From positions 1 to 33,467 of the forward strand of contig QHRA01000180.1 in assembly GCA_003221295.1 (NCBI GenBank): a DNA stretch of 33,467 nt, in the 5' to 3' direction. Below, one piece after another: positions 1 to 33,467 of the stretch. Numbering within the stretch: position 1 is the stretch's first letter; every line of letters starts with the position of its first letter. The notes beneath the pieces were generated by a model. It was not told the DNA's origin. It ran no database searches and was given only the letters and a program-made list of their open reading frames with translations. The position numbers and the translations under genes were made by a program. This DNA comes from Verrucomicrobiota bacterium. GTDB lineage: Bacteria > Verrucomicrobiota > Verrucomicrobiia > Chthoniobacterales > UBA10450.

Positions 1-2
1 TG

Positions 3-335
3 CTTGCGGCTTTCGTGCCCGCCGATGTCACCGGCGAAATGACGAGCATCGGGACGTTGTTTGCTTTCATCCTTGTTTGCGTAGGAATCTGGATCATGCG
101 GGTTCGCAGTCCTGAGTTGGAACGAGGATTCCGGGTGCCGGCGGCGCCCGTCGTCTGCACTCTCGGAATCATCGTGTGCGGCGCAATGATTTACGGCTTG
201 GGCTGGACGAATTGGATGCGGCTAATTGTTTGGCTCGCAATCGGATTAGTATTTTACTTTAGTTACGGCAAGAGCCACAGCCGCATCAACGCGCCACCAC
301 CGGAGATGCCGGAGGGGATAAAGCTGAGCAAGTAG
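3..335 (+). CDS. APC-family amino-acid permease, C-terminal end (partial at 5' edge)
   Basis: Only the last ~110 residues are in the window; the frame is open to the left edge, so this is the 3' end of a longer gene. The visible part starts just before a hydrophobic segment (GTLFAFILVCVGIWIM), followed by a short charged loop with P-E-L-x-R-x-F-R-V-P, two further membrane segments and a basic tail with Y-G-x-x-H-S-R. This loop and tail are typical of the C-terminus of cationic amino-acid transporters (CAT/YfnA type) of the APC superfamily, which import amino acids across the inner membrane. The GTG at 15 is an internal valine, not a start. Substrate specificity cannot be read from this fragment. 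Confidence 0.8.
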   Translation, partial: LAAFVPADVTGEMTSIGTLFAFILVCVGIWIMRVRSPELERGFRVPAAPVVCTLGIIVCGAMIYGLGWTNWMRLIVWLAIGLVFYFSYGKSHSRINAPPPEMPEGIKLSK

Positions 336-434
336 CTGAGCCGGCCGCCCGTTTTGCCCTCGCGGCCGAGACGCAAAAGGAGCGCGAAGGTGATCAAAGC
401 CTACGTGGGCGAAGAACTCACGTCCGAATTTAGT

Positions 435-835
435 CCTATTCTTAATCGTAATCTTATTCCTATTCATTAACTTCGTTCCCGCCATGCACACGACTCTCGA
501 TCACGAAAAATTGGACGTTTACCAACAGTCTCGCGCGTCGACCTCAATTCCGCTGAACATCGCCGAAGGAAACGGCAGGTTTACCTCGGCTGATCGTTGT
601 CATTTCTTCGACAATGCCCGTGGCTTCGCGCTCGAGTGTGCCGCTTGTCTCGATGTGATGATCGCGAAACAGTTTGTTGAAAGGGACGACATCCAGTAAG
701 GCAAGAGCATGCTGGTAAAGATGGTGTCAATGTTGTTTGGGTTAATCCGAGCTAATTCGGATGTGGGCGTTTTCGAATCGCCTGAGCAATACGGAAACCG
801 AGGGGAATAGGAATAAGAGTAGGATTAAGAATAAG
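435..835. mobile_element. Inverted-repeat-bounded element around a four-helix-bundle (S23/IVS-type) gene remnant
   Basis: The 31 bases at 435-465 and the 31 bases at 805-835 are reverse complements at 28 of 31 positions. Both are AT-rich tracts of the cctattcttaat type, unlike the surrounding GC-rich DNA. They bracket a decayed four-helix-bundle gene. An 8-base direct repeat, ccgaattt, lies just outside each arm (424-431 and 839-846) and could be a target duplication, though it does not abut the arms exactly. Genes of this family are known from intervening sequences in bacterial 23S rRNA, which also fold through terminal inverted repeats. Mobility here is inference. I see no gene in 336-434 or 836-883. 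Confidence 0.55.
484..810 (+). pseudogene. Four-helix bundle protein (23S rRNA intervening-sequence/S23 family), decayed
   Basis: The frame begins MHTTLDHEKLDVYQ, the usual start of four-helix-bundle proteins, then jumps straight to RASTSIPLNIAEGNG, a core family motif. About 40 residues that normally separate them are missing. It continues with F-T-S-A-D-R-C and A-R-G-x-A-L-E-C-A-A-C-L-D, then meets a TAA at 697-699. Reading past that stop in the same frame gives GKSMLVKMVSMLFGLIR, the expected last helix, ending at TAG 808-810. One internal deletion plus one nonsense codon make it a pseudogene. Its right end overlaps the right inverted-repeat arm of the enclosing element. The family is small and its function is unknown. 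Confidence 0.75.
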
Positions 836-883
836 AACCCGAATTTTGTCGTGCTAAAACTAAAAGATCTCTGCGTCGGTTCG

Positions 884-1612
884 CTACCAACTACTACCGC
901 CGAAACCTTCGCCGGGACTTGCGCCGCCGAAAAGTTTTTCGCCCCGCTCGCGGAGTCGCTCCGATTTCGCTAACGATTCGCGGGTGGCGGCGGTTTTTTG
1001 CAAATCTTCGGGCGATAGATCGAGCGCGCGCAATACTTCGGCTTCGTCGCGCGAAAGTTCTGACCGGTTCGCCCGTTCCTGGAATTGCGCCAGCGTTTGC
1101 GCAAGGTCATCGCCATTCGACCGGCGAAAAGCATCTAGTATCCGTTGAAAAGTGAGATGAAATGGGATGGTTGCGGCATCAATCATCTGGTCGGCTGATT
1201 CTGAAGTGAACGGCATCATCACTTCGTTGCCGGTAACCACACTGTTCCAGGTCTCCGGCGGCGCGTAATAGCCAAGCTCGACCGAATACGTCTCGCCGGG
1301 CTCGAGCTCCTCGACGGAACAGCTCCCACTCATCGGTTCGACCGCGACCGTTTTCTCATTCCCGTTTTGGCGAATACGCACATGGGCACAGCGATCGGCC
1401 GGTAGACCTTTAACGAAGGCAGACGGCCAATCCACGCTCCAGCAGACAAAAAGCGTCCGCGGATCGCGCGCGATCGCGACCAGCAGCGGCTCGCCAAAGT
1501 GCACCGGCAACCCGGTCAATTCCTCTACGTCTGGTCGAGGCAACGATGACGAGGTCACCGGGCCTTCCGAGATTTTGTAGCCACTCAACGGCTCCGAGGA
1601 ACTGGTTGCCAT
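884..1612 (-). CDS. DUF4912 domain-containing protein
   Basis: This is a 242-residue protein. A low-complexity Ser/Pro/Glu-rich N-terminus (~1-40) precedes a domain with R-D-P-R-T-L-F-V-C-W-S-V-D-W near residues 49-63 and a later E-P-G-E-T-Y-x-V-E-L-G-Y strand. That pattern, a beta-sandwich core with a Trp in 'CW(S/D)', is characteristic of DUF4912. A charged, probably helical C-terminal third follows, ending in Gly/Ser-rich sequence. There is no signal peptide or membrane segment. DUF4912 proteins have no established function. The gene stands alone on the minus strand, divergent from the lipid kinase, with about 90 bp between them. Confidence 0.75.
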   Translation of the reverse strand: MATSSSEPLSGYKISEGPVTSSSLPRPDVEELTGLPVHFGEPLLVAIARDPRTLFVCWSVDWPSAFVKGLPADRCAHVRIRQNGNEKTVAVEPMSGSCSVEELEPGETYSVELGYYAPPETWNSVVTGNEVMMPFTSESADQMIDAATIPFHLTFQRILDAFRRSNGDDLAQTLAQFQERANRSELSRDEAEVLRALDLSPEDLQKTAATRESLAKSERLRERGEKLFGGASPGEGFGGSSW

Positions 1613-1704
1613 ACCAGGCGCTTATCAATCATTGATCCGCTCGCGAGGCAAGCCGAAAAGGGCGCGTTGCTTGATTGGCCCAGGCGACGCAATGTCGCAG
1701 TGCG

Positions 1705-2583
1705 ATGCGAACCTGCGTCATTCTCAATCCAATTGCCGGCGGGGTGAAGGACATTGACGCGATTCGAGAGCGTTTGCGCGGGTTAAACCCCGAGCGCTTC
1801 TGCATCAGCGAACAGGCGGGTGACGCGGAAAAATTCGCCAGTGATGCTGCCGACTTCGAGCTGATCGTGTCGGCGGGCGGTGATGGAACCTTAAACGAAG
1901 TGGTGAACGGGATTGCGCAGGGAGGATGCAATGCTGCTCTTGGGGCCTTGCCGCTCGGGACCGGCAACGACTTCGCGCGGACTCTCGGAGTCCCAAATAA
2001 TGTAGAGACGGCGATGGAACAGATCATGGCAGGTAAAACCCGCGCAATCGATCTGGTCCGCGTGACGAGCGATCAAGTTCGCTATTTCATAAACGTTTCC
2101 TCAGGCGGATTCAGCGGCGTGGTGGACGAGAAACTCACGCCGGAAATGAAGCGGACGTGGGGACCGCTAGCCTATTTGCGCAGCGCCGCGGCCGCCTTTT
2201 CCGAGCTGCGTGGTTACGCCACACGGGTGGCGTTGGATGACGCCGAAGCCCTCGAGCTTGATCTTTACAATTTAGTTGTCGCCAATGGACGATACGTGGC
2301 TGGCGGAATCCCAATCGCGCCGGAGGCCGACCTCACGGATGGATTGCTCGACATCGTGCTCATTGCAGAACGGGGACCGGCCGAGCTCGCAATTTTGGCG
2401 GCCCAGATTCTCGTCGGTAAACATTTGTCCTCGGACGGGATCATTTTTCGTCGCGCCAAAAAAATCGCGATTAGTTCAAGACCCGGAATGTGGTTTAACG
2501 TTGATGGCGAATTGATCGGGAACGAACCGGCAACTTTCGAGTTGCTGCCCGGCGCATTGCGGTGCGTAGTCGGAGCAGCGTGA
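1705..2583 (+). CDS. Diacylglycerol/lipid kinase family protein (YegS/BmrU type)
   Basis: The product is 292 residues from the ATG at 1705. A TTG at 1675 would add ten residues but the family normally begins right before ILNPIAGG, as here. Motifs seen: N-P-I-A-G-G at ~8-13, the nucleotide-binding G-G-D-G-T at 58-62, P-L-G-T-G-N-D-F at 83-90, and a C-terminal F-x-V-D-G-E-like strand (FNVDGELIG). These define the DAGK catalytic family, which transfers phosphate from ATP to a lipid such as diacylglycerol, phosphatidylglycerol or a sphingoid base. The exact substrate cannot be told. Its stop overlaps the GTG start of the next gene, suggesting translational coupling. Confidence 0.9.
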   Translation: MRTCVILNPIAGGVKDIDAIRERLRGLNPERFCISEQAGDAEKFASDAADFELIVSAGGDGTLNEVVNGIAQGGCNAALGALPLGTGNDFARTLGVPNNVETAMEQIMAGKTRAIDLVRVTSDQVRYFINVSSGGFSGVVDEKLTPEMKRTWGPLAYLRSAAAAFSELRGYATRVALDDAEALELDLYNLVVANGRYVAGGIPIAPEADLTDGLLDIVLIAERGPAELAILAAQILVGKHLSSDGIIFRRAKKIAISSRPGMWFNVDGELIGNEPATFELLPGALRCVVGAA

Positions 2584-3059
2584 AAAAGAAAATCCTCAGT
2601 CTCGAGCAACTGGCCGCAAAATCCGGCCAGTTGAGGTCCACGGGCAATCGAGTGGTCGCGACAAACGGTTGCTTCGATATTTTGCACGTCGGTCATGTGC
2701 GCTATCTGGCCGCTGCCCGAAAGCTCGGCGACGTGCTAGTGGTGGGATTAAATGGCGATAGCTCCGTCCGTCAGCTCAAAGGCGAAGGCCGGCCCGTCAA
2801 TCCGGAACAGGATCGGGCGGAGGTATTGGCCGCGCTCGAATCGGTTGATTACGTCACGATTTTTTCCGAATTGCGGGCCACGAATTTCCTGCGGGCAGCG
2901 CACCCGTCAACCTACGCCAAGGGTGGCGATTATACTGCCGATACGCTGGACCCCGAAGAACGCGCGGTTTTGGCAAAATTTGGAACGAAGATTGAGATCA
3001 TTCCGTTCGAGCAAGGTTATTCGACCTCGCAGTTGCTAACGAGAATTGGGAAAGCGTAA
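2580..3059 (+). CDS. hldE: D-glycero-beta-D-manno-heptose 1-phosphate adenylyltransferase (HldE C-terminal domain type, RfaE2)
   Basis: The protein is ~159 residues from a GTG at 2580, whose last bases form a GTGA overlap with the upstream stop; a GTG at 2562 is also possible. The cytidylyltransferase-fold signature T-N-G-C-F-D-I-L-H-V-G-H lies at ~28-39 with the HxGH nucleotide-binding motif at 36-39. A C-terminal F-E-Q-G-Y-S-T-S-Q-L-L motif is typical of RfaE domain II. It adenylates heptose-1-phosphate to ADP-heptose, the activated sugar for lipopolysaccharide inner core. No kinase domain is attached, so the bifunctional HldE is split here. It sits between the lipid kinase and purN in a tight run. 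Confidence 0.88.
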   Translation: MKKKILSLEQLAAKSGQLRSTGNRVVATNGCFDILHVGHVRYLAAARKLGDVLVVGLNGDSSVRQLKGEGRPVNPEQDRAEVLAALESVDYVTIFSELRATNFLRAAHPSTYAKGGDYTADTLDPEERAVLAKFGTKIEIIPFEQGYSTSQLLTRIGKA

Positions 3060-3643
3060 TGATCAAGATTGGTATTCTCGGCTCGGGTAGGGGATCGAAC
3101 TGTCGCGCCATCTTGCAAAGCATTCGCGACGGTAAGTTAAACGCGAAGGCGACCGTAGTAATTTCGGACGTGCTGGACGCGCCGATTCTCGAGATCGCGC
3201 GCGAGTTCGGGGTGGCGAATGCTTACTTGCCGCCGGGACATTTTCGGACCCGGCTCGAGCCGAAGGTCGAAGCGCAACTAGTCGAGATGTTACAAGATGC
3301 CGAAGTGGAGTTGGTGGTTCTGGCTGGTTTCATGCGGGTGTTGAAGGAGCAAATGCTGGCGGCTTTTCCGCGCCGAATTGTCAACATTCATCCATCGCTC
3401 CTGCCGAAGTTTCCGGGCCTCGAATCTTGGAAACAGGCGCTTGCAGCTAACGAGAAATGGACAGGCGTGACCGTTCACTACGTGGATGAGAAGATCGATC
3501 ACGGCGACATCATCGCGCAACGCAGAGTCCCGGTGATGAGCGACGACAGCCCCGAATCACTGCACGCGCGTATCCAGGAAGTAGAGCACGTGCTTTACCC
3601 TGAAGCCTTGGAGCGGGTTTTCCGCAAACTGCGCGGCAGTTAG
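3059..3643 (+). CDS. purN: Phosphoribosylglycinamide formyltransferase PurN
   Basis: A 194-residue protein, matching the usual length. It opens with a Rossmann-like phosphate loop G-S-G-R-G-S-N (8-14). The catalytic region N-I-H-P-S-L-L-P-K-F-P-G covers ~109-120, giving Asn109 and His111, and Asp147 in V-D-E-K-I-D-H-G-D completes the expected triad. It transfers a formyl group from 10-formyl-tetrahydrofolate to GAR, the third step of purine synthesis in the cytosol. Its ATG overlaps the upstream TAA by one base, so it is likely translated from the same message as the adenylyltransferase. It converges on gpsA; the 193 bp between (3644-3836) show nothing recognisable. Confidence 0.95.
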   Translation: MIKIGILGSGRGSNCRAILQSIRDGKLNAKATVVISDVLDAPILEIAREFGVANAYLPPGHFRTRLEPKVEAQLVEMLQDAEVELVVLAGFMRVLKEQMLAAFPRRIVNIHPSLLPKFPGLESWKQALAANEKWTGVTVHYVDEKIDHGDIIAQRRVPVMSDDSPESLHARIQEVEHVLYPEALERVFRKLRGS

Positions 3644-3836
3644 GGAGCGCGACCATCTTTTCGCATCCTTGCCGAAAGGTTTTCGCAAATCGCGGCGCCA
3701 TCGCAACCGATCGCGAGATGAGATCGCCAAAGGCGCGGACTCATTTCCAGTCTGGAGCAACGCCCCAGGAAAAATGGTCCGAGACAAATCCAACGCTGAA
3801 AGCGCAATTCAAAAGGGTGTTTCGTGGGAAAACGAC

Positions 3837-4832
3837 TTAAAGGCGCTCGGGCTTGGGCCCACGGCCGAGCAATTCCTGCATTGCAAAAAGGAGCGGCTTG
3901 TCCTGGTAAAGGACGGCGTAGATTTGATCGATGATCGGCGTATCCACGCCGAGGCGACGGGCGCATTCAAACGCGCTCTTGGCCGTCGGTATTCCTTCTG
4001 CCACCATCTTCATATCGGCCTGGATCTGGGCCAGCATTTCGGCGTGGCCCAGCCGTTCGCCCACTCTCCGATTGCGGCTGTGTTTGCTGAAGCAGGTCGC
4101 GATCAGATCGCCCACGCCGCTTAGTCCGTAGAAGGTGAGCGCGTTTCCACCCATTTTTGTGCCGAGACGCAACAATTCGGCCATTGCTCGGGTGACAAGC
4201 GCAGCTTTTGAGTTGTCGCCAAGGCCAAGGCCGTCACTCACGCCTGCCGCAATTGCAAAAACATTCTTGAGCGCGCCACCCAGCTCAATGCTGACCACAT
4301 CGTCACTGGTGTAAATGCGAAAATGTTCGCTCCCGAGAAAGCGTTGCAGTTCGATTGCATAATTCTCGTTAGCACATCCAATCACCGTCGCGGTCGGCAG
4401 GCCACGAACTACTTCTACCGCCAGATTTGGTCCGGACAAAACCGCCACCGGATTTGAAGGAAAGAGCGTTGACAAAATTTCGCTCATTCGCATTCCGCTG
4501 CCATGCTCGATTCCTTTTGTGCAACTAAGCAGCACCGCATTGTCACTTACGCCAGTATCGCGGACACGAGTAGCGATTTCGCGCAAGACGATGGACGGGG
4601 TAACGAAAACTATGAGCTCGGCCTCCCTACAGTCCGTCAGTTCGTGCATGGCGCGAATGTTCTCAGCCAATTGAACGCCCGGGAGATATTCCGAATTTTC
4701 TCGCGAACTCTGCACTCGGCTGATGCGCTCGGCGTTGTTGCCCCAAAGCGAGATGGGCCGGCCATCCTTTGCCCAGAGCGCCGCCAGCGCTGTCCCCCAG
4801 CTTCCAGCACCGATAATGACGGTTTGCTTCAT
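3837..4832 (-). CDS. gpsA: Glycerol-3-phosphate dehydrogenase [NAD(P)+]
   Basis: A 331-residue protein of normal length. The dinucleotide-binding loop G-A-G-S-W-G is at 8-13. K106 in S-C-T-K-G and K189 in G-G-A-L-K-N-V are the conserved substrate/catalytic lysines, and S-G-V-G-D-L-I-A-T-C with N-R-R-V-G follows. It reduces dihydroxyacetone phosphate to sn-glycerol 3-phosphate, the backbone for phospholipids. Its start overlaps the plsY stop by four bases (ATGA), so it is translationally coupled to the acyltransferase that uses its product. It is the last gene of the - strand run. Confidence 0.96.
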   Translation of the reverse strand: MKQTVIIGAGSWGTALAALWAKDGRPISLWGNNAERISRVQSSRENSEYLPGVQLAENIRAMHELTDCREAELIVFVTPSIVLREIATRVRDTGVSDNAVLLSCTKGIEHGSGMRMSEILSTLFPSNPVAVLSGPNLAVEVVRGLPTATVIGCANENYAIELQRFLGSEHFRIYTSDDVVSIELGGALKNVFAIAAGVSDGLGLGDNSKAALVTRAMAELLRLGTKMGGNALTFYGLSGVGDLIATCFSKHSRNRRVGERLGHAEMLAQIQADMKMVAEGIPTAKSAFECARRLGVDTPIIDQIYAVLYQDKPLLFAMQELLGRGPKPERL

Positions 4833-5434
4833 TTTCGATCGAAGCGCGGCTCGCGGCCTTGAGCCAGCCTAACGATATTGCTGCGATGCCTGAAAATTAT
4901 TAAAGCCGCGATCAACCCGCTGAATCCTAAGACGATGGGATCGGCCGCATTTCCCAGAAGCCAGGCGCTGAGGGGCAACGCAACCGCAGCTACGATAGAA
5001 GCTAACGAGACGAAGCGAAAAACGAAAAAAATCGCGATCCATACAATAACGGCGATGAATGTTGCCACCGGCAATAGACCGAGACAGGCGCCAGCGGCCG
5101 CGGCCACACCCTTTCCACCGCGAAATCGAAGCCAGACAGGAAACGAATGGCCGACTACGACGAACAAAGCAGCCAGGATCCCGATGTGATAACTGGCGGA
5201 CGGGTCGAACTGGGCCAGCCAAAGCGCAATTCTAACCGCCAGGAAACCCTTTAAGACATCGCCGACAAAAACGGCGTACCCATACTTCTTTCCGAGAACA
5301 CGCAAAGTGTTTGTTGCACCGATGTTACCGCTTCCGTGCTGCCGGACGTCAATACCGGCGATTCGTCCAGCAATGAAACCAAATGGGATGGATCCAAGAA
5401 AGTAAGCAATCAGGGCCGCGGTGAAATAGATCAC
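4829..5434 (-). CDS. plsY: Glycerol-3-phosphate acyltransferase PlsY
   Basis: A 201-residue integral membrane protein with several hydrophobic segments. PlsY signatures are present: G-S-G-N-I-G-A-T-N-T (~35-44), R-F-R-G-G-K-G-V-A mid-protein, and H-R-S-N-I-x-R-L near the C-terminus. It acylates glycerol 3-phosphate at the 1-position from acyl-phosphate in the inner membrane, starting phospholipid synthesis. The start is GTG immediately after the mnmG TGA (TGAGTG), and its end overlaps gpsA, so the three genes should be cotranscribed. Confidence 0.95.
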   Translation of the reverse strand: MIYFTAALIAYFLGSIPFGFIAGRIAGIDVRQHGSGNIGATNTLRVLGKKYGYAVFVGDVLKGFLAVRIALWLAQFDPSASYHIGILAALFVVVGHSFPVWLRFRGGKGVAAAAGACLGLLPVATFIAVIVWIAIFFVFRFVSLASIVAAVALPLSAWLLGNAADPIVLGFSGLIAALIIFRHRSNIVRLAQGREPRFDRK

Positions 5435-7291
5435 TCAGAACGATTTACCATTTAGCCAAATATCCAAGATAGATAAATCGGCAGCGGTTATTCCCGGAAT
5501 GCGTCGTGCCGCTCCGAGTGAAGTTGGGCGAAACCTTCCCAGTTTTTGCCGGCTCTCGCTACGTAAGCCTGGGACAACATTAAAGTCGAAGCCGAGGGGA
5601 ATAGTGCGATCGGCGCGTAGCCGTTCGTGGGTGACGCGCTTCATTTGCTGAGCTAGGTATCCAGCGTATTTCATTTCAACCAGCAGATGGCGCCAGATTG
5701 AGTGAGGCGCCATGGCCAGTACTTCGGGCGGCAGTTCACCCAGGTTGAAATGCGGGTCTTTCAGAGCTTGACGCAGCGGCCGACCATTAACTTGAAGACC
5801 GTCAATCGCGCTTTCGAGGGAAGCAATGGTCTCCTGTTTTCGACGGAGGCTATCCATCCGGTCCTCACCGACTAACCCGATCCCCGCGCCCAGCTCGGTC
5901 AAACGCAAATCCGCGTTGTCTTCCCGGAGGGCCAGTCTATTTTGCGCGCGACTGGTAAACATTCGGTACGGTTCATCTGTCCCTCGGGTTGTCAGATCTT
6001 CGATCAGCACCGAAATGTAACTAATTTCTTTCGGAAGCGTGAACGGGTCGCGACCTTGCGCCTTTAATGCGGCATTAATTCCTGCAATTAAGCCTTGTCC
6101 GGCAGCTTCTTCGTAGCCTGAGGTACCGTTAATCTGACCAGCGAAATACAAGTTCTCCACGAGCTTGGTTTCGAGTGTCGGGTGGAGTTGCGTCGGCGGG
6201 AAATAATCGTACTCGACGGCATAGCCGGGCCGGATAATTTCGACGTGCTCGAGGCCGGGAATGGATCGCACTAGCGATAGCTGGACGTCGAAAGGCAGAC
6301 TGGTGGAGGTGCCATTGACATAGATTTCGCTGGAGTGGCGGCCTTCGGGCTCGAGGAAAATGGGGTGCGACGCTTTATGCGAAAAGCGGACAATTTTGTC
6401 CTCAATTGAGGGACAATAGCGCGGGCCTGTGCCCTTAATTCGATTTTGATAAACTGGTGATCGGTGGAGATTTGTGTTGATTATCTCATGAGTTCGGGGA
6501 ATTGTGTGCGTTAACCAGCATGGGAGCTGTTCCACGTGGAACACGCCCGATTCGTCGAAGTTGAGGGTAAATGATTCGCCCTTCTGGCCAGTTACCTTTT
6601 CCAGAAAGGAAAGGCGCGGTGGAGGCTCGTCGCCTTCCTGCCTCTCGAGCGAGCCGAAATCAATCGAATTTGCATTCAGCCGACAAGGCGTCCCCGTTTT
6701 AAAACGGCCGATTTCGAACCCTAGAACCCGAATGCTGTCGCTCAGGCTCGAAGCGCTGTCGGCCATCCGGCCGCCAGGTTTGGATTGTTCGCCCACATGC
6801 AGCAGCCCCCGCAGAAATGTGCCAGCAGTAATCACGACCGATTTTGCCCGAATCTCCATGCCTAAATCCGTCGTCACGCCAAGGATTCTCCTGTCGGCAA
6901 CGACAATGGTGGCCGCGGTTCCTTGCAACAATCGAAGATTCGGCGTCTTTTCGAGGATAGCCTTTAGCCGAAACTGATAGGCTTTCTTGTCGCACTGGAC
7001 TCGCGTAGCCCAAACCGCTTCACCTTTGCTCCGGTTGAGCACACGAAATTGAATTCCAGTCGCGTCCGCATTAATCGCCATCGCGCCGCCTAGCGCGTCG
7101 ATCTCTTTGACAATATGACTCTTGGCCGACCCGCCGACCGCCGGATTGCATGACATCTGTCCGATCGTATCCAGGTTTTGTGTCAGCATCATGGTGCGAC
7201 AGCCAAGACGCGCTGCTGCGAAGGCGGCCTCGATCCCGGCGTGACCGCTGCCAACAACCAGGACATCAATCCGATCAGGGAGTGTGAACAT
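5435..7291 (-). CDS. mnmG: tRNA uridine-5-carboxymethylaminomethyl modification enzyme MnmG (GidA)
   Basis: A 618-residue protein of the usual size. The N-terminal FAD-binding G-S-G-H-A-G is at ~14-19, followed by the family signatures S-C-N-P-A-V-G-G-x-A-K and R-P-G-Y-A-V-E-Y-D-Y. A C-terminal helical region with T-S-R-A-x-x-R-L-x-L-R and R-I-P-G-I-T matches the MnmE- and tRNA-binding end. With MnmE it makes cmnm5U at the wobble position of certain tRNAs. The start overlaps the cdd coding end by 17 bp and plsY follows with no gap. mnmE is not in the window. Confidence 0.96.
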   Translation of the reverse strand: MFTLPDRIDVLVVGSGHAGIEAAFAAARLGCRTMMLTQNLDTIGQMSCNPAVGGSAKSHIVKEIDALGGAMAINADATGIQFRVLNRSKGEAVWATRVQCDKKAYQFRLKAILEKTPNLRLLQGTAATIVVADRRILGVTTDLGMEIRAKSVVITAGTFLRGLLHVGEQSKPGGRMADSASSLSDSIRVLGFEIGRFKTGTPCRLNANSIDFGSLERQEGDEPPPRLSFLEKVTGQKGESFTLNFDESGVFHVEQLPCWLTHTIPRTHEIINTNLHRSPVYQNRIKGTGPRYCPSIEDKIVRFSHKASHPIFLEPEGRHSSEIYVNGTSTSLPFDVQLSLVRSIPGLEHVEIIRPGYAVEYDYFPPTQLHPTLETKLVENLYFAGQINGTSGYEEAAGQGLIAGINAALKAQGRDPFTLPKEISYISVLIEDLTTRGTDEPYRMFTSRAQNRLALREDNADLRLTELGAGIGLVGEDRMDSLRRKQETIASLESAIDGLQVNGRPLRQALKDPHFNLGELPPEVLAMAPHSIWRHLLVEMKYAGYLAQQMKRVTHERLRADRTIPLGFDFNVVPGLRSESRQKLGRFRPTSLGAARRIPGITAADLSILDIWLNGKSF

Positions 7292-7685
7292 TTTTTAGAA
7301 TTCCGCGCTTCGGGCCCGGAAGAAGACGGGAAAGGTTCTCGATTTTGCGGTTTCCGTCTACCGTCGCGCTAACGATAATCAGATCCGGGGAAAATTCAGC
7401 CAGGAATTGTCGGCAAGCACCGCAAGGCATGATCGGTTCAGTCGTGTCCGCAACCACCGCGATCGCGACAAACTCGCGTTGTCCCGCCGCGACTGCGCTA
7501 CTGATCGCGATTCGCTCAGCGCAAATCGTTAGCCCATAGGAGATATTTTCGATGTTGCTGCCGGTAAAAACGGCGCCTGATTTACATTGAACAGCCGCTC
7601 CAACGGCAAATTTGGAATAAGGCGCGTAGGCTTGCAGCCGACCTTTTAAGGCACTTCGAATTAAATCGTCAAATTGCACATCCAT
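7275..7685 (-). CDS. cdd: Cytidine deaminase
   Basis: A 136-residue protein, the size of the homotetrameric cytidine deaminases. The zinc-binding and catalytic motif C-A-E is at 55-57 and P-C-G-A-C at 87-91, so Cys55, Cys88, Cys91 and Glu57 are all present. The N-terminal A-Y-A-P-Y-S-K-F-x-V-G-A-A segment and the S-N-I-E-N-x-S-Y substrate loop are also intact. It hydrolyses cytidine/deoxycytidine to (deoxy)uridine for pyrimidine salvage. The 3' end runs 17 bp into mnmG, and the start is 15 bp after the upstream membrane-protein stop. Confidence 0.95.
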   Translation of the reverse strand: MDVQFDDLIRSALKGRLQAYAPYSKFAVGAAVQCKSGAVFTGSNIENISYGLTICAERIAISSAVAAGQREFVAIAVVADTTEPIMPCGACRQFLAEFSPDLIIVSATVDGNRKIENLSRLLPGPKRGILKNVHTP

Positions 7686-7700
7686 TTGCAGACAAGGTAA

Positions 7701-8402
7701 TTATATTCCATTATTTCGGAGAACACGCAGGGCAATCCGGCCCATCAACACCAAGATCGCCAGGGAAAGAAGCAGCCCGCCGCCCCAGACCCAATACTCG
7801 TACATTCGCGGATGTGTCTGGCCGCGAGCGAGGCGCAGCCCCAACTGCCCCAGCGTTCCAAGATAAGCATAAAGAAAAAGCCCTGGCGCCTGGCCGATAG
7901 CGATCCAAATCATGCAAGTGCGAAAACGAATTTTGGTCAGGCCATACAAATAGTTCATCAAACTGCTGGGAAAAAGCGGATGCAATTGGCTGAGAAGAAT
8001 GAGCTTCCAGCCTTCGCGTTCCACCGCCGGTTCGAGGGCGTGAAGGCTCTTCGATCTTTCCAGACGTCGTTGCAGCCAGCGCCGCCCGATGGTTCGGCCA
8101 ATCAAAAACGAAATGGCGGCACCGGCCACATTGCCAATCAGCACAATCAAGAATCCCCACCATAAGCCAAAAAAAAATCCGCCGCCGATACTCAGGATCC
8201 CGCCCGGCAGCAGCAACACATTACAGCAGGCGTAAAGGATCGGGTAACAAATTGCGCTCCAAACGCCCCAGCTCATCACCCGTTGCTGGACTGTTGCCAG
8301 AATTTCCCGGAGCGGGAAAATCTTCCACGCCGCGATAACGAGAGCGATCACGCCGAGAACGGCGAAGAATTGAATCCAAGCGACGCGGTTTGTTTTTTTC
8401 AA
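7701..8402 (-). CDS. TVP38/TMEM64 (SNARE-associated/DedA-like) membrane protein
   Basis: A 233-residue polytopic membrane protein. Hydrophobic segments lie at ~10-28, 45-100 and 200-225. The conserved core has L-P-G-G-I-L-S-I-G-G-G-F-F-F-G, then G-N-V-A-G-A-A-I-S-F-L-I-G-R, typical of the SNARE-associated (VTT/DedA) domain with its re-entrant loops. Such proteins are linked to lipid scrambling or undecaprenyl-phosphate recycling and envelope homeostasis; the substrate here is unknown. The start appears to be TTG at 8402, in frame with the TGA ending the upstream fragment ORF, and no ATG is available upstream. Confidence 0.85.
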   Translation of the reverse strand: MKKTNRVAWIQFFAVLGVIALVIAAWKIFPLREILATVQQRVMSWGVWSAICYPILYACCNVLLLPGGILSIGGGFFFGLWWGFLIVLIGNVAGAAISFLIGRTIGRRWLQRRLERSKSLHALEPAVEREGWKLILLSQLHPLFPSSLMNYLYGLTKIRFRTCMIWIAIGQAPGLFLYAYLGTLGQLGLRLARGQTHPRMYEYWVWGGGLLLSLAILVLMGRIALRVLRNNGI

Positions 8403-8423
8403 GAGCGCCAGACCATCTGCGCG

Positions 8424-8627
8424 TCACATCTCGCGCGCAAATCGGGCCAGCTCGCAGGTCGAGTCGAAATGCAGGAATGGCGTGATCAAATAAACGCCGG
8501 GAAATTCTGAGCCGACCGCAGAGACAATCTCGCGCGCGATCTCCATTCCGATTGCGCCGGCATTTTCCAGCGAGCCACCGTATCGGAGACCGTATGATCG
8601 TAAACCTGTTAAATTAAACGGTATCAC
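8424..8627 (-). pseudogene. C-terminal fragment resembling bifunctional homocysteine S-methyltransferase/MTHFR
   Basis: A 67-codon frame opening at a GTG five bases past the metF stop. Its second half reads E-N-A-G-x-I-G-M-E-I-A-R-E-I, then G-V-Y-L-I-T-P-F and a helical end. That is the layout of the extreme C-terminus of MetF-like or bifunctional BHMT/MTHFR proteins (G-I-x-I-A-R-E-L ... Q-G-V-Y-x-M-P-P-F), as I remember that family. A complete metF ends just upstream, so this looks like a leftover of a second copy or of a longer ancestor, not part of the current enzyme. It could instead be an unrelated small gene. Confidence 0.45.
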
Positions 8628-8631
8628 TCAA

Positions 8632-9555
8632 CTAAACGGTCTGGGCCTGTGCGTTCCGGCGACGCGGAATACCGAGGCTGTCAAAAATTATCCGCGTGGC
8701 GTCGGAGCGATTGAGTGTGTAGAAGTGAACGCCGGCAACGTTGTTATCCAAAAGATCGTGACATTGTTCCAAGGCGAAGTGAACACCGACGCGCCTAACC
8801 ATTTCAGGATCGTTCTCGCATCGCTGTAAAGCACGGAGAAGCCTGGCCGGGAAGCGTGCGCCGCCCGCCAGCTCGGCGATGCGTTTGAATCCGCCCATGG
8901 AGGTAATCGGCATTATGCCGGCGATAATCGGGATGTGGATGTCGGCGAGCGCACAGCGTTCTCTGAAATCGTAGAAGTCGCGATTATCGAAAAATAGTTG
9001 TGTGACGATGTAGTCGGCGCCAGCGCCGACTTTCGCTTTAAGGTGATCCATTTCGACTAATCGATTCGGCGTAGCCGGATGTCCTTCAGGAAAACCGGCT
9101 ACGCCGATCCCAAAACCGCGCCGATCCGGATGCGCGCCCGCTTCGTTGAATCTGCGAATGAACTTCACCAAATCGATCGCGTGCTGAAACGAGTCGCGCG
9201 ACTTGTCGTACTCAATTCCACGCGGCCTATCGCCCCCGAGCGCGAGAATGTTTCCAATCGCCGACTTAGCGTATCGAAGTAGAATTGCTTCGATTTCTTC
9301 TTCGTTGTGGCAGACGCAGGTCAGGTGAGGGATAGGATCCAGTTTTGTTGTGTGTTGAATGCGCTCGACAAGATCATGGGTCAAATCTCGCGTTGAGCCA
9401 CCGGCACCGTACGTAACACTGACAAAGTGCGGCATATACGATTCGAGATCGCGAATCGTATGGTAGAGAATCTCGGCCGCATCTGGCGTTCTCGGAGGAA
9501 AGAACTCGAACGAGAACGTGGGAGAATCCTCTCGCATAATATCCGTGATGTGCAT
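8632..9555 (-). CDS. metF: 5,10-methylenetetrahydrofolate reductase MetF
   Basis: A 307-residue, single-domain enzyme of standard length. The N-terminus has F-S-F-E-F-F-P-P (~14-21), where the Glu is catalytic. It is followed by V-S-V-T-Y-G-A-G-G-S, H-L-T-C-V, L-A-L-G-G-D-R-P, G-V-A-G-F-P-E-G-H-P and Y-I-V-T-Q-L-F-F-D, all FAD- and folate-site motifs of MTHFR. It reduces methylene-THF to methyl-THF for methionine synthesis. The G-V-A-G-F-P-E-G-H-P region is encoded by a near-palindrome. A 59-codon ORF ends three bases before its ATG, which has only a weak ribosome site. Confidence 0.96.
   Translation of the reverse strand: MHITDIMREDSPTFSFEFFPPRTPDAAEILYHTIRDLESYMPHFVSVTYGAGGSTRDLTHDLVERIQHTTKLDPIPHLTCVCHNEEEIEAILLRYAKSAIGNILALGGDRPRGIEYDKSRDSFQHAIDLVKFIRRFNEAGAHPDRRGFGIGVAGFPEGHPATPNRLVEMDHLKAKVGAGADYIVTQLFFDNRDFYDFRERCALADIHIPIIAGIMPITSMGGFKRIAELAGGARFPARLLRALQRCENDPEMVRRVGVHFALEQCHDLLDNNVAGVHFYTLNRSDATRIIFDSLGIPRRRNAQAQTV
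9066..9107. repeat. Perfect 13-bp inverted repeat inside metF
   Basis: Bases 9066-9078 (tcggcgtagccgg) and 9095-9107 are exact reverse complements separated by 16 bases. They lie in the codons for the conserved G-I-G-V-A-G-F-P-E-G-H-P-A-T-P stretch of metF. The protein motif is conserved in MTHFRs, so this is not an insertion, but synonymous codons have settled on a perfect hairpin. It could be chance or an mRNA structure. Confidence 0.6.
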
Positions 9556-9558
9556 GCT

Positions 9559-9738
9559 TCAAAGTCTATCTTCGTTCCTGCCGCGACTTTCGGTCAACTG
9601 ACCAAGCATATTTTCGACCACGGCCGAGCGTCGCATCCAAACTCCAACAGTCTTTGCCAGCATGGCATTCAACACATTTTGATCTTCAGGCAAAAGCGGA
9701 AGGCACATTGTAGCTCTGCCCGGTTTCACGTCATACAT
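9559..9738 (-). CDS. Small hypothetical protein upstream of metF
   Basis: A 59-codon ORF on the minus strand whose TGA is followed, after AGC, by the metF ATG. A gaagg ribosome-site-like stretch sits about four bases before its ATG. The product starts MYDVKPGRATM, contains a mixed hydrophobic/charged, probably helical middle (NVLNAMLAKTVGVWM) and a polar C-terminus. I recognise no family. The tight spacing to metF and the ribosome site argue for translation. Against it, the frame also continues openly upstream into the decayed cyclase region, so it may be debris. Confidence 0.35.
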   Translation of the reverse strand: MYDVKPGRATMCLPLLPEDQNVLNAMLAKTVGVWMRRSAVVENMLGQLTESRGRNEDRL

Positions 9739-9818
9739 TTGCCTTCGTTCTGGTGACGGTGATCCCGAGTGGGCCGACGCTCCCTCCGATGGAGCAAAAG
9801 TGTTCCCATCGCGCCCGA

Positions 9819-10212
9819 ACGTCGATGCACACCAGCGGCAGGATCATTTCCTTGAGCTCGATTTGATCGACGGTGCGCAGGCCTTTATGAAAATGCGCCG
9901 GTGGATCCGCGTGCCCCATTGACCAACATGAGTAAAGATCTCGGCAAAAAAACCGTCGCCCATCATGCTGGGTTGCTTTTCGTACCACTAAATCGTTTTG
10001 CGTTGTTCGTTGGGAAAACCGGACCAATGTGGAATTCCTGGCGCGAAGTCGTGAGTAAGATCCACAAACTTTTTGCTGGCCATGATCTTCTGTAGATCGA
10101 TCAGAGAAATTTCTGGCAACGGTTCACGAGCCAAAACGCGGATCGGGCCAGTCCAAAACGCGCTGCTCAAGACTACGACAGCCAGTCCTTGGCTCAAGAG
10201 CGAAGTTTTCAC
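9819..10212 (-). pseudogene. Secreted cyclase family protein (kynurenine-formamidase-like), broken
   Basis: The 5' part encodes a signal peptide (MKTSLLSQGLAVVVLSSAF, then a likely cut near VLA-REP) and the cyclase-family motif F-V-D-L-T-H-D-F-x-P-G-I-P-H-W-x-G-F-P. A TAG at 9988-9990 interrupts the frame. Reading on gives G-D-G-F-F-A-E-I-F-T-H-V-G-Q-W-G-T. Then a small deletion, plausibly four bases lost from a tandem acgc, shifts to the frame of H-A-D-P-P-A-H-F-H-K-G-L-R-T-V-D-Q-I, which holds the usual H-x-D-x-P-x-H metal site. After L-V-C-I-D-V the similarity stops, so the last third of the gene is gone. Intact homologues are metal-dependent hydrolases of cyclic or formyl amides. Confidence 0.75.
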
Positions 10213-10439
10213 ATTGATGCTGTTAAACGATTGCGCAAAAGGAAGCGAACAACTTCCAATAAGTCACAACAAAAAGCGCTTGCCTTCCGGCGGTTGGCGG
10301 ATTGCAGCCGCCTACGCCGATTTTGTTCACATTCTTTCTCCCTGAATCATGCGATGGTAAGTGGCAGCGAATGCCATGTTATTGGCGGCATGAAGATGAA
10401 GAATTCGTTTGAATCACAGCTAAAAATAACAGAGAGGCT

Positions 10440-11189
10440 GTGAACAAAGTGCTGGACTGCGACATGAATCAAATTGTCAAACCGATTTTGTCATCAGCTG
10501 CAACAATCGCGGTTTCTGAACCAAAGCCTGTTAACGCGCGAGAGAGAGCTGATAACCTGTTTGAGCGAGCTGCCTGGATTTACAGTTTTTGCCGCGAAAA
10601 AGTTTTCCGCGATGATACCGGGCGAATCATTCGTGCGTTTTGGCCGGCGGGAGAGCCACCGGCCAGTTCCAAAGTGCTGGAGCTTGGCTGTGGTCCGGGA
10701 TTTTATGCCCGTACCCTGGCATCCCGGTTTCGGCAAATCTCGGTTCTTGGAGTCGACAGCTCGAAACAGCTGGTGAGATACGCACGCGAGAAAGCTATGG
10801 AGAAGGCTTTGCACAACTGTGCTTTTGAGTGGGGTGATGTCCTCAATCTTCCACAACCGGATAATTCCTTCAGCCAATTGGTTACATCTCGTCTTTTCAC
10901 AATTCTGCCGGAACGGGAACGCGCCGTTGCTGAAATATTTCGGGTTCTGAATTCGGGAGGCAAATGTTTCGTGGCCGAGCCGCGTTTCGCTTTTTCGGCG
11001 TCGATTCCCTTGTTAACGATGCGGGCAGTTGCCCGCGTAAATGGATACTCGCGCGAATATCGAGAGCCGATAAAGGCAACAGTCCTTCCCTATCCCCATT
11101 TTTGTGCATTATTCGCTACCCAGCCCTGGTCGCGAATGAAAACCTGGCGGGTTGGCCGTTACCAGTACGCGCTCTGCGAAAAGGGTTGA
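10440..11189 (+). CDS. Class I SAM-dependent methyltransferase (UbiE-like)
   Basis: The product is 249 residues from a GTG at 10440 preceded by a purine-rich gagagg; the ATG at 10464 would shorten it by eight. Motif I (V-L-E-L-G-C-G-P-G-F-Y) lies near residue 80, motif II ends V-L-G-V-D-S-S, and an E-W-G-D-V-L-N-L-P segment and an R-V-L-N-S-G-G strand follow, as in Methyltransf_11 proteins. The methyl acceptor is unknown. It is first in the + strand glycosyltransferase/Mo cluster, 33 bp before the fusion gene. The 227 bp upstream (10213-10439) separate it from the divergent cyclase remnant and show no clear promoter. Confidence 0.85.
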   Translation: MNKVLDCDMNQIVKPILSSAATIAVSEPKPVNARERADNLFERAAWIYSFCREKVFRDDTGRIIRAFWPAGEPPASSKVLELGCGPGFYARTLASRFRQISVLGVDSSKQLVRYAREKAMEKALHNCAFEWGDVLNLPQPDNSFSQLVTSRLFTILPERERAVAEIFRVLNSGGKCFVAEPRFAFSASIPLLTMRAVARVNGYSREYREPIKATVLPYPHFCALFATQPWSRMKTWRVGRYQYALCEKG

Positions 11190-11222
11190 CGCGAGCGTTC
11201 AATCAACGCAGAGCACGCGCGA

Positions 11223-13175
11223 ATGCATCGCGTTCTCGATCGGCAGCAGGGCAACCAGATTTCAGCAGGCCTTTGTGCACTCGCGATCATGACAAAAGCG
11301 CCGCGGGCCGGCGCTGTGAAAACGCGATTGCAACCACCGCTTACTCCGGAGGAAGCAGCGGATTTGAATATTTGTTTCTTGCGCGATATCGCCGATGCGA
11401 TTTCGCGCGCGACCTGTAGCGTTTGCGAGGGTCTGCGACCGCCGGAACAAGATACAATCGCCCGCGGTGTTGGCGTTTTTACCCCGGCGGGCAGCGAAAG
11501 AGAGTATGCGGGCATTTTGCCGCCTGATTTCGATTTGATTCTGCAACGCGGCGATGGTTTCGGCGAGCGATTGATCAACGCCGCCGACGATTTGCTGCAT
11601 GTTGGTTTCAAATCCTGTTGCCTGATTAATTCAGATAGCCCCACCGCGACGGCCGACGCGTTTCGCGAGGCAACAGCACAGTTGCAAGGCGCCGACGATC
11701 GAATCGTGCTCGGGCCATCCGATGATGGCGGTTATTATTTGATTGGGATGAAAAAATTATACCGCCGCCTTTTCCAGGAGATCGATTGGAGCACGGAGCG
11801 TGTTTTTACTCAGACACTGGAACGCGCGCGTGAGATCGGATTGAAGGTTCACATCCTTCCAAGCTGTTTCGATGTTGATGATCGCGCCGCCCTGCAGCGC
11901 CTCTGCGATGAATTGCTTGGCGAAAGTCTCACCGCCGCGCCGGCGACAAAAAAGCTCTTGGCCGATACCATTGCCAGAGAGGGTCGCGAGAGAATTTGGC
12001 CAACCGCCGAATCCACAGAAAAGGCGCTTGGCACAAGCGCCTCTATTAAGGAAATGAAGCGCGCGCTCGTCACGGGCGGGGCAGGCCTAATTGGTTCGCA
12101 CGTTGCCGATTTGCTTGTGCGCGAAGGCTGGCGCGTGCGGATCCTCGATAACCTCGAACCGAACACCCATAAACGCGGCAGACCGGCTTGGATCAACCGC
12201 GACGCCGAATTTGTGCAGGGCGATGTGCGCGATCGTGCCACGATTGAGAACGCGCTTTCTGGCACCGACATCGTTTTTCATCAGGCGGCCTACGGCGGCT
12301 ACATGCCGGAGATGGCTAAATACGTGGAGGTGAATTCACTGGGCACCGCGCAAATGCTCGAAGTCATTCGCGAAAAAAATTTCCCGATCAAAAAAGTTAT
12401 CGTGGCGAGCTCGCAGGCGGTTTACAGCGAAGGCGCGGGTGAGTGCCCGAAACACGGTCTCGTTTTTCCCAGGGTGCGGCCGGTGGAACAGTTGCAACGC
12501 GGCGATTGGTCGGTGCGCTGTCCGATTTGCAACGAGCCCACCAGGAGCGTGCCTACGCCCGAGCACGCACCGGTTGGCGGAGAAACGGTCTATGGATTGA
12601 CTAAAGTCGATCAGGAAAAACTGGTGTTGCTCTGGGGAAAACAAGTGGGGATCCCGACCGTGGCGCTCCGTTACTCGTGCACCTATGGGCCGCGCCAATC
12701 AATCTTTAATCCCTACACCGGCGTGATCGCGATTTTCTGCACGCGCCTACTTAATAGTTTGCCCCCTGTCCTTTACGAGGATGGAGAGCAGACGCGCGAT
12801 TTTTCTTTCGTCGAGGATGTCGCGCGCGCGAATTTGCTCGCCGCTACCACTGATGTGCTGGATGGCCTGCCGGTGAACGTCGGTAGCGAGAAAGGCGTGA
12901 CCGTGCGCGAGATTGCGCAGCGCGTTTCCGAAGCGCTCGGAATAAGAATCGCGCCGGAAATTAACGGCGAATTTCGGCCCGGCGAGATGCGGCATCTCAT
13001 CAGCGGGACGGATACGATTCGGGCTGCCGGTTATGTCCCGCAAGTCGATTTGCCCGAAGGACTCGGCCGTTATCTTGATTGGATTCGTTCACAAAGCGAT
13101 GTGCGCGATTACTTCGGCGAAGCTGCTGAAAATTTGCGCAACAAAGGCATCGTTCATCGCGTCGGGATCTCATGA
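11223..13175 (+). CDS. Fusion: TIGR04282-type glycosyltransferase A domain + NAD-dependent epimerase with zinc-ribbon insert
   Basis: A 650-residue protein with two complete domains. Residues ~17-250 match the TIGR04282/DUF2064 nucleotidyl/glycosyltransferase family: A-I-M-T-K-A-P-R-A-G-x-V-K-T-R-L at the start, N-S-D-S-P, and L-G-P-S-D-D-G-G-Y-Y-L-I-G. Residues 278-650 are an extended SDR with T-G-G-A-G-L-I-G (284-291), S-S-Q-A-V-Y, and Y-G-L-T-K (457-461). Between the catalytic Ser and Tyr is an insert with C408-x2-H411 and C433-x2-C436, a probable zinc ribbon. The M at 278 (ATG 12054) could be the old start of a separate epimerase. The linker just before it is encoded by a palindromic repeat. 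The 3' end overlaps the next gene by four bases. Substrate sugar is unknown. Confidence 0.85.
   Translation: MHRVLDRQQGNQISAGLCALAIMTKAPRAGAVKTRLQPPLTPEEAADLNICFLRDIADAISRATCSVCEGLRPPEQDTIARGVGVFTPAGSEREYAGILPPDFDLILQRGDGFGERLINAADDLLHVGFKSCCLINSDSPTATADAFREATAQLQGADDRIVLGPSDDGGYYLIGMKKLYRRLFQEIDWSTERVFTQTLERAREIGLKVHILPSCFDVDDRAALQRLCDELLGESLTAAPATKKLLADTIAREGRERIWPTAESTEKALGTSASIKEMKRALVTGGAGLIGSHVADLLVREGWRVRILDNLEPNTHKRGRPAWINRDAEFVQGDVRDRATIENALSGTDIVFHQAAYGGYMPEMAKYVEVNSLGTAQMLEVIREKNFPIKKVIVASSQAVYSEGAGECPKHGLVFPRVRPVEQLQRGDWSVRCPICNEPTRSVPTPEHAPVGGETVYGLTKVDQEKLVLLWGKQVGIPTVALRYSCTYGPRQSIFNPYTGVIAIFCTRLLNSLPPVLYEDGEQTRDFSFVEDVARANLLAATTDVLDGLPVNVGSEKGVTVREIAQRVSEALGIRIAPEINGEFRPGEMRHLISGTDTIRAAGYVPQVDLPEGLGRYLDWIRSQSDVRDYFGEAAENLRNKGIVHRVGIS
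12022..12042. repeat. Palindromic repeat unit inside the fusion gene linker
   Basis: A perfect 9-bp stem (aggcgcttg / caagcgcct) with a 3-base gca loop. The 22 bases from 12024 recur with one mismatch at 14745 in a non-coding gap. In the gene it encodes K-A-L-G-T-S-A within the region joining the two domains. This suggests a dispersed REP-like element. Confidence 0.65.
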
Positions 13176-13984
13176 CTCGCGAAGAAATTATCCTGTCGCA
13201 CATCAAGCGCGATGGATTGGGCTTGGAGATTGGTGCGGGCTGCGCACCCGTTGCACCGAAAAAGCAGGGTTTTCGTGTTCACGTCCTGGACTATTGCGAC
13301 AAGAAAGCGCTGATCGAAAAATATCGGCGGCATGAAGGGAATATCGAAAACATCGAGGAGGTTGATTTCGTTTGGGACGGCCGTTCTTACACCGAGCTCA
13401 TCGGCCGGCGTCACATTTACGACTGGATCATCGGATCGCACGTGCTCGAACACACCACCGATCTGATTGGGTTTCTCAATGATTGCGATTCGCTCTTGAA
13501 GAAAGACGGCGTCCTCTCGCTAGCAGTGCCCGACAAGCGCTACTGTTTCGATCGCTTTCGGCCTCTTAGCGGGATCGGGCGCGTCATCGATGCCGCGCGC
13601 AATCCGCAGAAAATTCATTCGGCGGGAATAGCGGCCGAATATTTTCTTACGGTAGTAAGCAAAGGCGGCCGGATTGCCTGGGACGCGAAGGAAAAAGGTG
13701 AATTCGAGTTTGTGCATTCATTGGAGCAAGCGAAACAGGCGATCCGCGATGTGGCCGAGCGCGGGAGTTACCTCGATGTCCACGAATGGTGTTTCACACC
13801 AACTTCATTTCGACTGATGATGCACGACCTGTTCGAACTTGGTTTCATCCAGCTAAAGGAACTGGCGTTTCATCCGTCCCAGGGTAGTGAGTTCTACATC
13901 GCACTCTCCCGTGCGGGCGTGCTACCGCCGGGCACCCGGCTGGATTTGTTGCAGGAGGTTCTTCGCGAGCAATCCGTCGCCTGA
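13172..13984 (+). CDS. SAM-dependent methyltransferase (Methyltransf_23-like)
   Basis: A 270-residue protein starting in an ATGA overlap with the fusion gene. Motif I is a shortened G-L-E-I-G-A-G-C-A-P near residue 18, so the Rossmann core starts almost at once. I-I-G-S-H-V-L-E-H-T-T-D is the post-I/II region typical of Methyltransf_23 and related sugar or nucleoside methyltransferases. D-G-V-L-S-L-A-V-P-D-K-R follows, and the C-terminal third (H-E-W-C-F-T-P-T-S-F-R) probably forms a lid. Coupling to the glycosyltransferase/epimerase suggests a sugar or glycolipid acceptor, which is inference. Confidence 0.8.
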   Translation: MTREEIILSHIKRDGLGLEIGAGCAPVAPKKQGFRVHVLDYCDKKALIEKYRRHEGNIENIEEVDFVWDGRSYTELIGRRHIYDWIIGSHVLEHTTDLIGFLNDCDSLLKKDGVLSLAVPDKRYCFDRFRPLSGIGRVIDAARNPQKIHSAGIAAEYFLTVVSKGGRIAWDAKEKGEFEFVHSLEQAKQAIRDVAERGSYLDVHEWCFTPTSFRLMMHDLFELGFIQLKELAFHPSQGSEFYIALSRAGVLPPGTRLDLLQEVLREQSVA

Positions 13985-14003
13985 ATCGCATTAAGTTTTC
14001 GCC

Positions 14004-14693
14004 GTGTGGGTTTCCGTTGTCATTCCAGCCCTCAACGAAGAAGAGCCCATCGGCGAGGTGGTGCGCGAAGTGATCGCGACGGGAATTCCGCGCGAAGTCG
14101 TTGTGGTTGACAATGGCAGCACCGATCAAACCGCGGAATGCGCCAGAAACGCGGGAGCAAGAGTAGTTTCGGCACCACGGGGGTACGGTCGCGCCTGTGC
14201 GGCGGGCGTGGCGGCGGTTTCCGATGAATGCGACGTGCTGGTGTTTCTCGATGGCGATGGCAGTGATGTTCCGCGCTTTATTCCCGCCCTCGTCGAACCG
14301 ATCATCAACGGGACGCATGACTTCGTGATCGGTTCGCGCACCCGCGGGAAACGCGAGCCCGGCAGCATGAATGCGCAGCAGGTTTTTGCCGGTCATCTCG
14401 CGGGCCTTTTGATCCGCGCGTTTTACGGCGTTCGTTACACCGACATGTCGCCGTTCCGCGCTATCCGGCGCGATTCATTTCAGACGCTTGGAATGCGCGA
14501 AGAAACCTACGGGTGGAATCTGGAAATGCAGATGAAAGCGGCCAGGACCGGTTTGCGCATTCTCGAAGTGGCGGTTGACCATCGATGTCGCAAAGGCGGG
14601 GTCTCGAAAGTTTCTGGAACACTGCGTGGCACAATCGTTGCGAGTTTTCGGATTTTGGCGACGTTTTTGAAAATCGTGTCGTCCGGAACCTAG
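14004..14693 (+). CDS. Glycosyltransferase family 2 (polyprenyl-phosphate glycosyltransferase-like)
   Basis: A 229-residue protein starting at GTG 14004, 19 bp after the methyltransferase stop. The GT-A fold reads V-S-V-V-I-P-A-L-N-E-E near the start, V-V-V-D-N-G-S-T-D-x-T, then F-L-D-G-D-G-S-D (the D-x-D metal site, ~75-82) and V-I-G-S-R-T-R-G. The acceptor side has D-M-S-P-F-R-A-I and Y-G-W-N-L-E-M-Q-M-K-A-A. No C-terminal membrane helices are present, so it is soluble or peripheral. Family relatives move sugars to lipid-phosphate carriers, but the donor and acceptor here are not determined. Confidence 0.85.
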   Translation: MWVSVVIPALNEEEPIGEVVREVIATGIPREVVVVDNGSTDQTAECARNAGARVVSAPRGYGRACAAGVAAVSDECDVLVFLDGDGSDVPRFIPALVEPIINGTHDFVIGSRTRGKREPGSMNAQQVFAGHLAGLLIRAFYGVRYTDMSPFRAIRRDSFQTLGMREETYGWNLEMQMKAARTGLRILEVAVDHRCRKGGVSKVSGTLRGTIVASFRILATFLKIVSSGT

Positions 14694-14744
14694 GCTTGTA
14701 GTCTGTGTTCAGGACCACCGTGCGACGTCAGAAGCATAGAGCAT

Positions 14745-14766
14745 GCGCTTGGCACAAACGCCTCTA
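14745..14766. repeat. Second copy of the gcgcttggcacaa palindromic repeat
   Basis: These 22 bases match 12024-12045 at 21 positions. It lies in the 92-bp gap between the GT2 gene and the molybdopterin oxidoreductase. The left flank differs from the first copy, so only the core is shared. Confidence 0.6.
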
Positions 14767-14785
14767 CAACTCATAGTCGCAAGTA

Positions 14786-16348
14786 ATGATGAGCCGATCC
14801 AGAGCAGGGTTTAGTGGTTTCTTGGCGGGGCTCGTTGCCGGAATTGCGATGAGCTTTGCCATGCTTCTGCTGGCATGGGTCTTTCAAATCGCGACTCCCT
14901 TGGTGATTCTGGGCGATCGCCTCAGTGTTTTCATTTCGCCGAAACCGTTCTTTTGGATCATGGGCCGAGTCGGCGGCTACAACCATTTGAAACAGCTCGG
15001 CGTCGGCTCCTCCATGCTCGGACAAATTCTGGTCGGCGCGATTGGTGGCATGGTTTACGGGATAATCCGTCGCAAACGGCAGCAGCACTTTGGGTATCGC
15101 TGGACCTTTCTCATTTTCGTAGCGCTGCCGTTAGTGGTCAGCGCCATTCTGCTCTGGCCGGTGCTCGGGACGCATTACGGGGGAATGCCAATCGATGCGG
15201 CGCGTTTAATCAGTCTGCTCGGACTGGCGATTTCGTTTCTCCTCTTCGAGCGCGTTCTTGTGCTTGGTTTCGATTTTCTAACGAGTCGTGGACATGAGGA
15301 GACGGCGGCATCTCCCGAATTTTCGCCGCACCTAGGCCGGCGCGCTTTTTTGTTAGGGATGCTCGGTCTTCTTTTTGCTGGCGGAGGCGCCGCCATCGCG
15401 CGCAAGCTTTTTCGCATCGCGACTTTCAGCTACGACGGCACGCAGTACAAAGGCTCGGACGTCCAGGCGATTACCCCGAACAATCAGTTTTATTGCGTGA
15501 CTAAGAACGTAGTCGATCCGCGGGTGGACGGAGGCCTCTGGCATCTCGAAGTGACCGGCCTGGTGCGCCATCCGCACACCTACCGGCTTCTGGATTTCAA
15601 GAGCATGGAGATGATCGATCAGGAAACGACCTTGATGTGCATCAGCAACGGACTCGATGCCGGCTTGATGAGTAACGCGGTTTGGCGCGGGATTCCGATG
15701 GCGGATTTGTTGGAAGCAGCCTCTCCGCTTCCCGGCGCGGACAGAGTGCGGCTGCACGGCGTCGACAATTACACCGACACCGTTCCATTCCAGAAAGCGA
15801 TGACCCCGACCACGCTAATTGCCTTCAAGATGAATGGAGCGGAGCTGCCGGATCGACATGGGTTTCCCGCGCGGGCCATCGTGCCTGGTTATTTTGGTGA
15901 GAAACATGTGAAATGGCTCACTCGCATCGAAGTAACAAAGGCGGATGCGAAAGGTTTTTACGAGACACAAGGCTGGGGTCCGAATTTCATTGTTCCGACG
16001 CGGTCTCGTATCGACATTCCTTATAACGAGTCGTGGATTAAGATCGCTGATGCGGCGAAGAGCGTCCTGGTCAAAGGCGTCGCTTTCGGCGGCGATCGTG
16101 GAATTTCCCGGGTGGAATTCAGTTCGCACGACGGGGAGAGCTGGGATGAGGCGAAGGTCGATTATCCCGGCACGAAATTAACCTGGGCGCTCTGGAGTTT
16201 TAATTGGGAGCCCGACGGTGTTGACGATTACACCCTGGTGGTGCGTGCGACCGATGGCGAGGGCAAAGTGCAGGAATTCGAAGAAGATCGTGCGTTCACT
16301 TCCGGGATCACCGGTTTTCACAAGGTGATCGTGCACATTTTTGCTTAA
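14786..16348 (+). CDS. Membrane-anchored molybdopterin-dependent oxidoreductase (sulfite-oxidase fold)
   Basis: A 520-residue protein. Residues 1-165 hold about four membrane segments (near 10-42, 76-94, 104-127 and 140-163). Then comes L-G-R-R-A-F-L-L followed by a hydrophobic stretch at 188-205, a twin-arginine-like motif placed internally. From ~230 the sulfite-oxidase/YedY-type Moco domain begins (L-E-V-T-G-L-V), with T-L-M-C-I-S-N at 282-288; C285 is the expected molybdenum ligand. L-H-G-V-D-N-Y-T-D-T follows, and a C-terminal Ig-like domain starts near 425. The Moco domain is predicted to be outside the cytoplasm. Substrate is unknown. The ATG at 14789 is an equally good start. Confidence 0.88.
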   Translation: MMSRSRAGFSGFLAGLVAGIAMSFAMLLLAWVFQIATPLVILGDRLSVFISPKPFFWIMGRVGGYNHLKQLGVGSSMLGQILVGAIGGMVYGIIRRKRQQHFGYRWTFLIFVALPLVVSAILLWPVLGTHYGGMPIDAARLISLLGLAISFLLFERVLVLGFDFLTSRGHEETAASPEFSPHLGRRAFLLGMLGLLFAGGGAAIARKLFRIATFSYDGTQYKGSDVQAITPNNQFYCVTKNVVDPRVDGGLWHLEVTGLVRHPHTYRLLDFKSMEMIDQETTLMCISNGLDAGLMSNAVWRGIPMADLLEAASPLPGADRVRLHGVDNYTDTVPFQKAMTPTTLIAFKMNGAELPDRHGFPARAIVPGYFGEKHVKWLTRIEVTKADAKGFYETQGWGPNFIVPTRSRIDIPYNESWIKIADAAKSVLVKGVAFGGDRGISRVEFSSHDGESWDEAKVDYPGTKLTWALWSFNWEPDGVDDYTLVVRATDGEGKVQEFEEDRAFTSGITGFHKVIVHIFA

Positions 16349-16353
16349 AACGT

Positions 16354-16402
16354 TGTAGCCGGCATCGGTGATGCCGGCCCGCGGACAGCGACCGCGGCTA
16401 CA
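16354..16402. repeat. Cruciform-like repeat: outer stem with two inner hairpins
   Basis: Outer arms tgtagccg (16354-16361) and cggctaca (16395-16402) pair. Inside, gccggcatc and gatgccggc form a hairpin with a 3-base loop, and ccgcgg repeats around a 7-base loop. It starts five bases after the oxidoreductase stop. Its right end recurs near 28398-28411. An open frame of the next gene extends into it, which argues against the ATG at 16368 as a start. Confidence 0.7.
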
Positions 16403-16433
16403 ATTCGCTCGGAGTGACAGCGCGTGTTTATTA

Positions 16434-16450
16434 GGAGACTGTTTGTCTCC
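16434..16450 (+). promoter_or_regulatory. Hairpin just upstream of the carboxylate-amine ligase start
   Basis: ggagac (16434-16439) and gtctcc (16445-16450) pair around a tgttt loop. The left arm contains a purine-rich agga that could serve as ribosome site, but it is ~20 bases from the ATG at 16458, further than normal. It may be a repeat remnant or a weak control element. Confidence 0.3.
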
Positions 16451-16457
16451 ACATCAA

Positions 16458-17606
16458 ATGAGCGCCAAAGATCACGTCTTCACCTTGGGTATCGAGGAGG
16501 AATTTGCCATCGTCGATCCCGAGTCCCGGGAATTGCGCTCGCACATTCACGAAATTCTCGAAGACGGCAAAGTTACGCTTAAGGAGCAGATCAAGCCGGA
16601 AATGCATCAGTCGGTGGTCGAGCTAGGCACGGAAATTTGCCGCGACATCGACGATGCCCGGATGCATGTGACCGAGCTGCGCAGTCGTCTGGCCGCGTTG
16701 GCCGCGCGCAGCAAACTCAAGATTGCGTCGGTTGGCACGCATCCTTTTTCACATTGGCGCGACCAACTCATCACTCAGGGCGAGCGTTATCAAGAAATTG
16801 TCCGCGACATGCAACTGCTGGCCCGGGCTAATCTCATCTTCGGTTTGCATGTGCATGTGGGAATTCCGGATCGCGAAACTGCCATCCATGTCATGAATCA
16901 GGCGCGCTATTTCCTGCCGCACATTTACGCGCTGTCGGCTAACTCGCCATTCTGGGTGGGACACGACACCGGATTGAAAGGTTATCGGCTGAAAGTTTTC
17001 GAACGGTTTCCGCGCACTGGCATTCCCGATTCCTTCGAATCGCTTTCTGAGTACACGGACTACTGCAACCTGCTCGTGAAAACGGGTTGCATCGATAACG
17101 CCAAGAAAATTTGGTGGGATATCCGGCTCCATCCTTTTTTCGACACCCTTGAAGTTCGGGTGTGCGACGCGCAATCGCGGGTGGATGATACTCTCGCCAT
17201 CGCGGCGCTTATTCAGGCGTTGATTTCGAAACTACACAAGTTGCTCCGGCAAAATGTCACTTTCCGGATTTACCGGCGCCGTTTACTCGATGAAAATCGC
17301 TGGCGCGCCTCGCGCTATGGGATCGATGGCAAACTCATCGATTTCGGCAAGGAACGGGAAACCGAGACGCGCAGTCTGATTCACGAGTTTATCGAGTTTG
17401 TGGCCGACGAGGTAGCGGAGCTGGGCAGCCGGCGCGAGATGAACCACATCGAGCGAATTTTGCATGAAGGAACCGGCGCGGACCGTCAGCTTGCCGTCTG
17501 GGGACGCACTCACGATATCAAAGCAGTCGTCGATCACATCGTCGCCGAGACTTACGAAGGCTTAAGGGAATTAGATCTGGCGGCAAAAGCGACGGTCGCG
17601 TCTTAA
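16458..17606 (+). CDS. Carboxylate-amine ligase, YbdK/GCS2 family
   Basis: The product is 382 residues from ATG 16458. The frame is open 30 codons further, but that part is repeat DNA. The start F-T-L-G-I-E-E-E-F-A-I-V-D is the classic GCS2 opening with metal-binding glutamates. M-H-Q-S-V-V-E-L-G-T, G-T-H-P-F-S-H-W, G-L-H-V-H-V-G-I and W-W-D-I-R-L-H-P follow in family order. GCS2 enzymes join a carboxylate to an amine using ATP; YbdK itself is a weak glutamate-cysteine ligase. No gshB is in view, so glutathione synthesis should not be assumed. The gene lies alone on the + strand, converging on an SDR gene. Confidence 0.9.
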   Translation: MSAKDHVFTLGIEEEFAIVDPESRELRSHIHEILEDGKVTLKEQIKPEMHQSVVELGTEICRDIDDARMHVTELRSRLAALAARSKLKIASVGTHPFSHWRDQLITQGERYQEIVRDMQLLARANLIFGLHVHVGIPDRETAIHVMNQARYFLPHIYALSANSPFWVGHDTGLKGYRLKVFERFPRTGIPDSFESLSEYTDYCNLLVKTGCIDNAKKIWWDIRLHPFFDTLEVRVCDAQSRVDDTLAIAALIQALISKLHKLLRQNVTFRIYRRRLLDENRWRASRYGIDGKLIDFGKERETETRSLIHEFIEFVADEVAELGSRREMNHIERILHEGTGADRQLAVWGRTHDIKAVVDHIVAETYEGLRELDLAAKATVAS

Positions 17607-17626
17607 TCGGAGCGCCCTAACCGGTC

Positions 17627-17703
17627 ATCCCGAGCGAAGTCGAGGGATCCCGGTGCGGAAGCTTTAAGGTAAGTTGGCGGGCTCCCTCGACTTCGCTCGG
17701 GAT
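17627..17703. repeat. Perfect 21-bp inverted repeat between converging genes (copy 1 of family)
   Basis: Positions 17627-17647 and 17683-17703 are exact reverse complements, beginning atcccgagcg, with a 35-base centre containing ctttaagg. It lies between the converging YbdK-type ligase and SDR genes. Three related copies occur at 18459, 28503 and 29515. The long stem could end transcription in both directions, but there is no T-tract. Confidence 0.85.
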
Positions 17704-17720
17704 GGTGCGAGGCAGCGTTC

Positions 17721-18416
17721 TCACCACGGAATCACTTTGCGGTCTTGCAAAAATTTGCCGGTGAGATTTTGCGGGGGTTCGGCCGCGAGCCATACAATTC
17801 CGTCTGCGCCTTCTTCGACCGAGCGAGTCGCGTTGGCTCCGCCCATATCGGTGCGGACCCAACCCGGACAAACCGAATTCACCGCGAATTTCGGCAGCGC
17901 CGCAGCGAGTTGGGAAGTCACCCCATTCAAAGCCGTTTTTGAAATGCAGTAGACCGGCGACCAACTATCCGCACCATTGTGCAATTGCCCGCCGCTGCTT
18001 GAGACATTGACGATCCGCGGTGCCGATGACTTCGCGAGCATCGGCTGAAAGGCTTGTGCGACCAGTAGAGGTCCGAGTGCGTTGGTCCGCAGCGTCGTCT
18101 CGAATTGTTCCGGCGTTGTTTTCAAGATCGCATCATCGCCCTCAACAATGATGCCGGCGTTATTGACCAAAACGTCGAGATGATCCGTCGCCTTTGCTAA
18201 TTCTGTCGCAGCGTCGCGAATGCTTAGCGGATCGGAAACATCGATCTTCAGAAACTTCGCTCTCGGCCCGATTTTCTGCGCCGCGGTGCGTCCGGCTTTC
18301 TCATTACGCGCGCCGATGAAAACGCGAAAACCTTTCTGCGCCAGTTGGCGCGCAACTTCGAAACCGATCCCTTTATTCGCGCCGGTCACGAGCGCGATTT
18401 TTTCTGACTTCGCCAT
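17721..18416 (-). CDS. Short-chain dehydrogenase/reductase
   Basis: A 231-residue classical SDR from the ATG at 18416; an upstream ATG at 18443 adds nine poorly conserved residues. The cofactor loop T-G-A-N-K-G-I-G is at 11-18 and suits NADP carbonyl-reductase-like members. N-N-A-G-I and V-S-S-S follow, with catalytic Y-C-I-S-K and C-P-G-W-V-R-T-D-M after it. Length and motifs are complete. It likely reduces a carbonyl compound in the cytosol; the substrate is unknown. It is flanked on both sides by copies of the atcccgag repeat family. Confidence 0.88.
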   Translation of the reverse strand: MAKSEKIALVTGANKGIGFEVARQLAQKGFRVFIGARNEKAGRTAAQKIGPRAKFLKIDVSDPLSIRDAATELAKATDHLDVLVNNAGIIVEGDDAILKTTPEQFETTLRTNALGPLLVAQAFQPMLAKSSAPRIVNVSSSGGQLHNGADSWSPVYCISKTALNGVTSQLAAALPKFAVNSVCPGWVRTDMGGANATRSVEEGADGIVWLAAEPPQNLTGKFLQDRKVIPW

Positions 18417-18458
18417 AAGTGTCGAATGTTGCGCGTTGAGCAAGGAGTCGCAATGCTT

Positions 18459-18570
18459 GTCATCCCGAGCAAAACCGCCAGTCCGGCTCGGACCGAGGGA
18501 TCCCTCTGTGTTACTTTAAAGGTTGCGCAACGGGATCCCTCGATCCGGCAGCTGGCGGACTCGGGATGAC
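18459..18570. repeat. atcccgag-family inverted repeat (copy 2), overlapping the nfo 3' end
   Basis: Outer arms gtcatcccgag (18459-18469) and ctcgggatgac (18560-18570) pair. The centre has actttaaagg and two ggatccct blocks shared with the other copies. The nfo stop codon at 18516-18518 lies inside it, so the last ~17 nfo codons are repeat-derived. Confidence 0.8.
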
Positions 18571-19499
18571 GGCGCTGGGGACGCAATCAAGCGCCGCAGC
18601 GTTCTCAAATTCACGACGTCTTCCTTCAATTCTTTGCCCTTCGGTGTCTCCAGTACTTTCGGAATTTTGCGGAGACCCGGTTCGTTCATGATGAAACGAA
18701 ATGCGGCCAGCCCGATGTTGCCTTTCCTGATATGCGCGTGACGATCGACATGTGATCCACGCGCAGCTTTGGAATCGTTCAGGTGAATTGCCGCCAGCCG
18801 ATCGCGACCAATGACGCGATCGAATTCGCGAAAGGTTTTCTTCACTGCAATGTCCGAGCCGAGATCGTAACCGGCGGCAAAAATGTGAGCGGTATCGAGG
18901 CAAACGCAGAGCCGTTCGGGCTCCCGCACCTTGTTAAGGATCTGCGCGATCTGTTCGAAGCGATGGCCGAGGCACGAGCCCTGGCCAGCCGTGGTTTCGA
19001 GCGCGATTTTTGTTTTCAGCTTTGGAACCACCCGCCAGATCGCATCGATCGACCCGGCGATTTTCTCGAGCCCGGCTTCTTCGCCGGCACCGAGATGTGC
19101 GCCGGGATGCATCACGAGAAATGGCAGCTCGAGGTGATCGGCCCGAATCAACTCCTCTGCTAACGCGCGCAGGGAGTTGGCGTGAAATTGCGGATTGGTG
19201 GCGGCGAGATTGATCAAATAATTCGCGTGCGCAAAAACCGAAGCCAATTGCCCGCGCTGCTGGTGATCTAGAAAAGCGCGAATTTCACCGGCCGACAATG
19301 GCCGAGTGAACCATTGCATGTTGTTTTTCACGAAAATTTGCATCGCGGTGCAATTGATCGAGCAAGCGCGCTCGATCGCCAGGTGTGCCCCGCCTGCGAT
19401 GGACATATGGGCACCCAAAAGAATTTCTGATCGTTGATTTTTGATTGCTGATTTTTTGTCGCGCGAAAAATCTATTCGCGGCTGCGACTCTTTCTTCAT
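18516..19499 (-). CDS. nfo: Deoxyribonuclease IV (endonuclease IV)
   Basis: The frame is 327 residues, longer than the usual ~280. The TIM-barrel opening G-A-H-M-S-I-A-G-G (~29-37) is classic. F-V-K-N-N-M-Q-W, V-M-H-P-G-A-H-L-G, A-L-E-T-T-A-G-Q-G, C-L-D-T-A-H-I-F-A-A-G-Y-D, H-L-N-D-S-K and R-H-A-H-I-R-K-G-N-I-G carry the zinc ligands. It cleaves DNA 5' to abasic sites. The ~28-residue N-terminal extension is low in conservation; the only ATG before the core is at 19499. The C-terminal ~17 residues are encoded by a dispersed repeat and are probably dispensable. It follows the AsmA-like gene by 19 bp. Confidence 0.93.
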   Translation of the reverse strand: MKKESQPRIDFSRDKKSAIKNQRSEILLGAHMSIAGGAHLAIERACSINCTAMQIFVKNNMQWFTRPLSAGEIRAFLDHQQRGQLASVFAHANYLINLAATNPQFHANSLRALAEELIRADHLELPFLVMHPGAHLGAGEEAGLEKIAGSIDAIWRVVPKLKTKIALETTAGQGSCLGHRFEQIAQILNKVREPERLCVCLDTAHIFAAGYDLGSDIAVKKTFREFDRVIGRDRLAAIHLNDSKAARGSHVDRHAHIRKGNIGLAAFRFIMNEPGLRKIPKVLETPKGKELKEDVVNLRTLRRLIASPAPSSRVRQLPDRGIPLRNL

Positions 19500-19518
19500 T
19501 CAGCAATCAGCATTCAAA

Positions 19519-21909
19519 TCAGAAAATTTTGGGATGCCAATTCGGCTTTTTCAGGCTGCCTTCGGCTTTGTATTCGAAAAATTTATAGAGCGGAGTGAGA
19601 ACGAAGCCCGCTCCGCTGGCGTCAATGCGCACGTCAAAATCGATTTTGTCATCGAGGAAATGTGCGTTGCCCTGTCCGACCATGCCAAAGGTGCCGCCAT
19701 CGACGTGAAAATCCGAGGTCCGGATAACGCCATCTTTGATTGTGAACGACATGTTCGCTTTCCGCGCCACGCGATAACCCACGCCCGGCATGATCTTGTT
19801 GAGAATGTCCGAAAGCGGGCCAAAGAGCGGGATGGCAAAGACGTCACCATTGCGGACTTCCACCTCGCCTTTGCCGTTCATTGTTCGCGCGTCGCTCCCG
19901 GTCCCCGTCCACTCATAGTGACCGTTCATTAATCCGACCGCGGTTTTGTATTTGAAATAGAGATCGGTCAGCTTTGGAAAATCGACGTGATCGACTGCCA
20001 TTGTCGCCCGGTGGCGTTGATCGTTTTTTGCGAGAGAAATATCTGCCCCGCCCCGCACTGTGCCCGAAAAAATCCCGCCGTTTAATTCGGAGATTTGCAG
20101 CCGATCATCGGTCAGGAGCAACTTCGCGCTGATGCGGTCGAATGGCAGCGTTTTGTCCAGAAAAACGTAATCCATCCCGCCCGATGAATCGACATTGATT
20201 TCGAGGCGCGTGTTTTTGCCGCCGCGAAATTGATAGACACCGCTGGTGGTAATGGTAGGCGGCTTTTGAAATTTGTAGGGTGAAACGACCTTCAGCAATT
20301 TCGGATCAATCCAGGAAATTGCTTCCGTCGGTCGCAAACCCGAAATGACGTTCGATAGGCGCGTCTCGTGATGCGCGAAATCGTAGACAAATGTGCCGGT
20401 GGCGATGCCCTCGTCCCGTGCCACTCGAAAATTCTCGTAGGTGACCGCGCCATCCCCGAAATGAACGTTGGCCGAGGCGCTATTGAAACCAATGGTGCGA
20501 AAACGACCGCGCTCCAGTTGCAAAGTGCCATCCCCTTTCCACGTCGCGGCAGCAGCGCTCGGCCCGCGGATCCTCAGATGGACATTAGAAGCATGCGGCC
20601 AATCCCAATCGTTCATGAATTCGCGCATGTCGGCCGGCGCGAGAGAACGGAGCGCGTTGGCGTCAATGGTACTGGCGAGATCGATCCGAAAATCATTCGG
20701 CGCATCGAGCAATCGCCCCACTAACTCGCCGCTTTGATGCCGCACATGAATATCGCGCACCATTGTGCGCTCGCCATCCCAGGAAAATTCGGCATTCGCG
20801 CTCAGAAATGGAATTCCCTTGAAAGCGAACCGATCCAGCACGGCGTGGCCGATGGCCTGCCAGCGCGGTTGGCCTTCGCCCAATTTCGCCGTTCCCGAAA
20901 CTTCGAAGTGCGGTGGCGCCAGAAAAGTTATATCGGAAACGAGGCGCGAGAGCCCGAAGCTTTCAAGTAGCGCGCGCAGATTCAGACTGCTGCGCGCCTG
21001 AAACTGAAGCTCATCCGCCGGTCGTCGCCAAATTGCGCTGGCGCTAAATCCGCCCAGGGCATCCCGCAATTCGCATTGCCCGAGGCTCAAGGTTTGATCG
21101 GCGAACTCGCCTGTCATCGTCAATTTTTGGGCCTGATAATTGCCGCGCTGCCAGGGTCCGGTCTGCAAGGTCCCTTCCACTCGTGCATTCTCCAGTTGCG
21201 CGACATCGCCACTGAATTTGATCTGCAAATGCGGGCGTTCGGAGAATTTGAACTGGTTCAGCTCGCTCACCAGTCGCTGCAAGATCACGAGTCGCGTCTG
21301 CCATTCCTCCGGGGTTACTTCCTTCGACGGTTTGTAATCGTTGCGCTTGATCAGCTGTCCGGTCGCCGAAATGCGAACGTCGCAAAAGATTCCGTCTGCC
21401 TGGCTTACATAAATTTGTTCCGGCGGAAAATAAATGTGGGCGTGCAAACTTTTGATTTGGGCATGCGGTGATTTCGGATCTGCTCCTTCGGGCAAGGGCA
21501 ATGTGACCTGGGCATCCCGAATATCGATTGCATTCAAGAAGGGCTGGTGCTGCAGCAATGCTGCATAATTCACGTCTAACGAAATGCGACTGATCTCCGC
21601 GATGGTGTTCTCGTGATTTTTGTAATCGAAAATGCGAACATCCTTCGCGACCAGGCCGCGAAAGGGATCGAGGGTCAGCCGGCGGACAGAAGCTTCCACG
21701 CCGTGTTTGTGCAACTCCTCAACCACGATTCCGCGCCATTTTCGCCCGAATCCTTTCCTGGCCAGATACCAGCCGCCGCCGGCCATGGCTCCTAGTGCCA
21801 GAACAACCAGAAACCGCCCCGTGCTGACGAGAAAACGTCGCGCAAAAGTACGCGATCGATCCGTGGCGGAAGCGAAAGCTTCTTGTGGCGGTTCGAGAAT
21901 GGCTGGCAT
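19519..21909 (-). CDS. AsmA-like / YhdP-TamB-related envelope protein
   Basis: A 796-residue protein with a cytoplasmic N-terminus, one signal-anchor helix (~28-50), and a long periplasmic region of beta-rich repeats such as I-S-L-D-V-N-Y, H-F-x-V-S-G-T-A-K-L and T-T-S-G-V-Y-Q-F. The C-terminal ~150 residues (G-H-Y-E-W-T-G-T-G, M-N-G-K-G-E-V-E-V-R-N-G, P-L-F-G-P-L-S-D-I-L-N) match the AsmA C-terminal domain. Relatives form lipid-conducting bridges between inner and outer membrane or affect outer-membrane assembly. Presence implies a diderm envelope. nfo follows on the same strand; a DUF420 gene diverges upstream across an inverted repeat. Confidence 0.78.
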   Translation of the reverse strand: MPAILEPPQEAFASATDRSRTFARRFLVSTGRFLVVLALGAMAGGGWYLARKGFGRKWRGIVVEELHKHGVEASVRRLTLDPFRGLVAKDVRIFDYKNHENTIAEISRISLDVNYAALLQHQPFLNAIDIRDAQVTLPLPEGADPKSPHAQIKSLHAHIYFPPEQIYVSQADGIFCDVRISATGQLIKRNDYKPSKEVTPEEWQTRLVILQRLVSELNQFKFSERPHLQIKFSGDVAQLENARVEGTLQTGPWQRGNYQAQKLTMTGEFADQTLSLGQCELRDALGGFSASAIWRRPADELQFQARSSLNLRALLESFGLSRLVSDITFLAPPHFEVSGTAKLGEGQPRWQAIGHAVLDRFAFKGIPFLSANAEFSWDGERTMVRDIHVRHQSGELVGRLLDAPNDFRIDLASTIDANALRSLAPADMREFMNDWDWPHASNVHLRIRGPSAAAATWKGDGTLQLERGRFRTIGFNSASANVHFGDGAVTYENFRVARDEGIATGTFVYDFAHHETRLSNVISGLRPTEAISWIDPKLLKVVSPYKFQKPPTITTSGVYQFRGGKNTRLEINVDSSGGMDYVFLDKTLPFDRISAKLLLTDDRLQISELNGGIFSGTVRGGADISLAKNDQRHRATMAVDHVDFPKLTDLYFKYKTAVGLMNGHYEWTGTGSDARTMNGKGEVEVRNGDVFAIPLFGPLSDILNKIMPGVGYRVARKANMSFTIKDGVIRTSDFHVDGGTFGMVGQGNAHFLDDKIDFDVRIDASGAGFVLTPLYKFFEYKAEGSLKKPNWHPKIF

Positions 21910-21913
21910 GACG

Positions 21914-21986
21914 CGTTGAAGCGTTGAATGGTTGGAGGGTTGAAGGGATTGTCGATGTAACGCTTTAACTCTTCAACGCTTCAACG
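21914..21986. repeat. 15-bp inverted repeat in the divergent gap between AsmA-like and DUF420 genes
   Basis: cgttgaagcgttgaa at 21914-21928 and its exact complement at 21972-21986 flank a 43-base spacer with further ttgaag copies. It fills the whole 76-bp divergent gap and touches the GTG start of the DUF420 gene. It may be a repeat that also holds promoter or operator function for both genes. Confidence 0.75.
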
Positions 21987-22432
21987 TGATTTCCATCTCC
22001 GATTTACCGGCAATCAACGCTACGCTCAATTTTGTCAGCACCATTTTCATCTCTGCCGGCTGGTATTTCATCCGGCGCAATTTCTGGCAACGCCACGTCG
22101 TCTGCATGATCACGGCGGTCATTTCCTCCACCTTTTTTCTCGTCGGCTACATCACTTATCACATCCACGTCGGCGAAAAATCCTCCGGCTTTCGCGGCTG
22201 GCTGGCGGCGATCTATTTTCCAATGCTGGCCAGCCATGTTTTGCTCGCCTTTGTCACCCTCCCGCTCGTCATTCTCACCCTGGTGCCGGTCTTCCAGCGT
22301 CGCTGGGACAAACATCGCCGGATCGCAAAATGGACCATGCCGATATGGCTTTACGTTTCTGTCACCGGCGTGCTCGTTTACCTAATGCTTTATCAATGGT
22401 TTCCGCCGGCCAGTCTTGCACAGCCCCGCTGA
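21986..22432 (+). CDS. DUF420 family membrane protein
   Basis: A 148-residue protein with four predicted membrane segments (about 12-30, 40-58, 78-100 and 120-140). It starts at GTG 21986 with I-S-D-L-P-A-I-N-A-T-L-N, the usual DUF420 opening, followed by R-R-N-F-W-Q-R-H, H-V-G-E-K-S-S-G-F and R-W-D-K-H-R-R-I-A-K-W-T-M-P-I-W-L-Y. The conserved histidines and the frequent link of DUF420 genes with cytochrome oxidase assembly suggest a role near haem-copper oxidases, but no oxidase gene is in the window. Start choice is uncertain because the GTG lies in a repeat. Confidence 0.82.
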   Translation: MISISDLPAINATLNFVSTIFISAGWYFIRRNFWQRHVVCMITAVISSTFFLVGYITYHIHVGEKSSGFRGWLAAIYFPMLASHVLLAFVTLPLVILTLVPVFQRRWDKHRRIAKWTMPIWLYVSVTGVLVYLMLYQWFPPASLAQPR

Positions 22433-22473
22433 ATGTTGTTTGCTCAGGACGCGGCCAGGCCGCTTCCAAAACC

Positions 22474-22926
22474 ATGGTCACGATCGCAACCTTCAACGAG
22501 CAATCGAAAGCCAAACATCTGCGCGACCGGCTGGGACAAGCAGGGATCGGTGCCGACATTATCGGCGACAGCCATCTGCAACGAGTCGCTTTCATGGCAA
22601 AGCCGCGGGCCAACGTGAAAGTGAAGGTGCACGAAGATGATTTCGGGAAAGCGCACCAATTGATGCGGGAATGGGAAGTCTCCGATCCCGACGTCGGAGC
22701 GGCGCTGCGTTGCCCACAATGCGAATCTTCCAATATCGAATATCCGCAGATGACCCGGAAATTTCTCACCCCGGCGATCGCGAGCATTCTCTTTGCTCTT
22801 AAGATTTTTCCGAAAGGATTTTATTGTCACAATTGCCACTTTACCTGGACGAACGAGCCCGAAGGACAGATTTCGCGCCTCTGGCATATGATTTTCCCGG
22901 GGACCAACCCGTACCGAGAAGAGTAA
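22474..22926 (+). CDS. DUF2007-like domain protein with C-terminal zinc ribbon
   Basis: The product is 150 residues from ATG 22474; the frame is open 48 codons further but overlaps the DUF420 gene and lacks family character there. Residues 1-70 (V-T-I-A-T-F-N-E-Q-S-K-A-K-H-L-R-D-R-L, V-K-V-H-E-D-D-F-G-K-A) look like the DUF2007 ferredoxin-like fold, found in putative signal-transducing proteins. Then L-R-C-P-Q-C-E-S-S and F-Y-C-H-N-C-H-F make a C-x2-C...C-x2-C zinc ribbon, with a short hydrophobic stretch between the pairs (~104-115). No function is established. Confidence 0.65.
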   Translation: MVTIATFNEQSKAKHLRDRLGQAGIGADIIGDSHLQRVAFMAKPRANVKVKVHEDDFGKAHQLMREWEVSDPDVGAALRCPQCESSNIEYPQMTRKFLTPAIASILFALKIFPKGFYCHNCHFTWTNEPEGQISRLWHMIFPGTNPYREE

Positions 22927-22989
22927 CTGCGGCAGGACGCGACCTGCATGGAATCGCGATGATCTGATGAGGCTGGCAATTGCGTTTGC

Positions 22990-23829
22990 ATGAAGTGGCT
23001 CTTTGCATTGTTACTGGCGCTGGCAATTTTTGGCGGCGCCGCCTACTTCGGCTACAACGTTCTGTTCAAACAGGAGATTGCCGTCCAAAAGGAACAGCGC
23101 GGTGAAATTCCTTCGACTCCGGTGCCCGACCTGAGCCTGCCGGAATTTCAAGAGGCCGCGAAATTAAGGCAGGAAGGCAAACTGGTAGAGGCACGCAACG
23201 CCCTCTTCGCTTTCATTCAGAAATATCCCAATGGCCAGCACTTCGAGGAGGCGAAAGACCTGCTCGGCGCTATCAACATCGATATACTTTTCTCGCCCGT
23301 GCCCTCGCCCGAAAAACAGGAATACATCGTGAAAAAAGGGGACGTCATTACGCGAGTTGCGCAGAAGATGAAATCGACGCCGGAGCTAATCATGCGCACC
23401 AACAACATGAACGGCACCATGCTCCATATCGGAGAAAAATTGCTGATCTCGAATCCCGATTTTTCGATGCTCATTCAGACGAAACAGAAAATTATTGTAC
23501 TGATCAACCACGGGCAGTTTTTCAAGCAATACCATGTCCAGGAATTGAAACTGCCGGCGAAGCAGCCCTCGCGTATCAACACTAAAGTGGCCGAGATTTT
23601 TGCCTGGAAAAACGGCAAACGCGTCGGGTTCGGCACCCGTGAATACCAAACCAGCACCCGCTGGATTCGTCTGGCCAACGCCGGCTACACCATCTATGCG
23701 ATCCCGGACGCCTCCCATCCGAGTTCCGATCAGCCGCCCCCGCCACTTGGGCTTGGCATTTCCGCCGGCGATGCTGAAGAATTGAGCAGCCTTGTCAACG
23801 GCAAGACCCCTGTCACCATTACGGAGTAA
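22990..23829 (+). CDS. LysM protein with L,D-transpeptidase-like domain lacking the catalytic residues
   Basis: A 279-residue protein with an N-terminal membrane anchor (3-24), a short TPR-like helical pair (~52-92, E-A-A-K-L-R-Q-E-G-K-L-V-E-A-R-N), a LysM domain (~111-154, Y-I-V-K-K-G-D-V-I-T-R-V-A) and a C-terminal domain (~165-279). The last resembles YkuD L,D-transpeptidases: Q-K-I-I-V-L-I-N-H-G-Q, then a final E-E-L-S-S-L-V-N-G-K-T-P-V-T-I. The usual H-G and S-H-G-C-I-R catalytic motif is absent, replaced by A-S-H-P-S-S-D-Q-P-P-P-P-L-G-L-G-I-S. It probably binds peptidoglycan without cross-linking it. It is followed at once by accA. Confidence 0.75.
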   Translation: MKWLFALLLALAIFGGAAYFGYNVLFKQEIAVQKEQRGEIPSTPVPDLSLPEFQEAAKLRQEGKLVEARNALFAFIQKYPNGQHFEEAKDLLGAINIDILFSPVPSPEKQEYIVKKGDVITRVAQKMKSTPELIMRTNNMNGTMLHIGEKLLISNPDFSMLIQTKQKIIVLINHGQFFKQYHVQELKLPAKQPSRINTKVAEIFAWKNGKRVGFGTREYQTSTRWIRLANAGYTIYAIPDASHPSSDQPPPPLGLGISAGDAEELSSLVNGKTPVTITE

Positions 23830-23830
23830 C

Positions 23831-24817
23831 ATGAAGGAGCCGCAACCCCTCGACTTCGAAAAACCGATTGTGGAGCTGCAACGCCGTTTGCAAGAAATCC
23901 GGGAGCATTCCGACGAACATGCGCTCGATTTTGATGCCGAAGTTGAAGCAATGGAAGCGAAGATCGAAACGACGCGTCGCGAAATTTACGGCAACCTCAG
24001 TGCCTGGCAGCGGGTGCAGATCGCGCGACACACTCAGCGGCCGTTCGCGCTCGATTACGTCGAGCGTTGTTTCACGAATTGGAACGAGTTGCATGGCGAC
24101 CGTTTGTTTGGCGATGACAAGGCCATGCCGTGCGGGATCGCGATGCTGGGCGAGCAACGCTGCATCCTGGTCACGAATCAGAAAGGGCGCAATACCAGGG
24201 AAAACGTGATGCGCAATTTCGGGTGTGCGCATCCGGAAGGTTATCGCAAGGCGTTGCGCCTGATGCAGCTCGCCGAAAAATTTAATCTGCCGGTGATTTC
24301 GCTCATCGATACGCCCGGCGCTTACCCCGGCATCGGCTCGGAAGAACGCCATATCGCCGAAGCGATCGCAGTCAATCTGCGTGAAATGATGAACCTGCGG
24401 GTGCCCATCCTTGCCGCCGTCATCGGCGAGGGCGGCTCGGGCGGCGCCCTTGGCATCGGTGTGGCCGATCACGTCATGATCTTGGAGAACGCCTACTATT
24501 CCGTCATCAGCCCCGAAGCCTGCTCCGCCATTTTGTGGAAGGATCGACGCCACGCCGCCGAAGCGGCCGAGGCACTTAAACTGACTGCGCACGATTTGAT
24601 GAAACTCAACGTCGTCGATGAAATTGTGGCGGAGCCAGACGGCGGCGCTCACCGCGACCATGAGAAGGCGGCACAAATTCTGGGCGAGGCGTTGCGATCG
24701 AATCTTAAGCGCCTGCTCAAAACACCGATCGATCGGCTGCTAAAAAAGCGTTACGAGAAATTCCGTCGTCTCGGCAATTTTGCTGAACCGCCAAAGGGCA
24801 ATGGCGCCACCGGCTGA
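23831..24817 (+). CDS. accA: Acetyl-CoA carboxylase carboxyltransferase subunit alpha
   Basis: The product is 328 residues from ATG 23831, which has ggag five bases upstream and directly follows the LysM gene stop; a longer frame starting 13 codons earlier overlaps that gene and is rejected. AccA signatures are complete: F-E-K-P-I-V-E-L at the N-terminus, Q-K-G-R-N-T-R-E-N, G-C-A-H-P-E-G-Y-R-K-A, D-T-P-G-A-Y-P-G-I-G-S-E-E-R, G-E-G-G-S-G-G-A-L and Y-S-V-I-S-P-E-A-C-S-A-I-L-W-K. It works with AccD to move CO2 from carboxybiotin to acetyl-CoA, the first step of fatty-acid synthesis. accD, accB and accC are not in view. Confidence 0.96.
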   Translation: MKEPQPLDFEKPIVELQRRLQEIREHSDEHALDFDAEVEAMEAKIETTRREIYGNLSAWQRVQIARHTQRPFALDYVERCFTNWNELHGDRLFGDDKAMPCGIAMLGEQRCILVTNQKGRNTRENVMRNFGCAHPEGYRKALRLMQLAEKFNLPVISLIDTPGAYPGIGSEERHIAEAIAVNLREMMNLRVPILAAVIGEGGSGGALGIGVADHVMILENAYYSVISPEACSAILWKDRRHAAEAAEALKLTAHDLMKLNVVDEIVAEPDGGAHRDHEKAAQILGEALRSNLKRLLKTPIDRLLKKRYEKFRRLGNFAEPPKGNGATG

Positions 24818-24844
24818 CCGAGCCGCTCGCTCGCTGCACAGAAG

Positions 24845-25624
24845 ATGAAGGGCAGACTTGGCTTGGCGAAAATTTCGTTCCTGGGTCTTTCTGTCATTTC
24901 AGCGGCCGCAGCCACTCCGCCGCTTCGTTTTGACCGGGACACAGTGGGATTCGCGAACATGACCGTGTTCGAATACCAAAACGGCATCGCTCATCTGCGT
25001 CGCGGTGAGTCAGCGAAGCAAAAACGTTACACGCGGCGGTGTTTCGTGCTTTGCCGCACCACCATGCAATTTAAGAAATTCGCGCGCTTCGATCCGCACG
25101 CGCCGCCTTTGGACGATGGCGATCTCGCGAAACGAATTCGGCAGGTTACTTGCCGCGCCGCTTGGCGCGACCCCTTGCCCGATGAGCAACGCGTCGTGTT
25201 TCCGGGTTACGCAAACCTTCGTCAACTGAGTAAGGCGCGCGGTTTCGTCCTGCAGCGAAATATCGGGTACGGTTGGCCGACCTATTGGCGGCTGGGAAAC
25301 GCCCGGACATTTTTCGAACCGGGCACCGGGTATCAGGAAAGAACGCACGAAAAACTTAGTGCCGTTCTGAATCGCGGCGATTTATTCGTTGGTTTTCTCA
25401 CCACTCTGCCGCACCTGCGGATTAATCACGCCGTTCTTTTTTATGCAAGGGAAGCGGGCCCAACGGGGATTGATCGCTACCTTGTTTACGATCCAAATCA
25501 TCCGGAAGGACCACGCCACCTCCGGTGGTCGCAACGCGAACGCTCGTTTGAATACGAGAAAGATTGGGACTTTGTCGGCGGGCGTGTTCGGGTTTATCAG
25601 ATTTACGGCATGCCGTTGCAGTAA
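24845..25624 (+). CDS. Secreted protein of unknown function, possible papain-like fold
   Basis: A 259-residue protein with a signal peptide (K-I-S-F-L-G-L-S-V-I-S-A-A-A-A, cut near 23). I recognise no family with certainty. Later parts include F-V-L-C-R-T-T-M-Q-F, G-Y-G-W-P-T-Y-W-R-L, and N-H-A-V-L-F-Y-A-R followed by Y-L-V-Y-D-P-N-H-P-E-G-P. The His-hydrophobic strand then Y-D-P-N is reminiscent of C39/papain-like peptidases, where it supplies catalytic His and Asn/Asp. No convincing nucleophile Cys motif precedes it, so activity is doubtful. It sits 27 bp after accA and ends next to a cruciform repeat. Confident only as a real gene. Confidence 0.6.
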   Translation: MKGRLGLAKISFLGLSVISAAAATPPLRFDRDTVGFANMTVFEYQNGIAHLRRGESAKQKRYTRRCFVLCRTTMQFKKFARFDPHAPPLDDGDLAKRIRQVTCRAAWRDPLPDEQRVVFPGYANLRQLSKARGFVLQRNIGYGWPTYWRLGNARTFFEPGTGYQERTHEKLSAVLNRGDLFVGFLTTLPHLRINHAVLFYAREAGPTGIDRYLVYDPNHPEGPRHLRWSQRERSFEYEKDWDFVGGRVRVYQIYGMPLQ

Positions 25625-25631
25625 AAGGCTT

Positions 25632-25682
25632 CGGAGGGACGAGCTTCCGCTCGTCCCGGACGCGCAGAAGCGCGTCCCTCCG
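25632..25682. repeat. Cruciform-like repeat between converging genes
   Basis: Outer arms cggaggga (25632-25639) and tccctccg (25675-25682) pair. Inside are two hairpins: gggacgagc/gctcgtccc with a ttcc loop, and ggacgcgc/gcgcgtcc with an agaa loop. The plan of outer stem plus two hairpins matches 16354-16402. It begins eight bases after the upstream stop. Confidence 0.8.
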
Positions 25683-25718
25683 GTTCGCAATCGCGTTGCA
25701 CTACGTGAATGCGCATAA

Positions 25719-26564
25719 TCAAACGGCACCCGCTAATGCTAAGCGATGAGTAGCCGGCTTCGGCGGAATCGGCGGATAGAGGAAGCGCAACATCGGATCG
25801 ACCCGCGCGCCCCAAGCCGCTTCGCTGTGATCCGCCCCTTCGATTTCGTGATACTCGAGATCGTCGTGCAAATTCCAGCCCCGCTCGACCAAGGCGGCGC
25901 ATAAATTGCGTGCCCGCTCCCAACCGGGTTCGGCGGTGCCAGTATCGAGCCAGATCTTGAGCGGAAGCTTTCTATCAAGCGCCATCACTCCTCTCACGAT
26001 TACCTCATCGTCCCACCAAACCGACGGCGACATTACCGCCAGGCGCGAGAAGACATTTGGAAACCAAAGCCCGAGCGTCATGACGAGGAGACCACCGAGC
26101 GATGTACCGCCAAGGCCAGTGAATTCCACTTCCGGCTTCGTCCGATACTTCGAATCGATGAATGGCCTTAATTCCTGGATCAAAAATTTCCCGTACTTTC
26201 GGGCCAGGCCGCGGCTGCGTTTTTTTCGTTTTGCTTTGCTATCGATAATGCAACGCGTCGGGGCGTATTCGTGAATGCGATCCGGGCCGGTATTCGCAAT
26301 CGCCACGATAATGATCGGCTCAATTAATTTGCGGCGAATCAATCGTTGCGCGGTTTCATCCACACCCCATTCCACGCCGGCGAACGCAGTCGCGGCATCG
26401 AAAACATTCTGCCCATCCTGCAAATAGAGCACTGGATAACGACGCCGTAGGAAACGGCGATATCCTGGCGGTAAGTAAACCAGAATATCGCGCCGGTTCC
26501 CGAGGGTGCGCGAAGGGAATTGCCGGTGGCGCTGAATATTCCCAGTGAGGGTGTGATGCGGCAT
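25719..26564 (-). CDS. Alpha/beta-hydrolase esterase (Fes/esterase-D-like)
   Basis: A 281-residue protein with R-D-I-L-V-Y-L-P-P-G-Y and Y-P-V-L-Y-L-Q-D-G-Q-N-V-F-D near the start, typical of enterochelin-esterase-like hydrolases. The nucleophile is Ser155 in G-G-T-S-L-G-G. L-D-T-G-T-A-E likely holds the acid, and G-A-D-H-S-E-A-A-W the catalytic His. A basic K-A-K-R-K-K-R-S-R loop sits near 110. There is no signal peptide, so it should be cytosolic. It is divergent from the second esterase and ATP-grasp genes, across a 126-bp gap. Confidence 0.87.
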   Translation of the reverse strand: MPHHTLTGNIQRHRQFPSRTLGNRRDILVYLPPGYRRFLRRRYPVLYLQDGQNVFDAATAFAGVEWGVDETAQRLIRRKLIEPIIIVAIANTGPDRIHEYAPTRCIIDSKAKRKKRSRGLARKYGKFLIQELRPFIDSKYRTKPEVEFTGLGGTSLGGLLVMTLGLWFPNVFSRLAVMSPSVWWDDEVIVRGVMALDRKLPLKIWLDTGTAEPGWERARNLCAALVERGWNLHDDLEYHEIEGADHSEAAWGARVDPMLRFLYPPIPPKPATHRLALAGAV

Positions 26565-26647
26565 CTTTGTGGCACAGGCATCTTGCCCGTTGATAAAGAC
26601 TCGCGCAACGACTGGGACCGGCGCACCTGTGCGGTAGGCTAAAGTCC

Positions 26648-26676
26648 TTTTAACCGAACAGAATCCGGTCTATAAA
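26648..26676 (+). promoter_or_regulatory. Possible promoter for the esterase/ATP-grasp pair
   Basis: TATAAA at 26671-26676 lies 17 bases after ttttaa (26648-26653), a weak match to a -35 box. Transcription would begin only a few bases before the ATG at 26691, giving a very short or absent leader, and no ribosome site precedes that ATG. The rest of the gap (26565-26647) holds a fragment of a cacaggcatcttgcc-type repeat. Confidence 0.25.
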
Positions 26677-26690
26677 AGCCGACCCGGTTT

Positions 26691-27401
26691 ATGGAGGAAC
26701 GTTACATCAAGTGGTGGACGCCATATTTGAGCCGCGAGTTTGAGATGCTGGTCTTCGGGAATGGCGGCGGTCTGCCTCTGATTATTTTTCCAACATCGTT
26801 TGGCAGTTATTACCAAAACAAGGATTTCGGCCTGATCGATTCCGTCGCCTGGTTCATTGATAACAACCGCGTCACCATTTATTGCCCCGACTCAATTGAT
26901 CTCGACAGCTTCTACAACAAATCCATTCATCCCGCCGATCGCATTCGCACTCACATCGCTTATGAAAGTGTGATTGTGCGCGACGTCTTCGACTTTGCCC
27001 GGCGCGAAGGCAGCACTCATCGTGTTGGTGTTTGTGGTGCGAGTCTCGGCGCCTATCACGCGGCCAATATTGCTTTCAAACACGCCGATGCCGTCAGTCA
27101 TCTAATCAGCCTGAGCGGCGCATTCGAGATCAGCGATTTCTTCGACGGCTATCACGACGACAACATTTATTTCAACAGCCCTTACGAATATCTGCCGACC
27201 ATGCCTGACCCGTGGAAATACAACCACATGAACATCATTATCGGCACTGGCGAATGGGATAATACTCGCCACGAATCGATGCGGCTCTCTGGCATCTTGA
27301 ATTCAAAAGGAATCCGCAATTGGCTGGATGACCGGAAATGGTGCGGGCACGAGTGGAAGTACTGGTGCGACATGCTGCCATATTATTTGTCGACGTTTTG
27401 A
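26691..27401 (+). CDS. Esterase family protein (COG4947-like alpha/beta hydrolase)
   Basis: A 236-residue protein. It opens M-E-E-R-Y-I-K-W-W-T-P-Y-L-S-R, then L-P-L-I-I-F-P-T-S-F-G-S-Y-Y-Q, characteristic of a small uncharacterised esterase family. The nucleophile elbow is G-A-S-L-G-A-Y-H-A with Ser118, and the C-terminal W-C-G-H-E-W-K-Y-W carries the likely catalytic His. There is no signal peptide. The next gene, an ATP-grasp enzyme, begins ten bases after its stop, so they form a pair. I recall such esterases beside ATP-grasp and GCS2 ligases in other bacteria; the substrate is unknown. Confidence 0.82.
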   Translation: MEERYIKWWTPYLSREFEMLVFGNGGGLPLIIFPTSFGSYYQNKDFGLIDSVAWFIDNNRVTIYCPDSIDLDSFYNKSIHPADRIRTHIAYESVIVRDVFDFARREGSTHRVGVCGASLGAYHAANIAFKHADAVSHLISLSGAFEISDFFDGYHDDNIYFNSPYEYLPTMPDPWKYNHMNIIIGTGEWDNTRHESMRLSGILNSKGIRNWLDDRKWCGHEWKYWCDMLPYYLSTF

Positions 27402-27411
27402 CGGTCACTTT

Positions 27412-28377
27412 ATGAAAAAAATCGGAATCTTATTTGGCCAAGAAAACTCCTTTCCCTGGGCGTTCATCGATCGCGTTAATCAAAAGACCGGCGGCAAAGA
27501 TATCGTCGCAGAAGCGGTCCGGATCGACAAAGTGATTCAAGGCGAGCCATGCGGCTACGACGTGATTATCGATCGCATTTCGCAGGATGTGCCGTTCTAT
27601 CGCGCCTTTCTGAAAAATGCCGCCCTCACCGGAACCGCCGTAGTCAACAATCCGTTTTGGTGGAGCGCGGACGAGAAATTTTTTAATAACGCGCTGGCTA
27701 CAAAAATCGGGGTCGCCGTTCCGCGCACCGTGCTGCTGCCTTCACACGAAGTGCCGATCGACACCAATGCGAACTCGTTCCGCAATTTGGCCTATCCGCT
27801 CGATTGGGAGGCGATTTTCAACTACGTCGGCTGGCCGGCATTTTTCAAACCATTCGCCGGTGGAGGTTGGAAAAATGTTTATCGCCTGCATAACCCAGAG
27901 GAATTTTATCGCGCATACAGCGAAACCGGACAGCTCGTCATGATGCTGCAGGAAGAAGTGAAATTCGACATGTACTTTCGCTGCTATTCAATCGATCAGC
28001 GCAACGTGCGGATCATGCCCTACGATCCGCGGCATCCTTATCATTTGCGATATCAAACCGAGTGGCGAACCCCAAAGGAAGTATTGCAGAATGTCGAGCG
28101 CGGTGTCCTGCAGTTGAATCAATACCTCGGCTATGACCTGAATACCGTCGAGTTCGCCATCCGCGATGGCGTTCCGGTCGCGATCGATTTTTGTAATCCC
28201 GCACCGGACGCTGAAGTGACGTCGGTTGGTCAGGCGAATTTTGAATGGGTGGTCGAGGCCGTATCAGAGATGGCGATTCGCAAAGCGCGCGAGCATCAAC
28301 CCGGTCGAGATAATCTGAGCTGGGGAAAATTTGTCCAAGCCGGGGCCACGCGGCGCGCCCTTGGCGATTTGAAGTAA
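27412..28377 (+). CDS. ATP-grasp family enzyme (putative peptide/amide ligase)
   Basis: The product is 321 residues from ATG 27412; the open frame extends further but into the esterase gene. The start K-K-I-G-I-L-F-G-Q-E-N-S-F-P and an N-N-P-F-W-W-S-A-D-E-K segment precede the ATP-grasp core: P-A-F-F-K-P-F-A-G-G-G-W-K-N-V (lysine and glycine-rich loop, ~144-158), then M-L-Q-E-E-V, and D-L-N-T-V-E-F-A-I-R-D-G-V-P-V-A-I-D-F-C-N-P-A-P with metal-binding Glu and Asn. It should activate a carboxylate as acyl-phosphate and join it to an amine or thiol. Partners are not determinable by eye. It ends at a repeat cluster facing mutM. Confidence 0.83.
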   Translation: MKKIGILFGQENSFPWAFIDRVNQKTGGKDIVAEAVRIDKVIQGEPCGYDVIIDRISQDVPFYRAFLKNAALTGTAVVNNPFWWSADEKFFNNALATKIGVAVPRTVLLPSHEVPIDTNANSFRNLAYPLDWEAIFNYVGWPAFFKPFAGGGWKNVYRLHNPEEFYRAYSETGQLVMMLQEEVKFDMYFRCYSIDQRNVRIMPYDPRHPYHLRYQTEWRTPKEVLQNVERGVLQLNQYLGYDLNTVEFAIRDGVPVAIDFCNPAPDAEVTSVGQANFEWVVEAVSEMAIRKAREHQPGRDNLSWGKFVQAGATRRALGDLK

Positions 28378-28383
28378 GCCGGG

Positions 28384-28442
28384 AGGCGCGGCCGGCGACC
28401 GCGGCTACAAAATCGCTGGAGGGACGCGCGCTGTCGCGTCCC
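28384..28442. repeat. Compound repeat after the ATP-grasp gene
   Basis: The left half contains gcgaccgcggctaca, identical to the right end of the 16354-16402 element. The right half is a hairpin gggacgcg/cgcgtccc (28421-28428 and 28435-28442), similar to part of the 25632-25682 element. It looks like a composite of two repeat families. Confidence 0.65.
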
Positions 28443-28502
28443 AAACATAAATGGGGACACGACATCGCACCTCTGAAGCGCATCGAATCGAGATGGGAAA
28501 GG

Positions 28503-28567
28503 GGATCCCGCGGAAGTTACCTTAAGGATTACGCGACGGGATCCCTCGACTTCCGCTCGGGATGACG
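28503..28567. repeat. atcccgag-family repeat (copy 3, shortened)
   Basis: It contains ggatcccg, ccttaagg and ggatccctcgac, then ctcgggatgac abutting the mutM stop codon. The left outer arm is missing, so only part of the element is present. It lies between the converging ATP-grasp and mutM genes. Confidence 0.7.
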
Positions 28568-29362
28568 TTAGCGCTGGCATTTTGGGCACCATGCGGTGGT
28601 CCGCCCGCCAATTGTCGCGCGACGCAAGACCGTTTTGTGTCGTGGACATATCCCGCCCGCGCGCCAGCGTTCATGAATTAACCAGGTCCGCGGCAACGTG
28701 GAATCATCTGGCCCAATAATGCGCAGCGATTCACGCGCGACGAACCGGGTTGCGCGAAAAAGCTCATTGCGCTCTCCAGCGCCTAATCTGCCCGCGCGTT
28801 TCGAGGGCAAGATTCTTGCGCGCCACAAGATTTCATCGGCCATCCAGTTGCCGATCCCGGAAAATCCCGATTGCATCAGGACGACAGCTTTAATTGGCGC
28901 CTTGGGGTGGCGATCGAGAAATCGATCGAGAAACTCGCGATTGAATTTAGCGGACACAATCTCCGGCACACCGTTGTCCCACCATGTCGGTGCCGTTTTA
29001 CCGTGATGAAATTGCACCCGGCCAAATTGGCGTGCATCGGTGAAGACGAGCGCGCGTTCACGCTGATACAAAACAAGATGATCATGCTTTTGCGGTCGAA
29101 AATCGGGGGACGCGGCTTGCATTTTCCCGCTCATGCCGAGATGCAGGCCGAGCCAATTCTCGTTAGAAAATCGGAAGAGCATCCGCTTGCCGCGCGCTTC
29201 CGAAGTCAACAAATGCGCTCCGGCGAGTTCTTCGGGCAAGGCGCGCGTGTTTGTTCCGCGAAAAATTCGCTTACCCGAATGCAGCGCGATTTTGATCACA
29301 CGATGCCCGATCCCGGCATTCCACTGCCGCCGAAAATATTCCACCTCCGCCAATTCCGGCAT
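28568..29362 (-). CDS. mutM: Formamidopyrimidine-DNA glycosylase (Fpg/MutM)
   Basis: The product is 264 residues from the ATG giving M-P-E-L-A-E-V-E; cleavage of Met exposes the catalytic Pro1 with Glu2, so the longer frame (six extra residues to 29380) is rejected. The lysine in A-R-G-K-R-M-L-F corresponds to the conserved beta-hairpin Lys. The H2TH region reads Q-S-G-F-S-G-I-G-N-W-M-A-D-E-I-L. The C-terminal zinc finger is C-P-R-H ... W-C-P-K-C-Q-R, where the second ligand is His instead of the usual Cys. It removes oxidised purines (8-oxoG, Fapy) and cuts the strand. Its 3' end abuts a repeat. Confidence 0.9.
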   Translation of the reverse strand: MPELAEVEYFRRQWNAGIGHRVIKIALHSGKRIFRGTNTRALPEELAGAHLLTSEARGKRMLFRFSNENWLGLHLGMSGKMQAASPDFRPQKHDHLVLYQRERALVFTDARQFGRVQFHHGKTAPTWWDNGVPEIVSAKFNREFLDRFLDRHPKAPIKAVVLMQSGFSGIGNWMADEILWRARILPSKRAGRLGAGERNELFRATRFVARESLRIIGPDDSTLPRTWLIHERWRAGGICPRHKTVLRRATIGGRTTAWCPKCQR

Positions 29363-29367
29363 GGCGC

Positions 29368-29476
29368 GGAACATAGACATTCCTGTCTGTGCGCCAAACG
29401 GTCATTCCAGCCTGTTTTCCCGAAGACACAACGGGCTACAAGCACGTTGGGCACACAGGCTGAAAGCCTATGTTCC
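29368..29476. repeat. ggaacatag-type inverted repeat element upstream of mutM
   Basis: ggaacatag (29368-29376) and ctatgttcc (29468-29476) pair as outer arms. Inside, cagcctgt and acaggctg pair, and aggctgaaagcct forms a small hairpin. It lies in the 362-bp divergent gap between mutM and trxB, which otherwise holds only another repeat and a short hairpin. Confidence 0.7.
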
Positions 29477-29514
29477 GACAGACAGCGCAAGCGCAATGTG
29501 CTGGCATGAAAACC

Positions 29515-29627
29515 GTCATCCCGAGTCCGGCAGCTGCCGGATCGAGGGATCCCGCTGCGTAATCTTTAAGGCAACTTCTACGGGATCCCTCGGTCCGAGC
29601 CGCACTGGCGGTTTTGCTCGGGATGAC
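29515..29627. repeat. atcccgag-family inverted repeat (copy 4)
   Basis: Outer arms gtcatcccgag (29515-29525) and ctcgggatgac (29617-29627) pair. An inner ccggcagctgccgg palindrome and the shared core gggatcccgctg...ctttaagg...gggatccctcgg match copy 2 closely. It lies in the divergent mutM-trxB gap. Confidence 0.8.
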
Positions 29628-29671
29628 ACGCAATTTTGTTCGGATTCGATGCGACGGTTTTGCTCGCCTCT

Positions 29672-29702
29672 TCCCTCGTAGGGCTTTGCCCTGTAGAAGG
29701 GA
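29672..29702. repeat. Short hairpin upstream of trxB
   Basis: agggc and gccct pair around ttt (29680-29692), with an outer tccct/aggga pair. It is 22 bases before the trxB start. It may be a repeat fragment or a leader structure. Confidence 0.35.
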
Positions 29703-29724
29703 CATTGCTAAATTCATCCTCAAT

Positions 29725-30654
29725 ATGGAAAAGGTCATCATTGTCGGGAGCGGCTGCGCCGGTTTGACCGCAGCGATTTATGCCGCCCGCGCCAACCTGA
29801 GTCCGCTCGTGCTCGAAGGCGCCCAGCCCGGTGGACAACTTTCCACCACCACCATGGTCGAGAATTTTCCCGGATTCACTGACGGCATCGACGGCCCGCA
29901 GTTGATCATGAACATGCACGCGCAGGCGGAAAAATTCGGCGCCCGTTTTTCTTATGCCGAAGCGACCGGCTTCGAGCCGCTGAATTCGCACATTCGTCTG
30001 CAAGTTGACGACAAGGAATGGCTAGCGACCGAATCACTCATCATCGCAAGCGGTGCCTCAGCGCGCTGGCTCGGGCTGGAGAACGAGGAGAAACTCATCG
30101 GCCATGGGCTGACGTCGTGCGCGACCTGTGATGGCGCGTTTTATCGCAACGTGCCGGTGGCGGTGGTGGGCGGCGGCGATTCTGCGGCTGAGGAGGCGCT
30201 TTTTCTCACCCGGTTCGCATCCCGAATTTATCTCATTCATCGACGCGACAAACTCCGCGCCTCCAAAATCATGGCCGATCGCGTGCTGGCGCACCCAAAG
30301 ATCGAGCCGATCTGGAATACAGTGATCACACGTTACATTCCGGACGAAAAAGGGGAGATGCGCGCAGTTGATTTGCGTAATGTCGTCACCCACGAAGAAC
30401 GGGAATTGCCGGTGGCGTGCGTCTTTGTCGCCATCGGCCACGAGCCAAACGCGAAACCGTACAGCGGCAAGCTGGAGATGGACAAGGATGGTTACCTCAT
30501 CACCAAACGACTGGTCGAAAGCAAACACCCGGGCATCTTCATCGCCGGTGATGTAGCCGACCGCGTCTACAAACAAGCGGTCACCGCCGCTGGAGCCGGC
30601 TGCGCTGCGGCCATGGAAGCAGAGCGATATTTAAGCTCGCTAGAGAAGCATTAG
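29725..30654 (+). CDS. trxB: Thioredoxin-disulfide reductase
   Basis: The product is 309 residues from ATG 29725; a frame open 37 codons upstream runs through repeat DNA and is rejected. The FAD loop G-S-G-C-A-G is at 8-13, the redox pair C-A-T-C at 132-135, the NADPH loop G-G-G-D-S-A-A-E-E follows, and G-I-F-I-A-G-D-V-A-D is at the end. All are standard for low-molecular-weight TrxB, which passes electrons from NADPH to thioredoxin. The first GXGXXG has Cys in place of the usual Pro (GSGCAG rather than GSGPAG). The GT4 gene starts 18 bp later, so cotranscription is likely. Confidence 0.95.
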   Translation: MEKVIIVGSGCAGLTAAIYAARANLSPLVLEGAQPGGQLSTTTMVENFPGFTDGIDGPQLIMNMHAQAEKFGARFSYAEATGFEPLNSHIRLQVDDKEWLATESLIIASGASARWLGLENEEKLIGHGLTSCATCDGAFYRNVPVAVVGGGDSAAEEALFLTRFASRIYLIHRRDKLRASKIMADRVLAHPKIEPIWNTVITRYIPDEKGEMRAVDLRNVVTHEERELPVACVFVAIGHEPNAKPYSGKLEMDKDGYLITKRLVESKHPGIFIAGDVADRVYKQAVTAAGAGCAAAMEAERYLSSLEKH

Positions 30655-30672
30655 CCGATTTCCGATTGTCGA

Positions 30673-31872
30673 ATGGCGATTGCCAATGGAGAATCGTTGA
30701 AGCTTTGCGACCTGACGCAGTTCTATTCGCCATTGAGCGGCGGAGTGAAACGCTATGTACATGAAAAGATCGCGTACATTCAAGGCGCGACCACGGACGA
30801 ACATGTACTCGTCGTTCCAGGACCGAAAACGGAATGCGTCACGAGCGAACGCTCGCGAATCTATTTCATTCATTCCCCGCTCATTTCGAGAACATCGCAT
30901 TACCGCGCCCTGATTAACCTGCGGGCGATCGAGCAAATTCTGGAACGTGAACGGCCGGACTTGATCGAGTCGGGTGACCCATACCAGGTGGCGTGGAAAG
31001 CGATTGCCAGCGGCGAAGCGCTGCGCATTCCGGTGGTCGGATTTTATCACTCGCATTTCCCGGAAGCGTACGTCCGCAGCGCCGCGAAATTTCTTGGCCA
31101 GACCGCGGGCGAGGCGATGATGGATTTCACCCGCCGTTATGTGCGCAATCTCTACAATTCATTCCAGGCCACCCTGGTTCCATCCGCTCGTCTCGGAGCC
31201 GTCCTGACAGAGTGGGGAGTGGAAAACGTCCGCGCGGTGAACCTCGGCGTGAATACCACAGTCTTTTCGCCCTCGCCCGATGACACCGCGGCAACGCGTG
31301 CGGAATTGGAACTGCCTGCATCACGCCGGCTCTTGCTCTACGTCGGCCGGCTGGCGAAGGAAAAAAATACCGGTTTGCTTTTCCGAGCCTTTGCCAAGTT
31401 GGACGGGAACGCCTCCCGAGATTTTCATCTCCTCGTCATTGGCGACGGACCAGAGCGTGGCGATCTCGCCGAGCTGCAAGCGCGCTGCCCAAATGTCACC
31501 TGGATGCGGTATTGCACCGACTCAGCTGATCTTGCCCGCTATTATCGCGCGGCCGATTTGTTTGTACATCCGGGGACGCAGGAAACTTTTGGCCTTGTCG
31601 CGTTGGAAAGTCAGGCCTGCGGGACTCCGGTGGTTGGCATTCGCGGCAGCTACATGGATAGGATTATTCTGCACGATCAGGAATCGTGGGCAGAGGAGGA
31701 GACGCCCGAATCCCTGGCTCGCACCATCGAAACCGCCTGCTCGCGCAACCTGCCACGACTGGGGGCGCGCGCCTCGCGGCTGGCTGAGGAACGCCTTTCC
31801 TGGCCCCGGGTGTTCGAACGTTTATTTTACATTTATCGCGAAGTTTGCTTTAACTATAGGAAACAACGCTGA
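30673..31872 (+). CDS. Glycosyltransferase family 4
   Basis: A 399-residue GT-B enzyme. The N-terminal domain has D-L-T-Q-F-Y-S-P-L-S-G-G-V-K-R-Y-V (acceptor side) and Y-H-S-H-F-P-E-A-Y-V. The C-terminal domain has L-L-Y-V-G-R-L-A-K-E-K-N, L-L-V-I-G-D-G-P-E, and H-P-G-T-Q-E-T-F-G-L-V-A-L-E-S-Q-A-C-G-T-P-V-V, the E-x7-E donor motif. It resembles MgtA/PimB-type mannosyl- or glucosyltransferases that build glycolipids, but donor and acceptor are not proven. No membrane helix is seen. The GNAT gene starts directly after its stop (TGAATG). Confidence 0.88.
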   Translation: MAIANGESLKLCDLTQFYSPLSGGVKRYVHEKIAYIQGATTDEHVLVVPGPKTECVTSERSRIYFIHSPLISRTSHYRALINLRAIEQILERERPDLIESGDPYQVAWKAIASGEALRIPVVGFYHSHFPEAYVRSAAKFLGQTAGEAMMDFTRRYVRNLYNSFQATLVPSARLGAVLTEWGVENVRAVNLGVNTTVFSPSPDDTAATRAELELPASRRLLLYVGRLAKEKNTGLLFRAFAKLDGNASRDFHLLVIGDGPERGDLAELQARCPNVTWMRYCTDSADLARYYRAADLFVHPGTQETFGLVALESQACGTPVVGIRGSYMDRIILHDQESWAEEETPESLARTIETACSRNLPRLGARASRLAEERLSWPRVFERLFYIYREVCFNYRKQR

Positions 31873-32595
31873 ATGGACGACGCGTCGCAGTACTCAATTC
31901 GCAGTTATCAAGCGAGTGATCGCGGCGCTGTCCGTAAACTTTGCTGCGAGACCGGCTTTCTCGGCGATCCGATTGATCCGGTGTTTCAAGATCGCGAATT
32001 GTTCGCCGATTTTCTAACCACGTATTATACAGATCACGAACCGGAATCTTCCTTCGTCCTGGAAATTGACGGAGAGATTCGTGGTTATCTGCTGGGCTCG
32101 CGCAAACCACTACAGCACCAGGTCTACGCTTTTGCGCATACCGTATTGTTATTTTTTCGAGCGCTCCGCCGCTATCGCGGTTACAACGTGCGCTCGCGCA
32201 AATTCGTTCGCTGGGTCATCGGCCATGGCTGGCACGAAGTCCCGGCCGCGCCCAGATCGGTTCCGCATTTTCACATCAACCTGCTGCCGGACGCGCGAAA
32301 AATTTCCACCACCCGAGCGCTTATGAGCTCGTACCTGAATTACCTTTATCGATTCGGCGAGCGCCGTGTTTATGGCCAGATCGTGACCTTTGAAAGCCGC
32401 CGGGGCGAAAAGTTGTTCGAGCGCTACGGCTTCAAAGTATTGAATCGCGCGGAGATCACGAAATGGAAAGCGTTCTATCCGAAGTCGGTCTATCTCAGCA
32501 CTGTGATCAAGACCCTCGAAACGGCCGGGCCACTTTCCGCTTACTCGCCGGCAAACGTAAAGCGCTTGATCAACTTTCGCGCTCGCCGCGAATGA
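31873..32595 (+). CDS. GNAT-family N-acetyltransferase
   Basis: A 240-residue protein beginning Y-S-I-R-S-Y-Q-A-S-D-R-G-A-V-R-K-L, the usual first strand and helix of GNAT enzymes. V-L-E-I-D-G-E-I-R-G-Y-L-L-G is the central strand pair, H-I-N-L-L-P-D-A-R and R-A-L-M-S-S-Y-L the region near the acetyl-CoA site, and E-K-L-F-E-R-Y-G-F the final motif. An extra loop with aromatic residues (~80-110) is inserted. The acyl acceptor is unknown. It is joined to the GT4 gene without a gap, and its 3' end overlaps the converging inositol synthase by 26 bp. Confidence 0.8.
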   Translation: MDDASQYSIRSYQASDRGAVRKLCCETGFLGDPIDPVFQDRELFADFLTTYYTDHEPESSFVLEIDGEIRGYLLGSRKPLQHQVYAFAHTVLLFFRALRRYRGYNVRSRKFVRWVIGHGWHEVPAAPRSVPHFHINLLPDARKISTTRALMSSYLNYLYRFGERRVYGQIVTFESRRGEKLFERYGFKVLNRAEITKWKAFYPKSVYLSTVIKTLETAGPLSAYSPANVKRLINFRARRE

Positions 32596-33467
32596 ATTGC
32601 TCGACGCAGCGATGCGCCTCGTCGTCGGTCATTTGTACCGGCGGACGTTTTGCAAAATAGGCGGAGGGCGAGTGCAGTGCGCCACCGATGCCGCGATCGA
32701 GCGCAAGTTTGCAACAACGGATGGCATCGATCGCTACGCCGGCAGAGTTTGGCGAATCTTCGACGGAAAGTTTCACATCGATTTCCATCGGCACGTCGCC
32801 GAAGAGTCGGCCTTCCACGCGGATAAAAGCAATCTTGTTATCGAGTTGCCAGGGCACGTAATCGCTCGGGCCAATATGGATATTTTCGTCGGCCAGGCGT
32901 TCTCCCATAACTGATTGCACGGCTTCGGTCTTCGACGTTTTCTTCGAAGTCAGTCGCGTTCGATTAAGCATGTTTAAGAAATCGGTGTTACCGCCAGTGT
33001 TCAGTTGATAGGTCCTGACCACTTTGACACCGCGCCTGCGGAAGAGATCGACAATGGTGCGATGAAGCACAGTTGCGCCCATCTGGGCTTTGATGTCGTC
33101 TCCGACGACAGGTAAATTTTTGTCGGCAAAACGCTTTGCCCAAACGGGATCGCTGGCGATGAAGACGGGAATGTTGTTAACAAAACCGAGACCGGCTTCC
33201 AGCGCGCAACTGGCGTAGAAACGCGTCGCCTGTTCCGACCCAACCGGAAGATAATTGACCAGCATCTCGGCCGCAGAATCACGCAGTTCTTCGATGATCT
33301 GCTCACGGGTGGATTCTTTCTCCAGGGGCAGGAAAGTACGCAGTGGGTCCTGGTCGCGCATGTGCTCGGCGAAGCTGTCGAAAACACAGCCCATTTTCAC
33401 GATTGCGCCGCTGCGGTGGATTTTATCGCAAAAAATCTTCGTGCAGTTCGGCGGGGAAAAAATAGCC
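32570..33467 (-). CDS. ino1: Inositol-3-phosphate synthase, C-terminal part (partial; 5' end outside window)
   Basis: The frame is open through the right edge, so the gene continues beyond it and the ATG at 33400 is internal. The visible ~299 residues match the actinobacterial/archaeal type: V-N-Y-L-P-V-G-S-E-x-A-T-R-F-Y, F-V-N-N-I-P-V-F-I-A-S-D-P-V-W-A, V-G-D-D-I-K-A-Q-M-G-A-T, L-N-T-G-G-N-T-D-F-L-N-M-L, S-K-K-x-S-K-T, H-I-G-P-S-D-Y-V and D-S-P-N-S-A-G-V. It converts glucose 6-phosphate to inositol 3-phosphate using NAD, the entry to inositol lipids and derivatives. The N-terminal NAD loop is not in view. Confidence 0.93.
   Translation of the reverse strand, partial: AIFSPPNCTKIFCDKIHRSGAIVKMGCVFDSFAEHMRDQDPLRTFLPLEKESTREQIIEELRDSAAEMLVNYLPVGSEQATRFYASCALEAGLGFVNNIPVFIASDPVWAKRFADKNLPVVGDDIKAQMGATVLHRTIVDLFRRRGVKVVRTYQLNTGGNTDFLNMLNRTRLTSKKTSKTEAVQSVMGERLADENIHIGPSDYVPWQLDNKIAFIRVEGRLFGDVPMEIDVKLSVEDSPNSAGVAIDAIRCCKLALDRGIGGALHSPSAYFAKRPPVQMTDDEAHRCVEQFIRGERES

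Follow-up and report, generated by a model that had tools for sequence, protein, structure and literature searches.

A GTAG-type palindromic doublet as the probable source of the linker in a two-domain ORF of a Chthoniobacterales bacterium

GTAG-tagged REPs and REP dimers are described, in the parts of the 2013 survey drawn on here, as having a GTAG foot and a 6-9 bp stem and as forming inverted dimers (BMC Genomics 2013, PMC3733652). According to the same parts, intragenic GTAG dimers encode 20-30 aa, the foot often provides a TAG stop, and intragenic GTAG repeats are most numerous in a verrucomicrobium, Opitutus terrae (PMC3733652). As far as those parts describe them, these dimers are matched by the element reported below in its GTAG foot, its inverted doublet and its coding use (PMC3733652). 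Their insertions are described there as lying inside genes or at gene ends, whereas here the dimer joins two operon genes (PMC3733652).

The stretch analysed (the window; 33,467 nt, contig QHRA01000180.1) comes from a Verrucomicrobiota bacterium of the order Chthoniobacterales and contains a single stop-free ORF of 650 aa at 11223-13175 (+), in which a TIGR04282 domain is followed by an NAD-dependent epimerase/dehydratase. The first domain (11280-11888, +; nucleotidyl/glycosyltransferase-like) covers residues 20-222 and scored 158 bits against the curated TIGR04282 cut-off of 134, the 'arsenosugar' in the family's name being putative here; DUF2064 also matched the first part of the ORF. The family match of the epimerase half (12054-13175, +) starts at residue 281, with a PF01370 score of 141 bits against a cut-off of 20.9, and both the Rossmann GxxGxxG (TGGAGLIG) and the YxxxK (YGLTK) motifs are present. 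The two domains aligned over their full length with those of sister genomes and kept their family matches. The two-domain ORF proposed in the initial annotation is therefore real, as judged from the open frame and the two matches above cut-off. A cysteine-bearing insert in the epimerase, CPKH...CPIC (12444-12539), resembles a zinc-binding loop and lies between the Rossmann half and YxxxK.

In the relatives, the TIGR04282 domain is encoded by a gene of its own. Two separate ORFs were found at all 26 sister loci examined, consistent with the earlier prediction that orthologues would be split. A family search gave matches in 75 of 83 genomes at the cut-off used, and a stop-free two-domain frame occurred only in the assembly of the window, the one genome from which the fused state is known and whose assembly is fragmented, 87% complete and 6% contaminated. 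No other stop-free fusion was detected among 213 genomes of the order at a strict cut-off, and orthologues fused through an unrelated linker, the outcome named beforehand as contradicting a repeat-made fusion, were met in neither the family nor the order set. An open frame of 760 in G032 was considered as a second fusion and rejected: in the DNA of G032 itself (L060) the two genes are separated by a TAG, and the frame of the epimerase does not extend into the following gene.

The junction of the two domains contains the hairpin AGGCGCTTG-GCA-CAAGCGCCT at exactly 12022-12042 (unstranded), a perfect 9-bp stem with a 3-nt loop, as had been claimed. The window holds three perfect 9-bp stems with loops of 3-5 nt, where 0.5 would be expected; those at 16358 and 25636 are likewise feet of GTAG/GGAG palindromes. 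The core of the hairpin recurs at 14745 with one mismatch (3 matches against 0.28 expected), within an intergenic doublet at 14696-14769 (unstranded; 31.9 bits with R1, described below) whose first hairpin is degenerate, in agreement with the reported recurrence in non-coding DNA. Genome-wide, three exact copies of the core, three with one mismatch and two with two mismatches were counted, often followed by CTACA(A); with these eight copies, the palindrome is not confined to the junction. The hairpin is the second half of an inverted doublet, about 66 bp long, of GTAG-footed palindromes, complete copies of which read TTGTAG-hairpin-spacer-hairpin-CTACAA over about 60-69 bp. The TTGTAG...CTACAA ends are invariant in the eight seed elements, which were picked partly by these ends. 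A covariance model of the doublet (R1, 23 pairs) gave at least 49 strand-matches in the genome of the window at E<=0.01, with 150 of 875 candidates scored, and up to at least 86 in other genomes of the genus; these counts are lower bounds in which both strands of a palindrome are counted. The majority of nine R1 copies inspected in the genome of the window lie between ORFs. By its anatomy, the doublet is classed as a REPIN/BIME-type (GTAG-tagged REP dimer) element dispersed in this Chthoniobacterales genus, and the description of the repeat as REP-like is upheld by its core counts and R1 matches. The genus may be Udaeobacter, for which no mention of palindromes was found in the literature searched.

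Other repeats were observed in the window. A second GTAG palindrome type (TTGTAGCCGGCATCGGTGATGCCGG) at 16353-16403 overlaps the first codons of an ORF called from GTG 16368; sister alignments of this ORF mostly start near residue 30, and its true start is probably further in. Facing GGAG-footed hairpins of the GGGACGAGCTTCCGCTCGTCCC type at 25633-25681 look like those found close to Y1 transposase genes in L167 and L168. A further dispersed repeat, with TCGAGGGATCCC as its basis, is present at 17640-17675, 18489-18543, 28516-28549 and 29538-29577 in copies that are 79-86% alike.

Comparison of the junction among relatives showed how the repeat relates to the stop of the upstream gene. In the repeat-free G001, the upstream TGA already overlaps the epimerase ATG (ATGA), 8 nt past the start of a conserved Trp codon. 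The four nearest sisters, G009, G003, G008 and G005, have the repeat, whole or as remnants, at this junction and yet two separate genes; in them, the upstream gene reads through the repeat and stops at a TGA that overlaps the epimerase start. G008 and G005 have a full 66-bp element between the Trp codon and ATGA (R1, 81.0 and 61.8 bits), which adds a tail to the upstream protein (VVAAVVPTAESTRKALGTSASTTE in G008), and G009 and G003 have shorter remnants with ATGA kept. The distance from the Trp codon to the ATG is 8 nt in G001, 26 in G003, 38 in G009 and 77 in both G008 and G005, leaving a remainder of 2 on division by three in every case; this common remainder suggests, though it does not prove, that selection conserved the ATGA overlap. 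In the window the distance is 57 nt and the remainder 0. In the epimerase protein tree, in which some forks fall below 95/80 support, the five carriers were grouped, with the window sister to G009, then G003, then G008/G005; the short remnants of G003 and G009 would stem from a common insertion. The expectation that split orthologues lack the repeat holds for more distant ones such as G001 and G002 and fails for the nearest sisters. In two family relatives (L077 and L070), the TAG stop of the upstream gene at the same junction apparently comes from a GTAG-like repeat foot.

Adjacency of the two genes across Chthoniobacterales would also fit an ancient two-domain enzyme that became split in the relatives, the palindrome of the hairpin having arisen by chance. 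Against this, all relatives are split and the fused state occupies one terminal branch, the hairpin comes from a dispersed family, and two sisters have full doublets at this junction; we give this explanation almost no chance of being correct.

Within the fused ORF, a decayed GTAG-type palindrome doublet at 11995-12049 (+), REPIN-like and aligned to the 66-bp elements of G008 and G005 (R1, 28.8 bits, E 2e-5), encodes the linker TAESTEKALGTSASIKE, 17 residues rich in small residues. Seed elements have the GTAG foot, and the window copy keeps part of the 3' foot (CTCTA), its 5' half being deleted. For the G008 copy, a single long hairpin is predicted (-47.7 kcal/mol, z -5.2), and the window remnant folds no better than shuffles (z -0.8). 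Relative to G005, the window lacks 21 bp (7 codons) in frame between two GCCA tetranucleotides; the deletion junction, at 12002-12003 (+) with ends that share GCCA, removed most of hairpin 1 as seen against both G008 and G005. In addition, where the sisters have CTCTA-CAAGG, the window has CTCTATTAAGG (12045-12048, +), which differs from CTCTACAAGG of G005 by one substitution and one extra base. This base, at the 3' edge of the repeat, shifts the upstream frame beyond the TGA into the epimerase frame and joins the two domains, a stop bypass found only in the window when compared with the sisters. The initial annotation had proposed that a REP-like insertion between two genes removed or bypassed a stop and thereby fused them. 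The repeat did supply the linker and the stop is bypassed in the window; however, since four sisters carry the repeat or its remnants and have two genes, the insertion by itself was not the fusing event, and the bypass came with the later extra base. Destruction of a stop by the repeat itself was dropped as the default reading, because the repeat-free G001 already has ATGA and the insert keeps the phase. The ancestral state of the junction is not certain, since the spacers of G006 and G010 are different.

The fusion depends on one base, and an assembly or sequencing error at 12046-12047 would leave two genes overlapping at ATGA as in the sisters, with 12041-12051 reading CTCTACAAGG or CTCTATAAGG. 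The assembly is metagenome-like and fragmented, all other genomes are split, and apparent frameshifts exist in the sister assemblies G009, G004 and G006. Those in G009 (L224) and G004 (L231) affect the next methyltransferase gene and the epimerase, respectively, and are either real or assembly errors. On the other hand, some 19.2 kb of the window's coding sequence aligned to the sisters gene by gene in single frames with no other unexplained frameshift. A chance indel error within the 57-bp linker is therefore unlikely; zero events in 19.2 kb put its chance at about 1% or less, a bound that takes no account of the locus having been picked as fused. Furthermore, the change is from C to TT and involves no long homopolymer. 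We regard an error as improbable, and the extra base as likely, though not proven, to be real. The only other frameshift in the window relative to several sisters is in a truncated cyclase-family gene (about 9818-10212), which looks like a true pseudogene: this putative cyclase remnant, on the - strand, is truncated at 9817 and frameshifted near 9908, and its counterpart in G008 is a PF04199 protein of 282 aa.

Taken as real, the extra base completes the series of events that we favour. A REPIN-type element of about 66 bp would have inserted after the TIGR04282 gene and before the epimerase gene, in the common ancestor of the window, G009, G003, G008 and G005. With a length of 22 codons and no stop in the frame used, the element could have become the C-terminal tail of the upstream protein. 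This tail would have ended at the ATGA overlap with the epimerase, the arrangement displayed by G008 and G005 and, with shortened remnants, by G009 and G003. In the lineage of the window, a 21-bp in-frame deletion would then have taken most of hairpin 1, and one additional base at the 3' edge of the element would have carried the upstream frame past the TGA. The outcome would be the single 650-aa ORF with a linker derived from the repeat, and we consider it probable that insertion, deletion and base gain together produced it. Recombination appears to have contributed as well. The window is mostly 92-100% identical to G009 on either side of the junction but only 20-67% across 11883-12035, a stretch in which it is closer to G008 and G005 than to its nearest relative, G009. 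This conversion-like tract covers the junction, so it is uncertain in which order the deletion, the recombination and the base gain took place.

We also considered how the junction would be translated. ATG 12054, which the initial annotation had noted as retained, is in frame and occupies the position of the epimerase start of the nearest sisters. In the sisters, termination at the overlapping stop and translation of the epimerase are probably coupled; coupling by termination-reinitiation at ATGA pairs has been documented (PMC6728339, PMC10666635). In the window, the sister-type stop lies out of frame, so ribosomes would be expected to run on into one polypeptide. The ATGA-coupled pair would thereby have become one polypeptide, and making the epimerase on its own would depend on internal starts at 12054, which are expected to be weak: AAGGA lies 1-2 nt from this ATG, closer than the usual Shine-Dalgarno spacing, and the ATG is preceded at 11 nt by the end of a stable hairpin. 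The fusion could instead be real in DNA and neutral, with ribosomes also starting at ATG 12054 and the epimerase still made alone, a reading that shares the origin set out above and differs in its consequence. The ATG and its context (AAGGAAATG) are kept, and both domains align full-length with those of the sisters and retain their family matches, as this reading would have it. The position of AAGGA, the upstream hairpin and the loss of the overlapping stop, the probable coupling partner of initiation in the sisters, argue against it. We judge a neutral fusion plausible, at somewhat less than even chances.

Bacterial gene fusions are usually inferred after the event. Here, the split, repeat-extended and fused states are all present in close relatives, which lets each step be followed at single-base resolution, from mobile repeat to coding tail, stop/start overlap, one-base shift and fusion. 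The case, from one soil bacterium, illustrates a way for a palindromic repeat to become protein sequence. The full element is a multiple of three in length and open in the frame used, and a REPIN might act as a ready-made linker that first gives a coupled, tail-extended pair and then, one base change later, a working bifunctional enzyme. That this could be a recurrent route to fusion in repeat-rich Verrucomicrobiota is offered tentatively, and we consider the whole reading less likely than not.

Y1 (RAYT-type, PF01797) transposase genes were found in 11 of 11 genomes of the genus, and RAYT transposases may mobilise the doublet. G[TG]AG-footed hairpins flanked these genes 28 times against about 1.6 expected in simulated sequence; none was of the R1 sequence type, and the flanks searched in the genus genomes held other GTAG/GGAG hairpins only. 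The doublet is like REPINs in being an inverted REP pair predicted to form a single hairpin, dispersed and mainly extragenic, and differs in its spacer of only about 12-17 bp (Bertels and Rainey 2011, PMC3116915). As in REPIN/RAYT systems, RAYT-type genes reside in the same genomes as the repeat; unlike in those systems, no RAYT gene flanked by the exact R1 repeat type was found here (PMC3116915). The literature searched contained no report of this repeat sequence type in this genus, nor of two operon genes joined through a linker of repeat origin, with intermediates visible in sisters. Rickettsia palindromic elements are likewise palindromic mobile repeats translated in frame within a protein (PMC10969869). 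They are about 150 bp long and insert within genes, whereas the element described here, at about 66 bp, lies between two genes that a later frameshift would have fused (PMC10969869). GTAG repeats inside genes, including those of a verrucomicrobium, have already been published; the joining of two operon genes through a linker from such a repeat would be the new aspect.
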